Assembly (NCBI GenBank): GCA_001464585.1
Contig: LNFF01000025.1
Span: 1 to 64,000 of the forward strand
Direction of reading: 5' to 3'
Source of the DNA: Gammaproteobacteria bacterium Ga0077554
GTDB taxonomy: Bacteria > Pseudomonadota > Gammaproteobacteria > Ga0077554 > Ga007554
DNA: 64,000 nucleotides
Shown piece by piece: positions 1 through 64,000 of the stretch. Below the pieces are notes generated by a model. It was not told the origin of the DNA, ran no database searches, and worked only from the letters and a program-made list of their open reading frames with translations. The stretch's first letter is position 1. Each line of letters starts with the position of its first letter. The position numbers were made by a program, and so were the translations under genes.

Positions 1-268
1 GTATTGTCTGCAGCATGAGCCGCAAGGGGAATTGCTGGGATAATGCAGTCATGGAACGTTTCTTCCTCAACCTGAAGATGGAGCGTGTTTGGCAACGTGA
101 CTATGCAAATCACCTGGAAGCAGTTAAAGACATTACAGGTTACATAGTGGAGTTTTACAATGGCGTGCGGCTGCATTCTACCTTAGGCAATCTGCCACCG
201 ATGATTTACGAAATGGAATTGGCAGCATAAAAACTTATTGATGTGTCCGAAAATACTTGACCACTACA
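1..268 (+). mobile_element. 3' end of an IS3-family insertion sequence (cut by window edge)
   Basis: The window opens inside an insertion sequence. It holds the C-terminal part of an IS3-type integrase-like transposase, followed by a terminus near 244-268 whose reverse complement begins TGTAGTGGTCAAG, the form expected of an IS3-family inverted repeat. The other end lies outside the window, so the match between ends and any target duplication cannot be checked. Confidence 0.75.
3..230 (+). CDS. IS3-family transposase OrfB, C-terminal fragment
   Basis: Partial; the reading frame is open to the window start. The signature S-R-K-G-N-C-W-D-N-A-x-M-E-R-F-F followed by L-K-x-E matches the last catalytic block of the DDE integrase core of IS3 OrfB, which cuts and joins the ends of the element. 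The tail Y-N-x-x-R-x-H-S-x-L is the usual end of these proteins. It stops just before the IS terminus. Whether the full copy is intact cannot be seen. Confidence 0.85.
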   Translation: MVCSMSRKGNCWDNAVMERFFLNLKMERVWQRDYANHLEAVKDITGYIVEFYNGVRLHSTLGNLPPMIYEMELAA

Positions 269-423
269 TCAGGTCGATTCATTTCTTGGCGGGAGCGAAA
301 AAACCTTAGTATCACAGCTTGCCTCGCCTTTGGAAAAGACTGTCGCACTTAGTATATGAATCCGCCCGCGCTAACAACGCGCTCGCGCGGACGCCCCATG
401 GAATCCGGGCGATAGCAGCACTT

Positions 424-801
424 TTACTTTACCACTGTCAGCGATGGGCGGCGGGGCTTCTCGGGTGATGGCGGCGTGGGGGCATCGCTGCCATCACCGT
501 CACCAAATACCATACCTTTGCCATTTTCCCTGGCGTACACGGCCAGCACGGCACCCACGGGGACAACGACATTCATGGGCGTGCCACCAAAGCGTGCGCT
601 AAAGCGCACCACTTCGTTGCTGAGCTCCAGCGCGTGTACAGCCATCGGCGCAACATTCAACACGATCTTGCCATTTTCAATGTACTGGGTTGGCACGGTC
701 ACTTCAGGGAGTTGGGTGTCAACGAGAAGATGCGGCGTATAGCCATTGTCGACAATCCATTCATAAATCGCGCGGATTAAATAAGGTCGGCTGGAGTTCA
801 T
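424..801 (-). CDS. sspB: ClpXP protease specificity-enhancing factor SspB
   Basis: SspB is an adaptor that binds the SsrA tag of stalled-ribosome products and delivers them to ClpXP. The 125-residue protein starts M-N-S-S-R-P-Y-L-I-R-A-x-Y-E-W, typical of the substrate-binding domain (about residues 1-105). A short flexible linker leads to the tail R-R-P-S-L-T-V-V-K, which matches the XB motif that docks on the ClpX zinc-binding domain. The linker is shorter than in E. coli (165 residues in total). sspA usually lies just upstream of sspB; here that place is taken by an IS481-type element, so the pair appears to have been separated. ClpA and ClpS, partners of the other ClpP pathway, are coded at about 11.5-14.2 kb. 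Confidence 0.93.
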   Translation of the reverse strand: MNSSRPYLIRAIYEWIVDNGYTPHLLVDTQLPEVTVPTQYIENGKIVLNVAPMAVHALELSNEVVRFSARFGGTPMNVVVPVGAVLAVYARENGKGMVFGDGDGSDAPTPPSPEKPRRPSLTVVK

Positions 802-925
802 GGGGTTATCCTGAAAATGGCGATTGGAATCTTGTATTTTCTATTTTAACCCAGATTTTCCATTAGCGCTCGTCACGAGAGAGCACAAGGTGCTGAAAAG
901 TGCCCCTGGAAAACCTGGGTTTAAG

Positions 926-947
926 CTCAAGATATTATTATCTTGAG
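926..947. repeat. Perfect 8-bp inverted repeat (hairpin)
   Basis: CTCAAGAT and ATCTTGAG are separated by 6 bases, between sspB and the IS481-type element. No T-run follows on either strand, so it is not a convincing intrinsic terminator. Confidence 0.4.
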
Positions 948-970
948 TGAGGAAGCCCCTCAAAATAAAA

Positions 971-2052
971 TGTAGAAGTCTCGACTTGATCTGATACCCA
1001 CTTGAAAAAGTGAGGGTTACCGGTTTAGATAGAAGTGCGAACTTTCATTTAAACCTACTGAAGAGGTAACCCTCATGTTACATACTACTGAAAAAGTGAT
1101 TAAACACAAGGTCGGGCTGTTGAATCTGGCTCGGGCGCTGGGGAACGTGTCCAAAGCCCGCAAGATGATGGGGCTGTCGCGAGACACGTTTTAGGCGCTG
1201 GAATCGGGCGGGATGGACGCCCTGTTCGAGCGTAGCCGACGGTCAGCCCAACCTTAAAAACCGGGTGGATGACGCCACCGAAGCGGTGGGGGTCGAATAT
1301 GCGGTGGCTTTCCGGCCCACGGACAACACCGTACCCGCAACGAGCTGCGCCTGCGCGGGGTCTTTGTTTCCGGCAGTGGGGTACTCAGCATCTGGTTGCG
1401 CCATGCCCTGGCCCACTTTAAAAATCGACTCCGCGCCCTGGCAGCCAAGGTCGGCCGCGACGGCATTATCCTCACCGAAGCGCAGATCGCCGCGTTGGAG
1501 AAAAAACAACGCGATGACGAGGCCAGCGGTGAAATTGACACCGCCTGCCTCCCGGTTATCTGGGTCCACAAGACACCTTTTATGTGGGCGCCCTCAAAGG
1601 CGTGGGCCGGATTTATCAGCAGACACCTACAGCAAAGTGGCCTTTGCCAAGCTGTACACCACCAAAACCCCGATTACCGCCGCCGACCTGCTCACTGACC
1701 CGGTGCTGCCGTTTTTCGGGGTGCAGGATCTCCCGATGTTGCGGCTCTTGACCGACCGGGGCGCGGAGTATTGTGGCAAGGCCGGACAGCACGACTATGA
1801 ACTCTACCTGGTGCTCAATGACATTGAGCACACCAAAACCCGCGCGGCCTCGCCATAAACCAATGGCATCTGCGAACGATTCCATAAAACCCTTCTGCAG
1901 GCGTTTTATCAGGTGGCGTTCCGTAAACAGCTCTACACGGACATCCCGATGTTGCAGCAGGACCTTGACGACTGGATGAAATACTATAATCATGACCGTA
2001 TCCATCAGGGCGAAAAAACCGGTAACTGTCAGATCAAGTCTGGACTTCTACA
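971..2052 (+). mobile_element. Decayed IS481-type insertion sequence, about 1.08 kb
   Basis: The left end begins TGTAGAAGTC (971) and continues with GACTTGATCTGA. The right end, in reverse complement from 2052, reads TGTAGAAGTC then GACTTGATCTGA, giving imperfect terminal inverted repeats of about 23 bp with mismatches at positions 11-12. Between them lies one broken transposase gene. A second copy of the outermost right-end sequence (TGGACTTCTACA) follows at 2057-2068. No clear target-site duplication is visible, as expected of an old insertion. Confidence 0.82.
1075..2018 (+). pseudogene. IS481-family transposase, multiply disrupted
   Basis: From the ATG at 1075 the peptide M-L-H-T-T-E-K-V-I-K-H-K-V-G-L-L-N-L-A reads as the start of an IS481-type DDE transposase with its N-terminal helix-turn-helix. 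An in-frame TAG at 1192 coincides with a small deletion. The frame then shifts near 1250, again around 1380-1400 (I-L-T-E-A-Q-I-A-A-L-E), again near 1620 (T-Y-S-K-V-A-F-A-K-L-Y-T-T-K-T-P-I-T), and near 1855-1913. The block L-T-D-R-G-A-E-Y-C-G (about 1750) carries a catalytic aspartate. The last piece ends D-D-W-M-K-Y-Y-N-H-D-R-I-H-Q-G. At least two stops and several frameshifts make it non-functional. Confidence 0.88.
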
Positions 2053-2128
2053 CATGTGGACTTCTACACATTTACACATTAAGATAAAAAACCGGCAGTT
2101 CCGGTGATGCGTGTGCTTCGTGTCAGGA

Positions 2129-2665
2129 CTATTTTTCCATATGCCTGTTTTTTAATGCCACATAGTGTGCTGCCGAATACGCAAAGTAAGCTAGCTCATT
2201 TTCCGTCAATGGCCGGATTTTTTTCACCGGACTGCCCAGCCACAGATAACCACTTTCCAGATCTTTGCCGGGTGGCACCAAGCTGCCTGCACCGAGTAAC
2301 ACCTGTGAGCGGATAATCGCGCCATCCAGCACCGTCGAACCCATACCGATTAACGCGTAATCTTCTACCATACAACCATGTAAAATAACGCGGTGGCCAA
2401 CGGTAACGTCATTGCCGATAAGCAATGGGTACCCGCCGGGGGTGAAGCGATTGGATTGGGTGACGTGTAGCACCGAGCCGTCCTGGATATTGGTGCGCGC
2501 ACCGATCACAATACGGTGTACATCACCGCGTGCTACGCTCATGGGCCAGATCGAAGCATCGTCGCCCAGTGCAACGTCACCTGCTATCAGCGCCATTTCG
2601 TCGACGAAGGCGCTGTCGGGCACGGTGGGGGTGATGCCTTGGTAAGTTCTAATCGCCATAGACAA
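2129..2665 (-). CDS. Gamma-class carbonic anhydrase family protein (YrdA type)
   Basis: Left-handed beta-helix protein of 178 residues with hexapeptide-repeat character throughout (I-x-G-D-V-x-L-G-D-D-A-S-I-W, then T-N-I-Q-D-G-S-V-L-H-V). Candidate metal-ligand histidines are in V-L-H-V and in V-G-H-R-V-I-L-H-G-C, as in gamma carbonic anhydrases. Many YrdA-type homologues show no or weak activity when tested, so the reaction (CO2 hydration) is an inference. Translation could begin at the first Met or two codons later (M-A-I-R-T-Y). It is convergent with the IS481-type remnant and divergent from prlC. The nearby beta-class enzyme at 8.0-8.7 kb gives the genome two carbonic anhydrase types. Confidence 0.88.
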   Translation of the reverse strand: MSMAIRTYQGITPTVPDSAFVDEMALIAGDVALGDDASIWPMSVARGDVHRIVIGARTNIQDGSVLHVTQSNRFTPGGYPLLIGNDVTVGHRVILHGCMVEDYALIGMGSTVLDGAIIRSQVLLGAGSLVPPGKDLESGYLWLGSPVKKIRPLTENELAYFAYSAAHYVALKNRHMEK

Positions 2666-2785
2666 ATGGTGCGGTTATTTTCGGTAAATATCAAGCTGTG
2701 ATTTTTTACGGTACAGAATGTCAACAGAGCCTGGTTATGCTACATTAGGAATCTTTCCTATATGGAATTTTGCAGGTAAACCATC

Positions 2786-4825
2786 ATGAACAATCCTTTG
2801 CTTGAAACAACTGGCCTGCCACATTTTGCCCAGATTCTCCCTGAACATGTTGAGCCTGCCATTGACGCCATTCTGGCGGAAAGCCGTGCCCGAATTCAGT
2901 GTGTGCTTGCCGCTAACGACACCTATACCTGGGGTAATTTGATCCAGCCTCTCGAAGATGTAGGCGAACGCCTGAATCGCGCCTGGTCGCCGGTGAGTCA
3001 TATGAACTCGGTGGTAAATTCCGATGCGTCGCGTGCCGCGTATAACGCGTGCCTGCCCAAGCTCAGTGATTACGCGACGGAGATGGGCCAGAATGAGCGC
3101 CTGTATCAGGCGTACAAGTCTATCGCCGAGGGTGCCGAGTACCATAGGCTTGATGTTGCGCAAAAGAAAATAATTGATAACGCGTTACGTGATTTTCGTT
3201 TATCCGGTGTGGCTTTGCCCACACAGGATAAAGAGCGTTACAAAACCATCATGCAAGAGTTGTCGGCGCTGACCAGCAAGTTTGAAGAGAATTTGCTGGA
3301 TGCGACGCACGCCTGGCAGAAAGTTATTGAAAACGAAGCGGCGCTTGCCGGTTTGCCTGGCTCTGCCAGGGCGGCAGCGCGTCAATCTGCTGTGGCGGCC
3401 GGAAAACCCGGCTGGTTATTCACGCTGGAATTTCCCTCTTATTTCCCGGTCATCACTTACGCGGATGATCGGGAATTACGCCGTGAAATGTACGAAGCCT
3501 ATGTCACGCGTGCTTCTGATGCTGGTCCACACGCAGGGCAATGGGATAACACCGACATCATGGAAAAAATCCTGAAATTACGCCATGAAGTCGCCCGATT
3601 GTTGGGCTTCGCCAATTATGCGGAGCGTTCCATTGCCACCAAGATGGCGGCGTCAACCCAGCAAGTGCTGGATTTTTTGCATGACTTGGCGCGGCGCTCC
3701 CTTTCAATAGCGCGTCAAGATGTACAAGAGGTGCGTGATTTTGCGCGCACCCATTATGGTGTGGATAGTCTGGAGTCGTGGGATATTCCCTATTATTCTG
3801 AAAAATTGAGCGAACATACTTACGCCATTTCGCAGGAAGAACTCAAGCCGTATTTCCCCGAACAGCGCGTGCTGTCTGGAATGTTTGCGGTGGTGCAGCG
3901 CTTGTATGGTCTGGATATTCAGGCCATACAGGGCGTCGAAACCTGGCATCCTGATGTGCGCTTTTTTGAAATCAGGGACAGTCAAGGCGCTGTGCGCGGC
4001 CAGTTTTATCTGGATCTTTATGCGCGGCCCCACAAGCGTGGCGGCGCGTGGATGGATGAATGCCTGACGCGTAAGCGTACTGCACAAGGGATACAAACAC
4101 CGGTTGCCTATCTGACCTGCAATTTTTCATCGCCCATTGGCGCTGACCCGGCGCTCTTCACCCATGATGAAGTGCAAACGCTATTCCATGAGTTTGGCCA
4201 TGGCCTGCATCACATGTTGACGCGCGTTGATTACCCCAGTGTTGCCGGTATCAGTGGCGTGGCATGGGACGCGGTGGAGCTGCCCAGCCAGTTTATGGAA
4301 AACTGGTGCTGGGAGCGTGAGGCGCTGGATTTGATTTCCGGGCACTACAAAACCGACGAACCTTTGCCACCCGCGTTGTTCGATAAAATGCTGGCCGCCA
4401 AAAATTTTCAGTCTGGCATGCAAATGGCGCGGCAACTGGAGTTCTCGATTTTTGATTTTCGCATGCATCTGGAATACGATCCCGCCAAAGGTGGCCGCAT
4501 CTACCAGATACTTGATGAGGTGCGCAAGGAAGTGGCCGTGATGAATCCACCTTCGTTTAACCGTTTCCCCCACAGTTTTTCGCACATTTTTGCGGGTGGC
4601 TATGCGGCCGGTTATTACAGTTATAAATGGGCCGAAGTGTTATCCAGTGATGCCTTTTCGAAGTTTGAGGAGAACGGTATTTTTGACCGTAAAACCGGCC
4701 TGGAATTTATGTCAGCGATTCTGGAGCAGGGTGGTTCGCGTGAGCCCATGGAATTGTTCATTGAGTTCCGTGGCCGCGAACCACAAATTGATGCTTTACT
4801 AAGGCACACGGGCATTGCTGCCTAA
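2786..4825 (+). CDS. prlC: Oligopeptidase A (M3 metallopeptidase)
   Basis: Cytoplasmic zinc oligopeptidase that degrades short peptides, including cleaved signal peptides and products of larger proteases. At 679 residues it has the usual family length. The zinc motif H-E-F-G-H is at residues 468-472, followed by G-L-H-H-M-L-T. The downstream A-W-D-A-V-E-L-P-S-Q-F-M-E-N-W block, with a third zinc ligand in the M3 pattern, is present, as is the C-terminal F-x-H-I-F-A-G-G-Y-A-A-G-Y-Y-S-Y-x-W substrate loop. Its stop lies 2 bases before the exonuclease III start, so the two are probably co-transcribed. Confidence 0.96.
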   Translation: MNNPLLETTGLPHFAQILPEHVEPAIDAILAESRARIQCVLAANDTYTWGNLIQPLEDVGERLNRAWSPVSHMNSVVNSDASRAAYNACLPKLSDYATEMGQNERLYQAYKSIAEGAEYHRLDVAQKKIIDNALRDFRLSGVALPTQDKERYKTIMQELSALTSKFEENLLDATHAWQKVIENEAALAGLPGSARAAARQSAVAAGKPGWLFTLEFPSYFPVITYADDRELRREMYEAYVTRASDAGPHAGQWDNTDIMEKILKLRHEVARLLGFANYAERSIATKMAASTQQVLDFLHDLARRSLSIARQDVQEVRDFARTHYGVDSLESWDIPYYSEKLSEHTYAISQEELKPYFPEQRVLSGMFAVVQRLYGLDIQAIQGVETWHPDVRFFEIRDSQGAVRGQFYLDLYARPHKRGGAWMDECLTRKRTAQGIQTPVAYLTCNFSSPIGADPALFTHDEVQTLFHEFGHGLHHMLTRVDYPSVAGISGVAWDAVELPSQFMENWCWEREALDLISGHYKTDEPLPPALFDKMLAAKNFQSGMQMARQLEFSIFDFRMHLEYDPAKGGRIYQILDEVRKEVAVMNPPSFNRFPHSFSHIFAGGYAAGYYSYKWAEVLSSDAFSKFEENGIFDRKTGLEFMSAILEQGGSREPMELFIEFRGREPQIDALLRHTGIAA

Positions 4826-4827
4826 CG

Positions 4828-5598
4828 ATGAAAATCGCCACCTGGAATGTTAACTCATTACGTGTGCGGCTGCCGCAGGTTCTTGATTGGCTCAAGACCG
4901 GGAAGCCGGATATCCTTGCCTTGCAGGAAACTAAAACGGAAGATAAGAACTTTCCGCTGGAGGACATCGAAGCGGCCGGTTATAACGTCATTTATTCCGG
5001 CCAGAAAACCTATAACGGCGTGGCAATATTGAGCCGTATTGCGGGCAGTGATATTGTCACTGACATCCCCCATCTTGATGATCATCAGCGTCGTGTATTG
5101 TGCGCCACGTTTGGCACGGTGCGCGTATTGAATGTTTACATTCCCAATGGCGAAGCCGTAGGCTCGGAAAAATATTCATATAAACTTGCCTGGCTGGGAA
5201 AACTCACGGCGTATGTGGAAGCGCAACGTGCGGTTTATCCGCATCTCATATTATTGGGTGATTTTAATATTGCCCCTGAGCCGCGTGATGTGCATGACCC
5301 TGCATTATGGGAGGGTCATGTGTTATTTTCGGAACCGGAGCGCGCCGCTTTTCGGCGGCTTGTCGATTTGGGGTTGTGCGATACCTTCCGCCTGTTTGAG
5401 CAATCGCCCGATCAATTTTCATGGTGGGACTACCGTATGGCGGCGTTTCGCCGCAACATGGGATTACGCATCGACCATGTGCTCGCCAGTCCCGCTTTGT
5501 GCGACGTGTGCGTGTCATGCCACATTGATAAAACACCCCGCGCATGGGAACGGCCTTCGGATCACACGCCCGTTGTAACCGTGTTTGATTTGTTTTGA
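4828..5598 (+). CDS. xth: Exodeoxyribonuclease III
   Basis: AP endonuclease and 3'-5' exonuclease of base-excision repair. The 256-residue protein has the whole endonuclease/exonuclease/phosphatase fold: M-K-I-A-T-W-N-V-N-S-L at the N terminus, the metal-binding glutamate in A-L-Q-E-T-K, G-D-F-N-I-A-P in the middle, and the catalytic end L-R-I-D-H-V-L-A-S then S-D-H-T-P-V-V. It lies 2 bases after prlC. The alternative, another EEP-family phosphatase, is unlikely given the close match to the ExoIII layout and length. Confidence 0.95.
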   Translation: MKIATWNVNSLRVRLPQVLDWLKTGKPDILALQETKTEDKNFPLEDIEAAGYNVIYSGQKTYNGVAILSRIAGSDIVTDIPHLDDHQRRVLCATFGTVRVLNVYIPNGEAVGSEKYSYKLAWLGKLTAYVEAQRAVYPHLILLGDFNIAPEPRDVHDPALWEGHVLFSEPERAAFRRLVDLGLCDTFRLFEQSPDQFSWWDYRMAAFRRNMGLRIDHVLASPALCDVCVSCHIDKTPRAWERPSDHTPVVTVFDLF

Positions 5599-5695
5599 AT
5601 TTATGAAACATATAAATACTTTATGAAGAGTGAAAAACATTCCTGTTTCTCTTGTAAACTGGGTGCTTGTCATTTTTAGCGTGTGCTGATCCCCT

Positions 5696-7171
5696 ATGAA
5701 ATATCATGACCTGCGCGATTTTATCGCCAAGCTCGAACAAACGGGCGACCTCAAACGCATTGCCTTTGAAGTAGATCCCCATCTCGAAATGACGGAGATC
5801 TGCGACCGCACCTTGCGTGCGGGTGGCCCGGCGCTGTTATTTGAAAATCCCAAAGGCTATGCCATTCCCGTATTGTGCAACCTGTTTGGTACGCCGCGTC
5901 GCGTCGCGCTGGGCATGGGAGAAGATTCGGTAGAGGCGTTGCGTGACGTGGGGAAGCTGCTGGCATTCCTCAAAGAGCCAGAACCACCCAAAGGGCTGCG
6001 TGATTTATGGGACAAGCTGCCGGTGTTCAAGCAGGTGTTGAACATGGCGCCCAAAGTGTTGAGCCATGCGCCCTGCCAGGAGCATGTCATCAACGCGGCG
6101 GATGTTGACCTGTCTAAACTTCCGATTCAAACCTGCTGGCCGGGCGATGCCGGGCCGCTGATTACCTGGGCGCTGGTAGTGACGAAAGGTCCGCACAAGG
6201 AGCGGCAGAACCTGGGCATTTATCGCCAGCAAGTGATAGCCCGCAACAAAGTCATCATGCGCTGGCTGGCGCATCGTGGCGGTGCGCTGGATTTTCGTGA
6301 TTGGCAACTTGCCCATCCTGGCCAGCGTTTTCCGGTTGCTGTGGCGCTGGGTGCTGATCCCGCCACTATCCTGGGCGCAGTGACGCCGGTGCCCGATACC
6401 TTATCCGAATACGGCTTCGCTGGATTGTTGCGTGGCAGCAAGACCGAAGTGGTGAAATGCCAGACCAATGATTTGCAGGTGCCCGCCAGCGCCGAGTTTG
6501 TGCTGGAAGGATATATTGAAGCGGGTGAAACCGCGCCCGAAGGGCCGTTTGGCGATCACACCGGTTATTACAACGAGGTGGAAACCTTTCCGGTATTCAC
6601 CATCGAACGCATTACCCACCGCAGCAATCCCATTTATCACAGCACTTACACGGGCCGCCCACCTGACGAGCCTGCGGTGCTGGGCGTGGCGCTCAATGAA
6701 GTGTTCGTGCCGATTTTGCAGAAACAGTTTCCAGAGATTACCGATTTTTATTTGCCGCCCGAAGGATGCTCCTATCGCCTTGCCGTAGTCAGCATGAAAA
6801 AACAATATCCCGGCCATGCCAAGCGCGTGATGCTGGGCGTGTGGTCTTTCCTGCGGCAATTCATGTATACCAAATTCGTCATCGTCACGGATGACGATAT
6901 CAACGTGCGTGACTGGAAAGACGTGATCTGGGCCATGACCACGCGCATGGATCCGGCGCGCGACACGGTGATTATTGAAAACACGCCGATTGATTACCTT
7001 GATTTCGCCTCGCCGGTATCGGGGCTGGGTTCCAAGATCGGCTTTGACGCCACCAACAAATGGAAGGGTGAAACCAGCCGCGAATGGGGGGTGCCCATCG
7101 AAATGAGCAGTGATGTGAAGCAGCGGGTGGATATGATATGGGAAGAGCTGGGGATTCTAAAAAATGGTTGA
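5696..7171 (+). CDS. ubiD: 4-hydroxy-3-polyprenylbenzoate decarboxylase UbiD
   Basis: Prenylated-FMN-dependent decarboxylase of ubiquinone synthesis. The 491-residue protein has the usual UbiD features: M-K-Y-x-D-L-R-D-F-I at the N terminus, the cofactor-binding N-L-G-I-Y-R-Q-Q-V block, and the conserved [12 protein letters not shown] stretch with the acid residues that serve the active site. The partner UbiX, which makes the cofactor, is not in the window. The ferredoxin-type reductase at 9989-11020 is of a kind often found near ubiD, but several genes lie between them here. Confidence 0.96.
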
Positions 7172-7425
7172 CAAAAATAGTCGGTGTAAGCGACATGGCG
7201 CGCGTGCGACGGCCGTTAAAGAAGTTGCATAATCCGTTTTAAACAGCCCATAAAAATAGTTTGTGTTAGCGCTATTTCCATGGTAAAAACATAGCAAATG
7301 TTAGTGTTATATTGATGTGTGCCAATTAATTGGAAAGGTGGAAAACGCAGCGATGAAAAGGGAGTCTGATATTCCTGGTGTACAGGCGGTCTGTTGTTGG
7401 TTGTATTTTCAGTCCTGGAATTTTT

Positions 7426-7450
7426 CACATTACCGCCAGGTGGTAATGTG
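7426..7450 (+). promoter_or_regulatory. Hairpin over the start codon of the VOC gene
   Basis: A perfect 9-bp inverted repeat, CACATTACC (7426-7434) and GGTAATGTG (7442-7450), has a 7-base loop. The second arm contains the proposed GTG start (7448-7450). The Shine-Dalgarno-like AGGTGG straddles loop and stem. In mRNA this would mask the start; in DNA the dyad could be an operator. Which one applies is not known. Confidence 0.5.
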
Positions 7451-7867
7451 AGCTTACGCAGGATTAATCATGTTGCCCTAAAGGTACGTGAGCTCAGTGC
7501 TTCCGATCGCTTCTACCGCGAAATACTGGGCATGGAAAAAGTGGGTGAGCGTCCTAGAATGTGGTTTTATCGGGCGGGTGGGCAGCGGCATGATTTGGCG
7601 TTGTTCGAGCTGGGCGCCGCCGGAAAGCTTCCCTCGCCCCATCATGCAGGGATGTTTCACCTGGGCTTTACGGTAAGCAGTGAAGCGGCATTAGCGGCTC
7701 TTTATCAGCGTTGTCAGGAAGCGGGTGTGCCTTTCATGGGCGCTGTGGAGCATAATGTAATGCACACTTTTTACGTACAGGATCCGGATGGAAACACTAT
7801 AGAATTGGGAGTGGACCCACCGCTGGAAGATTGGACTGACAGTGCGGCACCGTTCCCCGCCACCTGA
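7448..7867 (+). CDS. VOC (glyoxalase/dioxygenase-fold) family protein
   Basis: Small protein (139 residues from the GTG at 7448) with the paired beta-alpha-beta-beta-beta modules of the vicinal oxygen chelate superfamily. I-N-H-V-A-L-K-V has the first metal-ligand histidine; M-F-H-L-G-F-T-V begins the second module; Y-V-Q-D-P-D-G-N-T-I-E-L-G-V ends with the usual ligand glutamate. The frame is open further upstream to 7394, but the domain begins right at S-L-R-R-I-N-H, and AGGTGG precedes the GTG. Substrate unknown; dioxygenase, isomerase or resistance roles all occur in this superfamily. It is convergent with the carbonic anhydrase gene. Confidence 0.82.
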   Translation: MSLRRINHVALKVRELSASDRFYREILGMEKVGERPRMWFYRAGGQRHDLALFELGAAGKLPSPHHAGMFHLGFTVSSEAALAALYQRCQEAGVPFMGAVEHNVMHTFYVQDPDGNTIELGVDPPLEDWTDSAAPFPAT

Positions 7868-7923
7868 TGTTGCGCCCGCCCGGCGTGGCTTTCGTGGACG
7901 GAGTGCTTTTTAAGATCCTGGAT

Positions 7924-7962
7924 AAAAAAACGCCCGACACAGTGTAGAACCTGTGTCGGGCG
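7924..7962 (-). terminator. Rho-independent terminator of the beta-carbonic anhydrase gene
   Basis: CGCCCGACACAG (7931-7942) and CTGTGTCGGGCG (7951-7962) form a perfect 12-bp stem with an 8-base loop. Read on the minus strand it is followed by seven Ts (7930-7924), 25 bases beyond the stop codon. It has no T-run on the plus strand. Confidence 0.9.
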
Positions 7963-7986
7963 GAATGTTGTAACTACAAGACAGGA

Positions 7987-8715
7987 TTACTTGGGCAGGA
8001 TGCCTGCGGCCTTGATCTTGGCTGCGTCTGTATCACCGTTGATATTGGTAATCACCAGCTTGCCGTGTCCCTGGTTGTAATCATTGCGGAAGTCGTAAAC
8101 GGCACCCATAACCGCCAGCTTGCCGCCCTTGATTTCGGGTGCGAATTTCTGCATCGCAAAAGCAATCTGGTTATTGACGTTGGCTTCTACGCTGGCCATC
8201 ACTTCTTTATTGTCGCTTGCGTTCTTGCCAGGTACTTTGATAGTGTCAAGTTCACGTTTGATTGGCGCTTCTATGCCAGCGTAATCACCCATCGCCGCCT
8301 TCACCGCGCCGCATGCCGAATGGCCGATGACCAACAGCAAGGGTGTGTGCAAATGACGCACGCCGTATTCGACAGAACCTTCGGCAGTTGTTAACTGATT
8401 GCCGATATCACGTATCATGAACAAATCGCCCTCGGGGTCTTTGTCCAGTGCCGTGGTATGCACGCGCGAGTCGGAACAGGTTACAACCGTGGCACGGGGT
8501 TTTTGCCCTTTAATGTGTTCGGAAAAGTAGGCTGCATTATTTCCTTTGACGAAACTTTGATTGTCAGCCACGATATTTTTGACGATGGCCCTGATTTGTT
8601 CTTTTTCGTTTCCTGCGGCAGCAGACGAGTGAGCGTCACTTGCCATGGCGTGTCCTGCAAAAAATAACGCGGGTAAAGATAGAACGGTAAAACAGGTTTT
8701 TGCTGATTTATGCAT
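7987..8715 (-). CDS. Exported beta-class carbonic anhydrase
   Basis: Zinc enzyme interconverting CO2 and bicarbonate. The 242-residue protein has a signal peptide (M-H-K-S-A-K-T then a hydrophobic run, cleavage expected near A-M-A-S-D at about 25), so it should act in the periplasm. Zinc ligands are C80 (in T-C-S-D-S-R-V), H132 and C135 (in G-H-S-A-C-G-A-V), with the D82/R84 dyad that gates the active site. Most bacterial beta-carbonic anhydrases are cytoplasmic; the exported form suits inorganic carbon supply or pH control at the envelope. A strong terminator follows. The roughly 280 bp upstream to the next gene hold no gene I can support. Confidence 0.93.
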   Translation of the reverse strand: MHKSAKTCFTVLSLPALFFAGHAMASDAHSSAAAGNEKEQIRAIVKNIVADNQSFVKGNNAAYFSEHIKGQKPRATVVTCSDSRVHTTALDKDPEGDLFMIRDIGNQLTTAEGSVEYGVRHLHTPLLLVIGHSACGAVKAAMGDYAGIEAPIKRELDTIKVPGKNASDNKEVMASVEANVNNQIAFAMQKFAPEIKGGKLAVMGAVYDFRNDYNQGHGKLVITNINGDTDAAKIKAAGILPK

Positions 8716-8996
8716 CTGAAATATCCTCCACTTATATTGAATTATATTATTTGATTTTTAGAAACCATCAATCCATTGGTTTTGAGATGATTGCGTCCCA
8801 AGTGTATACATGGACACCCTCTTTATCCACCCCGCCCTTCTTTGATTGTGCCTTGAAAAAACCAAAAGAACCAGAAAAAACGAACAGCATTGTCTAAACG
8901 CTGACGATATTATAATTACATGAGAATATATGGATAGCAAGGTTAATCAATGGCAGAAATGATGGCCCTATAATAGTTGGGAGTTTTACTTCTTTT

Positions 8997-9872
8997 TTAA
9001 CGGCAGGTGGGTAGTCCGCTTTCAAGAGTGGGGTAAAGTAAATCCACGCCTAACTCCTCACGCATCTTGCGGTTATCAATTCGCCGCGATTCTTCAATAA
9101 AAGAGAGCATGCCGGGGGTAAGGCGCGTCCGTGCTTCGGCCATGCTTACGGCAGGGGGGCGCGGCATGCCGAGCAGATCCGCAGTTTTGTTAAAGTATTC
9201 GGTCATGGAACTGGGGCTACCGTCACTGACGTTGTATATCTGCGCAGTTGCACCGTGGTGACCGTGTTTTGCCGCTGCGATACAGATGCGAGCCAGATCG
9301 TCCGCGTGAATACGGTTGCTGTAAGGCGCTTCTTCTTCGCGTACCACTGGCAAGCCTTGCTTGATGCGCTCAATGGGCAAGCGGCCGGGGCCGTAGATGC
9401 CCGGTACACGTAAAATTACTACGGGCACACCCGTGCCGCGCTGCCAATCCTGCAGCGCCATTTCCGCGTCCAAACGCCGCGCGCCACGTTCGCTACGGGG
9501 ATGAGTGGGCGTGTCTTCGCTGATCCAGGCACCCTGGCAGTCACCGTAGACGCCACTGGTGCTAATGTAGACTATTTCCCCCGGCCGGTTTTCTGCAGTG
9601 ATTGCCGCGAGCACGGTGCGCAGGCGCGGGTCTGTGGTGCCGTTGTTGGGTGGGGGAGCGAAATAAAACAGCAGGGTATTCTGGAGCGGCAAATGCACCA
9701 GGCTGTCAACGTCATCCAGATCGCCCTTGACGAGAGTGATGCCCAGATGAGCCAAAGTCCTGGTGGCTTCCACAGAGCGCACCAGGGCGCTCACCGTGCC
9801 ATGCTGCGCCATCCACAATTTTGCGGTGCGTTGACCAATGTCGCCGCAGCCGATGATAAAAGCATGTGTCAT
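8997..9872 (-). CDS. NAD(P)-binding epimerase/reductase-like protein (YeeZ-like)
   Basis: Extended short-chain dehydrogenase/epimerase-type protein, 291 residues from the ATG at 9872. The Rossmann motif G-C-G-D-I-G is at residues 8-13, right after the start M-T-H-A-F-I-I. The active-site-like Y-I-S-T-S-G-V-Y-G and the substrate-side R-V-P-G-I-Y-G-P-G-R follow, then R-I-H-A-D-D-L-A-R. The frame runs upstream to 9947, but a GAGAAC ribosome site and the domain start both favour 9872. Substrate unknown. It is divergent from the 2Fe-2S reductase, with a palindromic repeat between them. Confidence 0.85.
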   Translation of the reverse strand: MTHAFIIGCGDIGQRTAKLWMAQHGTVSALVRSVEATRTLAHLGITLVKGDLDDVDSLVHLPLQNTLLFYFAPPPNNGTTDPRLRTVLAAITAENRPGEIVYISTSGVYGDCQGAWISEDTPTHPRSERGARRLDAEMALQDWQRGTGVPVVILRVPGIYGPGRLPIERIKQGLPVVREEEAPYSNRIHADDLARICIAAAKHGHHGATAQIYNVSDGSPSSMTEYFNKTADLLGMPRPPAVSMAEARTRLTPGMLSFIEESRRIDNRKMREELGVDLLYPTLESGLPTCR

Positions 9873-9903
9873 ATTGTTCTCGTGTAAAATTAGAGCTAAG
9901 TGG

Positions 9904-9923
9904 GGCGGGTTACGTAACCCGCC
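9904..9923. repeat. Perfect 20-bp palindrome between divergent genes
   Basis: GGCGGGTTACGTAACCCGCC is a perfect palindrome. The sequence directly after it (ATGCACGACGCGCAG) recurs at 47662-47676 next to a family B repeat, so this is part of a dispersed repeat rather than clearly an operator of the two divergent genes. Confidence 0.7.
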
Positions 9924-9988
9924 ATGCACGACGCGCAGCAACACCATTCATTTATTCACGGATAGCGACAGCATAACAAAGTTAGGCC

Positions 9989-11020
9989 ATGACTTTCAAA
10001 GTTCATATCGAATCTGGCGCACGTGATTTTACCGTTGCCACTGGAGAAAGCATTATCGACGCCGCTGCACGGCAAGGCGTCATGCTGCCCTATGGATGCC
10101 GTAATGGCCTGTGTGGGGCGTGCAAAGGTCGTGTGGTGGCAGGGCAGGTAGATTATGGCGCATATTCCGTATATGCCTTGAGCGAACAGGAAAAAGCGGC
10201 GGGTCTCGCCTTGTTTTGTCAGGCCAGGCCATTAACGGACATTACCATCGAGCCGCGCAGTTCAGGCGCTGATGGGCAGGATACGGTAGTGAAAAGATTA
10301 CCGTGCCGGGTGGAAAAGAAAGAATTGCTCGCTCCCGATGTGATGCGCTTATATCTCAAGTTGCCTAATACCGAGCGCCTGCTGTATGTGGCAGGGCAAT
10401 ATATCAATATTATATTGCGTGATGGCCGCAGACGTAGCTTCTCAATGGCCGGTATGTCACCACCGCAACACGGACTGGTGGAACTGCATATTGCCAAGGT
10501 AGCGGGAGGAGAATTTACTGGCCATGTTTTTGGAGGCATGAAAGAAAAAGACATCCTGCGCATCGAAGGTCCTTTAGGAGATTTCACCCTGCGTAAAGGC
10601 TCGGCGCGCCCGATTATTTTTCTGGCGGCAGGCACCGGTTTTGCGCCCATTAAAGCCATCATCGAAGAGGCTTTGGCGCAAGGTATTCAGCGTCCCATGT
10701 ATCTGTATTGGGGCGCCACTGCGCGTGCCGGTTTATATCTTGAGAGCGTTGTGCAAGGCTGGATGAGTGAGGCAGGAAACCTGAGCTATGTGCCAGTGTT
10801 ATCCCGTCCCGCGCCTAAAGATCACTGGCAGGGTAAACGGGGCTATGTGCAGGATGCCGCCGTAACCGACTTCCCTGATCTGCACGGTTTTGAAGTCTAT
10901 GCAAGTGGCGCGCCCGCCATGATTAATGCCGCACGTCAAACGTGTCTGGCGCACGGCTTGCTGCCGGGGTATTTTTATTTTGATGCGTTTGAGTTTGCTA
11001 ACGATAGGGTGTCTCTATAA
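9989..11020 (+). CDS. 2Fe-2S ferredoxin/FAD/NAD(P)H oxidoreductase (CDP-6-deoxy-glucoseen reductase-like)
   Basis: Electron-transfer protein of 343 residues with three domains. An N-terminal plant-type ferredoxin domain has C37, C42, C45 and C77 as cluster ligands (C-R-N-G-L-C-G-A-C pattern). An FAD-binding barrel has R-S-F-S at 149-152. An NAD(P)-binding domain has A-A-G-T-G-F-A-P at 213-220. The layout matches the AscD/RfbI (CDP-6-deoxy-delta-3,4-glucoseen reductase) annotation often used for such genes, and also the reductase components of ring-hydroxylating oxygenases. No sugar or oxygenase gene is adjacent, so the electron acceptor is unknown. Confidence 0.88.
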   Translation: MTFKVHIESGARDFTVATGESIIDAAARQGVMLPYGCRNGLCGACKGRVVAGQVDYGAYSVYALSEQEKAAGLALFCQARPLTDITIEPRSSGADGQDTVVKRLPCRVEKKELLAPDVMRLYLKLPNTERLLYVAGQYINIILRDGRRRSFSMAGMSPPQHGLVELHIAKVAGGEFTGHVFGGMKEKDILRIEGPLGDFTLRKGSARPIIFLAAGTGFAPIKAIIEEALAQGIQRPMYLYWGATARAGLYLESVVQGWMSEAGNLSYVPVLSRPAPKDHWQGKRGYVQDAAVTDFPDLHGFEVYASGAPAMINAARQTCLAHGLLPGYFYFDAFEFANDRVSL

Positions 11021-11251
11021 ATTTGATCAAGCCGGGGGTAAATGCCATGGCCGAGCCTTCCGGATATCTGTGAAAGTTGCATACGGCAGAATGGGGTAGG
11101 GGCGAGGCTATTGTATCCCAACCGTACTATCTGTCGAATAAAGTACGGCTTATGATCGACTTTCTTAAGCACAATATGCCCCAGCCATTTATCCACCTCA
11201 AAACACCTTGAAAAATCGGTTTTTTGGCCGATGACTATAATGAGCTTCTAT

Positions 11252-11362
11252 ACTATATGATCCGACCAGGTGGAGTTTGAAGCCACTATTCACGCCGAGA
11301 TAGTTCAAACGTGAGATTTCTTGCTTCAAAAGTTAAAACTTCACCTGGCCGGATCAAATAGT
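11252..11362. mobile_element. MITE-like element with 27-bp imperfect terminal inverted repeats
   Basis: ACTATATGATCCGACCAGG (from 11252) and the reverse complement of the right end, ACTATTTGATCCGGCCAGG (from 11362), continue to GTTT over 27 bp with three mismatches. The 57 bp between them has no gene. It lies in the 519-bp gap between the reductase and clpS. I see nothing else supportable in this gap apart from clpS leader sequence. Confidence 0.6.
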
Positions 11363-11539
11363 GCAAATGCTGCCCGGTATTTTTTAATCAAACCATTCAA
11401 GTTTAAGATAAAAAACTCATGCTTTAATGAAAAATGGCTGGTGGATATTGAGTTTTTGGAAGATGGCCCCCATTAACTCATGGCGTGTTGATGCAGCTTA
11501 GTAGGTTTTTTGGTGAATTTTAGTTACAATCAAGTCACC

Positions 11540-11860
11540 ATGAAAGAAGGCTCACAGGATAATCATGACGATGGGTTAGCGCTTGAGGAGGCCAAGCCTA
11601 AACTCAAGCGCCCACCGTTATACAAGGTGTTGGTGTTGAATGATGATTACACGCCAATGGAGTTTGTCGTCTATATTCTGGAGGTGTTTTTTAGCATGAG
11701 CCAGGAAAAAGCCACGCAGGTGATGTTGCATGTGCATACGCGCGGTGTGGGCGTGTGTGGTGTATACACGCGTGACATCGCGGAAACCAAGGTGGCGCAA
11801 GTAACGCAGTGCGCACAGGAAAATCAGCACCCATTGAAATGTACCATGGAAGAAATGTAG
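11540..11860 (+). CDS. clpS: ATP-dependent Clp protease adaptor ClpS
   Basis: N-recognin that binds proteins with destabilising N-terminal residues and hands them to ClpAP. From the ATG at 11540 it has 106 residues, the usual length, with an unstructured acidic N-terminal arm. The core starts [16 protein letters not shown], where the N-D-D-Y-T-P-M block forms the N-degron pocket, then [15 protein letters not shown]. The frame is open 30 bases further upstream, but the ATG gives the family's normal start. clpA follows 92 bases later. Confidence 0.95.
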
Positions 11861-11952
11861 GCGAAGAGGCATAGGCATTTCTGTGGCAATGTCAGGTTGG
11901 GCGAAGGGAGTGGAGTAATTATTTAATGGTTTTTTATTGAGAGATTGAATCC

Positions 11953-14217
11953 ATGTTAAGCAAAGACCTTGAGTTTACGCTTAACCTCGCTTTCCGCGAG
12001 GCGCGCGATAGAATGCACGAATTCATGACTGTCGAGCATTTGCTGCTCGCTTTGCTGGATAATCCTGGCGCGGTGGCGGTGTTGCGTGCGTGCGGTGCCG
12101 ATATTGAAGTGTTGAAAAAAGATCTTGCCGCCTTCGTTGATGAAAATACCCCGCTGTTGAGCGCACACGACAAGCGCGATACGCAGCCGACCCTTGGTTT
12201 TCAGCGTGTACTCCAGCGCGCCGTATTTCATGTGCAGTCTTCCGGTAAAAAAGAAGTTCTGGCCGCGAATGTCCTGGTCGCCATTTTTGGTGAGCAGGAT
12301 TCGCAGGCCGTGTATTTGCTGGGCAAGCAGAACATCACGCGTCTTGATGTAGTGAACTACATTTCGCACGGCATTTCCAAAGTCCACGGTGACGGGGAGG
12401 GCGCATCTCCTGCGTCAAGTGATGATGAGGCGGGCGGTGATGCCCCCGCCAAAACCCCGCTGGAAAGTTTCGCCGTCAACCTTAATCAACTGGCGCGGCG
12501 TGGCAAGATTGACCCGTTGATTGGCCGCAAGCATGAAATTCAGCGCACCATTCAGATCCTGTGCCGCCGCCGCAAGAACAATCCGTTATATGTCGGTGAA
12601 GCAGGCGTGGGTAAAACCGCGCTGGCTGAAGGCCTGGCGAAAATGATCGTGGATGGCGAAGTGCCTGAAGTGCTGGCGCACAGCACGGTCTATTCGCTGG
12701 ATTTAGGCGCGCTCCTGGCCGGCACTAAATATCGCGGTGATTTTGAGAAGCGCTTGAAAGGCGTCATCAATCAATTACAGAAAGAGCCGGGCGCTATTTT
12801 GTTTATTGATGAAATCCACACCATCATTGGCGCCGGCGCGGCCTCGGGTGGCGTAATGGATGCGTCGAACCTGATCAAGCCGGTGCTGGCGTCGGGCGCG
12901 TTAAAGTGCATTGGCTCGACCACCTATCAGGAATACCGGGGCGTGTTTGAAAAAGACCGCGCCCTGGCGCGGCGCTTTCAGAAGATTGATGTCGCTGAGC
13001 CTACCGTTGAAGAGACGATACAGATTCTTGAAGGCTTGAAATCGCGCTTTGAAGAGCATCACCATGTCAAATATTCCAGGCAAGCATTGCGTGCAGCAGC
13101 CGAGCTGGCGGCACGCTATATCAACGATCGTTTTTTACCGGACAAAGCCATTGATGTGATCGACGAAGTCGGCGCGAACCAGCATTTATTACCCGCTAAC
13201 AAGCGCAAGAAAGTGATCAATGTTAAAGAAATTGAAGACATTATTGCCAAGATTGCGCGCATCCCGCCAAAAAGCGTTTCAAGTTCCGACAAAGATGTGC
13301 TGCGGCATCTGGAACGCAACCTGAAGATGCTGGTGTTTGGGCAGGATCAGGCTATTGAATCTTTAGCATCGGCGATTAAAATGTCGCGTGCTGGTCTGGG
13401 CAATGTGCAAAAACCGATAGGTTCATTTTTGCTGGCAGGGCCTACGGGCGTGGGTAAAACTGAAGTCACGCGCCAGCTCGCGCATGTCATGGGCATCGAA
13501 CTGATTCGTTTTGATATGTCGGAATATATGGAGCGCCATACCGTGTCGCGCCTGATTGGCGCGCCGCCCGGCTATGTCGGCTTTGATCAAGGCGGCTTGC
13601 TCACGGAGGCGGTCACCAAGCATCCGCACGCGGTATTGTTGCTTGATGAAATCGAAAAAGCGCATCCCGATGTGTTTAACATTCTGTTGCAGGTAATGGA
13701 TCACGGCACGCTCACCGACAATAACGGGCGCAAGGCAGATTTTCGCAATGTGATTCTGGTGATGACCACCAATGCGGGCGCCGAGCAGATGGGTCGTAGC
13801 TCGATGGGTTTTGTGCATCAGGACCATGTCAGTGATTCCGGTGAGGCTATCAAGCGGCTGTTCAGTCCGGAATTTCGTAATCGCCTCGATGCGACTATTC
13901 AGTTCAAATCTTTGGACAGCGCGACGATTGCGTTTGTGGTCGACAAATTCATCATTGAGCTTGAAACCCAGCTTGAAGAAAAACGCGTTACTCTCGAGGT
14001 TGACAGTGCAGCACGTCAATGGCTGGCGCTGCATGGTTACGACGAAAAGATGGGCGCACGCCCTATGGCGCGGGTGATTCAGGAAAATATCAAGCGGCCT
14101 CTCGCGGAAGAACTGCTCTTCGGCAAGTTGGCGCGTGGGGGACACATCCGCATTTCCGTGCGTAATGAAAAGCTGGCGTTTGAAATGGAAGGGGCTGAAG
14201 AGTTACAGGAAAGTTAA
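11953..14217 (+). CDS. clpA: ATP-dependent Clp protease ATP-binding subunit ClpA
   Basis: AAA+ unfoldase that feeds substrates into ClpP. At 754 residues it has the usual ClpA length (E. coli 758). The N domain with two Clp repeats (M-L-S-K-D-L-E and following, to about 145) is the ClpS docking site. The first ATPase has Walker A G-E-A-G-V-G-K-T at 215-222 and the second G-P-T-G-V-G-K-T at 496-503, with Walker [11 protein letters not shown]. The ClpP-binding loop lies between the second Walker motifs. It follows clpS and precedes convergent infA; ate and aat are a few kilobases downstream. Confidence 0.97.
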
Positions 14218-14229
14218 GGGTGTCCGCGT

Positions 14230-14280
14230 TTGTCATTTCGAGCGGAGCGAGAAATGACAAACTGGCCTCGAAATGACAAC
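14230..14280. repeat. Dispersed GTCATTTCG palindromic repeat, copy 1
   Basis: TTGTCATTTC (14230-14239) and GAAATGACAA (14251-14260) form a perfect 10-bp hairpin around GAGCGGAGCGA, followed by a second GAAATGACAA (14270-14279). Related copies are at 26133-26238 and 44897-44966. It lies between clpA and infA and may also serve as a transcription end for both. Confidence 0.7.
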
Positions 14281-14307
14281 TTGTGAGCGAAGGTTCCGTA
14301 GAGGTTG

Positions 14308-14526
14308 TTAGCGAGCCCGAAAAATAATACGGCCCTTGCTTAAATCATAAGGGGTCATTTCTACAGTGACTCGGTCCCCCGTCAAAATACGAATGTAATT
14401 TTTGCGCATTTTTCCGGAAATGTGGGCGGTTACCACGTGTCCGTTATCTAGTTGTACGCGAAACATGGTATTAGGCAGCGTATCCAATACCGCGCCCTCC
14501 ATTTCAATATGATCTTCTTTTGCCAT
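14308..14526 (-). CDS. infA: Translation initiation factor IF-1
   Basis: OB-fold initiation factor that occupies the ribosomal A site. It has exactly 72 residues and reads M-A-K-E-D-x-I-E-M-E-G at the start, [24 protein letters not shown] in the middle, and G-R-I-I-F-R at the end. It is convergent with clpA. The association of infA with clpA, aat and ate is typical of gammaproteobacteria. Confidence 0.98.
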
Positions 14527-14773
14527 TCAAACAATGCCTTGGAGATAAAAGTGGGTTTAGCTAAGGTTTTAGCCCAGGATATAGCCCGCTATTGTGCCTG
14601 AGTTTTACCAAATTGGCAAAAAAGCCGTTATGTGGAACCTTTGACCGCAAGAGTTGTTGGGAGTGTGTTACTATTTAACGTACAGCTGGAGGCTGTTTTA
14701 CGAGTGTCGGCCGCTATATTTCATTAGCCCGGCAAGCTTTTGTGTTGCACTTTACGGATGAGGAATGACGACC

Positions 14774-16450
14774 ATGGCCTGGATTAACCCAAAAACAATA
14801 TTGATAATTTTTACCCTGCTAATGGCGGGGGTAGTGAGCGGCTGCGCGGGTGGGGGGGGTGATGATACCCCCAGCGCGGCGACTGCTCCGGTGGTGCTGA
14901 TCACCAGTCCCGCCAATAATGCGACGGGAGTGCTGCTGACCAAGCCGATTGCAGTGGCATTTTCCAAAGTAATGAAAGCCGATACATTTACCGCCACTAC
15001 ATTTACTGCTAAATCAAGCACTGGCAGTGTTGTCAATGGCACGATTACCTATGAGAACGACTACGCTACACTAACACCTTTGCCTTCTGCATTGCTGGCT
15101 CCCAGTACACTTTATACTGTTACCGTTGCGCGAGTGCAGGCATCGGATGGAATTATGTTGGCCGCACCCTATTCGTGGAGTTTTACGACTGGGCCGCTGG
15201 ATCCCGGTTTTGGTAATGGCGGTGTAGTGATCACGCCAGTTTCAATGACGCTGGGGGATGGCGCACGTGCGGTGGCCGTACAGCCTGCCGATGGCAAGGT
15301 TGTGGCCGTGGGGTATGTTGATAGCGGTAACGGAAATTATGATTTTGCCGTGGCGCGTTACAACACGGATGGCACTCTGGATACCAGCTTTGGTGGGAAT
15401 GGTATTGTCACCACCGCCATATCGGCAGGCCGCGATGAAGCGCGTGCTGTGGCGATTCAACCGCTTAATGGCCAGATTGTGGTAGCCGGTGTTACAACTA
15501 ATAATAGTACAGGCACAGATTTTGTAGTGGCCCGCTATAACTCCGCAGATGGCAGTCTGGATACAAGCTTTAACACGAACGGATACATAGTAACCGACTT
15601 TGGTGTCACTAAGGACGAAGCCTTTGCCATGGCCATTCAATCTACGGGCAAGATTGTAGTGGTTGGGCAAACGGGATCGCTTACCGATTCAAGTTTTGCC
15701 ATGGCGCGTTATAACACTAACGGTACGCTTGACACCACCACATTTGGTACGAGCGGCCTGCAGAGGACATCTTTTGGGAATGGAGTTGATGCGGCTTATG
15801 CTGTTGCCATTCAAGATGTCACTGACAAGATCGTTGTCGCCGGCATTACCGATAGTACCCTGGGTGACGGTATCAATAACGATTTTGCTTTGGCCCGTTA
15901 TGACGCTAATGGTATTTTAGATGGCACATTTGATATGGATGGACAAGTGACGACCGCAATAGGCGTGGCTGATGAAGGTGCTTTTGCAGTCGGGATTCAG
16001 CAGTCTACTGGCAAGATTGTGGCGGCGGGCGCGGTTTTTAATACCGCCAGTAATAATAATGACTTTGGGTTGGTGCGCTACCATGATAATGGGGCATTGG
16101 ATACTACCTTTGGCGCAGCCAGCACTATACCAGGGACAGTGCTTACCGATATGGCAGGTAGTAACGATGTTGCGCTGGCTTTGATGATTCAGGCCGATGA
16201 CAAGATTATGGTGGGTGGTGCGGCCTTTGTAACAGGCCAAGACAATGATTTGGCTCTGGCACGTTACAACACGGATGGCAGTGCAGACACGACGTTTGAC
16301 GCCGATGGTAAAGTCGTTACCAATATTAGTGCGGCGCATGATACGGCTTATGGACTGGCGTTGCGGCCCGATAGTAAAGTGGTGCTGGTGGGCAGCACAG
16401 GCACTGGAACCGACTCGAACTTCTTACTGGTAGGATTTATTGCCCCTTGA
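14774..16450 (+). CDS. Lipoprotein with Ig-like domain and seven delta-60 repeats
   Basis: Probable outer-envelope lipoprotein of 558 residues, function unknown. A hydrophobic signal ends in the lipobox V-S-G-C. A Gly-rich stretch leads to a bacterial Ig-like (Big_5/SbsA-type) domain (S-P-A-N-N-A-T-G-V to S-W-S-F-T-T-G). It is followed by seven repeats of about 55 residues, each with F-x-V/L-A-R-Y-N and L-D-T-S-F-G-x-x-G, the delta-60 repeat expected to form beta-propeller blades. Start: GGATGAGGA sits about 9 bases before the ATG at 14774; an in-frame ATG at 14765 directly abuts that site. A related smaller protein follows at once. Confidence 0.8.
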   Translation: MAWINPKTILIIFTLLMAGVVSGCAGGGGDDTPSAATAPVVLITSPANNATGVLLTKPIAVAFSKVMKADTFTATTFTAKSSTGSVVNGTITYENDYATLTPLPSALLAPSTLYTVTVARVQASDGIMLAAPYSWSFTTGPLDPGFGNGGVVITPVSMTLGDGARAVAVQPADGKVVAVGYVDSGNGNYDFAVARYNTDGTLDTSFGGNGIVTTAISAGRDEARAVAIQPLNGQIVVAGVTTNNSTGTDFVVARYNSADGSLDTSFNTNGYIVTDFGVTKDEAFAMAIQSTGKIVVVGQTGSLTDSSFAMARYNTNGTLDTTTFGTSGLQRTSFGNGVDAAYAVAIQDVTDKIVVAGITDSTLGDGINNDFALARYDANGILDGTFDMDGQVTTAIGVADEGAFAVGIQQSTGKIVAAGAVFNTASNNNDFGLVRYHDNGALDTTFGAASTIPGTVLTDMAGSNDVALALMIQADDKIMVGGAAFVTGQDNDLALARYNTDGSADTTFDADGKVVTNISAAHDTAYGLALRPDSKVVLVGSTGTGTDSNFLLVGFIAP

Positions 16451-16452
16451 CA

Positions 16453-17769
16453 ATGATGCGAAAACATTCTCACTCAATGGCGATGCTGCTGGCGGCCGTA
16501 TTCTTTTTATTGCTGAGTAGCTGTAACTGGCAAGGGGAAAGCCCCCGCGATAATACCCAGGATGATCTAAGGGTAGTATTCCAAATTCCTGCGCAGTTGA
16601 CCAATGATCCCAACTCGCCTACTGCGGGCGCATCAGTAGATGTGGCTATCGCGGTGGCGTTTTCGCGGCAGATGGATCTGTGTTCGTTTACTGCGGCGTC
16701 GCTGCTATTGAGCACCAACGGAAATCCGGTGAGTGGCTTTATTTTTCATCGTCCTACAGATTCTTATCCCAATGGTTTTATGCTTTTTCAGCCCGCCACG
16801 CCCTTGGCTTATGATGCCATTTATACGGTGACCATAAAGGCAGGCGTGCGGGCCATGGATGGTACTGTGCTGCCAGCCGATTACTCCTGGAATTTTATGA
16901 CGGGATCACCCCCTCCTAACCTGGGGGGTGGCCCTGCGCCCAGCATTAGCCGGGCTGCGCCGTTGGCGGCGTCTCCTATTACATGTGAAACACCGGCTGC
17001 GGCAATCCAGGCCGATGGCAAGGTGATCGCCGCCGGACATATCAATGGCGCGAATTTCATGGAATTTGTGGTGGCTCGATATAACGCCAGTGGGGGATTG
17101 GATGCCGCATTCAGTGGCGACGGCATCGCATCAACTATCATCGGCTCAGGGCATTCGCAGGCCCTGGCGGCAACGGTGCAGGCCGATGGCAGGATCGTCG
17201 CCGTGGGTGTGGGATCCAATGCCACGGATAAAGATTTTGCATTGGCGCGATACCTGGCCGATGGCAGTTTTGATCCTACCTTTAGTGATGATGGTCGCCA
17301 TGCAGTGGACTTGGGTACGGGGAAGGACGAACGTGCCGTGGCGGTGGCGGTGCAGACTGATGGCAAGATAATAGTGGCAGGTTCAGGCAGTGATGGCGCG
17401 GCGTTTATTCTGGCGCGTTACAATGCGGACGGCAGTGCCGACACTACTTTTGGCGCCAGCGGTATTGTGAGTACCTCTGTCCCTATGAATAGCGAGGCGA
17501 GTTATGCCATGGTGTTGCAGGGTGATGGAAAAATAGTGGTGGCCAATAAAGCGCTGGTTGGCGCGACGCAGGTGACTGTGACGCGTTACAATACCGATGG
17601 CAGCGTCGATACTACGTTTAATGGCGGTGCTCCACTGGCGTTGCCGCTCACCGCGCAGCAAGCCACTGCAACACTGGCCGCGCATGCCGATGGCCGGATT
17701 GCGTTGGTTCAACATAGCGGCGTGGGTGCGACGGCTCAGTTTACGGTGCTGGATTATCTGGTGTATTGA
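16453..17769 (+). CDS. Lipoprotein with Ig-like domain and about four delta-60 repeats
   Basis: Paralogue of the preceding gene, 438 residues, function unknown. The signal peptide ends L-S-S-C-N, a good lipobox. An Ig-like (Big_5-type) domain ends Y-S-W-N-F-M-T-G, then a Pro/Gly-rich linker, then repeats with V-V-A-R-Y-N-A-S-G-G-L-D-A-A-F-S-G-D-G and similar. Only about four recognisable delta-60 units remain against seven in its neighbour, and the last is degenerate. The start (ATG at 16453 or 16456) lies 2-5 bases after the upstream stop, so the two are translationally linked. The pair interrupts an otherwise typical clpA-infA-ate-aat neighbourhood. Confidence 0.78.
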   Translation: MMRKHSHSMAMLLAAVFFLLLSSCNWQGESPRDNTQDDLRVVFQIPAQLTNDPNSPTAGASVDVAIAVAFSRQMDLCSFTAASLLLSTNGNPVSGFIFHRPTDSYPNGFMLFQPATPLAYDAIYTVTIKAGVRAMDGTVLPADYSWNFMTGSPPPNLGGGPAPSISRAAPLAASPITCETPAAAIQADGKVIAAGHINGANFMEFVVARYNASGGLDAAFSGDGIASTIIGSGHSQALAATVQADGRIVAVGVGSNATDKDFALARYLADGSFDPTFSDDGRHAVDLGTGKDERAVAVAVQTDGKIIVAGSGSDGAAFILARYNADGSADTTFGASGIVSTSVPMNSEASYAMVLQGDGKIVVANKALVGATQVTVTRYNTDGSVDTTFNGGAPLALPLTAQQATATLAAHADGRIALVQHSGVGATAQFTVLDYLVY

Positions 17770-17808
17770 TGCGTAGCGACTGTTCGTGCTGATACATTCG
17801 AGTCAAAT

Positions 17809-17845
17809 GTAGGGTGGGCTGCTAAGCCCACCAAGTGTTGTGCAG
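17809..17845. repeat. GTAGGGTGGGC-type dispersed repeat
   Basis: GGTGGGCT and AGCCCACC (17813-17832) pair around four bases; TGTTG/CAACA follows. A related copy, GGTGGGTT-AACCCACC, is at 47542-47560. It sits between convergent genes and could end transcription. Confidence 0.6.
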
Positions 17846-17857
17846 CAACACAAAGCA

Positions 17858-18598
17858 TTACCTGGATATGGTTGATGACACATCCACATCAGGCAATACC
17901 ATAACCCACTGCCCACGCTGATACATCTCCAATGGCCGGTAGTGTTCTTTGTAATTCATTTTCGGCGACTCTTTAATCCAGTATCCCAGATACAGCCACG
18001 TCAGGTTCAATCGTTTGGCGTGTTCGATTTGCCAGAGCACGGCATACACGCCCAAACTGCGTTGCGCATGTTGCGGGTCAAAAAACGTATACACGGCTGA
18101 TAAACCCTGCTGTAGATGATCCACCACCGCCACGGCGAGCAGTTGGCCGTGCAGGCGAAATTCGTAAAAACCAGTGTCGATATGCGGGCTGGCAAGAAAT
18201 GCGAGATAGCTGTCGGGATCAGGGTCATCCATGCCGCCACTGGCGTGACGCTGCGCGAGGTAACGCTGATACAGGTCAAAATGTTCGTCACTGCGCAACG
18301 GAGCAACACACTGTACGTCAAGATCGTGATTGCGCCGCCAGACGCGTCTCTGAATTCGGCTGGGTTTAAAGGTGGCGACCGGCACGCGCACCGGAATACA
18401 TGCCTGGCAATGTGCACAGCGTGGCCGGTAGACGCGTTCGCCACTGCGGCGAAAACCATAATCAATCAGCATGCTGTAGAGCGGCGTGTTGATCGCGGCC
18501 TGCGGATCTGCCAGCAGCGTGGCGGCGCTCTGCCCTGCCAGGTAGCTGCAGGTATGCGGCATGGTCGCGTAAAAAGTCAGGGCGCTGATGCTGGTCAT
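17858..18598 (-). CDS. bpt: Aspartate/glutamate leucyl-transferase (Ate/Bpt family)
   Basis: Adds an amino acid (leucine in Bpt-type enzymes) from tRNA to proteins with N-terminal Asp or Glu, creating a ClpS degron. The 246-residue protein has the N-terminal Cys cluster C-x-Y-L ... R-P-R-C-A-H-C-Q-A-C-I-P-V-R-V, the G-G-M-D-D-P-D-P-D-S-Y block, and the C-terminal L-Y-L-G-Y-W-I-K-E-S-P-K-M-N-Y-K. The frame extends upstream to 18757, but the ATG at 18598 overlaps the aat stop in an ATGA junction, which decides the start. aat, ate, clpS and clpA together supply an N-degron pathway. Confidence 0.93.
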   Translation of the reverse strand: MTSISALTFYATMPHTCSYLAGQSAATLLADPQAAINTPLYSMLIDYGFRRSGERVYRPRCAHCQACIPVRVPVATFKPSRIQRRVWRRNHDLDVQCVAPLRSDEHFDLYQRYLAQRHASGGMDDPDPDSYLAFLASPHIDTGFYEFRLHGQLLAVAVVDHLQQGLSAVYTFFDPQHAQRSLGVYAVLWQIEHAKRLNLTWLYLGYWIKESPKMNYKEHYRPLEMYQRGQWVMVLPDVDVSSTISR

Positions 18599-19305
18599 GG
18601 TTTTAAGTCTGCGTCCAGTTGCCAGGGGCCAGGTGGGGCGGAGGCGTCGGTCGCTTCCTGTAATATTGTGATGAAAGCAGCGCGTGAAATATCTTCGGCG
18701 CCCAGCGTGTATAAATGCGGCGAGCTGACCTGGCCGTCGATGACAGTATACCCCCAACGCTCAAGTTGACGCACCAGATGCACCAGTGCGACTTTGGAGG
18801 CGTCCGTGACACGGCTGAACATGGACTCGCCAAAAAATACCGGGCCAAGGGCGAGCCCATATACGCCACCTACCAGCTCATGCCCTTTCCATACTTCCAC
18901 CGAGTGCGCCACGCCCATCTCGTGCAAACGGCAATAGGCGTCAATGATTTCAGCGCTGATCCAGGTGCCGCCCTCTGACTTGCGCGGCGCGGCGCAGGCT
19001 TCCATCACCTGTCTGAACTGTGTATCAAGGGTGACATGGAGTTCGCCGCTCCTGAGGGTTCTGCGCAGGCTGCGCGATACTTTAAGATGCGCGGGAAAGA
19101 TCACGGTACGCGGGTTGGGTGACCACCACAAGATCGGTTCGCCTTCGTTATACCAGGGAAAAATGCCGCTGCGGTAAGCGTTAATCAGCCGCGTGGGACT
19201 GAGATCGCCGCCGACAGCAAGTAACCCATTGGGCTCGTGCAACGCCTCTTCCACCGGCGGGAACCGGCAGGTTTTATCGGTGGGAGGAATCCAGTAGAGC
19301 GACAA
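18595..19305 (-). CDS. aat: Leucyl/phenylalanyl-tRNA--protein transferase
   Basis: Transfers Leu or Phe from aminoacyl-tRNA to proteins with N-terminal Lys or Arg, marking them for ClpS/ClpAP. At 236 residues it has the usual length. Family marks are F-P-P-V at the start, G-L-L-A-V-G-G-D-L-S, Y-R-S-G-I-F-P-W-Y, W-W-S-P-N-P-R, and the GNAT-type core G-G-V-Y-G-L-A-L-G-P-V-F-F-G-E-S-M-F-S. It is first in a two-gene operon with bpt, overlapping by 4 bases (ATGA). Confidence 0.96.
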   Translation of the reverse strand: MSLYWIPPTDKTCRFPPVEEALHEPNGLLAVGGDLSPTRLINAYRSGIFPWYNEGEPILWWSPNPRTVIFPAHLKVSRSLRRTLRSGELHVTLDTQFRQVMEACAAPRKSEGGTWISAEIIDAYCRLHEMGVAHSVEVWKGHELVGGVYGLALGPVFFGESMFSRVTDASKVALVHLVRQLERWGYTVIDGQVSSPHLYTLGAEDISRAAFITILQEATDASAPPGPWQLDADLKP

Positions 19306-19354
19306 TTTATAATCCTGAAAAAGTATAGGGCAGCCCCCAATACTGTTTATTTAA

Positions 19355-19449
19355 CCGTTCGTGGTGATCCCTTCGATAAACTCAGGAGAGCCCTGTCGAA
19401 CCACTCGCCACGCATCAAGCGCCCTTCGACAGGCTCAGGGAGAACGGGG
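19355..19449. repeat. CCGTTCGTGGTG...CTTCGACAGGCTCAGG dispersed repeat
   Basis: The intergenic segment begins CCGTTCGTGG and ends GAGAACGGGG; inside it CCTGTCGAAC and CCTTCGACAGG face one another. This arrangement is a widespread type of bacterial intergenic palindromic repeat. It separates aat from the convergently distant chrA end. Confidence 0.6.
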
Positions 19450-19452
19450 ACG

Positions 19453-20787
19453 TTAAGCGAACAGTGTTGAGAACAGCCCCACCACTGCACTCGCGCCGAT
19501 CACCTGAATAACGCCGACTTTATAACGGAACAGCGCCACACCAGCCGCCAGGCCAATCATCAGCGAAAACCATTCAAAATCGCCATCAAAGCCTTTGGGC
19601 CATAGCACATGGTATGCAAAAAACACCGCCAGATTAAGAATCACGCCGACAATCGCGGCGGTGATGCCGGTGAGTGGCGCAGTAAATTTTAATTCGCCGT
19701 GGGTCGCTTCGACCAGTGGCCCGCCCATCAAGATGAAGAGAAAGGATGGCAGAAAAGTGAAGAATGTCGCAACGCAGGCGCCCGCCGCCCCGGCCAGCAG
19801 CAGCGCCTCCGGCCCGAACAGTGAACGCGTCCACGCGCCGACAAAACCCACAAACGCCACCACCATAATCAGCGGCCCCGGCGTGGTTTCACCCAGCGCC
19901 AGGCCGTCAATCATTTGCGTGGCGGTGAGCCATTGATAATGTTCCACTGCGCCCTGGTAAACATAGGGCAACACCGCATACGCACCGCCAAACGTCAGCA
20001 GCGCTGCCTTGGTGAAGAACCAGCCCATTTGCGTGAGCGTGTCTTGCCAGCCGAGTAATGCCAGCAGCGTACCCAGTGCGCCCACCCACAGCACCAGCCC
20101 GATCGCCATCAATCTGTAAAATTTATTCCACATGAAGGTGGCGTGGGGCGGCGTGGGCGTATCGTCGTCAATCAGCGCCGCGCCAAAATGTTTGTCTATT
20201 GCGCCGTGACCGCCGCTGCCTGGCTTGAAGATATCGGGTGCCACGCGGCTGCCAATATACCCCATGAGTCCGGCTGCCAATACAATCGCAGGGAAAGGCA
20301 CATCAAAAGCAAAAATAGCAATGAATGCCGCCGCCGCCATTGTCCACAGCACGCGGTTTTTCAATACCCGTGAACCGATGCGATAGGCCGCGAACACTAC
20401 TATCGCCGTCACCGCCGGTTTGATGCCATACAGCACCCCGACCACTGCGGGCGTGCTGCCATACGCCATATACAGCCACGACAGCACGATGAGAATAAAC
20501 AACGACGGCAACACAAACAGCATCCCCGCCGCAATTCCGCCTTTGGTACCGTGCATCAGCCAGCCGATGTAAGTCGCAAGCTGTTGCGCCTCGGGCCCCG
20601 GCAACACCATGCAATAATTCAGCGCATGCAAAAAGCGCCGCTCTGAAATCCAGCGGCGTTTTTCTACTAACTCCTGATGCATGATAGCAATTTGCCCGGC
20701 AGGGCCACCAAAGCTGATAAAACCCAGCTTGAGCCAGAATTTCAATGCTTCGGTAAAAGAGACGGACGGGGGAGGGGCTGTGGTCAT
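19453..20787 (-). CDS. chrA: Chromate transporter ChrA
   Basis: Membrane transporter of the CHR family, which exports chromate and gives chromate tolerance. The 444-residue long-chain form has two homologous halves, each starting with a conserved F-G-G motif: F-G-G-P-A-G-Q-I-A-I-M-H-Q-E near residue 21 and F-G-G-A-Y-A-V-L-P-Y near the middle, with about ten hydrophobic segments. The Q-E-L-V-E-K-R-R-W-I and P-G-P-E-A-Q-Q-L-A-T-Y-I-G-W blocks are typical. A short His/Gly-rich cytoplasmic linker joins the halves. Substrate specificity beyond chromate, for instance sulfate, has not been shown for many members. Confidence 0.92.
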   Translation of the reverse strand: MTTAPPPSVSFTEALKFWLKLGFISFGGPAGQIAIMHQELVEKRRWISERRFLHALNYCMVLPGPEAQQLATYIGWLMHGTKGGIAAGMLFVLPSLFILIVLSWLYMAYGSTPAVVGVLYGIKPAVTAIVVFAAYRIGSRVLKNRVLWTMAAAAFIAIFAFDVPFPAIVLAAGLMGYIGSRVAPDIFKPGSGGHGAIDKHFGAALIDDDTPTPPHATFMWNKFYRLMAIGLVLWVGALGTLLALLGWQDTLTQMGWFFTKAALLTFGGAYAVLPYVYQGAVEHYQWLTATQMIDGLALGETTPGPLIMVVAFVGFVGAWTRSLFGPEALLLAGAAGACVATFFTFLPSFLFILMGGPLVEATHGELKFTAPLTGITAAIVGVILNLAVFFAYHVLWPKGFDGDFEWFSLMIGLAAGVALFRYKVGVIQVIGASAVVGLFSTLFA

Positions 20788-20823
20788 ACTGTTAATTATA
20801 ACCCATACCCTATGCTGGGCAGG

Positions 20824-21267
20824 TTAATCCTGGGTTCGATCCCACTGGTCGTGGCGTTCCCGTCTTTCTTGCCGATAGTTAGTGATTTCAAGACGAACGC
20901 CATCGGGGTCACTGAAGAATGTCGCCCAGTAGTCAGTTGCGTGGTCTGGGTGTAATGTCGGCTCAGTAGCGTTGATGCCAGCGGCGCGCAGACCGTTAGC
21001 AACCAGGGTAACATCTGCTACTGAATCTACGCGAAAGCACAGGTGATGCAACCCTGGCGAGTACGCGTCGTGCGCATTGACAGACCGCGCCGGACGCAGC
21101 ACATAACCGAAATGACGGTTGAAGTATTGAATGTGCACATCACCTTCTATGGCGAATGTGCTCTTGCGAAAACCCATTATCCTCATGGCGCAATCGTAAA
21201 ATGCTTCTGATCGCGTCATGTCAGACACAGTGATATAGATATGGTCAATGCCGATGATTTCAGTCAT
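20824..21267 (-). CDS. VOC (glyoxalase-fold) family protein
   Basis: Vicinal oxygen chelate superfamily protein of 147 residues. I-D-H-I-Y-I-T-V-S-D opens the first module with a metal-type histidine; L-H-H-L-C-F-R-V opens the second; F-F-S-D-P-D-G-V-R-L-E-I closes with the ligand glutamate. Its reaction is unknown; the layout fits a lyase or dioxygenase-like member. A second VOC protein, not closely similar, is coded at 7448-7867. Downstream of chrA's start, in the same orientation, but no shared role is evident. Confidence 0.85.
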   Translation of the reverse strand: MTEIIGIDHIYITVSDMTRSEAFYDCAMRIMGFRKSTFAIEGDVHIQYFNRHFGYVLRPARSVNAHDAYSPGLHHLCFRVDSVADVTLVANGLRAAGINATEPTLHPDHATDYWATFFSDPDGVRLEITNYRQERRERHDQWDRTQD

Positions 21268-21283
21268 GGTGCGTTCATCTCAT

Positions 21284-21354
21284 GTAGGATGTGGTGAGCG
21301 TTGTGAACCGCATCAAGCGCGAGCGATGCAGTTCATACATTCACTGCATCCTAC
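21284..21354. repeat. GTAGGATGxxGTGAGCG...GCATCCTAC dispersed repeat
   Basis: TGTAGGATG near the left end is complemented by GCATCCTAC at the right end (21346-21354), with GATGCAGTTC in between. Such GTAGGATGC palindromes are common gammaproteobacterial intergenic repeats. Confidence 0.6.
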
Positions 21355-21387
21355 GTTGGTTAGGCCGCTTTTCCGCAGCCCGCCGGG

Positions 21388-21546
21388 TTATAGATGCGCC
21401 CTGTAGACGCTAGCTTCTTGTGCAAAGGTTTCACGGGTAGTGGTATTTACGATCGGCTGAAATGCCATGGTAAAATTGAAATCCAGCCCCGCCCCACCAA
21501 CACATTCGCCACAACCAAGCGCATGATAGTTTTTCTGCACGATCAT
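21388..21546 (-). pseudogene. EAL-domain protein relic (first about 50 residues)
   Basis: A short minus-strand frame reads from an ATG at 21546 and includes C-G-E-C-V-G-G, then F-N-F-T-M-A-F-Q-P-I-V and T-R-E-T-F-A-Q-E-A. This is the start of an EAL cyclic-di-GMP phosphodiesterase domain, where F-x-M-A-F-Q-P-I-V is followed by Y-E-A-L-x-R-G. The E-A-L is present only as E-A-S and the frame stops at 21388, so only a relic remains. It lies in the 347-bp gap between the VOC gene and the membrane protein gene, which also holds the GTAGGATG repeat. Confidence 0.7.
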
Positions 21547-21614
21547 CGAATGATACCCCTAAAGAGTGGCGGTAACGGAACGTGGCACTATACACCGCAT
21601 GAATAAGGCTGGCA

Positions 21615-22376
21615 TCAGTTTTTTAGGTTTATGCGATGGCTCCCCTCCCTTTGGGGAGAGCGTCGTGTCAGGACAACGCGCACGAAATGCCAAAGATATG
21701 AAGTGGCACTTTCTTCGCGAATGGACAGCAGAAAGACATACCAAACGATCAGGCTCGCTACCAACATTTCACCACCATCTTCCATAACCCCTAAAATGAA
21801 AGATACCCCTCTCACCTTGATTGAAGCATGGGCCATGTCGACGACCACACCGAAAAAGGCCAAGGCAAGAATCAGCAGCAGCATATCCTGGGACATTTTC
21901 TTGAAGGCTTGCGATCCATGCAAATAAGCCCATATGACAAGGAGTGATAAAATCATTCCTGCAACGGCCGAGACAGTTAATTCCCCAAGGTCTTGAAGCC
22001 TTAGCCCAAGAGGGGGCGTTAAAGTAAGGTTCCCTGCTATGTGCGCTCCGATTTTCTCATGGATGGCCAAAGCGTCATCGCAAAGAAAGTATGTGAACAC
22101 CAATCCCCATGCGATATAACTAAACGACCGTCTTAATATAGAAACATATATCACCAGAATAATTATCCAGGACCATTTGAGATACTGGTACATCTCTGGA
22201 TAACCACCACCTTTTCCGAGAGAATAAAATGAGCTCTGTGGAAATGGAAACAAGGTAAAGATTGTGTGAAGCGCAATAAACGCAATGTCGGCACAAAGAA
22301 GGAGTATGAGGAACAGGGATGCGCTGGGTTCGTTGATATTTCTTATGTATTCAGATGTTGTTGTCTTCTTATTCAT
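21615..22376 (-). CDS. Unknown integral membrane protein
   Basis: Not recognised. The 253-residue protein has about six hydrophobic segments (roughly residues 18-40, 65-82, 85-105, 130-152, 163-185 and 203-222). Between segments are charged stretches that may matter: C-D-D-A-L-A-I-H-E-K-I-G-A-H after the third, V-D-M-A-H-A-S in the fifth region, and E-D-G-G-E-M before the last. Acidic and histidine residues at the ends of segments resemble metal-binding or hydrolase-like membrane proteins, but I cannot assign a family. The last 15 residues are coded by sequence that contains a short C-rich/G-rich hairpin (near 21640-21660) and may be altered. Confidence 0.7.
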   Translation of the reverse strand: MNKKTTTSEYIRNINEPSASLFLILLLCADIAFIALHTIFTLFPFPQSSFYSLGKGGGYPEMYQYLKWSWIIILVIYVSILRRSFSYIAWGLVFTYFLCDDALAIHEKIGAHIAGNLTLTPPLGLRLQDLGELTVSAVAGMILSLLVIWAYLHGSQAFKKMSQDMLLLILALAFFGVVVDMAHASIKVRGVSFILGVMEDGGEMLVASLIVWYVFLLSIREESATSYLWHFVRVVLTRRSPQREGSHRINLKN

Positions 22377-22537
22377 GAATGCAGGGTTCTAACGGTTGAG
22401 CTAACAGGCGTGCTACTTTATGGGGCGGCTGATCGAGCCATTGGTTGGACGAAGCCGCTATGCGGCAGGAAAAATCAGTATTTGTGTAATGTTCCATGGG
22501 CGACTCAATTCCGCGCTTTCTTGTGAAGGAGTTTACT

Positions 22538-22735
22538 ATGGAATCCCCCGAAAAAGCACGTTTTCCCACCCTGTGCCCGCATGGATCGGGGCGGTGCACC
22601 ACAGGTCGCCAGGAAGGTTATCCGGGCGCTGAATCATTGTACGGGACGCGTCAAGGTCAGCGCCAACCATTCTCCTGTGGCCACAGTTGCCCGAAGTGCC
22701 AGAACCATGAGGTCACGTATCGGCATTTGAGATGA
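22538..22735 (+). CDS. Small Cys-rich protein (possible zinc knuckle)
   Basis: Putative 65-residue protein, not recognised. AAGGAG lies 8 bases before the ATG, a strong ribosome site, which also decides this start over a frame opening at 22496. Cysteines are at C13, C20, C47, C51 and C54; the last group (S-C-G-H-S-C-P-K-C-Q-N-H) looks like a metal knuckle. It is not disturbed by antisense genes. Coding status rests on the ribosome site and Cys spacing only. Confidence 0.5.
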   Translation: MESPEKARFPTLCPHGSGRCTTGRQEGYPGAESLYGTRQGQRQPFSCGHSCPKCQNHEVTYRHLR

Positions 22736-22761
22736 TGATGAAGAAGTTATGAACATGGATT

Positions 22762-22887
22762 ATGAATTTTTATGTTACGATTGTGTCGTTGGGCGTAGCC
22801 ATTTTGGGCGCTTGGATATACTCTAAGGGTGGGTTCGGTGCTATCAAAATAACTGCGGGCACGGGGCGACACAATCGTTCAGATTAA
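22762..22887 (+). CDS. Possible 41-residue single-span membrane peptide
   Basis: From the ATG at 22762 the peptide begins M-N-F-Y-V-T-I-V-S-L-G-V-A-I-L-G-A-W and continues I-Y-S-K-G-G-F-G, a hydrophobic segment followed by a short basic tail. No good ribosome site is at the normal distance (a GAAGAAG lies about 17 bases upstream). It sits between the small Cys-rich gene and accD in an otherwise empty stretch. Confidence 0.3.
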   Translation: MNFYVTIVSLGVAILGAWIYSKGGFGAIKITAGTGRHNRSD

Positions 22888-22914
22888 CGAATATATACGT
22901 GTGAATATTAACTT

Positions 22915-23790
22915 ATGAGCTGGTTTGGAAAATTAATACCTTCAAAAATCCGGACGGATGCGCGTCAGAAAAAATCCATTCCGGAAGGTTTGTGGACGAA
23001 GTGCCCGGTGTGCAGCGCCGTGTTATACCGGGCTGAAGTGGAGCGTAATCTTGAGGTGTGTCCGAAATGCGCGCATCACATGCGTATTGGCGCACGTAAG
23101 CGGCTGAATGGTTTTCTTGATCCTGCGCCGCGCAGCGAGATCGCAAAAGATCTGACGCCGGTTGATATTCTCAAGTTTCGTGACAGCAAAAAATACCGTG
23201 ACCGTTTGTCGCTGGCCACCAAAGAAACCGGCGAAAAAGATGCGCTGATTGTCATGCAAGGCCAGGTCAACGGCCTGCCTTTGGTAGCCTGTGCATTTGA
23301 GTTTGGCTTCATGGGCGGCTCCATGGGCGCGGTGGTGGGTGAGCGTTTTGTGCGTGGGGTGAATGCCGCGCTCGAACATAACATCCCGCTGATCTGTTTT
23401 TCGGCAAGTGGGGGCGCGCGCATGCAGGAAGCTTTATTTTCGCTGATGCAAATGGCTAAAACCAGCGCTGCGTTGGCGCGTTTGAGCAAGCAGGGCACGC
23501 CGTATATTTCGGTGATGACAGACCCTACCATGGGCGGTGTATCCGCAAGCTTTGCCATGCTGGGTGATTTGAATATCGCTGAACCCAATGCGCTGATCGG
23601 CTTTGCCGGGCCACGCGTGATTGAGCAGACGGTGCGCCAGACGTTACCCGAAGGTTTTCAACGCAGTGAATTTTTGCTGCAACATGGCGCCATTGATTTA
23701 ATTATTGACCGCCGTGAAATGCGCGACCGCATCGCTTCGATATTGGCGATATTGACGCATCAGGAATTATCGACAACTACGCCTGCCTGA
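22915..23790 (+). CDS. accD: Acetyl-CoA carboxylase carboxyltransferase subunit beta
   Basis: Beta subunit of the carboxyltransferase that makes malonyl-CoA for fatty acid synthesis. The 291-residue protein starts M-S-W-F-G-K-L and has the four-cysteine zinc ribbon C-P-V-C ... C-P-K-C at about residues 32-55. The crotonase-like core includes [15 protein letters not shown] and the oxyanion-type [10 protein letters not shown]. folC follows 31 bases later, the usual order in proteobacteria. Confidence 0.97.
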
Positions 23791-23821
23791 AAGCGGGCCT
23801 AATGCGATCCAGCCCCATTAC

Positions 23822-25093
23822 ATGCGCTTTAATACCCTTGATGAGTGGTTAACCTGGCAGGAAACACTGCATCCTTCTGCTATTGATCTGGGGCTGGAGC
23901 GCGTCCGCCCCGTGCTGTTGCGGATGGGTTTGCAGAGACCGCCGTGCGCCGTTATCACCGTGGGCGGCACCAATGGCAAAGGGTCGAGCGTGGCGATGCT
24001 TGATGCCATATTGCGTGCGGCAGGTTATCGTGTCGGTGCCTACACCTCACCGCATTTATTACGCTACAACGAGCGCATTTGCCTGCATGGCGCGCCGGTG
24101 GATGATGCCACCTTGTGCGCCGCCTTTGAGGCCATTGATCAAGCGCGCCAGGACATCTCACTCACGTATTTTGAATTTGGCACCCTCGCCGCATTTTCCA
24201 TTTTTAGCGCCGTGCAGCTAGATGCCGTGATTCTCGAGGTGGGCATGGGTGGCCGGCTCGATGCGGTGAACCTGTGGGATGCCGACGTGGTGCTGGTGAC
24301 CACCATCGGCATCGACCACACCGCCTGGCTGGGCAACACGCGTGAAGAAATTGCTTTTGAAAAAGCCGGTATTTTCCGGGCCGGACGCCCTGCCGTATGC
24401 GGTGATCCCGATCCGCCACACACCTTGTTGCAACACGCCGATGCAGTGGGCGCGCCGCTCTACCGCTTTGGCCGGGATTTTGGCTATATCATTGACACCG
24501 TCAATGATAGCGGTTGGTCGTGGTGGAGCGTAACGCAACGCCGCCACGCGCTGCCGCACCCAGCCTTGCGTGGCCCGTTTCAATTGCAGAATGCGGCGGG
24601 TGTATTGATGGTGCTGGAGTTGTTGACGCAAGTCCTGCCAGCGAATCAGGGGGATATTCGCCAGGGACTCAGTGCCGTGCAACTGCCGGGACGGTTTCAG
24701 GTATTGCCGGGGATGCCGTTGCGCATTCTGGACGTGGCGCACAACCCGCACGGCGCGCAGGTGTTGGCGCAGAGCTTGCGCAGCCAGCCATGCGGGGGTC
24801 AGACACACGCAGTGATGTCGATGCTGGCAGATAAAGACATCGAGGGTGTGATTAGTGTCATGCGCGATGTGATTGATGTGTGGCATGTGGCCGGGTTGGA
24901 CGTGCCGCGCGGCTTATCGGGCGCGCAGCTTGCCGGGCATTTGCAGGCACCAGGCATTGTCTCTGTGCATGTTCACCCCAGCATCACCGCCGCCTATCAA
25001 CAGGCAGTGCAGTTGGTTGATCAGGTGGCCGCTGGTCGCGTCGTGGTATTTGGTTCGTTTTACACTGTTGCCGAAATTTTGGATACCCTATAA
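23822..25093 (+). CDS. folC: Bifunctional dihydrofolate synthase/folylpolyglutamate synthase
   Basis: Mur-ligase-type ATP enzyme that makes dihydrofolate from dihydropteroate and then adds glutamates. The 423-residue protein has the P-loop G-T-N-G-K-G-S-S at 49-56, the T-S-P-H-L-L-R-Y-N-E-R-I block just after it, the Y-F-E-F-G-T-L-A-A-F stretch, E-V-G-M-G-G-R-L-D-A-V-N, T-T-I-G-I-D-H-T, and the C-terminal D-V-A-H-N-P-H-G. Its stop shares one base with the next gene (TAATG). Confidence 0.96.
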   Translation: MRFNTLDEWLTWQETLHPSAIDLGLERVRPVLLRMGLQRPPCAVITVGGTNGKGSSVAMLDAILRAAGYRVGAYTSPHLLRYNERICLHGAPVDDATLCAAFEAIDQARQDISLTYFEFGTLAAFSIFSAVQLDAVILEVGMGGRLDAVNLWDADVVLVTTIGIDHTAWLGNTREEIAFEKAGIFRAGRPAVCGDPDPPHTLLQHADAVGAPLYRFGRDFGYIIDTVNDSGWSWWSVTQRRHALPHPALRGPFQLQNAAGVLMVLELLTQVLPANQGDIRQGLSAVQLPGRFQVLPGMPLRILDVAHNPHGAQVLAQSLRSQPCGGQTHAVMSMLADKDIEGVISVMRDVIDVWHVAGLDVPRGLSGAQLAGHLQAPGIVSVHVHPSITAAYQQAVQLVDQVAAGRVVVFGSFYTVAEILDTL

Positions 25094-25389
25094 TGGCCGT
25101 TGGTCTTGTCAATGACGCACGGCTGAAAACCTTCAAGCAGATTGATGAGCTGCATCATTGCGCCAAGGGCAGCGCGTTTCGTATTTTCAAGCAACTTTCT
25201 GCCCGGTCGAACGAGTCATGGATCGAAGGCGAACACTTTTATTGCATAGACTCGCGCATCCAGCCCGCGCTGTTTGCGCAAATGCAGCGCAGTGGCAGGT
25301 TATATGCGACCACGGTTAATGCCGTATTAATTACTGAGGAGGGTTATCAGGCGATAGCGCAAATTCTTGCAAACACTTATGATAACTGA
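25093..25389 (+). CDS. Unknown 98-residue protein, coupled to folC
   Basis: Not recognised. The start codon shares one base with the folC stop (TAATG), so it is translated with folC. It has no signal peptide or membrane segment and no cysteine cluster. Features are a basic middle (G-S-A-F-R-I-F-K-Q-L), the stretch W-I-E-G-E-H-F-Y-C-I-D-S, and R-L-Y-A-T-T-V-N-A-V-L-I-T-E-E-G-Y near the end. The pattern of short helices and strands resembles small nucleic-acid-binding proteins, but this is a guess. It lies between folC and the SPOR gene, where many relatives have no gene. Confidence 0.72.
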   Translation: MAVGLVNDARLKTFKQIDELHHCAKGSAFRIFKQLSARSNESWIEGEHFYCIDSRIQPALFAQMQRSGRLYATTVNAVLITEEGYQAIAQILANTYDN

Positions 25390-25390
25390 C

Positions 25391-25437
25391 GTTACGTGCG
25401 CTTCCCTCTCTTGCTGGTGAGGGGGAGGGGGCGTAAC
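25391..25437. repeat. Palindromic repeat between the 98-residue gene and the SPOR gene
   Basis: GTTACG (25391-25396) and CGTAAC (25432-25437) enclose CCCTCTCTTGCTGG and GAGGGGGAGGGG, a C-rich/G-rich hairpin of a type often dispersed in proteobacterial genomes. It may reduce or end transcription from folC. Confidence 0.5.
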
Positions 25438-25474
25438 CCCAGGCCCTGAAAATATCTTGTATGGTCAATAAAAA

Positions 25475-26101
25475 ATGGAAAAAAGCCAATTAAGGCAGCG
25501 CCTTGTCGGCGCACTGGTGCTGGTGGCACTGCTCGCAATCATCGTTCCGTTTTTTTTGGGCGATCAACCAAACACGTCGACAGAAAGCATTGCCAGCATT
25601 CCGCCTGCCCCGGAACAGATTCCAGGCGCTGATCTTCCGATAGAAGAAAGCGCCCCAGAAACGCCCGTGGACGAAGTCACTGCCGACACTGTGATCGACG
25701 CCGCCACGCCACCCGTCACTGCGCCCGCGCCTGCTGCCGTACCTGCGCCTGTGCCCACAAAACCATCTGTGTCAGAGCCAACGCCAGTGACCGCCCCGGC
25801 GACTACGCCAGCACGCGCTCCAGTAGCACCCTCCAGCGTCACGCGTAGCCCACCAGCTAAAGCACCTGCCAACGCATGGGTAGTGCAATTGGGAAGTTTT
25901 TCCAGCGAACAAAATGCCTGGGCGTTGCGCGATAAATTGCGTAATAAAGGCTATCACGCCTTTGTTGAACGTGTTTCTGAAGGCAGCAAAATGGTGATTC
26001 GGGTGCGTATCGGCCCCGAGTTGCAGCGTGCTAAAGCCGAGGCCGTGCAGCAGAAGCTGGAAAAGGAAATGAAGATCAAGGGCATCGTCATGGCTAAGTA
26101 A
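25475..26101 (+). CDS. SPOR-domain cell-division protein (DedD-like)
   Basis: Inner-membrane anchored protein with a periplasmic SPOR domain that binds glycan strands lacking stem peptides at the septum. The 208-residue protein has a single membrane segment near residues 12-29 (V-G-A-L-V-L-V-A-L-L-A-I-I-V-P-F-F), a long Pro/Ala/Thr-rich linker (about 40-130), and a C-terminal SPOR domain starting W-V-V-Q-L-G-S-F-S-S-E-Q-N-A and ending with R-V-R-I-G-P-E. The accD-folC-dedD order supports the DedD assignment. cvpA and purF, which often follow, are absent here. Confidence 0.9.
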   Translation: MEKSQLRQRLVGALVLVALLAIIVPFFLGDQPNTSTESIASIPPAPEQIPGADLPIEESAPETPVDEVTADTVIDAATPPVTAPAPAAVPAPVPTKPSVSEPTPVTAPATTPARAPVAPSSVTRSPPAKAPANAWVVQLGSFSSEQNAWALRDKLRNKGYHAFVERVSEGSKMVIRVRIGPELQRAKAEAVQQKLEKEMKIKGIVMAK

Positions 26102-26132
26102 ATTAGGAGACATGTCATGACTTTGTCCAGCC

Positions 26133-26238
26133 TGTCATTTCGACCGAAGGCGACCGCCATGGATGGCGGAAGGTAGAGCAACGCAGGAGCAGTTGCCGGG
26201 AGAAATCCTAAGATTCCTCGCTACGCTCGGAATGACAC
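26133..26238. repeat. Composite repeat: GTCATTTCG family with a family B hairpin inside
   Basis: TGTCATTTCGACCGAAGG at the left and CTCGGAATGACA at the right are the arms of the GTCATTTCG family. Inside are GACCGCC-ATGGAT-GGCGG and a hairpin GCAAC-GCAGGAGC-AGTTGC (26178-26196). The same inner modules occur at 47585-47633 and 57198-57299, so two repeat families have been combined here. Confidence 0.7.
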
Positions 26239-26268
26239 GGTTTATATAACCTGACCATTTATCCAGAC

Positions 26269-26302
26269 AAAAAAAGGGGCGGTATTAACCGCCCCTTTTT
26301 TA
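26269..26302. terminator. Bidirectional intrinsic terminator between SPOR gene and rhlE
   Basis: GGGGCGGT (26276-26283) and ACCGCCCC (26288-26295) form a perfect stem with a 4-base loop. It is preceded by a run of As and followed by a run of Ts, so it can end transcription on both strands of these convergent genes. Confidence 0.92.
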
Positions 26303-26319
26303 TTAACCAACCTTACTCT

Positions 26320-27909
26320 CTAGTAATTAGGCTTACTGTCCCGGGGTCCCGTCTTGCGCGCAGGGCGTGAGAACGAGATTTTCGGGCGGTTTTCGCCGGT
26401 ACGGGGAGCAGAGGGCCGCTGATAAGTGCTATCGCCGCGTGGGGTTGAGTTGTCATTGCCACGGCTGCTGTAGCTTTCCTTGCGCTGCGCCTGTGCATAC
26501 GGAGACGGCGCGCGTGCTGGGCGATCACCTGGGGTGAAAGACGTATCCCGGCTGCGGGGTGCTGCATGGTCACGCTGCCCGGAGGGTGCGTGTGACGACT
26601 CGGAGCGTGGACGGTCAGCACGGAACGAGTTGGTGCGCGGTGCGTCCGAACGATTAAAGCGATCCGCGCCTTGACCCTGGCGCGGTGCGCCAGGACGTGA
26701 AGACCCACCACCCGGACGCCGGCCTGCGCCGCTACGGGGAGATGAAGACCGTTCGCCCGGCTTGGGGGCAGGACGGCGTGGTTCCAGGCCAAGTATCACA
26801 GTGCGATCCAGACGATTGCCGGTAAGGCGTTCAATCTGTGCCAGTTTACTCCAGTCATCCGGGCCAATCAGCGACACGGCAATGCCGAATGCGCCGCCAC
26901 GGCCGGTGCGGCCAATGCGATGCACATAATCTTCGGCGACCATCGGCAGGTCAAAGTTGATCACGTGGGTCACGCCAGTGATATCCAGGCCGCGTGCTGC
27001 CACGTCGGTGGCAACCAGCACCTTCACATCGCCACGGCGCATGCGCTGCACAGTGCGGTTACGCGCGCTCTGCTTCATGTCACCATGCAATGCGGCACAC
27101 GGGTAACCCTGTTCGCCCAGTTCTTCAGCCAGCTTGTCCGCGCCGCGCTTGGTGGCGGTAAAAACAATAGCTTGGGTCATATCCTGGCCATTCAGCAAAT
27201 GTTGCAACAATTGATTCTTGTGCTTGAAATCATCAGCCTGATGAATGCGCTGTTCGATGTTGGCGTGCTTTTCTTTCACGCCCGACACCTGGATGCGCAG
27301 CGGGTCTTTGAGCAAACGACGCGCCAGCTTTTCCACGTTGCCTTCCAGTGTTGCGGAAAACAGCAGGGTTTGACGGTTGGCGGGGGTAGCGGCGCTGATT
27401 TCTTCAACCGGCTCGATAAAACCCATGTCCAGCATGCGATCGGCTTCGTCCAGCACCAGTAATTCCATGCGTGAAAAGTCCACGCGACCGCGTTCCATGT
27501 GATCCATCAGGCGGCCAGGAGTGGCGACCAGCAGATCCAGCGGCATACGCAACAGTTTTTCCTGGGCGGGGTAGGGCGCACCGCCCACGATGGCGCCGGA
27601 GCGCAGCTTGGTAAAGCGTGAATAACGCGCAATGGCTTCCTGAATCTGGGTAGCCAATTCACGGGTAGGGGTAAGAATCAATACGCGCGGGCCGCGGCCT
27701 TGTACGGCGGCAGGCTGTTGCAGGCGCTCCAGGGCGGGCAGCACGAAGGCGGCGGTTTTGCCGGTGCCGGTTTGAGCCGACGCCATCAGGTCACGGCCTT
27801 CCAGCGCCACCGGAATGGCCTGGCGCTGAATTTCAGTGGGGGTGGTGTAACCGCTGGCTTCAATGGCGCGCAGCAGGGGTTCGCTTAACTTTAGTTCTGT
27901 AAAAGACAA
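26320..27909 (-). CDS. rhlE: ATP-dependent RNA helicase RhlE
   Basis: DEAD-box RNA helicase of ribosome maturation and RNA turnover. Of 529 residues, about 1-380 form the two RecA-like domains: Q motif (F-x-E-L-x-L), Walker A A-Q-T-G-T-G-K-T, P-T-R-E-L-A, L-D-E-A-D-R-M-L-D-M-G-F, S-A-T, and the C-terminal H-R-I-G-R-T-G-R. The rest is an Arg/Ser/Pro/Gly-rich tail with R-G-x and R-P repeats that should bind RNA without fixed structure. The 388 bases upstream hold no gene I can support; a long leader is common for DEAD-box helicase genes controlled by cold or by autoregulation. Confidence 0.93.
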   Translation of the reverse strand: MSFTELKLSEPLLRAIEASGYTTPTEIQRQAIPVALEGRDLMASAQTGTGKTAAFVLPALERLQQPAAVQGRGPRVLILTPTRELATQIQEAIARYSRFTKLRSGAIVGGAPYPAQEKLLRMPLDLLVATPGRLMDHMERGRVDFSRMELLVLDEADRMLDMGFIEPVEEISAATPANRQTLLFSATLEGNVEKLARRLLKDPLRIQVSGVKEKHANIEQRIHQADDFKHKNQLLQHLLNGQDMTQAIVFTATKRGADKLAEELGEQGYPCAALHGDMKQSARNRTVQRMRRGDVKVLVATDVAARGLDITGVTHVINFDLPMVAEDYVHRIGRTGRGGAFGIAVSLIGPDDWSKLAQIERLTGNRLDRTVILGLEPRRPAPKPGERSSSPRSGAGRRPGGGSSRPGAPRQGQGADRFNRSDAPRTNSFRADRPRSESSHAPSGQRDHAAPRSRDTSFTPGDRPARAPSPYAQAQRKESYSSRGNDNSTPRGDSTYQRPSAPRTGENRPKISFSRPARKTGPRDSKPNY

Positions 27910-28297
27910 AATAGTATCCTCTTCCGCTGGCCACCGCGGAATTTAAGTGAAGTAACCTGTTTATTTAAAACAGGAAGGTATTACAGGGGCGGAAACCGCT
28001 GTGGCTGGGGGCGACCGCGCTGGAAGTATCAGTAAGGCAAACCGCCACCAACCAGGAGAATACTGCGAGTACAGCAGGAGAGGTTAGAGACGACGACAGT
28101 GTCGAACTGCTTCAATGACACGCCGCACACTATACACGGGCATGTTAGTAAAAGCTAATGATATTTTTCAGTGATTTATAGGGTATTTATGTAGTTTATT
28201 GAAATATAATGATATTTTATTTTTTTATGGGTAGTATGGGGGCAGGGAAGCATCCCCCGCCGACTACGGCGGGGTTCTGCAATACAAGAAGAGTAAA
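27910..28297 (-). other. Gene-free 388-bp stretch upstream of rhlE
   Basis: No coding frame is credible here. A hairpin CCTGTTT-ATTT-AAAACAGG lies near 27956-27974. A G/C-rich purine-heavy stretch follows (to about 28120), then an AT-rich stretch at 28150-28230. At 28255-28274 CCCCGCCG-ACTA-CGGCGGGG forms a perfect hairpin downstream of the DUF4399-like gene, without a T-run. The promoter-proximal half is likely rhlE leader RNA. Confidence 0.5.
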
Positions 28298-28645
28298 TTA
28301 ACCGGAAGTGACTTTAATACAGCTTTCCTGTCCAATCGGTGAATGTCCCCGATTTACCACCTTGACGCACACGGTATGATCTCCCGCAGGTAACGGATCA
28401 AGGCTGAAGCTGCTTTTCAGCTTGCGCAGGATGCCTGCTTCTTTATCGTTGACGTAAATATGGGCATGATCACCTCCGGCGTTGGGAGTAATGTCATAAA
28501 CGACGTTCACCGGTTCGGTGGATTTAACCTTGCTGCCATCGGCAGGTGAAGTGATTTTGACATTGTCGTCAGCCAGCGCGTTGGCGCCCCACAGGGCGAT
28601 GCTGAGCGTGAGCAAGATAGATGAGGTACGAAATTTACTGTGCAT
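28298..28645 (-). CDS. Exported small protein, DUF4399-like
   Basis: Periplasmic protein of 115 residues, function unknown. A signal peptide (M-H-S-K-F-R-T then a hydrophobic stretch ending A-L-A-D-D) is followed by one beta-sandwich-like domain: I-T-S-P-A-D-G-S-K-V, D-H-A-H-I-Y-V-N-D, L-P-A-G-D-H-T-V-C-V-K-V-V-N-R-G-H and a closing E-S-C-I-K-V. The pattern of H-A-H plus G-D-H-T matches DUF4399. Two cysteines may form a disulfide. It is divergent from the haem/SUMF1 gene. Confidence 0.75.
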   Translation of the reverse strand: MHSKFRTSSILLTLSIALWGANALADDNVKITSPADGSKVKSTEPVNVVYDITPNAGGDHAHIYVNDKEAGILRKLKSSFSLDPLPAGDHTVCVKVVNRGHSPIGQESCIKVTSG

Positions 28646-28854
28646 GATGGACTACCTCCGTTATATTTGGATTGTAAAATGAGGTGTGGGTTGTTAAGAG
28701 AATAACCCACTAAAACACTAGCACGGAGACGGGGCTCATGTGAAGGGGCTTGACGTATTACTTGCAACAAATTTTTGATGGGCAAGGGCGGCGGGATGTT
28801 TTATGCTTGTAAAGTTGATTGAAATAGTGGGGCAAACAGGGTAAACGAGGCGCA

Positions 28855-30003
28855 ATGCAGCGAATCAGACGTAAATTAGGATTGCCGGGCTTGATTTGGG
28901 CGGCAACGTGGGTGATGGTGAGCGGTGTTGGAATGGCGCAAAATCCATCGCGGGCGCCTGCCGTGCGTGCTCATTTGACCCCGGCTCCGGTGCGGTCGGC
29001 AATGGGTGAATGTTCGCAATGTCATCAATATGTGGCGCGTCCGATTTCTCAAAAAGTAATCACCCGCGAGTGCCTGGCCTGTCATAGCGCCAGATTGCCT
29101 GCCGGGTTATCAGAGAGGCGGATGGGTGGGTTACAAAAGGCGGCACAGCGCACAACGGCAAAGCAAAAAGCGGAAACGGTTGTCGAGACCGCTCCCGAAG
29201 GGGTATCGTTGCCTAAGGCAGAAGGGCAGGGGCCGGGCATGAATGCGCCCATGTATTATGAGCAGACGCGTGTTGGCGCTGAACCCAATGAAATGATCCT
29301 GATCCCTGCGGGCGAGTTTATTCGCGGCACCAATCACCGTTTGTCAGATGAAGGTCCGCAGCATAACGTATGGCTGGGCGATTTTTATATCGACAAATAT
29401 GAAGTGACCAATCTGCAATATAAGCGGTTTATCGATGCTACGCATCGCAAATCTCCCGATCATTTCGAAAACCGCACGTTCCCGGAAGGCAAAGCTGATC
29501 ATCCCGTCACGTTTGTGTCATGGCATGATGCCAAGGCGTATTGCGGCGCCGCAGGCAAGCGCTTGCCCACCGATCAGGAATGGGAGAAAGCCGCGCGCGG
29601 TACGGATGGCCGCACTTATCCGTGGGGTGAAGTTTTTGATATTAACAAAGTGAACAGCCCGGTGCGTTGGGGCAATTTAAAACTGCAAGGTGACACCACG
29701 CCAGTGGGTGCGTTTGATGGGGGTGTGAGCCCTTACGGTGTGCATGATATGGCGGGGAATGTGTGGGAGTGGACAGACTCCTGGTACTTGCCTTATCCCG
29801 GCAATACCAAAATTACAGAAAATTACGGCGAGAAATATAAAACGCTTAAAGGCGGTTCATGGTGGGATTGCTCGTTCTATAAATGCGGCATTTCCTCGCC
29901 CGTTTATAACCGCTCGTTTTTTTTGAGGAACACCAAAAACAAAACTTTTGGATTCAGGTGCGCGAAAGACTTTACCGCGCCTTTAACTGAGGAGTCTTTA
30001 TGA
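28855..30003 (+). CDS. Exported SUMF1-domain protein with two N-terminal haem-binding motifs
   Basis: A 382-residue protein with signal peptide (to about G-M-A-Q), two c-type haem motifs C-S-Q-C-H (53-57) and C-L-A-C-H (73-77), an Arg/Gln/Lys-rich linker, and a SUMF1/FGE-type domain from about 142. The domain opens M-I-L-I-P-A-G-E-F-I-R-G-T and ends G-F-R-C-A-K-D. It keeps a pair of cysteines, C339 and C344 (D-C-S-F-Y-K-C), at the spacing of the catalytic pair in formylglycine-generating enzymes, although the flanking residues differ. Possible roles are a redox-linked formylglycine or related modification enzyme, or a structural protein. Its stop overlaps the next gene in ATGA. Confidence 0.82.
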   Translation: MQRIRRKLGLPGLIWAATWVMVSGVGMAQNPSRAPAVRAHLTPAPVRSAMGECSQCHQYVARPISQKVITRECLACHSARLPAGLSERRMGGLQKAAQRTTAKQKAETVVETAPEGVSLPKAEGQGPGMNAPMYYEQTRVGAEPNEMILIPAGEFIRGTNHRLSDEGPQHNVWLGDFYIDKYEVTNLQYKRFIDATHRKSPDHFENRTFPEGKADHPVTFVSWHDAKAYCGAAGKRLPTDQEWEKAARGTDGRTYPWGEVFDINKVNSPVRWGNLKLQGDTTPVGAFDGGVSPYGVHDMAGNVWEWTDSWYLPYPGNTKITENYGEKYKTLKGGSWWDCSFYKCGISSPVYNRSFFLRNTKNKTFGFRCAKDFTAPLTEESL

Positions 30004-30941
30004 AACGCTTTAAAATAATCGCTGCATTGGCCTTGTGCGCGCCGATGTTGGTGGTGGCTGCTGAACCCGCTGTGCAGAGTGCCAATGCAGAGATGTCCAA
30101 GATTGACGCGGGTGAATTTGTCATGGGCAGCAACAAGGTTGACCGCTCGAAAAAAGCCGGTGAATTTGGCGCCACCAAACCGTGGTATCAGGATGAGCAC
30201 CCGGAACGCAAGGTCAAGCTCAAGGCGTTCAGGATTGATAAATACGAAGTCACCAACAGCCAGTACAAAGAGTTCATGGCAAAAAATAATGCGCCACCGC
30301 CAGATCGCTGGATGGAAACCGGTTATATCATCAGCATGAAAAAAGACAAACTGCTGGCGTTGGACGTGGAAGCCCTGCGCAAAGCCGCCGTAAAAGTGTT
30401 TCATCTCGATCTGGATACCCGCGCCATGAGCAAGGAAGATCTTCTCAAAGAGATCGACAAAAAATTTGTTGTCATTGATACCTTGCCAGTCACCACCGTG
30501 TCGTGGCACGACGCAGATGCTTATTGCAAATGGGTGGGGAAGCGTCTGCCGACTGAGGCCGAGTGGGAAAAAGCCGCGCGGGGGACGAAGGCTCTGGAAT
30601 TTCCGTGGGGAGAAGAATGGAAAGCCGGTTTATCTAACACCGGCGAAGAATCCTGGGAATACGGCGCCGCGCCCATTGGTTCATACAAGACTGACAAGTC
30701 CCCTTATGAGGTGTATGACATGGCAGGCAATGTGCGTGAGTGGGTGGCAGACTGGTACAAGCCGTATCCTGGTGCAGTTTACAAAAGCCCTGATTTTGGC
30801 GAAAAGTATAAAGTAGTGCGTGGCGCCGGGTCGGGCGGTCAGGGGCATTATGCGTTGAGTCTGTTTCAGCGTACTGCCTACCGAGGCTACCTTGACCCCA
30901 ATGCCAGTTATACGGATGTGGGTTTCCGCTGCGCCAAATAA
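30000..30941 (+). CDS. Exported SUMF1-domain protein
   Basis: Paralogue of the preceding gene, 313 residues, with a signal peptide (M-K-R-F-K-I-I-A-A-L-A, cleavage after V-V-A-A). The SUMF1/FGE domain starts M-S-K-I-D-A-G-E-F-V-M-G-S and includes I-D-K-Y-E-V-T-N-S-Q-Y, R-L-P-T-E-A-E-W-E-K-A-A-R-G and D-M-A-G-N-V-R-E-W-V. An insertion of about 60 residues (near 85-150) sits after the E-V-T-N block. At the place where the upstream protein has two cysteines, this one reads G-A-G-S-G-G-Q-G-H-Y and so lacks the catalytic pair. It may be a partner or regulator. The 4-base overlap supports joint translation. Confidence 0.82.
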   Translation: MKRFKIIAALALCAPMLVVAAEPAVQSANAEMSKIDAGEFVMGSNKVDRSKKAGEFGATKPWYQDEHPERKVKLKAFRIDKYEVTNSQYKEFMAKNNAPPPDRWMETGYIISMKKDKLLALDVEALRKAAVKVFHLDLDTRAMSKEDLLKEIDKKFVVIDTLPVTTVSWHDADAYCKWVGKRLPTEAEWEKAARGTKALEFPWGEEWKAGLSNTGEESWEYGAAPIGSYKTDKSPYEVYDMAGNVREWVADWYKPYPGAVYKSPDFGEKYKVVRGAGSGGQGHYALSLFQRTAYRGYLDPNASYTDVGFRCAK

Positions 30942-30953
30942 GTTGTTGAAGTA

Positions 30954-31601
30954 ATGCCTAAGGAATGTGTGGTGCTTCTGCATGGGCTGGGCCGCACCCG
31001 CCTGTCGATGCGTGCGCTGCAACGCGATTTGGAAAACAGCGGGTTTTGTGTCTGGAATAAAAGTTATCCTTCAACAAAAAAATCCATTGAAGAGTTGTCG
31101 TGTGCCGTAGGCCAGGCGATTGCGCAATGCGTTGAGAAAAACGCAACGCCCGTCCATTTTGTGACGCATTCATTGGGCGGTATTTTAGTTCGCCACTATT
31201 TTCAAGATCATGGCCTCGAACATATTGGCCGCGTGGTGATGTTGGGGCCGCCGAATCATGGCAGTGAAATTGTGGATCATTGGCGGGATAAATGGTGGTT
31301 TAAATTGGCTACCGGCCCGTCAGGTCAGGAACTGGGTACCGAGTCCACCAGCCTCCCTAACTCGCTCAAGCCGTTGAACCTTGAAGTGGGAATTATTGCT
31401 GGCTGCAAAAGCAGCGATCCGTGGTTTTCACCCTTATTTTCAACTGAGAATGATGGCAAAGTGTCGGTGGCCAGCGCCCGCCTGGAAGGCATGAAAGATT
31501 TTTGGGTGGTCAATCGCGGACATATTTTCATGGCAAATTCCACGGAAGTCAGTCGGCAAGTTGTATCGTTTCTGAAAACGGGTATGTTTGAAAAAACCTG
31601 A
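30954..31601 (+). CDS. Alpha/beta hydrolase, lipase-like
   Basis: Serine hydrolase of the alpha/beta fold, 215 residues, probably cytoplasmic as no signal is seen. The oxyanion region is V-V-L-L-H-G-L-G-R; the nucleophile elbow T-H-S-L-G-G puts Ser at about 73; the acid is likely the Asp in E-N-D-G-K-V-S-V; the base is the His in N-R-G-H-I-F-M. The M-L-G-P-P-N-H-G-S-E stretch is typical of lipase/PGAP1-like hydrolases. Substrate unknown. It follows the SUMF1 gene by 12 bases. Confidence 0.85.
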   Translation: MPKECVVLLHGLGRTRLSMRALQRDLENSGFCVWNKSYPSTKKSIEELSCAVGQAIAQCVEKNATPVHFVTHSLGGILVRHYFQDHGLEHIGRVVMLGPPNHGSEIVDHWRDKWWFKLATGPSGQELGTESTSLPNSLKPLNLEVGIIAGCKSSDPWFSPLFSTENDGKVSVASARLEGMKDFWVVNRGHIFMANSTEVSRQVVSFLKTGMFEKT

Positions 31602-31710
31602 CTGTGCCAGAACAGGGTGATAATCGCCAATAAAATTGGCGCGCATGTCGAAAAAACCTGTCGATGCTATAATAACAATATTACGCCGAAGCGCCGGAAA
31701 GAAGCTCCTT

Positions 31711-32571
31711 ATGAAAACTCCCACAAGAATTGCATCATTGGTCGAAGAAGGTCTTGTCGATAGCGTGATCCGTCAGCTCATGAGCGGCAAAGAGGCCATG
31801 GTCTACGTGGTGCGCTGTGGCGAGGATATCCGTTGCGCCAAGGTGTACAAAGAGGCCAACAAGCGCGGCTTTCGCCAAAGCGTTAATTATACCGAAGGCC
31901 GCAAGGTGAGAAACAGCCGCCGCGCCCGCGCTATGGAAAAGGGTAGTCGCCATGGCCGCGAGACCCAGGAGGAGGCCTGGCAAAGCGCAGAGGTGGATGC
32001 GCTATACCGTCTTGCCGCCGCTGGCGTGCGTGTTCCGCAGCCCTATAATTTTCTTGACGGCGTATTGCTGATGGAGCTGGTGACTGACGCGAGTGGCGAC
32101 GTTGCCCCCCGGCTTAACGACCTGGTGCTAACGGCAGGGCAGGCGCGCGAATACCACAGCATGCTGATCACTCAGGTGGTTCTCATGCTCTGTGCCGGAA
32201 TTATCCACGGCGACTTGTCCGAATATAACGTGCTCGTCAGCGGCGACGGGCCCGTTATCATTGACCTGCCCCAAGCCGTTGACGCCGCTGGCAACAACAA
32301 CGCTTGCAGCATGTTACTGCGTGACATCAATAATCTGGCGGCTTATTTTGGTCAGTTTGCGCCTGAGTTACTTGTTACCGACTATGGCATGGAGATATGG
32401 TCACTCTACGAGAAGGGGGATCTGCACCCTGGCGTTGAACTGGCGGGACGCTTCGAACGTAGCGAAAAACCGGCAGATGTGGAGAATATCATGCGCGAAA
32501 TCGACGCTGTTATCAAAGAAGAAGCGGAGCGCCAACGCTATAAGCAGGAAATGAAAGAACAGGATTTATAA
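31711..32571 (+). CDS. RIO-type atypical protein kinase
   Basis: RIO1-like serine kinase/ATPase of 286 residues from the ATG at 31711. The nucleotide loop S-G-K-E-A-M-V-Y-V-V, the catalytic loop H-G-D-L-S-E-Y-N-V-L-V, and the metal-binding I-I-D-L-P-Q-A are all present. The basic N-terminal insert R-R-A-R-A-M-E-K-G-S-R-H-G matches bacterial RIO kinases. The frame is open to 31636, but that part has no domain character and a GAAGAAG precedes 31711. RIO1 in eukaryotes and archaea serves ribosome assembly; the substrate in bacteria is unknown. Confidence 0.88.
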   Translation: MKTPTRIASLVEEGLVDSVIRQLMSGKEAMVYVVRCGEDIRCAKVYKEANKRGFRQSVNYTEGRKVRNSRRARAMEKGSRHGRETQEEAWQSAEVDALYRLAAAGVRVPQPYNFLDGVLLMELVTDASGDVAPRLNDLVLTAGQAREYHSMLITQVVLMLCAGIIHGDLSEYNVLVSGDGPVIIDLPQAVDAAGNNNACSMLLRDINNLAAYFGQFAPELLVTDYGMEIWSLYEKGDLHPGVELAGRFERSEKPADVENIMREIDAVIKEEAERQRYKQEMKEQDL

Positions 32572-32577
32572 TCAGTT

Positions 32578-34194
32578 CTACGACATGCCGTGTGTACCCC
32601 CGATGATGCTGGACTCGGCGTAATCGATATCAAGCTGTATCGTCCTTAGCGTTTCATCGTTGATGACGCCATCCTGCCGCAATCTATGTAACTCTTTTCT
32701 TTCCGCCGCGAGCGCCCTCAAACGAACCGACGACTCGCGCTCAAGGTGGGTTCTTGCCATCTGTCCTTTCTCGGTATCGGGATAAGCATGATGCAAGAGT
32801 CGACGCTCATACTCCTCTATCAACCGTAACAAAAAATACCGCTGCTCCTCTGGAAGTTCGGCGGTTGACATTTCCATCAGCGACTTGATAGCTGCTTCCG
32901 TTGTCGCTACCCGCGCCGCCTGTGTCTCACGTTCCACGATGTCGTCTGCCTGCACGCGGAACCAGCGAATAAACAGCGGCAAGGTCAAGCCGTTGATGAG
33001 CAGTGTTGCAATGATGACGCTGGTCGCCAAAAAGATAAGTAAATGACGCCCTGGAAAGGGCGTTTCCCCTGCCATCAATGGAATCGACAAGGCACCTGCC
33101 AGCGTCACAGCCCCACGAACACCTGCCCATCCAGTGATGAATACATTCCGCCACGGAGGTGTCGCAACGTGCGGATTATGCAGGCGCATCAGCCACGTTG
33201 AAACACGCGAGAAGGGAAACATCCAAAGCAAGCGCACGGCAATCACCATGCCAGACACGGCCAGTGCATAATATAGCAGCTCATGCCAGTTGTAACCGGA
33301 GATGCCAGCGAACACGCTACGCAGTTGCAGTCCCAGCAACAGAAACACCAGACCATTGAAAACGAACAACAGCATGGTCCAGACATTTGACGCATGCAGT
33401 CGGATATCGGTCTCCAGATGCTTGGTATCATGCATTCCCGCATAAAACCCGGCGGCGACCACGGCAAGGATGCCGGAAAAATGAAACAGTTGCTCTCCCA
33501 CCAGGTAGGCTGCGAAGGGGGTCAGCACTGACAGGGCGACCGACACGGAAGGATCCCTGAGCCCACGGCGCACCAGTGAAAGCCGTAGCCATTGAATAAC
33601 TCCCGCGATAGCAACACCCGTAAGCAGGCCACCAACCACGAGTGCGAAAAACGACACCGCCGCCTGTTGGAGCGAAAAACTGCCCGTCAATACGGCGGCT
33701 ACAGCAAATTTGAAAGCTACCAGACCGGAGGCATCATTGATCAGGCTTTCCCCTGCAAGCACATTGGCGCTGCGGCTCGGCAAGCGCACCTTCTGCGTTA
33801 GCGCGGATACCGCAACCGCATCGGTAGGCGACACCACCGCGCCGAGGGCAAAACAGGCGGCGAGGGGCAGGCTGGGAATGAGGAGATGCAGTCCATATCC
33901 CACTGCAAGCATGGTGACAAAAACCAGCCCAAAGGCGAGCAGCATAATGGAGTAGCGCAACTGATAGAATTCACGCTTGGGCAGCAGCCAACTGTCGGCA
34001 AACAATAGCGGTGGGATGAAGAGGGCGAAAAATATTTCAGGCTCCAGCTCGATTTTCTCGAACCCGGAAATAGCGCTCATCGCTACGCCACCGCCGACCA
34101 GCAACAGCGGCAACGGTATGGGCACACGCTTGCCGAGCGCGCCGATAAGCGTGACGGCAAGGATCATGGCGAGGGCGTGCTGAAGAATATCCAT
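32578..34194 (-). CDS. Na+/H+ antiporter of the CPA1 family
   Basis: Inner-membrane cation/proton antiporter, 538 residues, about twelve membrane segments in the first 400, then a cytoplasmic helical tail rich in Glu, Arg and Leu (E-R-E-S-S-V-R-L-R-A-L-A). Signature stretches include F-I-P-P-L-L-F-A-D-S-W, G-A-V-V-S-P-T-D-A-V-A, S-L-I-N-D-A-S-G-L-V-A-F and G-W-A-G-V-R-G-A-V-T-L. The N-D-A motif (Asp next to Asn in the fifth segment) suggests ion coupling like NhaP/CPA1 exchangers. Regulation and the ion carried (Na+, K+ or Li+) are not shown. Confidence 0.92.
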   Translation of the reverse strand: MDILQHALAMILAVTLIGALGKRVPIPLPLLLVGGGVAMSAISGFEKIELEPEIFFALFIPPLLFADSWLLPKREFYQLRYSIMLLAFGLVFVTMLAVGYGLHLLIPSLPLAACFALGAVVSPTDAVAVSALTQKVRLPSRSANVLAGESLINDASGLVAFKFAVAAVLTGSFSLQQAAVSFFALVVGGLLTGVAIAGVIQWLRLSLVRRGLRDPSVSVALSVLTPFAAYLVGEQLFHFSGILAVVAAGFYAGMHDTKHLETDIRLHASNVWTMLLFVFNGLVFLLLGLQLRSVFAGISGYNWHELLYYALAVSGMVIAVRLLWMFPFSRVSTWLMRLHNPHVATPPWRNVFITGWAGVRGAVTLAGALSIPLMAGETPFPGRHLLIFLATSVIIATLLINGLTLPLFIRWFRVQADDIVERETQAARVATTEAAIKSLMEMSTAELPEEQRYFLLRLIEEYERRLLHHAYPDTEKGQMARTHLERESSVRLRALAAERKELHRLRQDGVINDETLRTIQLDIDYAESSIIGGTHGMS

Positions 34195-34285
34195 AGTGAG
34201 TAACAGTGTACCTTGGTAGAGGAATTACCGTAACCCCAGTCACTGCGGCCGCGTCGCATTTATCGAGCTTGAGGTGATAACAAGC

Positions 34286-35101
34286 TTAGCTCTTTACCGC
34301 CAGCACGCCATCGCCATTCAACTCTGTGACGAAACCTGCGCGCCGCAAGCGTGTCGCTACTTCATTGGGCACATCGCGGCCACTAGTTAATTTGTTCGGT
34401 GCGCCTGTGTAATGAAACAGCTTACCTTTGCGCTTTAGCGCTCTGGCAAGCTGGTCATAAAAAGCCTGTGAATAAAGTTCACCAGCAATACCAAAACGTG
34501 GGGGATCGTGCAAAATCGCATCGACCGAGCCGCCAGGCAACGACACAATCTGCTCGCAAATATCACCCAGGGTTAAACTCAACACATCATCCGTCTGGGG
34601 TGACCAAGGATTCAGGCTGCGCAGCCAGATCACGTCGGGATTTTTCTCATAAGACAGCACCTGCCTGGCCTGGCCCTGCATACACCATGCGGCAAAATAA
34701 CCGAGGCCACCACAGGTATCCAAAATCACTTTGCCACGCGGTTGAATCAACGCCACCTTGCGTTCGGCGTCTGCATAGGGAGACGTGTGTGCGGTGGGCA
34801 GCATCTTGATGCCATCAATTTCGAAGGTCGGCGGCCCCCACTGCGTCGGCACCAATTTGATCAACGATGTGGTGTAGCGCGACACCGGTTGAAATGACTC
34901 GTCAACCCAGTAATAAATGGTTCTATCATTGCAGGTTTCAAGATAGGGAAATAATTGGCCCTGCCAGTTCCAGCCTTCAGCGCCCACCGCAACGGTTGTT
35001 GTCGTTCGTCCCAGATCGAGCGAGCAGTCGACATTCGGCACGCCAGCTTGCAGCGCCGCGCGCAATATCCCATGCTCTTTCAAGGTTAACAGCGGCTTCA
35101 T
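34286..35101 (-). CDS. SAM-dependent methyltransferase, COG2521-like
   Basis: Rossmann-type methyltransferase of 271 residues, target unknown. The N-terminal half is mostly beta (G-I-L-R-A-A-L-Q-A-G-V to E-I-D-G-I-K-M-L-P). The SAM site is K-V-I-L-D-T-C-G-G-L-G-Y-F-A, then S-Y-E-K-N-P-D-V-I-W-L, V-D-A-I-L-H-D-P-P-R-F and G-K-L-F-H-Y-T-G-A-P. The H-D-P-P-R-F motif is similar to archaeal COG2521 proteins and to spermidine-synthase-like or RNA methyltransferases. It stands between the antiporter and the thiamine-binding-type gene. Confidence 0.8.
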   Translation of the reverse strand: MKPLLTLKEHGILRAALQAGVPNVDCSLDLGRTTTTVAVGAEGWNWQGQLFPYLETCNDRTIYYWVDESFQPVSRYTTSLIKLVPTQWGPPTFEIDGIKMLPTAHTSPYADAERKVALIQPRGKVILDTCGGLGYFAAWCMQGQARQVLSYEKNPDVIWLRSLNPWSPQTDDVLSLTLGDICEQIVSLPGGSVDAILHDPPRFGIAGELYSQAFYDQLARALKRKGKLFHYTGAPNKLTSGRDVPNEVATRLRRAGFVTELNGDGVLAVKS

Positions 35102-35151
35102 CTAATCGCGGCCCGGCCTGGCGACTGTAGTGTGATGGCGCGTATTGCCCT

Positions 35152-35430
35152 TCACAGCCGCTTCCCAATCAAGGTCGGCGCCTTATCAGTGCGGGTCTCC
35201 ACCTTCAAATAACTCACCAGACGAACACAGCCTTCCTTGTGCAACACTTCATGTATTTTTGCAACGGCGGCGAGAATATCCGCCAACTCCCCTTCAATGT
35301 TGGTGCCCGAGGCATGAGTCTCAATAATAAAGTCATACGCCTGAAGCAACTCAACAACACGGGCGATCTCCTGCCTCACAGAGATACTTTTACCAATTGG
35401 TATGACCTGTAATTCAGCGGTTGCTTTCAT
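35152..35430 (-). CDS. MTH1187 (UPF0045) family thiamine-binding-type protein
   Basis: Small ferredoxin-like fold protein, 92 residues. T-A-E-L-Q-V-I-P-I-G near the start, E-T-H-A-S-G-T-N-I-E-G in the middle and V-S-Y-L-K-V-E-T-R-T-D-K at the end match the MTH1187/YkoF-type family, some members of which bind thiamine. Likely forms dimers or tetramers. No thi gene is nearby, so its role here is open. Confidence 0.88.
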   Translation of the reverse strand: MKATAELQVIPIGKSISVRQEIARVVELLQAYDFIIETHASGTNIEGELADILAAVAKIHEVLHKEGCVRLVSYLKVETRTDKAPTLIGKRL

Positions 35431-35481
35431 TTAAAAACCCTCGTGGTTAGATGTGTGCATCCCCTCTGTTCCTGCTGGTGA

Positions 35482-38400
35482 TTAACCCGCTAACTCACTA
35501 GCAATCATCTCGGCTTGCTTCAAAACCGTTTCGGTGGCCAGTAACTGCATGTCGGGCGGGTAGCCAAATTGGCGCAAGGTGCGCTTCACAATCACTTTCA
35601 GTTTGGCCCTCACATTTTCCTTGATCGTCCAGTCTATCGACGCATTCTCACGCACCCGCTGCGTCAGCACCACGGCCAGCTCGCGCAACTTGTCTTGCTG
35701 CATCAGTTCGCGCGCGCTGTCGTTGTTGGCCACTGCAGTGTAAAACGCATATTCAAAATCGCTCAGGCCCATGTGCTTGGCCTCATCATCTGAAGCGACG
35801 ATCTCCTTGCTGATCTTGATCAGTTCCTCCATCACCTCAGCAGCGGTCAGAATCTTGTTGTGATATTTCTTGATGGCGTTTTCAAGCATCTCCATCAAGG
35901 TTTTACTCTGTACTAGATTTTTTTTGGCGCGTGCTTTCAGTTCGTCATTGAGAAGTTTTTTCAGCACCTCCAAGGCTATGTTCTTGTGTTCATGACCTTT
36001 CAGCTCGGCCAGAAATTCGTCGGACAATATGGAAATATCCGGCTTCTTGATACCCGCCGCATCAAATACATCAATCACCTTTTCTGACACCAGCGCCTGA
36101 TCAATCACCTGGCGGATGGTGGTTTCAATCTCTTCATTGCTGCGCCCTTCGCCCCCATCGGCAAAAGAAGCGTCGAATTTGGCAAGACGCGCTTTCACTG
36201 CCTGAAAAAATCCCACTTCGTCGCGGGCACCCATAGCCTGCTCGTGCGGCACAGCGATGGCGAAAGCCAGAGAAAGCGCCGTCACCTCGTTGATATAGCG
36301 CTTTCTGCCATCCTCCAACCCGAGAATATGTTCCTCGGCTGCCAGAATCAGCGACAGTTTTTGTGCGGTATCGGCCTCAAAATAGTTTTCATAGGCAAAG
36401 CCGTGATACATGGCAGACACCACTTCCAGCTTCTCCAGCATCAGGCTCACCGCCTGTTCCTGCGCCAGAGTCGGGTCGCCCTTACCTCCCGCATCAGAAT
36501 AGAACGAGAGTGCCTCTTTCAGATCAGCGGCAATCCCCAGATAATCCACCACCAAGCCGCCCGGTTTGTCTTTGTGTACCCGGTTCACCCGAGCAATTGC
36601 CTGCATCAGGTTGTGCCCCTTCATCGGCTTGTCGATGTAGAGCGTGTGCATACTCGGCGCATCAAAACCAGTCAGCCACATATCGCGCACAATCACCAGC
36701 TTGAGCGGGTCATCGTCGTCCTTCATCCGCTCGGCCAATTGCTTGCGCTGCTCTTTGGTGGTGTGATGTTTGGCCAGCAGCGGGCCATCGCTGGAGGCGG
36801 CCGTCATCACTACCTTGATAGCGCCTTTGTTTAAATCATCGGAGTGCCACGCAGGCTTGATCTTGATGATTTCCGCATACAGCTCGGCGGCAATGCGCCG
36901 CGACATGCTCACCACCATACCCTTGCCTGCGAACACCGCCTGCCGCGCCTCGAAGTGAGCCACGATATCCTTAGCAATATTCTTGATGCGCTGTTCACTA
37001 CCGATCAGCGCCTCCATCTTCGTCCACTTGGCCTTGGCTTTCTGCATCTCGGGGACGGGCGAACCCCTGTGTTCGCCCTGTTCTGGCCTGTGTTCGCCCT
37101 GTTCTGGGCAGACACGGGGGTCTGCCCCTACATCATCAAATTCTTCGTCCAGTTCGGCAATCAGCCTTTTTCCTTCGTCACTCAAGCCCACCTTCGCCAG
37201 ACGGCTCTCGTAATAAATCCGTATCGTCGCGCCATCCTCAACCGCCTGGGCAATATCGTAGATGTCCACATAGTTGCCGAATACCGCCGGGGTGTTCACA
37301 TCGGTTTTTTCAATCGGTGTGCCGGTAAAGCCAAGGTAAGTAGCGCTGGGCAGCGCATCGCGCAGGTATTTGGCAAAGCCGTACACCACCTTCTTGCCAA
37401 TCACCTCGCCATTGGCGTCTTTCTCGTCCAGGGTCTTGGCGCTGAAGCCGTATTGCGTGCGGTGCGCCTCATCCACAATCACCACGATGTTGCGCCGGTC
37501 GGACAACAGTTCGTACACATCGCCATCGCCGGGCTGAAACTTCTGGATGGTGGAAAAGATCACTCCGCCGGAAGCCACTTTCAGCAGATCCTTCAACTGC
37601 TCCCGGTTCGCTGCCTGCACCGGCTCCTGACGCAAAAGCTGTTTGGAGGCAGCAAAGGTGTCGAACAACTGGTCGTCCAGGTCGTTGCGGTCGGTGATGA
37701 CCAATACGGTGGGGTTATCCAGCGCCAGCACAATCTTGCCGGTGTAAAACACCATGGAGAGCGACTTGCCTGAGCCTTGGGTATGCCACACCACACCGGC
37801 CTTCTTGTCACCCCTGGGTTGGTGGCCAACCCCCGGTAAACCGTAGCTGGCTGGGGTTTCACGCACACCCGCACTACCCCTGATATCTGCCGCGCGTAGC
37901 GTCGAAGCCACCGCCGCATTCACGGCGTAGTACTGGTGGTAGGCCGCCAGCTTCTTCACGGTGCTGATGCTGATGACGCCGGTTTTCGGATCTTCCTTCT
38001 TGCTCTTTTCAAAGACGATGAAGTGGCGCAGCAAATCCAGCAGCGTGGCCTTGTTCAACATGCCGAGAATCAGCGTCTCCAATTCCGGTAGGGGCAGGCT
38101 CCTGTGGTTGCCCTTCGTCATTCCGTGGCTACCAGAATCAGGGCAGGCACGGGGGCCTGCCCCTACACCGTCCGCACTCTTCCACATCATGAAACGACTC
38201 AAGCCTGCGGAAAGCGAACCCGCTTTGGCCTCCAACCCGTCGGAAATCACCAGCAAGGCATTCGAAGTGAATAAGCTGGGGATAGATTGCTTATAGGTGT
38301 CAAGCTGCTGATACGCCACCTTGATCGTGGCGTTTTCATCGGCAGCGTTTTTCAGCTCAATCACCACCAGCGGAATGCCATTGACGAACAGCACCAGATC

Positions 38401-38841
38401 GGGCCGTTTGTTCTGGCGCCCCTGGTGATCAGAATGGCCGATCACCGTGAATTGATTGGCGACAACGAACTCGTTGTTCTCGGGATGGGCAAAATCGATC
38501 AGCCACACCAGATCGCCGCGCTCGTCGCCGTCTTGCTGGCGGCTTACCTTCACGCCCTCAGTGAGCAAACGGTGGAAGGCTTCGTTATTCGCCAGCAGAT
38601 CGGGCGAACTGATGCGCTGCACTTCCTTAAGCGCAGCCTGCAACACCGCAGGCGACAACTTGGGATTGATGCGCTTGAGCGCCTGCGCCAGCCGCCCTCT
38701 CAGCAACACCTCATCATAATGACTGCGCTCTGGCTGCTTACCATCCGGTGCAATGTCCGGCGCGTAAACGTAACTGTAACCCAGGCGCTCGAATAGCTTG
38801 ATGGCGAAGTCTTCGATGGCGGATTCGGTGAGTCTAGACAT
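35482..38841 (-). CDS. hsdR: Type I restriction enzyme, R (HsdR) subunit
   Basis: Motor and nuclease subunit of a type I restriction enzyme; cuts unmethylated DNA after ATP-driven translocation. From the ATG at 38841 it has 1119 residues. The nuclease core is R-P-D-L-V-L-F (D148) and V-I-E-L-K-N (E162, K164). The helicase starts with H-T-Q-G-S-G-K-S (GSGKS 356-360), then D-E-A-H-R, F-T-G-T-P-I, and T-G-F-D-A-P-S. It carries two extra translated palindromes: about residues 225-251 (V-G-A-G-P-R-A-C-P...) and about 571-597 (V-G-A-D-P-R-V-C-P...). These lie outside the motifs. The frame is open upstream to 38892 but the ATG at 38841 starts the conserved M-S-R-L-T-E-S. It overlaps the RAYT stop by 8 bases. 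Confidence 0.94.
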   Translation of the reverse strand: MSRLTESAIEDFAIKLFERLGYSYVYAPDIAPDGKQPERSHYDEVLLRGRLAQALKRINPKLSPAVLQAALKEVQRISSPDLLANNEAFHRLLTEGVKVSRQQDGDERGDLVWLIDFAHPENNEFVVANQFTVIGHSDHQGRQNKRPDLVLFVNGIPLVVIELKNAADENATIKVAYQQLDTYKQSIPSLFTSNALLVISDGLEAKAGSLSAGLSRFMMWKSADGVGAGPRACPDSGSHGMTKGNHRSLPLPELETLILGMLNKATLLDLLRHFIVFEKSKKEDPKTGVISISTVKKLAAYHQYYAVNAAVASTLRAADIRGSAGVRETPASYGLPGVGHQPRGDKKAGVVWHTQGSGKSLSMVFYTGKIVLALDNPTVLVITDRNDLDDQLFDTFAASKQLLRQEPVQAANREQLKDLLKVASGGVIFSTIQKFQPGDGDVYELLSDRRNIVVIVDEAHRTQYGFSAKTLDEKDANGEVIGKKVVYGFAKYLRDALPSATYLGFTGTPIEKTDVNTPAVFGNYVDIYDIAQAVEDGATIRIYYESRLAKVGLSDEGKRLIAELDEEFDDVGADPRVCPEQGEHRPEQGEHRGSPVPEMQKAKAKWTKMEALIGSEQRIKNIAKDIVAHFEARQAVFAGKGMVVSMSRRIAAELYAEIIKIKPAWHSDDLNKGAIKVVMTAASSDGPLLAKHHTTKEQRKQLAERMKDDDDPLKLVIVRDMWLTGFDAPSMHTLYIDKPMKGHNLMQAIARVNRVHKDKPGGLVVDYLGIAADLKEALSFYSDAGGKGDPTLAQEQAVSLMLEKLEVVSAMYHGFAYENYFEADTAQKLSLILAAEEHILGLEDGRKRYINEVTALSLAFAIAVPHEQAMGARDEVGFFQAVKARLAKFDASFADGGEGRSNEEIETTIRQVIDQALVSEKVIDVFDAAGIKKPDISILSDEFLAELKGHEHKNIALEVLKKLLNDELKARAKKNLVQSKTLMEMLENAIKKYHNKILTAAEVMEELIKISKEIVASDDEAKHMGLSDFEYAFYTAVANNDSARELMQQDKLRELAVVLTQRVRENASIDWTIKENVRAKLKVIVKRTLRQFGYPPDMQLLATETVLKQAEMIASELAG
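37053..37131. repeat. Family A palindromic repeat inside hsdR (copy 2)
   Basis: 79 bp. The right arm ends GTCTGCCCCTAC (37131); the left arm is degenerate (GGACGGGCGAACCCC). Between the arms a 21-bp unit is directly repeated, giving (P-E-Q-G-E-H-R) twice in the protein. Translated from the coding strand it starts V-G-A-D-P-R-V-C-P. Confidence 0.85.
38088..38166. repeat. Family A palindromic repeat inside hsdR (copy 1)
   Basis: 79 bp bounded by GTAGGGGC (38088) and GCCCCTAC (38166), with 27-bp arms that match imperfectly. Read in the coding direction it gives V-G-A-G-P-R-A-C-P-D-S-G-S-H-G and ends L-P-L-P. The second arm is read in a different frame from the other copies. Confidence 0.9.
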
Positions 38842-39379
38842 GATAGCTATCTTCTTCCCACCGTTGGGGATTGGTCTGGATGTATTCGGCAATTTTCAAA
38901 TACGAATCCTCGTCGCGGATGATATGTTCGTAATAATTGCGTTGCCATAATTTAGCTGGAAATAATTGCCAACCATTTTGTTTAACGCCATCCGTATATT
39001 GTTTCGTGGTCATGGTTTTGAATCGGTGAACCACATCAGGTAACGAAAACCCCGTAGGGGCACCCCCCCGTGGTTGCCCTTCACCAACAGGGCAGGCACG
39101 GGGGCCTGCCCCTACGATTATGACAATTCCATGGATGTGGTTTGGCATCACAACAAATTGGTCAATTTCAACGCCGCAGTAATGCGCCGGAATTTGATCC
39201 CATATGGTGCGTACCATTTTCCCTGCATCGTTCAAATTCATTTCACCATTTTCAATATCACCAAATAGACACAGGCGGTCTTGCGTGCAAATGGTCACGA
39301 AATACAGCCCTTTTTGCGAGTAATCATACCCACGCAACCGAATGGAACGGCGATGGTGAATATCCGGGTTGTATTTCAT
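38834..39379 (-). CDS. REP-associated tyrosine transposase (RAYT, Y1/HUH family)
   Basis: Single-strand DNA transposase of the TnpA_REP group, 181 residues. The HUH motif is M-P-N-H-I-H-G (H81 and H83), and the catalytic tyrosine is in L-W-Q-R-N-Y-Y-E-H-I-I-R (Y149 or Y150). Such enzymes are linked to the spread of REP palindromes. This one itself contains a family A repeat between the HUH motif and the next helix (residues about 89-109, V-G-A-G-P-R-A-C-P-V-G-E-G). It lies inside the restriction operon, ending 8 bases into hsdR, with its start 6 bases from the rhuM/Fic stop. That close spacing suggests it is expressed with the operon. Confidence 0.9.
   Translation of the reverse strand: MKYNPDIHHRRSIRLRGYDYSQKGLYFVTICTQDRLCLFGDIENGEMNLNDAGKMVRTIWDQIPAHYCGVEIDQFVVMPNHIHGIVIIVGAGPRACPVGEGQPRGGAPTGFSLPDVVHRFKTMTTKQYTDGVKQNGWQLFPAKLWQRNYYEHIIRDEDSYLKIAEYIQTNPQRWEEDSYHV
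39054..39115. repeat. Family A palindromic repeat inside the RAYT gene
   Basis: 62 bp from GTAGGGGC (39054) to GCCCCTAC (39115). Translated from the coding strand: V-G-A-G-P-R-A-C-P then G-Q-P-R-G-G-A-P-T. The arms are imperfect 27-bp inverted repeats. Confidence 0.9.
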
Positions 39380-39385
39380 TTTCCC

Positions 39386-40366
39386 CTACACATTTTCCTG
39401 CACGCTCAACATATTCATTATCAGGCGAATCAGCGTTTCTTTCTGCTTGGGGTCGGACTCCGCCACCAGCAGCGTCAGTGCCGCCAGGCCAGTGTCGTTG
39501 ATGACCGCTTCCCCTTGCGCATTCAACAAACGGCCATTGCGATGCAGAAAGTCCACAAACAAAAACGCCCCGCTGCGCTTGTTGCCATCCGAAAACGGGT
39601 GGTTTTTCACCATAAAATACAGCAAGTGCGCCGCCTTGCTTTCCACTGTCGGATAAGCAGGTTCGCCAAACACCGACTGGTCAAGATTGCCCAGAATCGC
39701 CGACAACCCATCCCCGCGCGGCTGGGCGAACAAATTGGTCGCCTCGCCCCGCGCCAGCAACGACTGCTTCAACGCCTGCAAAGATGCCGTGGCGTCGGAC
39801 TCGGCAGGCAAACGCCCGCCGGACTGACCCGCAGGCTCCGCCAGCATCCCCTCATCATAGCGCTGCAACCAGAGAAAGGTTTGCGTGTAGCGGCTGACAA
39901 TCTCCACCAGTCCGCTGCCCGCCTCTGCACTCAGCTCCGGTGATCGCGCCGCCTTGCGAATCAAGGCCAGCGCCTGCTGTAACTCGGCGGCGTTTTGGTC
40001 AAAGCGGGACTGGTTCAGCGTATAGCCCTGCACCAGGTGTTGGCGCAACACTTGGGTCGCCCAGCGTCTAAACTGCACGCCCCGCTCAGACTTGATACGG
40101 TAACCGACAGAAATCACCACATCCAGATCATGATAGACAACCGGCTTGTCAGAATTTGCAATATGCATTTTTTGCATATTGCTTTTTTCTGAAAGCTCGC
40201 CTTCAGATAAGGCATTGCGAATATGACGCGAGACAACCGACTGATCCCGCCCGAACAACTCTACCATCTGCGCTTGCGACAGCCACACCGTATCCTGATC
40301 CAGAGTTACCTCTAGCCGCACCACGCCATCTGCGGCTTGAAAAATCTGAATTTTTGACTCTTTCAT
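39386..40366 (-). CDS. RhuM-type protein with C-terminal Fic/Doc domain
   Basis: A 326-residue protein. The N-terminal part (V-W-L-S-Q-A-Q-M-V-E-L-F-G-R-D-Q-S-V-V-S, then V-Y-H-D-L-D-V-V-I-S-V-G-Y-R-I-K-S) is the RhuM virulence-factor-type domain with a probable DNA-binding N terminus. The C-terminal domain has the Fic motif H-P-F-S-D-G-N-K-R-S, expected to transfer AMP or phosphate to protein side chains. Genes of this kind are often found inside type I restriction operons. It could act as a toxin-like guard or a regulator; no antitoxin-type inhibitory helix is evident. It lies between hsdS and the RAYT gene. Confidence 0.88.
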   Translation of the reverse strand: MKESKIQIFQAADGVVRLEVTLDQDTVWLSQAQMVELFGRDQSVVSRHIRNALSEGELSEKSNMQKMHIANSDKPVVYHDLDVVISVGYRIKSERGVQFRRWATQVLRQHLVQGYTLNQSRFDQNAAELQQALALIRKAARSPELSAEAGSGLVEIVSRYTQTFLWLQRYDEGMLAEPAGQSGGRLPAESDATASLQALKQSLLARGEATNLFAQPRGDGLSAILGNLDQSVFGEPAYPTVESKAAHLLYFMVKNHPFSDGNKRSGAFLFVDFLHRNGRLLNAQGEAVINDTGLAALTLLVAESDPKQKETLIRLIMNMLSVQENV

Positions 40367-40392
40367 CGCGTCTCCTTTCCCGTTTTTCTACG

Positions 40393-41546
40393 CTATAAGT
40401 CCAAAGCCACCCTCACTTCGCCGCTCATCAGCTTGGGCAACAGGGTGTCGCGGAGTTTTTCGAGGGTGCGGATTTGTGTCAAGACGTGGAGTTTTTTCAT
40501 GAAATACCCAGACACCATTTTCTCGAAGTCTTGAATTGCCTCATGGGGTGGGACAGTAATCACAATATCCCGAAAAGTAGCTGTCGTTATTGTGTCAAAG
40601 ACGCTGCCATAGGCGGATGAACGAAGCTCACTTACCGCGTGGTTTATCAGCAAGTAGGTGAAAAAAAAGCAGCCTTCCACCTGGGGCAATATCCCATAGT
40701 TTGACTGGCTATAGGTCATCGGTTTTGACAGAAGCGCATATTTTCCAACAGTTCCTCTTGCAGAAATCACGGTAGCGAATCTAGGCAATAATTTTGCAGA
40801 ACTATTTACAAGCCCTTCTTGAGTGATCGTTTTTTCAGAAGAAACAACAAATGATTTATGGCTTGAGGCAATGTCTCCCCCAGATAGCCATGGTATTTCT
40901 CCATCCCAATATTCAGCTACTGAAGTTTTAGGCGTTCCACCACCGACAAGCTCAATAACATCGAGTAGGTTCTTCCCCACCCAATCCTCCTGCGCCTCTT
41001 CCACGAACCACTGACGGAACAGGGTTTCGGCCATGGCTTCGAGGGTTTGGTTCTGGCGGTGCAGCAGGTCGATTTTGTCGTCGAGGCTGCTGAGCACGGC
41101 GGCGATGGCTTTTTGCTCGTCACGCTCTGGAATTCTCCATTTTGTATCTTTGAGAAAATTCCAATCAGCCCTTGGCATACGAGAACCGCCCTCACTAGCA
41201 TTGGCAGTATCAATGAATTCCCAATTAGCCAAGAAATAAAACACAAAATCTTGTAAGCAATTTTTCTTTGCTCGCACGACCCAAATGTCAGTTGAGCAAA
41301 CGCCATCAAATTTTGCTTTTACAACCTTCCGAAAATATGGCCTCAATTTCCCGAATAAAATATCGCCAGTTTTAAAGAAAAACTTGTTGCTGGCGATCTC
41401 GGATGAATGTCCAACTGAATTTAAACGCAACCTCTCTTGCTCTATGTGCTCTAGACCAATGTAGTTGAAGTCGGCATTTTGATCCGGTTTGAACTGGTCT
41501 TTACCAAGTTCAACGAAGTCAGAAAGTTTCAACTCCCGCCACCCAT

Positions 41547-41550
<4 letters not shown>
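40393..41550 (-). CDS. hsdS: Type I restriction-modification specificity (HsdS) subunit
   Basis: DNA-recognition subunit with two target-recognition domains. The 385-residue protein has TRD1 at about 1-150, the central conserved region [23 protein letters not shown] with Q[10 protein letters not shown], TRD2 (V-G-G-G-T-P-K-T at its start), and the C-terminal repeat [15 protein letters not shown]. Its bipartite target cannot be read from sequence. It starts inside the hsdM stop (ATGA overlap) and so is coupled to hsdM. Average for the family in length. Confidence 0.93.
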
Positions 41551-43175
<1,625 letters not shown>

Positions 43176-43278
43176 GAGTTTTATGGTTCTTTTGTCTGGC
43201 AATGGTGGGAACGATGTCGAGGTTGTAGTATTGGGTGCGGTATACCTTGTCATGCCGCGCAGTAGTCTGCTCTTTATT

Positions 43279-43358
43279 GTGGCGCGTAACACAGTATCAC
43301 GCCACTTTATTTGGCACGCAATAACTTTTTGCGCCACTTTAGTGGTTTATTTGGCGCG
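43279..43358 (-). promoter_or_regulatory. hsd promoter with repeated GTGGCGC-type sites
   Basis: On the minus strand, GCGCCAAATAAA, GTGCCAAATAAAGTGGCG and GCGCCACAATAAA follow one another, with GTGGCG and CGCCAC facing each other. They overlap a plausible sigma-70 promoter: TTGCGT (43321-43316), 17-base spacer, GATACT (43298-43293). This looks like an operator array for a repressor or activator of the restriction operon, about 110 bases before the hsdM start. Confidence 0.5.
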
Positions 43359-43382
43359 TTTCGTGACTGTCGTGCCATATCG

Positions 43383-44879
43383 TTATACATCACTGGTTGT
43401 GTCATCAATGGTTTCTGCATATTTCGGCATGGCGTGTTGCCACAGGCGGTAACGCTCCTGCAGGGCAGGGCTAGGGGCGGGCGTGAAAATCGTGTCAGGC
43501 ATGGATTCTGGGCTGTGCCTATAATTGTGCAGACCCCAAGGATCGGACATTATTTCTTGCCCGGCCAGTAAAAACGCCATGCCGCGTGCAGTGGCTTCGC
43601 ATTCTGCGGGACGGCACACAGGCAGGCCGCAAAGGTCGGCGAGGCGTTGGCACAGGCCATTGAGTGTGGCCAAGCCACCGCTGATGACGATGGTGCGTGG
43701 TGCAGGGCAAGCGCTTTCCATTTCGTGCAGGTTGGCGTGCAGCAGAAACACGATGCTTTCAACGACAGCCACCATCTTTTCCCACGCTTCGCCTGTGCCA
43801 ATAAACCGCGATTGAAAATCGGCTATCCAGTACGGTGCGCCCAGGCCGGAGACGCCATTGAGGAACAGGGGTGGGTGGGTGTTGTGAGCCAACCAATTTT
43901 CCATATTAGATTTGACATTGGCTAAACCCAGCGTTTTACTGGCCCATTGCAGGGCGCTGGCGGCGCCGTTGACGGTGCCTTCGAGTGTGTAGGTGGTATG
44001 TTCGGCGGTTTGCATGACGACGCTGCTGAGCAGGCGCGAATGATGAGGCCGTTGTTGGGTAACGCGCTGCACAAATGCGCCGGTGCCGACATTGATATAC
44101 ACGATGTCTGGCTGTGGCGGGCCAAAGGCGAACAGGGCGGCGGATTGGTCGCCATTGGTCACGGTGAGTGGAATGGAAAAATCATTGATACGCAGATGAC
44201 CGAAGCTGTGCCGGGTAGATACACAGCGCGGCAGAAGTGTGCGTGGCACACCGAACAGTGCCAGCAACTCATCATCCCAGTCGCCCGTGCTGATGTTCCA
44301 TAATAAAGTGCGTGACGCATTGGCGGGGTCGGCGAGCAGCGGGCGTTCTTCCAGTAAGTGGAATAACACAAAACTCGCCAAAGGGCCACAGGCCAGCGTG
44401 CCGTTGTGCTGGGCGGTACGGACGGCGGGTAGGTGATCCAGGCACCAGCGCAGTTTGCTGGCGCCATAATGCGCGTTGAGGAATAGCCCGGTTTTTTGAT
44501 GAATCGCCTGTCGCTGTGATTCGAATTGTTGTAACTGGTGATGTGCGCGTCGATCTTGCCAACTGATAATTGGCGATACTGCTGCGCCAGTAGTATTGTC
44601 CCAGCATGCCAGGCTGGAACGCTGGGTGGCCAACCCGGCGGCAACGATATCTGTGCTGCGCGCGCCAAGCTGGGTGATGACGTTGCTGATGGCGGTGCGC
44701 AATGAAGTGATGAGTTCATGTGGGTCGTGTTCCACCCAGTCAGATTGAGGGTGGTTGACACCGATAGGCTGAAAGTCACTAACGATTATTTTGCCGCTGG
44801 CATCAAATACCAATGCGCGACTGGCGTGGCCGCCTTGATCGAGAGTGAGGTAAAGGCTGCTGTTAGTGGCCCATTTCAT
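43383..44879 (-). CDS. FGGY-family carbohydrate kinase (glycerol-kinase-like)
   Basis: Sugar or polyol kinase of 498 residues. The first ATP loop is L-T-L-D-Q-G-G-H-A-S-R-A; G-L-A-T-Q-R-S-S and W-Q-D-R-R-A follow; V-T-N-G-D-Q-S-A-A-L-F and Y-I-N-V-G-T-G-A-F mark the second half; V-I-S-G-G-L-A is the late glycine loop and R-P-A-E-C-E-A-T-A-R-G-M-A the closing block. The layout is close to glycerol kinase but the glycerol-binding block near W-E-H-D-P is modified (W-V-E-H-D-P-H-E). Substrate uncertain; glycerol is one option. Confidence 0.85.
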   Translation of the reverse strand: MKWATNSSLYLTLDQGGHASRALVFDASGKIIVSDFQPIGVNHPQSDWVEHDPHELITSLRTAISNVITQLGARSTDIVAAGLATQRSSLACWDNTTGAAVSPIISWQDRRAHHQLQQFESQRQAIHQKTGLFLNAHYGASKLRWCLDHLPAVRTAQHNGTLACGPLASFVLFHLLEERPLLADPANASRTLLWNISTGDWDDELLALFGVPRTLLPRCVSTRHSFGHLRINDFSIPLTVTNGDQSAALFAFGPPQPDIVYINVGTGAFVQRVTQQRPHHSRLLSSVVMQTAEHTTYTLEGTVNGAASALQWASKTLGLANVKSNMENWLAHNTHPPLFLNGVSGLGAPYWIADFQSRFIGTGEAWEKMVAVVESIVFLLHANLHEMESACPAPRTIVISGGLATLNGLCQRLADLCGLPVCRPAECEATARGMAFLLAGQEIMSDPWGLHNYRHSPESMPDTIFTPAPSPALQERYRLWQHAMPKYAETIDDTTSDV

Positions 44880-44896
44880 AAAAACAATTACATTTT

Positions 44897-44966
44897 TGTC
44901 ATTTCGAACGAAGTGAGAAATCTATTGTGATAGTTACCAGGATCTCTCCCGGCGGTCGAGATGACA
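44897..44966. repeat. Dispersed GTCATTTCG palindromic repeat, copy 3
   Basis: TGTCATTTCGAACGAAG at the left and GGTCGAGATGACA at the right, with AGAAATC and GATCTCT inside. It lies between the NudJ and kinase genes. Confidence 0.65.
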
Positions 44967-44987
44967 GGGAAATTAAGAAATGGACCA

Positions 44988-45458
44988 CTAGGCCGCCGCG
45001 TGACGCTCATCAAGGTGAAGGTCGCTGATAATCTCCAGCGGGTAGCGCTTGCCCGCCAGGTAGTCGTCAATGCACTGGATTACCAGTGGGCTGCGTAAAC
45101 GGTCGGCTTGCGCCATTAGCGCGGCGCGTGGCATCCACAGCGCACGTACAATGCCTGTGTCGAGTTTGAGCAGGGGGTCATGGCCATGGCAGGTGCCCGT
45201 AAAGCAGGCGCGCAAATAGGTGCTGCCTTTTTGCGGGTGTTGCCAGCGGTAGAAACCGATCAGCGCAGTTGGTACAAAACGCCACGCCGTTTCTTCCAGG
45301 GTTTCGCGGATCGCCGCAGCGATCAGCCCTTCGCCTTCGTCGAGGTGTCCCGCAGGCTGGTTATAAACAAGTCGGCCTTCGCTTTTTTCTTCCACCATCA
45401 AAAAGCAGCCTTCGCGTTCAATGACGGCGGCAACGGTGACATGCGGTTTCCAGGTCAT
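44988..45458 (-). CDS. nudJ: NUDIX hydrolase, NudJ-like
   Basis: Hydrolyses nucleoside di/triphosphates or HMP pyrophosphate, 156 residues from the ATG at 45458. The Nudix box is [22 protein letters not shown], followed by a C-terminal helix typical of NudJ. The frame is open upstream to 45524, but the ATG at 45458 overlaps the rluE stop (ATGA) and starts the domain M-T-W-K-P-H-V-T-V. rluE, nudJ and icd are neighbours in many gammaproteobacteria. Confidence 0.87.
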
Positions 45459-46051
45459 GGGGATGTTTTCCTTGTGCGATGGGTTTGCGGTATGTCCTGT
45501 ATCGGCAAAAAACTCTCTTTCCACGAGCCGGGCGCGAGATTGTCCAGCGTCCAGTCGCCGATAGCATAGCGTATCAAACGCAGGGTGGGGTGGCCCACCG
45601 CCGCAGTCATGCGCCGTACCTGGCGATTGCGCCCCTCGCTGATTTTAAGCTCAATCCACGCAGTGGGGATAGTCTCCCGGTGACGGATCGGCGGGGAGCG
45701 TGGCCAAATATTTGCGGGTTCCATCATCAGGCGTGCCTGGGCAGGCGCTGTCTTGCCGTCATTCAGCATAACGCCCTGTTTTAGTGCCTGCAATGCAGCG
45801 GCGTCCGGCGCGCCTTCCACTTGTGCCCAATAAGTCTTTTCCATTTTGTATCGCGGATCGCTGATGCGGTGTTGCAGCACACCATCGTCGGTGAGCACCA
45901 CCAGACCCTCGCTGTCGTAATCCAGCCGTCCAGCGGGGTAAACCTCGGGCAAATCAATATAATCCGCCAGGGTTTCACGCCCCGCTTCATCGGTGAACTG
46001 GGTCAGCACGTCATAAGGCTTGTTGAACAGGATAATTTTTGGCATGGGCAT
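45455..46051 (-). CDS. rluE: 23S rRNA pseudouridine synthase RluE
   Basis: Converts uridine 2457 of 23S rRNA to pseudouridine. The 198-residue protein reads [10 protein letters not shown] at the start and has the catalytic motif [18 protein letters not shown], then K-x-Y-W-A-Q-V-E-G, and [10 protein letters not shown]. No S4 domain, as in RluE. Start: the ATG at 46051 has GGTGG 8 bases before it; the ATG at 46045 is the alternative. Sequence upstream of 46051 is open but belongs to a family B repeat. Confidence 0.92.
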
Positions 46052-46070
46052 ATTATACCACCCACACGCT

Positions 46071-46199
46071 CGTGCGGCGGTCTCTTCCGGCATCCTGCCT
46101 CTCGTGACACTTGCGCCGGGCAGGATGCCCAAGTGCGGTGAGCGCAGGGATGCGCAAGAACCGCCACTTCCTCGTGCGGCGGGAGCAGCGAAGTGCTAG
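46071..46199. repeat. Family B repeat between rluE and icd (diverged copy)
   Basis: GGCATCCTGCC (46089-46099) and GGCAGGATGCC (46119-46129) form a perfect 11-bp hairpin. The central CCTCTCGTGACACTTGCGC resembles the other family B copies. CACTTC and GAAGTG (near 46168-46197) enclose GCGGGAGC, a likely variant of the core hairpin. Confidence 0.65.
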
Positions 46200-46244
46200 A
46201 ATATCCGTCAACGACTTTTTGAATTTGATGTATAGGGAGTGTTC

Positions 46245-47501
46245 ATGAGCTACGCCAAAATTACCGTTCCCGCCGACGGCCAAAAAATTACTGTTAATCC
46301 GGATTTTTCGCTGAATGTTCCGGCACGTCCCATCATTCCGTTTATTGAGGGAGACGGCATTGGTGTGGACGTGACCCCGGTGATGCGTACCGTGGTGGAC
46401 GCAGCACTCAAAAAAGCCTATGGCGGCAAAAAATCAATTGCCTGGATGGAAGTGTACGCAGGCGAAAAAGCCACGCAAGTGTATGGCAAAGACATGCACT
46501 TGCCCGAAGATACACTCAAGGCCGTGCGCGAATATCCGGTATCCATCAAGGGCCCGTTGGCGACGCCGATTGGCGGTGGCATTCGCTCATTGAATGTGGC
46601 ATTGCGGCAGGCGCTGGATCTTTACGTATGCCTGCGTCCGGTGCGTTACTTCACCGGCACGCCCAGCCCGGTAAAAGCGCCGGAAAAAGTTGACATGGTG
46701 ATCTTCCGCGAAAATTCCGAAGATATTTATGCCGGCATCGAATGGGCAGCGGGTACGCCCGAAGTAAAAAAACTTATCGACTTTTTACGCAATGAAATGG
46801 GCGTGAAGAAAATCCGTTTTCCCGACACTTCCGCAATTGGCATCAAGCCGGTGTCGCGTGAAGGCACTGAACGCCTGGTGCGCAAGGCTATCCAGTATGC
46901 CATCGACAACAACCGCGGCTCCGTTACCCTGGTGCACAAGGGTAATATCATGAAATTCACTGAAGGCGGCTTCAAAAACTGGGGCTATGATATTGCCAAA
47001 AATGAATTTGGCGCCACTGAAATTGATAAAGGTCCGTGGTGTTCATTACAGAATCCCAACACCGACAGCGAGATTATCATCAAAGATGTGATCGCTGATG
47101 CCTTCCTGCAAGAGGTTCTGCTCCATCCCGCAGACTACAGCGTCATCGCCACGCTTAATCTCAATGGTGATTATATTTCTGACGCGCTGGCCGCGCAAGT
47201 AGGTGGTATCGGCATCGCGCCGGGCGCTAACTTGTCTGATACCGTTGCCATGTTTGAAGCCACTCATGGCACTGCACCCAAGCATGCAGGTAAAAATGAT
47301 GTTAACCCCAGTTCGGTAATTCTCTCCGCTGAAATGATGTTGCGGCATATGGGCTGGAACGAGGCGGCAGATTTGATTATCAAGGGCGTGTCAGGCGCGA
47401 TTGGGCAACGCACTGTCACCGACGATCTGGCACGCATGATGCCCGAAGCTACCCGCGTAAGCTGCTCCGGATTTGGCGAAGCCATCGTCGCCAATATGTG
47501 A
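46245..47501 (+). CDS. icd: NADP-dependent isocitrate dehydrogenase
   Basis: TCA-cycle enzyme, 418 residues from the ATG at 46245 (TAGGGAG just upstream; a GTG two codons earlier is less likely). [14 protein letters not shown] is near the start, [10 protein letters not shown] holds the phosphorylatable-Ser region, [14 protein letters not shown] follows, then [10 protein letters not shown] and G-T-A-P-K-H-A-G. The S-L-N-V-A-L-R segment keeps the serine that IDH kinase modifies in E. coli. A family B repeat lies directly before it. Confidence 0.97.
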
Positions 47502-47541
47502 TCCACAGCCGTTGGCTCATACGTATTACTATTTAATGTAG

Positions 47542-47560
47542 GGTGGGTTGAAAACCCACC
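47542..47560. repeat. GGTGGGTT-type dispersed repeat
   Basis: GGTGGGTT and AACCCACC pair around three bases. It lies 40 bases after the icd stop, in the position of a terminator or of a dispersed repeat (compare 17813-17832). Confidence 0.55.
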
Positions 47561-47570
47561 AAGCGTTGGC

Positions 47571-47675
47571 CGCTTCCGGCATCCGACCGCCATGGATGGC
47601 GGAAGTGTCGAAAATGCAGGAGCATTTTTCGACCTGCCTCTCGCGGCACTTGTGCATCCATGCACGACGCGCAGC
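47571..47675. repeat. Family B repeat between icd and the Kelch gene
   Basis: Modules in order: CTTCCGGCATCC, GACCGCC-ATGGAT-GGCGG, the hairpin GTCGAAAAT-GCAGGAGC-ATTTTTCGAC (47607-47633), CCTGCCTCTCGCGGCACTTG, then GTGCATCCATGCAC and GACGCGCAGC. It overlaps the upstream region of the Kelch gene. Confidence 0.8.
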
Positions 47676-47706
47676 TACACCATACTTTTTCTGAATGCCT
47701 TAAATC

Positions 47707-49053
47707 ATGCGCGCAGTAATTTATACCATCTTATGCTGTCTGAGTGCCGCCTTCACCCCGTTGGCGGCAGCGCAGACGGCATGGGTTGCCGGATGGCAGA
47801 ATCAGTCGACCTTGATGAGTCCCCGTGCCGGTGCCGCCAGTGTCGAAGCGAATGGGGTGATTTATACCGTGGGTGGTATTGATGGCACGCGCTTTCTGAG
47901 ATCTACCGAATATGCGCGCATTATGCCGGATGGCGCGTTATCACCCTGGCACGCGACGACTCAACTGCAAGAACGGCGCGGTTTTTTTTCTGCCGCAGTC
48001 CATCAAAAATACATCTATGTGGTAGGTGGTGGAAACGGCGCGAATGGCAGTAATCTGTTGCGTTCCGTTGAACGCGCTGAAATATTGCCTGAAGGTAATC
48101 TTGGTGCGTGGGCCAAAGAAAAAAATCTTTTGGTTTATCCGCGCCGTTGTACCCGATTGGCGGTTATTGGTAATTATATTTATGCGATCGGCGGCTATAG
48201 CGGCGCGCTGCTGGATAGTGTCGAGCGCGCAGAAATCTTGCCTGATGGCCGCCTGGGTAAATGGACATTGCAATCGCAACCTTTAACCATGCCGCGTTAT
48301 GTGCATGCAGTTGCTCAGCACAACGATGCAGTATTTGTTATCGGCGGACATGCGCAGCACCAAGGCGACGCGCAGCCTGAAGTGGAATGGGCACAGCTTG
48401 CTAACGATAATAAAGATAGGACGTGGCGACGTGCTGCATCGCTACAAACCGCGCGCTATGGTTTGTCCACCGCCGCGCACGGCAATCATGTGTATGCGCT
48501 GGGGGGCATTAATAGCCTGGTGTTTCAGAGCACTGTTGAGAAACTTGAGATAGGAGCACAGGACATTGCGCCCGCGTGGCAAAGCACCACGCCATTGCCC
48601 CTGCCACTGGCGGATTTTAGTGTGGTGACCTATAAGGATTGGATTTATATTCTGGGTGGCACTAATTCTGGGGGGTATTACAATACAGTAATCTCTGCGC
48701 GTTTTAATGAGGCGGGCGATCCCGGTTTTTGGGGGGAGCCACAACGCGTGGAATCACCGCCGAGCGTGCCGCGTCCCGCCGCAGCCGTGGCGCTGCCCAA
48801 TGAAGCCGTTATCGCCGAGGTAATCGATACGACGCTCTACACCTATTTGCGCATCATCACCGCTCAGGGTGATGAAGAGTGGCTGGCGGCCGCCAAAGGT
48901 AACTTCTCCCCAGGCAGCCGCATCCGCTATAGCAATGGTGTGCGCATGAGCGATTTTTACAGTAAAACCTTACAGCGGCGTTTTGCGGCGATTCGCTTTG
49001 TTGGGAATGTTGTTGCCGAGCCGGTTACAGCGAATACCCAAAACTCTCCTTGA
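47707..49053 (+). CDS. Exported Kelch-repeat protein
   Basis: Secreted beta-propeller protein of 448 residues, function unknown. The signal peptide M-R-A-V-I-Y-T-I-L ... L-A-A-A-Q is followed by repeated Kelch units of about 47 residues, each with G-G and a tyrosine (V-Y-x-x-G-G, I-Y-A-I-G-G-Y, V-F-V-I-G-G-H, V-Y-A-L-G-G-I, I-Y-I-L-G-G-T), giving six or seven blades. A short non-repeat C-terminal part follows (about 370-448). It is convergent with the PfkB gene, overlapping by 29 bases at the 3' ends. It is preceded by a family B repeat. Confidence 0.82.
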   Translation: MRAVIYTILCCLSAAFTPLAAAQTAWVAGWQNQSTLMSPRAGAASVEANGVIYTVGGIDGTRFLRSTEYARIMPDGALSPWHATTQLQERRGFFSAAVHQKYIYVVGGGNGANGSNLLRSVERAEILPEGNLGAWAKEKNLLVYPRRCTRLAVIGNYIYAIGGYSGALLDSVERAEILPDGRLGKWTLQSQPLTMPRYVHAVAQHNDAVFVIGGHAQHQGDAQPEVEWAQLANDNKDRTWRRAASLQTARYGLSTAAHGNHVYALGGINSLVFQSTVEKLEIGAQDIAPAWQSTTPLPLPLADFSVVTYKDWIYILGGTNSGGYYNTVISARFNEAGDPGFWGEPQRVESPPSVPRPAAAVALPNEAVIAEVIDTTLYTYLRIITAQGDEEWLAAAKGNFSPGSRIRYSNGVRMSDFYSKTLQRRFAAIRFVGNVVAEPVTANTQNSP

Positions 49054-49957
49054 AGCGTGCGTTAAATTGCGCACGTTCGAAATGATGATTCTGCGTGCCA
49101 TGCTGCTCCACTTTTATTGCGCCCATCAACGACGCAATACGCCCTGTCGTTTCCCAATCCATGTCATGCATCAAACCATACAAAATACCGGCACGATAGG
49201 CGTCTCCGCAACCCGTCGGGTCAAGCACGGCTTTAGGGGTGGCTGTCGGTATATCAATGCGCTTTTTGCCAGTGTAAATATGCGATCCTTCGCTGCCTGA
49301 GGTGACGATGAGCGCCTGCACGCGATCGGCCAGCTCGTGGGGTGATTTGCCGGTGCGTTGTTGCATGAGCTGCATCTCATAGCTATTGACGGTTACCCAA
49401 CTGGCTTGGTCAATGAAGGTTAGCAGATCATCTCCATCGAACATCGGCATGCCCTGACCTGGGTCAAAGATAAAAGGGATGTTCGCCTCAGCGAATTGCG
49501 TGGCATGGGTTATCATGCCCTCGCGTCCATCGGGTGAAACGATGCCGATGCTGGTTTTTTTTGCATCGGCGACCTGATTCTCATGTGCGAAATTCATCGC
49601 GCCAGGATGAAAAGCGGTAATCTGATTATCATCCAGATCAGTAGTAATAAAGGCCTGGGCAGTGTAGGTGTTGTCAATAATTTTTATATGTTCGAGACTG
49701 ATGCCGCAACGTTCCAGCCATGTCGCGTAAGGTCCAAAGTCGGCGCCTACCGTGCCCATCAAGGCGGGTTTGCCACCCAATAATTTAAGGTTATAGGCGA
49801 TGTTTCCCGCACAACCGCCAAACTCCCGGCGCATGCTGTTCACCAGAAATGACACATTCAAGATGTGCACTTTATCTGGTAAAATATGATTTTTGAACTT
49901 GTCGTGAAACACCATGATGGTGTCGTAAGCAATGGAACCACAGATCAGGGCAGACAT
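49025..49957 (-). CDS. PfkB-family carbohydrate kinase
   Basis: Kinase of the ribokinase/adenosine-kinase group, 310 residues. G-G-C-A-G-N-I-A-Y-N-L near residue 52 is the first PfkB signature, T-A-Q-A-F-I-T-T-D-L-D-D-N and F-D-P-G-Q are conserved blocks, and D-P-T-G-C-G-D-A-Y-R-A-G-I holds the catalytic Asp and anion hole. The pattern is closest to adenosine-kinase-like members common in gammaproteobacteria and cyanobacteria. Substrate uncertain. Confidence 0.88.
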   Translation of the reverse strand: MSALICGSIAYDTIMVFHDKFKNHILPDKVHILNVSFLVNSMRREFGGCAGNIAYNLKLLGGKPALMGTVGADFGPYATWLERCGISLEHIKIIDNTYTAQAFITTDLDDNQITAFHPGAMNFAHENQVADAKKTSIGIVSPDGREGMITHATQFAEANIPFIFDPGQGMPMFDGDDLLTFIDQASWVTVNSYEMQLMQQRTGKSPHELADRVQALIVTSGSEGSHIYTGKKRIDIPTATPKAVLDPTGCGDAYRAGILYGLMHDMDWETTGRIASLMGAIKVEQHGTQNHHFERAQFNARFKESFGYSL

Positions 49958-50153
49958 AAGGATTTTCCAATTAGATTAATGTTAATCAAACATTATACCT
50001 GTCTATATTAGTAGTAACAGCAGGTTTTAATGTTAAATACCCCTTCTTTGAAATGCACAACTCACCGTCAAGGAAGGCAATATCTGGCCGATAACTACAA
50101 CACGGGTAACTCGCAAATATATTGTCGGGTTGGGCCGCGCACAGGGTTGTGTC

Positions 50154-50711
50154 ATGCTGTTTAAACCTTTTAATATCATGTGCTTAATGTATATTATGGC
50201 AGCTCTGCCCCTGGCAGTGCATGGCCAGGAATCGCCCGTGGCGCAAGATGCCCAGACAAAAGAATTATTGCTGATACGCACATCGCTAGAGGCAGTTAAA
50301 AAAAGTCTGGTGGATATCGACAGCGAGTTATTGGTGCTGCGAGAAGCAGCACAATTTCCAGAGCGTTCGCAGGTGACAGTATTCCTGACGATGGATAAAC
50401 TACCACAATTTCAACTGGAGTCAGTCGAACTGCAACTGGATGGCCGGGTAGTGTCTAATCATAGCTATACCCTACACGAAAAAGAGGCGATGCAAGAAGG
50501 TGGTTTTCATCGTCTCTATACGGGTAATGTAGGTGCCGGATTACATGCCATAAAGGCTGTTTTCACGGGTAAATTATTTGGCACACAAAAATACAGTGGC
50601 AGTGTTAGCTACAACTTCAAGAAAGCAGAAAAAGCAAAAGTCTTCACCTTGGGGGTTTCCGATTTTCTTCAGGATAGTACCCCTGGCATGACAATACGGG
50701 AAGATCGTTAG
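50154..50711 (+). CDS. Unknown exported protein, first gene of the TPR/TolQ operon
   Basis: Not recognised. From the ATG at 50154 it has 185 residues with a signal peptide (M-L-F-K-P-F-N-I-M then hydrophobic, ending A-V-H-G-Q). A heptad-rich helix follows (A-Q-T-K-E-L-L-L-I-R-T-S-L-E-A-V), then a beta-rich domain with V-T-V-F-L-T-M-D-K-L-P-Q-F, L-Q-L-D-G-R-V-V-S-N-H and G-N-V-G-A-G-L-H-A-I-K-A-V-F. A TTG further upstream (50130) is less likely as a start. It stops exactly where a 161-bp palindromic element begins. Confidence 0.78.
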   Translation: MLFKPFNIMCLMYIMAALPLAVHGQESPVAQDAQTKELLLIRTSLEAVKKSLVDIDSELLVLREAAQFPERSQVTVFLTMDKLPQFQLESVELQLDGRVVSNHSYTLHEKEAMQEGGFHRLYTGNVGAGLHAIKAVFTGKLFGTQKYSGSVSYNFKKAEKAKVFTLGVSDFLQDSTPGMTIREDR

Positions 50712-50871
50712 TAGTGCGTTTCACCAAAAGGATTACACAATGAAACGGATGGATTTTTTTGCCAGGCTAGGCGCAAACCCGCCGCCGCACTCATTGTGCG
50801 GCAAGGGGTTGCAACGACGCATGGCGGAAAAAGACGCCGTTTCATGTAATGCTTTTGGTGAAACGCACTAC
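50711..50871. mobile_element. MITE-like element within the TPR/TolQ operon
   Basis: 161 bp. GTAGTGCGTTTCACCAAAAG (50711) and its complement CTTTTGGTGAAACGCACTAC (to 50871) pair over 20 bp without mismatch and, with a 3-base gap, to about 36 bp. A second hairpin in the centre is GCCGCAC-TCATT-GTGCGGC (near 50787-50806). It starts on the last base of the first gene's stop and ends 11 bases before the next start. Confidence 0.78.
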
Positions 50872-50882
50872 TTGGGTAGCCA

Positions 50883-52361
50883 ATGACAATGATCATGCCG
50901 AGCATGCACACTAAGTGCGCCATTATTATTCAAGCGTTAATATTAATTGCACTATCCACTTTCTACCGGTCGGGCATCGCCGCACCTGTGCCCGATATTG
51001 TTCATTTGAGGGCAACAGACCCACATTTTGGCGAGGCGCTATTATATTTTTACCAGGGAAATTACCGGTCTTCCATGGTACGCCTGGCAGCATTTGAAAA
51101 AATGCAGCAATTACCCACACAAAAGGAAGATAGCGATTTGCTATTGGGGATTTTAGAGCGCTCCTATGGCATGGATAACGGCGCGCAAGGATCTTTCGCC
51201 AAAATTTTATCAAATAAAAAATATTCCCAAAGGGCCCGCGACATCGCGGCTTTATATTTGGCCAAAATTCACTATAAACAAGGCGCGTTGGCGGAAGCAA
51301 GTAACACTTTATCTTCTATAGGTGATACTTTGCCGTCCCGTTTGAAAAAAGAAAAAGATCTTTTGTTGGCGAATGTATTGATAGATAACAATCAGTTTCC
51401 CGCAGCAGAAAAAATCTTGCCAAGACCCAATGGAGAAGGAGAAGTCGATACATTGATCTGGTATGGCCAACATAACCTGGGCGTGGCAATGCTCAAGAAT
51501 GGCCCATCCCACCAAGGTATTAGTATTCTTCGGAAAATCAGCGCGGAATCTTTTGATGACAATGAAAGACGCGCCTTGCAAGACAAGGTGAATCTGGTGC
51601 TAGGCTACGCTTATATTCAAGCGGGCGATATGAATGCCGCAATTGGCTATTTCGAAAAAATCAAAATAAATGGCCCCTTCTCTTTGCAGGCATTGCTGGG
51701 ATTAGGCTTCGCTGAAGCTGCATTGGGGCAACATCAGCGTGCGCTTATTCCCTGGCTTGAATTACAGAAGAGGGACATAAGGGAATCAGAAGTGCAGGAA
51801 GCATCGTTAATGATTCCTGAAACACTATTCAAGCTGGAATCTTATAAAAAAGCCCAAACCAATTATCAAAATGCGGTATCCCTGTATAAATCAGAGATTG
51901 ACGACCTATCTGCCGCAATAGAAGCAACGCGCGCCGGAAAAATAACAACAAGCATTCTTGCCAAGGGAATGCTGGAAGAAAATCGCTGGAATGATTTTAT
52001 TATGCAGCCCTCTGCTTTACCGGAAGCACGTTATTTTCCCTGGTATCTGCGTAATGAAGAATTTCGTCAAGCAGTATCTTTATACAGAGAGGCGCTGGCT
52101 CTTCGTAATATGGTGGTCTCGCAAAAGGAAAGTTTGAATGATTATGGGTTAAGCCAGGTTGTGACAGCAAGGTATGCCGAAAAAATTTCTGGGAACATAG
52201 CAGAAATTGACGACACCATAACTAAGGTTGAGGGTTACATACAAAACTTCGCCATTAATTGGCTGCAAAACAGAAAGGCCAGTTTGAACGGTTATTTGTC
52301 ACAGGCCAGTCTTGGCTCAGCCAAGGTTTATCACCATGCCGCAGAGCGTGGAGATCAATAA
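50883..52361 (+). CDS. Exported TPR-repeat protein
   Basis: A 492-residue protein with an N-terminal hydrophobic segment (I-I-I-Q-A-L-I-L-I-A-L-S) that serves as signal peptide or anchor, then helical repeats with TPR character: A-L-L-Y-F-Y-Q-G-N-Y-R-S-S-M, A-A-L-Y-L-A-K-I-H-Y-K-Q-G-A-L-A-E-A, V-L-G-Y-A-Y-I-Q-A-G-D-M-N-A-A-I-G-Y-F-E-K-I, L-L-G-L-G-F-A-E-A-A-L-G-Q-H. The last third is coiled-coil-like. Likely a periplasmic scaffold for the complex coded by the operon. The next gene begins on the base after its stop. Confidence 0.85.
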   Translation: MTMIMPSMHTKCAIIIQALILIALSTFYRSGIAAPVPDIVHLRATDPHFGEALLYFYQGNYRSSMVRLAAFEKMQQLPTQKEDSDLLLGILERSYGMDNGAQGSFAKILSNKKYSQRARDIAALYLAKIHYKQGALAEASNTLSSIGDTLPSRLKKEKDLLLANVLIDNNQFPAAEKILPRPNGEGEVDTLIWYGQHNLGVAMLKNGPSHQGISILRKISAESFDDNERRALQDKVNLVLGYAYIQAGDMNAAIGYFEKIKINGPFSLQALLGLGFAEAALGQHQRALIPWLELQKRDIRESEVQEASLMIPETLFKLESYKKAQTNYQNAVSLYKSEIDDLSAAIEATRAGKITTSILAKGMLEENRWNDFIMQPSALPEARYFPWYLRNEEFRQAVSLYREALALRNMVVSQKESLNDYGLSQVVTARYAEKISGNIAEIDDTITKVEGYIQNFAINWLQNRKASLNGYLSQASLGSAKVYHHAAERGDQ

Positions 52362-55300
52362 ATGAAAGCTGCACATATGGTTATCCTGGCGCCGTTATTT
52401 ATAATGGCAGCCTGCGCACAAGTTAAAAATGATGGTGCAACACTCAAAAGTTTGGAGCATAAATCGGTAGTTGTCGAGAAAGATGTAACTATTGATGGCA
52501 GCAGGGAAAAAGCCAAGGAAACCTATCAGTCAATTCTGGAGTCACCCAACAATCAAATCGTGCAGAGGGAGGCCATGCGGAAATTGGCAGATCTTTCTGC
52601 GGAAGAGGCAGAATTGATCGTGTCGGACAAGTTTGATCAGGCAGATAAACAAACTCCTCAAGTTGATGGGGTGAGTCAAAATACCTTGGCCGCTGGGGTT
52701 ACCCCTGGCGCTGACAGCCAGGCTGCCATCAAACTCTATGAAAATTTATTGAAAAATAACTCTAATTCAGCAAAGGATGAAGACATTCTTTATCAGTTGG
52801 CAAAAGCCTATGAACAAAGTGGAGATTATGGGAAAACACTCGAAGCATTAACAAAATTTTCGCTACGCTATCCCAAGGCGGCTTATATTGATGAGGTTTA
52901 TTTCAGGAAAGGCGAGATTCTTTTTACGCTAAAAGATTATGCTGAGGCGGAAAAAGCCTATCAGAAAATACTGGCATGGAAAAAATCACAATTCTACGAA
53001 ATAGCGACCTATAAGTATGGCTGGTCGCTCTATAAGCAAGACAAGTATGTGGAGGCGCTAGATGCATTTTTTATTATTCTGGACAAAAAAATATCACCAA
53101 AAAATGTATTGGCGGATAATTTTTACGCATCACGCAGTGAGCAGGAATTTATAAAAGATACCCTGCATGTAGTGAGTTTATGTTTTTACCACATGAATGG
53201 TGCGGATTCTATTGGCAGTTACCTTGCAAAGAAAGGCGCACGTCCGTATGACTTTCTTATTTACAGGCAATTAGGTGATTTGAACATCAGCAAAGAACGG
53301 CTTAATAATGCTGTGGACAGTTACAGGGCTTTTATAAAGTCCACACCGGGGTATCCGCAAACGGTGTTATTGCAGCAAAAAATAATAGATGCATATAAAA
53401 AGCCAGAGTTTTCAAATTTAAGATTGCAGGAGAAAGAAGAATTCATGAAGGTTTACCGCCAATATGAAGAGCGCTTGACGGGGCCGATACCTAAATCTTA
53501 CTCAGAGCATATTATGTTTAAAGACCCAAAGGCGCGCGGGAACATTGTCGCCTTTCTGAAAGAAAACATAGAAGATCTGGCGCGGTACTATCATGCTGAT
53601 GCCCAGCAAACCAAGCAGAAAAACGCATATAAAAAAGCTATTTCATGGTACCTGGAGCTGATCAATAACTTCAAGGATGGCGCGCATATCCCCGGAATTA
53701 CTTTTTTGCTTGGAGAGGCTCTTTATGAAAACGGCCAGTATGCTGAAGCCGTAATACGTTATGAAGAGGTGGCATATAGTCTGGCAGTAAATAGTTATGG
53801 CGCGGAAGCAGGTTATGCGGCATTGCTTGCTTATCAACAACACGAGAAAAAACTTTCTGGATATGAACAAAGTGTATGGCGACGTAACGGAATTATGAGC
53901 GCATTACGCTTTTCTGAGCGATACCCCAAAGACGCCCGTGTTCCCGCATTGTTGACGACTGCCACGGAAGAATTGTTTTCTTTAAAGCAATATGATAAGG
54001 CCGAATACGCGGCACGTCTTATATTGAAAGCGGGAGAAAAAATTGAGAAGAAATTACGTCAACGTGCTTCTATCATTATTGCGCACAGTGATTTTGAACG
54101 GGAATTATTTGACAAGGCGGAAGCAGGGTATGTGGAAGTGTTGGGTTTTTTGCCGGTTGACGCTAAAGAAAGAAATGATATTGTCGAGCATTTAGCGGCA
54201 TCAATATATAAACAAGGGGAAAAGTTGCGCGCTTTGGATAAAGTAGAAGAAGCCATTGCCCATTTTCTGAGGGTTGCGAAATTAACGCCTGGCTCGTCCA
54301 TACGGACCACCGCCGACTATGAAGCGGCGTTAGGTTATATGACTTTACGTGACTGGAAGAATGCCTCGCGTCTTTTCTCTGATTTTCAGAAAACTCATCC
54401 TGATCATCCGCTGTTACCGGACATATCAAAACAGCTTGCCAATATTTACCTTGAGTTGGACCAACCTCTTCAGGCGGCGGCCGAGCTTGAAAAAATCATG
54501 TTAAGCAATAAGGATGCACCACTTCGCCAGGAAGCTGCATGGCAGGCGGCAGGGATGTATGAGAAAGCGAATGAGCCTGCCAGTGCAATGCGTCTTTATG
54601 AGCGCTATATCGAACTTTTCCCTAGTCCTTTAGAGCAAGCGATTGAAGCGCGATTGAAGTTGTCAGACATACATAATAAAAACAATAATGTGAAAATGCG
54701 TGATTATTGGTTGCAGGAAATCATTAAGGCAGATCGGCTCGGGGGTGATGAACGTACTGATCGTACCCGTTTAATGGCGGCAAAAGTGATTTTTTCAATG
54801 GCAGAGCCAGTTCACAAGGCGTTTACGGATACGCGTCTTGTGGAACCATTGCAAAAGAGCCTGGTACTTAAAAAGGAAAAAATGGAATTGGCTTTGCAAG
54901 CTTATAACCTTGCGGCAGAGTCTGGCGTGGCAGAAATAGCAACGGCGGCTACTTATCAGAGCGCCAAAATATACAGTGATTTTGGCCGCGCGCTTATGGA
55001 CTCGCAACGCCCGGAAGGGCTAAGCCCGGATGAGTTGGATCAATATAATTTGTTGCTGGAAGAGCAGGTTTTTCCCTTTGAAGAAAAAGCGATTCAAATA
55101 CATGAGTTGAATGCCCAGAGAGCCCTCAAAGGAGTTTATGATGACTCGGTGAGACTTAGTTTTACCGAATTAGGCAGGCTCCTCCCCGGACGTTATGGGA
55201 AATTTGAAAAAAGTGAGGGGTTTGTATTTGCGGGTGCCATTGCGAATACCGTTACCGATCCCATGGGAAATAAGAGTTCAGAGGAAAAAGAGGCGCAGGA

Positions 55301-55628
55301 GCGGTCTTTGCTCAAGGTAGTCGAGCTTAATCCTGGCAGAGCGGAAGGCTACAATCAAATGGGTATTTTTTATCGCCATACAGGGCGTTTTGAGGATGCG
55401 CGCAAGATGTATGAAAGAGCATTGAATATTGATCCAGGTTATCAATCAGCCCGATACAATCTTGGCATTCTTTATGATTTATATTTAGCGAATATCCCCA
55501 TGGCCCTGGAAAATTATAAAAAATACCTGGCTATGGCATCAAGTGAAGATAAGCAAGTGAGTTTATGGATTGCTGATTTGGAGAAGCGCCACAAAAGCGT
55601 ACAGAAAGTTGCTGAGAGCAAGCCATGA
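52362..55628 (+). CDS. Large TPR-repeat lipoprotein
   Basis: A 1088-residue lipoprotein: signal ending M-A-A-C with C18 as the lipidated residue. Many TPR units follow, for example L-Y-Q-L-A-K-A-Y-E-Q-S-G-D-Y-G-K-T-L-E-A, Y-F-R-K-G-E-I-L-F-T-L-K-D-Y-A-E-A-E-K-A-Y, F-L-L-G-E-A-L-Y-E-N-G-Q-Y-A-E-A-V and near the C terminus Y-N-Q-M-G-I-F-Y-R-H-T-G-R-F-E-D-A-R-K-M-Y-E-R-A-L-N. The closest known type is the large TPR protein of Agl/Glt-like gliding and PglI/AglT systems. It probably spans the periplasm from the outer membrane towards the inner membrane motor coded downstream. Confidence 0.87.
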   Translation: MKAAHMVILAPLFIMAACAQVKNDGATLKSLEHKSVVVEKDVTIDGSREKAKETYQSILESPNNQIVQREAMRKLADLSAEEAELIVSDKFDQADKQTPQVDGVSQNTLAAGVTPGADSQAAIKLYENLLKNNSNSAKDEDILYQLAKAYEQSGDYGKTLEALTKFSLRYPKAAYIDEVYFRKGEILFTLKDYAEAEKAYQKILAWKKSQFYEIATYKYGWSLYKQDKYVEALDAFFIILDKKISPKNVLADNFYASRSEQEFIKDTLHVVSLCFYHMNGADSIGSYLAKKGARPYDFLIYRQLGDLNISKERLNNAVDSYRAFIKSTPGYPQTVLLQQKIIDAYKKPEFSNLRLQEKEEFMKVYRQYEERLTGPIPKSYSEHIMFKDPKARGNIVAFLKENIEDLARYYHADAQQTKQKNAYKKAISWYLELINNFKDGAHIPGITFLLGEALYENGQYAEAVIRYEEVAYSLAVNSYGAEAGYAALLAYQQHEKKLSGYEQSVWRRNGIMSALRFSERYPKDARVPALLTTATEELFSLKQYDKAEYAARLILKAGEKIEKKLRQRASIIIAHSDFERELFDKAEAGYVEVLGFLPVDAKERNDIVEHLAASIYKQGEKLRALDKVEEAIAHFLRVAKLTPGSSIRTTADYEAALGYMTLRDWKNASRLFSDFQKTHPDHPLLPDISKQLANIYLELDQPLQAAAELEKIMLSNKDAPLRQEAAWQAAGMYEKANEPASAMRLYERYIELFPSPLEQAIEARLKLSDIHNKNNNVKMRDYWLQEIIKADRLGGDERTDRTRLMAAKVIFSMAEPVHKAFTDTRLVEPLQKSLVLKKEKMELALQAYNLAAESGVAEIATAATYQSAKIYSDFGRALMDSQRPEGLSPDELDQYNLLLEEQVFPFEEKAIQIHELNAQRALKGVYDDSVRLSFTELGRLLPGRYGKFEKSEGFVFAGAIANTVTDPMGNKSSEEKEAQERSLLKVVELNPGRAEGYNQMGIFYRHTGRFEDARKMYERALNIDPGYQSARYNLGILYDLYLANIPMALENYKKYLAMASSEDKQVSLWIADLEKRHKSVQKVAESKP

Positions 55629-55918
55629 TCAAGTATGGATTATATATTATGGTTTTTGTCGTGAGCTTGAGTAATTCTGTGGTGATCATGGCAGAAGATG
55701 TTATTGAATCTGAAGGAACGCGTATTATCGGTGATTCCGATATGCCAAAGGCACTGTATATTGTGCCTTGGAAAAAACCGGCGTTGCCTACCGTATCTAA
55801 TCGTCCTATCACACCCTTTATTAATGATGCGCTGTCATCAATCAACAGAGAGTTTTTGGTTTTTCAAATGAAACAAAATGAATTATTTCAACGGAATGGA
55901 TCGGCGAGGCACAAATAA
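55625..55918 (+). CDS. Small exported protein of the TPR/TolQ operon
   Basis: Not recognised; 97 residues with a signal peptide (M-I-K-Y-G-L-Y-I-M-V-F-V-V-S-L, ending V-I-M-A-E). The mature part includes G-T-R-I-I-G-D-S-D-M-P-K-A-L-Y-I-V-P-W-K and ends in a helical tail. The W-K-K-P-A-L-P segment and this size occur in small secreted partners of TPR/ExbD operons. It overlaps the upstream stop in ATGA. A 95-bp gap separates it from the TolQ-like gene. Confidence 0.8.
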   Translation: MIKYGLYIMVFVVSLSNSVVIMAEDVIESEGTRIIGDSDMPKALYIVPWKKPALPTVSNRPITPFINDALSSINREFLVFQMKQNELFQRNGSARHK

Positions 55919-56013
55919 GCATCTAAATCAGCGGAGTGTATTCTGATATTCCTTAAGTTTTGCAGTGAAATGCCGATTAGAGATCGTGATTCAGTACCAC
56001 GCAGGAGAACAAA

Positions 56014-56652
56014 ATGGACAGTATTAATTATTCAATAAAATTTTTCCAGGACGGTGGTATTTTTATGTATCCCATTCTTGGAGTACTTGCTTTGGGGGTA
56101 GCCATCGCCACGGAACGGTATATTTATCTTGTTGCTACCAAAAGCAAGAACCGGCAGATGTGGGACAAAGTGCTGCCGTTGCTAAAGAGTCGTAATTACA
56201 AGGCAGCGCTGGAGATCATGTCAAAATCAGATGCCATTATTTGTAATATTCTGTCATATGGATTGTCGCGGGTTGGCACTACCCATAAACATGATGATGT
56301 TGAGACGGCAATGGAGGAGGGGTTTCTGGAAACGGTTCCGCGTCTTGAAAAGCGTACACATTATCTTTCTACGTTTGCCAATGTGGCTACCCTGCTGGGA
56401 TTGTTAGGTACGGTGGTGGGTCTTATTGATGCATTTACCGCTGTTACTAATGCTAATCCCACCGAAAAAGCTGCGTTGCTTTCCGCAAGTATTGCTGTGG
56501 GGATGAATACCACTGCATTTGGCCTGTTGGTGGCGATACCTTTACTGCTGATTTATAGTTTTTTGCAGGCCAAGACGGTTGAAATTGTAGATAGCCTGGA
56601 AATGGCATCGGTGAAGGTATTAAACATAATTAAAGAAAACGCCATAAAATAA
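56014..56652 (+). CDS. MotA/TolQ/ExbB-family proton channel protein
   Basis: Inner-membrane motor subunit of 212 residues with three membrane segments: M-Y-P-I-L-G-V-L-A-L-G-V-A-I near residue 18, A-N-V-A-T-L-L-G-L-L-G-T-V-V-G-L-I near 125, and N-T-T-A-F-G-L-L-V-A-I-P-L-L-L-I near 170. The G-L-L-G-T-V-x-G block between the last two is the family signature. With the ExbD proteins it converts proton flow into movement. GGAGAAC precedes the start. Confidence 0.95.
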   Translation: MDSINYSIKFFQDGGIFMYPILGVLALGVAIATERYIYLVATKSKNRQMWDKVLPLLKSRNYKAALEIMSKSDAIICNILSYGLSRVGTTHKHDDVETAMEEGFLETVPRLEKRTHYLSTFANVATLLGLLGTVVGLIDAFTAVTNANPTEKAALLSASIAVGMNTTAFGLLVAIPLLLIYSFLQAKTVEIVDSLEMASVKVLNIIKENAIK

Positions 56653-56661
56653 GGTTCCTTC

Positions 56662-57177
56662 ATGAAACGCCGTATCTCACGTGGGCCTCGCGATGCAGAG
56701 GAGCTGGATCTTACCGCCATGATCAACATGATGGTGATTCTGGTGTGCTTTCTGCTGATTACCGCAGTTTTTTCCCGTGTAACAGTTCTCGAACTAAAAA
56801 TGCCTCCTGCGGCACAGGCTACTCCGGAAAAAGATACTTCCAGGAAAAATGAAGACCTTGCCCTGGAGGTTATTATTCGCAAAAATTCAATCGAAATTGC
56901 TGACAGGAACGGAGATTTTTATAAAAAATTCGACAGCTTGAAGACAGGGTATGACATACGCTCGCTGGGGCAGCAGTTGCGTGAATTAAAGTCACGCTTT
57001 CCCAAAAAACGCGACGCATCTATTTTGCTCGAAGATGACATCGCTTATGAAATCCTGGTGCAGGTGATGGATTCTCTCAGGGAAGACACTACGGTACGGA
57101 ATAAGGATGGTAGTTCCGCTGAACTTTTCCCGGATATTTCTATCGGGGACGCGCCACCAAATGAATCCGATAAGTAA
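56662..57177 (+). CDS. ExbD/TolR-family protein 1
   Basis: Second motor subunit, 171 residues: a short cytoplasmic N terminus, one membrane segment with the proton-carrying Asp in L-D-L-T-A-M-I-N-M-M-V-I-L-V-C-F-L-L, and a periplasmic domain. The Asp of E-L-D-L-T is the expected proton site. It follows the TolQ gene by 9 bases. Confidence 0.93.
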   Translation: MKRRISRGPRDAEELDLTAMINMMVILVCFLLITAVFSRVTVLELKMPPAAQATPEKDTSRKNEDLALEVIIRKNSIEIADRNGDFYKKFDSLKTGYDIRSLGQQLRELKSRFPKKRDASILLEDDIAYEILVQVMDSLREDTTVRNKDGSSAELFPDISIGDAPPNESDK

Positions 57178-57195
57178 CGCACGCAGGCTATTTCC

Positions 57196-57302
57196 ATGCG
57201 ACCGCCAGGGATGGCGGTCGCTTCCGGCATCCTGCCTCCGGCGACACTCGTGCATCCCTGCACAGCGGAAGTACTGGAAAGGCAGGAGCATTTTCCAGTG
57301 AA
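57196..57302. repeat. Family B repeat between the two exbD genes
   Basis: Modules: GACCGCC-AGGGAT-GGCGGTC, CTTCCGGCATCCTGCCTCC, ACTCGTGCATCCCTGCAC, AGCGGAAGT, then the hairpin ACTGGAAAG-GCAGGAGC-ATTTTCCAGT (57273-57299). It ends 2-5 bases before the exbD2 start and carries the only GGAG-like site upstream of it. Confidence 0.8.
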
Positions 57303-57303
57303 A

Positions 57304-57816
57304 ATGTCACGCCGTGCAAAACGTATGCAGCGTAATCATTCGCGCACCAAGCGCGGGGGTGGTCTTAACCTGGTTGCGCTTGTCGATATTTTCACAATCA
57401 TGGTTTTTTTTCTTGTGATCAGTTCGTCAGAAGTGGAAGTTCTGCCTAATACCAAAGTTGTAAAATTGCCGGAATCCATCACCGAAAAAGCACCGCGCAA
57501 GAACGTGCTGGTGATGGTGAGCGATAAGGATATTATGGTAGAGGGGATCAAAGTTGCTTCTGTGCAGGAAGTTATGGATGCCAAGTCCGATGTAATTGCA
57601 TCTTTGAAATCCAGGTTGGACGAGGAAGGGCAGGCGAGTCGACTACAGGGGAAGGTGGGTGGCGACATCACTATTATGGGTGATAAAGCTATTCCGTATC
57701 GACTCTTGAGGAAAATTATGGTGACCTGCACCAGAGCCAATTACAGCAATATCTCTTTGGCAGTGGTGCAAAAGGTGAGAGGACAAGCCCCTCTCGGTGT
57801 CGGAGGGCAAAATTAG
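57304..57816 (+). CDS. ExbD/TolR-family protein 2
   Basis: A 170-residue ExbD: basic N terminus (M-S-R-R-A-K-R-M-Q-R), membrane segment L-N-L-V-A-L-V-D-I-F-T-I-M-V-F-F-L-V with the Asp in L-V-D-I, then the periplasmic domain. Start at 57304 gives the normal N terminus; the frame is open back to 57196 through the family B repeat, so an N-terminally extended form cannot be ruled out. Two ExbD proteins per operon are typical of Agl-like motors. Confidence 0.92.
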   Translation: MSRRAKRMQRNHSRTKRGGGLNLVALVDIFTIMVFFLVISSSEVEVLPNTKVVKLPESITEKAPRKNVLVMVSDKDIMVEGIKVASVQEVMDAKSDVIASLKSRLDEEGQASRLQGKVGGDITIMGDKAIPYRLLRKIMVTCTRANYSNISLAVVQKVRGQAPLGVGGQN

Positions 57817-58898
57817 TGACGGCAATCACGTACCATCACTCGCCTGATTTACCCTGGACAGATGATCCACGCGATGAACGTCGTTTTCGGCGCATTGCTG
57901 CGGCTGCGATTTTTTTATTTTTTTTATTTTCAATTATCCTGCCGATGATTGATGTACCGAAGATTGAACGGCCCAAAAACCAACCCATCCCCGAGCGCGT
58001 GGCCAAAATGGTTCTTGAGCATAAAAAACTTCAGCAACCTCCTCCACCGCCCGCTGCGTTACCAGATCAGCCGCCCGATCCATCCAAGGCGAAGGCGCCG
58101 GTTGCGGAAAAGAAAGTGGAGCCAGTTAAAGAAGAGCCGCCCCCACCGCCTAAAGTTGAGCTGAAAGTTAAGCCAGAACCAGAGCCTGTGGCAGAGATCA
58201 AACCGGACCTTGAAGCGATAGCGCGTATGGAGCAGCAAAGACGTGAAGCTGAAATTGCTGCCGCAAGAAAGAAAGCCGCGACTACTGGGTTGCTGGCGTT
58301 AAGCAATGATCTGGCGGCGATACGTGATAAGCCTGTGGTATCGAACACCATTGGCAATGAAAAGCTTACCGGTTCCGGGCCGAGCAGGAAGGAAGCGGTG
58401 GTGCAGCGCGCCATGATTACATCGGGCGTTGCGGCGACCAAGGGTGCGAACATTGGTATCAATACTTCGAATTTAAGCAAGGGCGTCAGCAGTGCTGGTT
58501 TATCTGAGCGTGCCACCACGCGTGTTAATGCGCCGTCGGCACTGGCGGCGGCGTCCGAACCTGCGGGTAAGCTTGCCAATACAACCAAAGCGCCAGGCCA
58601 GAAGGCATCGCGTACGGATGCGGAAATTCAATTGGTGTTTGATAAGAATAAAAACGCACTGTATTCGTTGTATAACCGGGCTTTACGCCAGGATCCCACG
58701 CTACAAGGTAAGGTAGTGCTGAAAATCACCATAGATCCTTCTGGCGGTGTTATTTCATGTGAGGTGGTATCCAGCGAGATGAGTGCGCCGGAGCTGATAC
58801 AGAAAATTGTAGCGCGGGTATTGTTGTTTGATTTTGGCAGCAAAGATGTGGCGGTGACGGTAACAACGTTCCCGATTGAATTTTTGCCCACCTCTTGA
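57816..58898 (+). CDS. AgmX/PglI-type TonB-like protein
   Basis: Energy-transducing partner of 360 residues. A single membrane segment (A-A-A-A-I-F-L-F-F-L-F-S-I-I-L-P) is followed by a Pro/Lys/Glu-rich periplasmic stretch and a C-terminal domain with A-L-Y-S-L-Y-N-R-A-L-R-Q-D-P-T-L-Q-G-K-V-V-L-K-I, the AgmX/PglI C-terminal signature related to TonB. The GTG start shares one base with the exbD2 stop. It is the last gene of the operon. Confidence 0.9.
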   Translation: MTAITYHHSPDLPWTDDPRDERRFRRIAAAAIFLFFLFSIILPMIDVPKIERPKNQPIPERVAKMVLEHKKLQQPPPPPAALPDQPPDPSKAKAPVAEKKVEPVKEEPPPPPKVELKVKPEPEPVAEIKPDLEAIARMEQQRREAEIAAARKKAATTGLLALSNDLAAIRDKPVVSNTIGNEKLTGSGPSRKEAVVQRAMITSGVAATKGANIGINTSNLSKGVSSAGLSERATTRVNAPSALAAASEPAGKLANTTKAPGQKASRTDAEIQLVFDKNKNALYSLYNRALRQDPTLQGKVVLKITIDPSGGVISCEVVSSEMSAPELIQKIVARVLLFDFGSKDVAVTVTTFPIEFLPTS

Positions 58899-58902
58899 TG
58901 TC

Positions 58903-59262
58903 TCAATTGAGCAGAATCAGCGCCCACACCATGATGACGTTCAGTATAGACACCATCACCGCCGCTGACCCTAAATCTTTGGCTTGACCTGAGAGGGTGT
59001 GATGCCCTGTGCCGTAGCGATCCACCGCCGCTTCTATTGCGGAATTAATTAACTCCACAATTAATACCAGTATCAAACTGCCGATAAGCAACGCCCGTTC
59101 TACGCCGTTATTGCCGAGCCATGCGCCGAGTGGCGCGAGTATCACGCATAACGCAAGCTCCTGGCGAAACGCGGCTTCGTGGATATAGGCGGCTTTCAGA
59201 CCCTTCATTGAATAGCCGATGGCGCAGAAAATACGGGTGAATCCAGTGTTTTTTCCGGCCAT
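58903..59262 (-). CDS. dgkA: Diacylglycerol kinase DgkA
   Basis: Small inner-membrane kinase, 119 residues, three membrane segments. The signature A-F-R-Q-E-L-A-L near residue 30 and E-L-I-N-S-A-I-E-A-A-V-D-R at about 70 are those of DgkA; the Glu of E-L-I-N-S-A-I-E is catalytic. Recycles diacylglycerol made during envelope glycan or MDO synthesis. It is convergent with the AgmX gene, 4 bases apart. Confidence 0.96.
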   Translation of the reverse strand: MAGKNTGFTRIFCAIGYSMKGLKAAYIHEAAFRQELALCVILAPLGAWLGNNGVERALLIGSLILVLIVELINSAIEAAVDRYGTGHHTLSGQAKDLGSAAVMVSILNVIMVWALILLN

Positions 59263-59267
59263 CTTGA

Positions 59268-60722
59268 TTAATTAGGCACAACTTTCCATGTCAAATCCAG
59301 TTCTCGTGCTGCTTTGACATCATCAAGCCGTCGTACCGGTAGTGTATGTGGGGCTGTTTTTACAAGTGCCAGATCGGTATTGGCCTCATGCAGAATTTGC
59401 GCCATGGCCGCAATGAAACCATCCAACGCTTCTTTGGTTTCGGTTTCGGTGGGCTCAATCAGCAAGCATTCGGGCACCACCAGCGGAAAGTAAGTGGTAG
59501 GCGCATGATAGCCCAGATCCAGCAGGCGTTTTGCTACGTCCATGGCAGTGATGCCCGGTTCTTTGGCCTGACGTTTCAGCGTGACAATGAACTCGTGCGT
59601 GGCGCGGCGCTCAGGATAGGCCAGATCAAAACCGCTCTGTGATAAGCGCTTCATCAAATAATTGGCATTCAATGTGGCAAATTCCGCGACACGTTGCATG
59701 CCCTCACAGCCGAGTAATTTTGCGTAAATATACGCGCGCAATAACACGCCAGCGTTACCCATGAAAGCTGAGAGCCGCCCTATGGAGTGTGGACGGTCCT
59801 TTTCGGTGAGCCAGCGGTAGGTTTTGCCATCCGTTGCCACGATAGGGATGGGCAAAAACGGCAGCAGTCTTTCGCTGACGCCCACCGGCCCGGCACCGGG
59901 TCCGCCGCCGCCATGCGGTGTAGAAAATGTTTTATGCAGATTCATGTGGATGACATCAAAACCCATGTCACCCGGTTTCACCTTGCCGAGAATGGCGTTA
60001 AGATTCGCGCCATCGTAATAGAGCAGGCCACCTGCATCGTGTACGATGCCCGCCATTTCTTTAATGTTCTGCTCAAACACGCCTAATGTGGAAGGGTTGG
60101 TGAGCATGATGCCTGCCGTTTGCGGACCCACGGCAGTGCGCAGTGCTGCCAGATCAACATTACCACGTTCATCGGTGGGTATTTCACGCACGGTGTAGCC
60201 GCACATTACCGCTGTTGCGGGGTTGGTGCCGTGAGCTGTGTTGGGCACCAGGATTTCAGCGCGTTGTGTGTCGTTACGCGATTCATGATACGCGCGTATC
60301 ATCGCCACACCCGCAAACTCACCTTGCGCACCTGCCATGGGGGTGAGCGATACGCCCTTCATGCCGGTGACTTCAAGGAGCATTTCTTGCAACTCGTACA
60401 TGCAGGCCAGATATCCCTGGCTCAGCGTGTCGGGTGCATAGGGATGGCGTGCTAGAAAGCCCGGTAGCATCGCATAACGATTACACGCGCGCGGGTTGTA
60501 CTTCATGGTGCATGAACCCAGCGGATAAAATTGCGTATCGATGGAGAAATTCTTTTGCGATAAACGCGTGTAATGCCGCACCGCCTGCAGCTCGGAAATC
60601 TCTGGCAACAGCGGTCGCTTTTTGCGCCGGAATTTTTCAGGGATCGTTTTTATTTCCACTTTGTTAAGCGGGGCTTGCGATGGGTTGCGCCGGTGGGGGT
60701 GCGACAGTTCGAAAATTAACAT
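59268..60722 (-). CDS. gcvPB: Glycine dehydrogenase (decarboxylating) subunit 2
   Basis: C-terminal half of split P protein, 484 residues. The PLP lysine is in [18 protein letters not shown][17 protein letters not shown] and the G-A-Q-G-E-F-A-G block are conserved. With GcvPA, GcvH and GcvT it forms the glycine cleavage system. The phosphatase-like gene ends on its first base. Confidence 0.97.
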
Positions 60723-61192
60723 TAATGGTTACCGAATTTGTAATGATCTAATACTTGCTCAATAAAATTTGTCCACCTTGCGTCGGGCGTCCATATTTTC
60801 ATGACATCTGGAAACGCTTCTTTGCATGGTTGCTGCACTTTCATAACACGATACAAAAATACAAATACTGCCGTGCGTTTGTTTGCCGCGCAATGCACAA
60901 AAATCTTTTGTCCCTGGTGGTTGTCCAGCGCCGCAAAGAATTGTTCAATATCAGCGATGCTGGGCGCTTCCCACGCGACAGGGATATGCACATAGTCCAT
61001 GTTTAACGATTGCACTATGCGGGCTTCATCCTCCAGCGCGTCATCCGAATCCGGTATAGCCAGGTTAATCACGGCTTGAAATCCCGCAGCAGCGATCAGC
61101 GCAAACTGTTCCGCCGTGGGTTGCCCTGCAGTCGCCATAGTATCTGACACTGCAATAAAATTATTAATGGTGTGCAATTTTTCCGGATCCAC
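60722..61192 (-). CDS. Protein-tyrosine-phosphatase-like protein with CX4R loop
   Basis: Dual-specificity-phosphatase-like fold, 156 residues. The loop is [10 protein letters not shown], in which C101 is followed by only four residues before R106, where the classic PTP loop is C-X5-R. The general-acid region [10 protein letters not shown] is present. It is like a group of short bacterial DSP-like proteins with H-C-x-x-N-x-R. Activity therefore cannot be assumed. It lies between gcvPB and tpx. Confidence 0.8.
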
Positions 61193-61249
61193 GCTGTGAT
61201 TATCTCCACGTCTATGGGCGGAGTGGGCAGACCCACTCCACCTGCTTTG

Positions 61250-61750
61250 TTATTTCAATGCAGCCAAAGCTTTTTCATAGTCTGGTTCGTCCACGATTTC
61301 CGGCACCAGCTCGGTATAGACTACTTTATCGTTTTCATCAATCACCACCACGGCGCGGGCGGTGATGCCTGCCAGGGGGCCATCTTGAATCAATACGCCG
61401 TATTCCTTGGCAAAATTCTGGCCGCGCATTAATGATAACGGGATTACGTTTTGCAGATTTTCATTGCCGCAAAAGCGTTTTTGCGCAAATGGTAGATCAG
61501 CAGAGATGATCAATATCACTGTGTCGCTACGGGTTTTCGCGAAGTCGTTGAATTTTTTGGTGGACAGCGCGCAGGTGGCCGTGTCCAGGCTGGGGACGAT
61601 ATTCAGCAATTTCTTTTTGCCTTTGTAATTGCTGAGGGCTTTGTCGTTCAAGTCGCCATCAACCAGACTGAAGTCGGGGACACGCGTGCCGACTTTGGGT
61701 AAATCACCATAAATGTGAATCGGGTTGCCTTTCAATGTAACGGTTGCCAT
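61250..61750 (-). CDS. tpx: Thiol peroxidase Tpx
   Basis: Peroxiredoxin that reduces hydrogen and organic peroxides, 166 residues. Peroxidatic C60 is in S-L-D-T-A-T-C-A; resolving C94 is in K-R-F-C-G. G-x-x-x-P-D-F near residue 24 is the usual opening. Periplasmic in E. coli but no signal is seen here. It lies between gcvPA and the phosphatase gene, in the middle of the glycine-cleavage cluster. Confidence 0.96.
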   Translation of the reverse strand: MATVTLKGNPIHIYGDLPKVGTRVPDFSLVDGDLNDKALSNYKGKKKLLNIVPSLDTATCALSTKKFNDFAKTRSDTVILIISADLPFAQKRFCGNENLQNVIPLSLMRGQNFAKEYGVLIQDGPLAGITARAVVVIDENDKVVYTELVPEIVDEPDYEKALAALK

Positions 61751-61816
61751 GGTTCGTCTCCTGCTGGTTAGTTGTCAGATAAATCGCTAGGTTTTATGTT
61801 CCGTGTATGCAATGCA

Positions 61817-63229
61817 TCACGTTAGTATACCGCGCAAATGGGTAGCATAGGTTTCAAGATCCGCTGCGGTTTTGGTTTCTGTGGCGCATATTAATAGTGC
61901 ATGGCCCAGTTCCGGGTAATCGTCGTGCAAGTTATAGCCGCCTACCAAGCCCTGCGCGGCCAGTTTGGTCAACACTTCATCTGCCGGGCGTGGTAATTGT
62001 AGCGCCGCTTCATGGAACAGCGGGCCCTCAAAGAGTTTGGTGACGCCGGGGATGGTTGCTAATTTATCTATCAAGTTTAATGTATTGTCATGACATTGCG
62101 CGGCGACACGCTCAAGGCCATCGGGCCCTAACAGAGACATGTGGATGGTAGCAGCCGTGACCACCAGACCTTGATTGGTGCAGATATTGGAGGTGGCCTT
62201 GGAGCGGCGAATATGCTGTTCGCGTGCCTGCAATGTAAGAGTGAAGCCGGGTTTTCCGTCGAGATCAACAGTTCGACCGACGATGCGGCCCGGCATCTGG
62301 CGTACGTGTTCCTGCTTGCAGCATAAAAACCCGAAGTAGGGGCCGCCGGAAGATAGCGGCGCGCCCAACGGTTGCCCTTCACCGCACACAATAGCCGCTC
62401 CCGGCTTCGTGCCTCCTGCGGCACTTGCACATCCATGTGCATCGTCCGCACCCACGTTACCCCATTCACCGGGCGACGCTAACACCGCCAGCGAGATCGG
62501 GTTGACTACACCAATCACCAGGGCGTTATGCTGATGCGCCCAGTCGGTGAGCGCGTCCACTTCTTCGAGGACGCCAAAGAAATTAGGCTGCGGAATTACC
62601 AGTGCGGTGATGTCGTCATGCGCATATTTTTGCAGTGACTCCAGAGTAATGTGCCCGCGCTCGCTGCAATAAGGCAATTCGATGAGTTCGATGCCCTGAT
62701 TTTTCACAATGGCGTGAACCACCTTGCGATACACAGGATGCACGGTACTGGGCATCAACACGCGCTTGGTGTTTGATTTACGGTTGGCGCGCACCGCCAT
62801 CAACACTGCTTCCGCCAGTGCCGATGCGCCATCGTATAACGATGCGTTGGATACGTCCATGCCGGTGAGGCTCGCCATCATGGTCTGGTATTCATAAAGC
62901 AGTTGCAACGTGCCCTGGCTGGCTTCAGCTTGATAGGGTGTGTAGGAGCTGTAGAACTCACCGCGCGTAGCGATTTCCCACACCGCTGCGGGGATGTGAT
63001 GGTCGTACGCGCCCGCGCCCATGAAGCACAGTGGGCGGCCATCCTGTTCGGCACGCGCCATCATCAGGCGGCCAATCTCCATTTCACTGATGCCGGCCGG
63101 GATTTTTGCCAGGCCTCCCATGGTGCGCAAATCCTTGGGGATTTCGTCAAACAGATCGTCGATGCTCGACACGCCCACGGCGTGCAGCATGTCACGTACA
63201 TCGTTTTCGGTATGAGGTATAAAAGGCAT
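61817..63229 (-). CDS. gcvPA: Glycine dehydrogenase (decarboxylating) subunit 1
   Basis: N-terminal half of split P protein, 470 residues. [10 protein letters not shown] at the start, [16 protein letters not shown] in the core, [19 protein letters not shown] near the end. Between G-E-W-G and A-A-I-V, where relatives read straight through (G-A-D-I-V), there are about 19 extra residues (about 257-275, [10 protein letters not shown]) coded by a family B repeat. The insertion keeps the frame. Confidence 0.95.
62400..62459. repeat. Family B repeat translated inside gcvPA
   Basis: TGCCTCCTGCGGCACTTG followed by TGCACATCCATGTGCA corresponds to the CTGCCTCTCGCGGCACTTG-GTGCATCCATGCAC module seen at 47634-47665. 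It lacks the GCAGGAGC hairpin. Coding-strand translation gives [15 protein letters not shown]. Confidence 0.75.
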
Positions 63230-63265
63230 GGTTTATCTCGTTACATGTTTACTATGGCTGCGTCA

Positions 63266-63682
63266 TCAATGCGCTTCGGCGGCAATCATTTCGGCATAGG
63301 CCGCTGCAGTCAGTAGTCCATTTAAATCGGCACTGCCATTGCTGGGCTTCAGGCGCATTAGCCAACCCTCACCGTAGGGGTCTTTGTTGACCAGTTCGGG
63401 ATTGCTGGTAAGCGCTTCATTGACGGCGATAACTTCACCCGCCACTGGGCTGTATATATCCGAAGCCGCTTTTACCGATTCGACTACGGCGCATTCCTGC
63501 GCGGCGGCAACATGGCGGCCAATCGCTGGCAGTTCAACAAACACCATGTCGCCGAGCAGATCCTGGGCGTGCGCGGTGATGCCGATGCGTAGCGTGCCAT
63601 CGTCCATGAGTTGGGCCCACTCATGCGTGCGGGTGTATTTTAATTCATTGGGTACGCCGGGGCGTAGGGAAGCAGTGCTCAT
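63266..63682 (-). CDS. gcvH: Glycine cleavage system H protein
   Basis: Lipoyl-carrying shuttle protein, 138 residues. The lipoylated lysine is K71 in [17 protein letters not shown] near residue 16 and G-L-L-T-A-A-x-Y at the end are typical. It lies 37 bases before gcvPA and 14 bases after the gcvT stop. Confidence 0.97.
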
Positions 63683-63695
63683 GGTGGTGGCCTCT

Positions 63696-64000
63696 TTAGT
63701 TTTTTGGTTCCAGGCACGATTTGCCGTGCCGTACGAACGGTGGTTTTACAACAGTGGCCGCTACTAACCGGCCACGCATATCAATTTCGCAGCCGCCATT
63801 ATAGATACTGGCCGCATTGGCTGCGATGCCTTCTGTAGATACGCGTGCAAATGCAATCGCGTGACCCAGAGTAGGCGAAAAACTGCCGCTGGTAATTTCG
63901 CCGCAGACACGTCCTTCAATAATGACGTGCTGATGATTGCGCAACACCCCTTTGTCATTCAGGATTAAACCGACCAGCTTATGCTTCACGCCGTTTTTGC
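63696..64000 (-). CDS. gcvT: Glycine cleavage system T protein, C-terminal part (cut by window edge)
   Basis: Aminomethyltransferase that passes the methylene carbon to tetrahydrofolate. Only the C-terminal barrel is in the window; the frame stays open to the right edge ([11 protein letters not shown]). [12 protein letters not shown] and [19 protein letters not shown] are the standard end of GcvT. It is upstream of gcvH, as usual. Confidence 0.95.

Follow-up and report, generated by a model that had tools for sequence, protein, structure and literature searches.

A 51-bp two-hairpin element inserted as DNA in the genomes of Gammaproteobacteria

Among the short palindromic repeats of bacteria, REPs are single hairpins of 20–40 bp, tagged by GTAG (or CGTC) and often paired in opposite orientation (PMC3733652, PMC2817692, PMC8266576), and the Rickettsia palindromic elements (RPEs) of the Alphaproteobacteria are either ~150 bp long or short CGTC-tagged REPs (PMC10969869, PMC3733652). 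The element described here, which occurs in two forms termed X and AB, is most like RPEs and intragenic REPs in its behaviour. As in the case of RPEs, palindromic mobile repeats are found in frame in many unrelated genes; X differs in being 51 bp long, in having two GGA-loop hairpins and in its occurrence in Gammaproteobacteria, i.e. it is set apart by size and distribution. With REPs/BIMEs and their RAYT (TnpA-REP) proteins it shares the short, high-copy, strand-specific hairpin repeats, some of them intragenic, as well as a suspected Y1 transposase. However, X consists of two unlike hairpins that face the same way, with an invariant-type loop and no constant GTAG/CGTC tag. The unit is not a single 20–40 bp hairpin, none of ~40 inspected Y1 gene regions is flanked by the repeat, and of the GTAG (or GGAG) tag that precedes such hairpins there is only the GGTAG of one arm class, the GCAAC class described below.

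PATE-type derivatives of IS200/IS605 are longer and carry the ends of an identifiable parent IS. Like these, X has same-strand hairpins near both ends and shows no target duplication, but it is only 51 bp long, no parent was found and its target is weak; neither a fixed 4–5 nt 5′ target nor ends shared with a Y1 gene were observed. The CsrB/RsmZ sponges and the TwoAYGGAY RNA (RF01731) also have repeated (A)NGGA-loop hairpins, with a purine-rich internal loop in one stem, whereas X has no covariance-model match among such families, lies in both orientations relative to genes and inserts as DNA. A published description of either the sequence or the architecture was not found in our literature search, with most subscription journals outside its coverage.

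Architecture of the two forms

The window, i.e. the whole 64,000-nt stretch analysed here, comes from Gammaproteobacteria bacterium Ga0077554 (contig LNFF01000025.1). The original prediction described three hairpins in it with an invariant GCAGGAGC core, and all three are present (26178–26196, 47607–47633 and 57273–57299). The core alone is unremarkable, with 5 matches in the window versus 2.25 expected. Across the 2.9-Mb source genome, the pattern GCGGAAG-N0-14-GCAGGAGC occurs 46 times and GACCGCC-NN-GGAT-GGCGG 45 times, while the reversed-pattern control of each gave 0. The genome-wide collection proposed as a check of the prediction yielded 46 copies in two main arm classes. Arms that vary yet still pair, as had been claimed, are indeed seen: the first class (GCAAC/GTTGC) comprises ~30 near-identical copies, and in the second, G(C/T)(C/T)G(G/A)AAA/TTT(C/T)C(G/A)(G/A)C, 4 of 11 pairs are double-changed, with 9 double-changed cells versus 2.7 in shuffles and at most 1 in slid controls, i.e. 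sliding the partner abolishes the signal. Unpaired bases on the 3′ side are also common to the family-B copies.

The family-B hairpin is only half of a unit, namely the second hairpin of the AB form. The GACCGCC-xxGGAT-GGCGG stretch, which had been read as a separate module preceding the core, is present as part of the same element, and the copy at 57273 is a real hairpin, with the correction that a nested insertion separates it from its own first hairpin.

A search for GGA-loop hairpins in the window and one 318-kb contig yielded the grammar of the element, i.e. a CG(A/C)(C/T) tag, followed by hairpin 1 with the loop A-N-G-G-A-Y, an NAGT linker and hairpin 2 with an A(N)GGAN loop. Hairpin 1 has a stem of 4–5 bp and a loop of six bases. 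Hairpin 2 of X has an outer stem of 5 bp and an inner one of 3–4 bp, separated by an unequal internal loop rich in purines, and that of AB is a long A/T-rich stem bearing two single-base bulges. The A and the T of the X linker are invariant in 108 copies, but the search pattern imposed both; NAGT is also found in the CTGGAAA/TCGAAAA class of AB. Of 186 copies, 132 are exactly 51 bp long, AB elements measure 50–51 bp (complete AB copies 51 bp), and tandem copies have a 51-bp period. Both hairpins are separate and lie on the same strand, inverted repeats are absent from the element ends, and the two-hairpin fold is predicted with DNA and with RNA parameters alike.

We searched 92 loci of many Gammaproteobacteria with R1, a covariance model of X. 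The resulting alignment of 105 copies was fitted to the structure; 97.7 % of its cells pair and compensatory changes on both sides are seen in 10 of the 12 base pairs, with 134 double-changed cells versus 30 in shuffles, which preserve columns, and at most 10 in slid controls, which fail. The loop of hairpin 1 reads ANGGAN in 79 of 81 scored copies (GGA was not imposed in scoring; loops of this kind had served to build the model). A few X copies have ACGA in hairpin 2. Hairpins with 4-nt GGA loops are enriched in the source genome (17 versus 4). A generic enrichment of GGA-loop hairpins as a family-wide trait was rejected, as a 300-kb sample of a sister genus gave 6 versus 4 although X occurs in that genus.

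Could family B simply be a classical GTAG REP, with the remainder as neighbouring sequence? The GGTAG just 5′ of hairpin B in the GCAAC class would agree with this, as would the RAYT genes and GTAG-tagged hairpins that exist in the source genome. However, GGTAG is found before hairpin B only in that class, X and the second B class carrying NAGT or AAGTG instead, the inserting unit is the 51-bp pair and not a single hairpin, and the RAYT genes of the source genome are not flanked by the element, which makes this explanation very improbable.

Insertion, nesting and in-frame copies

The copies found in the window are listed in Table 1.

Table 1. Copies of the X and AB elements in the window and the interrupted host gene
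Feature	Position	Strand	Remarks
AB element, GCAAC class	26151–26197	+	Hairpin A loop ATGGAT, GGTAGAG linker, hairpin B core 26183–26190; flanked by the two halves of a TGTCATTTCGACCGAAGG/GAGAAATC repeat; 3′ limit ambiguous by ~4 nt
X element, 3′ part	46080–46113	-	Hairpin 1 interrupted by nested X 46114–46164
X element, 51 bp, GGGC stem variant	46114–46164	+	Nested in opposite-strand X
Interrupted X element, 5′ part	46165–46181	-	Partner of 46080–46113
X element, 3′ part	47569–47583	-	Hairpin 2 loop interrupted by AB element
AB element, 50 bp	47584–47633	+	Contains reported hairpin 47607–47633; nested in opposite-strand X
Interrupted X, 5′ part	47634–47669	-	Hairpin 1, linker, half of hairpin 2
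AB hairpin A part	57199–57216	+	Split off by nested X
X element, 51 bp	57217–57267	-	Nested in AB at GGCG^GAAGT; empty junction present in locus L006
AB linker and hairpin B	57268–57299	+	Core 57282–57289; ends just 5′ of start codon
X element, 51 bp	62394–62444	-	In frame in gcvPA, a glycine dehydrogenase (P-protein) subunit gene; same gene without X in sister genera
Host gene, Pfam GDC-P, 470 aa	61817–63229	-	Residues 262–279 element-derived

Several other repeats occur in the window. A TGTCATTTCGA..GAGAAATC repeat, which elsewhere in the genome is a frequent host of GCAAC-class AB elements, lies at 14229–14255, 26130–26205 and 44895–44921. At least five GTAG-tagged hairpins of the GTAGGGGCAACC..GGTTGCCC type, a separate REP family, are found at 37104–41870, one pair of them forming a long inverted repeat (41773–41870). 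In addition, there are a 28-bp inverted repeat (50710–50737/50845–50872; 96 % complementary, 107 bp apart) and repeated coding segments at 15287–17469 (five 71-nt copies and others).

X is carried by 31 of 185 sampled Gammaproteobacteria. Its copy numbers reach at least 139 (source genome), at least 146 and at least 47 across three congeners and 20–75 in most of the sister genus, all of these being lower bounds as a limited number of candidates was scored. Carriers by exact pattern include Thiodiazotropha, Sedimenticola, Stenotrophomonas, Rhodanobacter and Arenimonas, among others; the few single matches in other phyla come mostly from metagenome-assembled contigs, which may be misbinned. A very small genome of 1.4 Mb (G119) holds at least 23 X copies.

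For the detection of empty sites, the flanks of each element were joined and searched against all loci. This revealed an uninterrupted counterpart for 43 distinct occupied junctions; many of the empty sites lie in repeats and are therefore paralogous, not orthologous. The inserted unit is normally 51 bp, and 52 bp in one Thiodiazotropha lineage. No target-site duplication was seen at the 43 junctions, where a shared single C leaves a one-base ambiguity; since inverted ends are lacking as well, a MITE with terminal inverted repeats was rejected. Apart from a C at +1 (right edge) in 74–81 % of copies, the target preference is weak. Insertions are found in either orientation in intergenic DNA, in genes and in other copies, often in the hairpins of the latter. 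Among the nested cases, X lies in AB or in hairpin 1 of another X, and AB lies in the loop of an X hairpin 2. The 51-bp element thus inserts precisely as a DNA unit.

Among the 186 copies from all loci, 59 are clearly genic. For gcvPA, the two nearest species, both congeners, differ: one has X with another X inserted in its hairpin 1 and the frame intact, the other a shortened remnant. On contig C40, which was sampled for the census, X or AB interrupts genes matching RimO, GCV_T (YgfZ-like), RimM, PurH and a BioF-like aminotransferase, and the Pfam matches of the hosts comprise GDC-P, RimO-type, GCV_T, RimM, AICARFT (PurH) and aminotransferase. RimM and the TRAM domain of RimO show a 17-residue excess over Pfam in the region of the insert, and the aligned solved homologues of PurH and RimM are without it. 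Two genic assignments of the first pass, before sdhA and trmD, probably lie 5′ of the actual start codons and were excluded as examples.

A length of exactly 51 bp is found in 55 of the 59 genic copies versus 77 of the 127 others (p=1.7e-6), an excess to be expected if copies that break the frame are purged. Of 108 copies, 71 lack stops in all six frames, compared with 11.5 % of shuffles. Copies in essential genes would persist because the insert keeps the frame (51=3×17) and carries no stop. The precise 51-bp insertions with empty sites, the nesting and the in-frame genic copies strongly support hairpin-forming mobile DNA, one of the two possibilities that the original prediction had raised.

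Candidate mobilisers

We consider it likely that the hairpins are parts of a non-autonomous 51-bp mobile DNA element with two hairpins on one strand, and that a Y1 enzyme is the likeliest mobiliser. The element strand would fold as single-stranded DNA, e.g. on the lagging strand, and one protein reading the shared GGA loops would join both ends and move the element in trans; the best candidate for such a protein would be a Y1 HUH transposase (RAYT or IS200-type). Of the 31 carriers, 28 have Y1_Tnp, versus 86 of 154 non-carriers (p=2e-4), with genome size as a possible confounder, and at one locus (L097) an X lies ~0.4 kb from a Y1 match. On the other hand, none of ~40 Y1 gene regions inspected is flanked by the hairpin pair; given this and the possible effect of genome size, the role of Y1 is an inference. 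That X is the REP of a resident RAYT was rejected, since the Y1 gene regions are flanked by other repeats (GTGGGCAC..GTGCCCAC, GGCGGGAA..TTCCCGCC) or by none. It also counts against Y1 that the gap between the hairpins of known IS200/IS605 elements is far longer than the 4 nt of X, and that the target preference of X is weaker than in IS200/IS605.

Mobile DNA moved by some other enzyme or process, i.e. a recombinase acting on folded single strands or replication-linked copying, is possible rather than probable. It would account for the ~40 Y1 regions having yielded no autonomous partner with X ends, for the weak target and for carriers in which no Y1 gene was detected, namely the complete genome G125 (with a single weak copy) and the incomplete genome G105. 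The association with Y1 argues against it, and same-strand end hairpins without target duplication are what IS200/IS605-type chemistry is expected to give.

CsrA-like loops and implications

The other possibility raised by the original prediction, a structured RNA, is not supported as a general role. In sequence, both loops agree exactly with the CsrA consensus (A)NGGA, and the element could act as RNA in that its two hairpins would together make up a bivalent CsrA/RsmA site, transcribed copies either titrating CsrA or bringing the host mRNA under CsrA control in the manner of CsrB/RsmZ. Both loops fit the hairpin A-N-G-G-A and their spacing falls within the 10–55 nt range of dual-site CsrA binding (PMC6028588); moreover, CsrA binding by the two-hairpin TwoAYGGAY RNA was predicted on the same ground by the RMfam authors (PMC4333381). 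Of 35 carriers, 34 have CsrA, but the protein is near-universal in the class, so that its presence does not discriminate. A need for the GGA-loop strand as RNA would predict a sense bias, whereas the genic copies are 31 sense and 28 antisense (p=0.79). G-U pairs are rare in the X stems, which is weak evidence, with G-T versus A-C cells at 15:8 (not significant). The CsrA-sponge families of Rfam gave no significant match, and at gathering as well as relaxed thresholds there was no relevant Rfam match, only a chance-level RsmW fragment (E 3.8). An RNA function as the explanation of the element is therefore quite unlikely, and a selfish element acting at the DNA level fits best, given the lack of sense bias in genes and the rarity of G-U pairs.

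Nevertheless, some copies might conceivably use their CsrA-like loops as RNA. The original prediction had also pointed to the Shine-Dalgarno-like sequence held in the loop; its role is not a general one, but it may matter at 57284–57288, just 5′ of a start codon, where hairpin B (in the region 57268–57310), with its AGGAG loop at Shine-Dalgarno distance from the likely start, may have been co-opted as a ribosome-binding site.

In other genomes, several Y1/RAYT genes (L299, L300, L298 and L051) have a Shine-Dalgarno sequence in an A(N)GGAN hairpin loop directly 5′ of the start codon, with a second ATGGAT hairpin further upstream in L300, a layout typical of CsrA repression. In the source genome, two oppositely oriented AB elements (G000:C31:89592-89686) lie ~0.8 kb from the single csrA (C31:90450-90605, minus strand).

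A 51-bp selfish element with dual-use hairpins, i.e. serving as the ssDNA ends on which an unknown or a borrowed transposase acts and as bivalent CsrA sites when transcribed, seems unlikely to us. If true, essential proteins would acquire 17-residue inserts, and the transcriptome CsrA sites, as the element spreads.

For the selfish DNA element that we favour, the genic copies mean that 17-residue insertions are tolerated by housekeeping proteins. The best-known gene-invading palindromes that stay in frame are those of Rickettsia and of a few REP families; X is short, abundant and precisely delimited, and occurs in free-living Gammaproteobacteria with congeners, which makes insertion, target choice and the mobiliser directly testable. 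The X model also helps annotators with wrongly called repeats, and an (A)NGGA hairpin found in one of these genomes is not necessarily a regulatory RNA.
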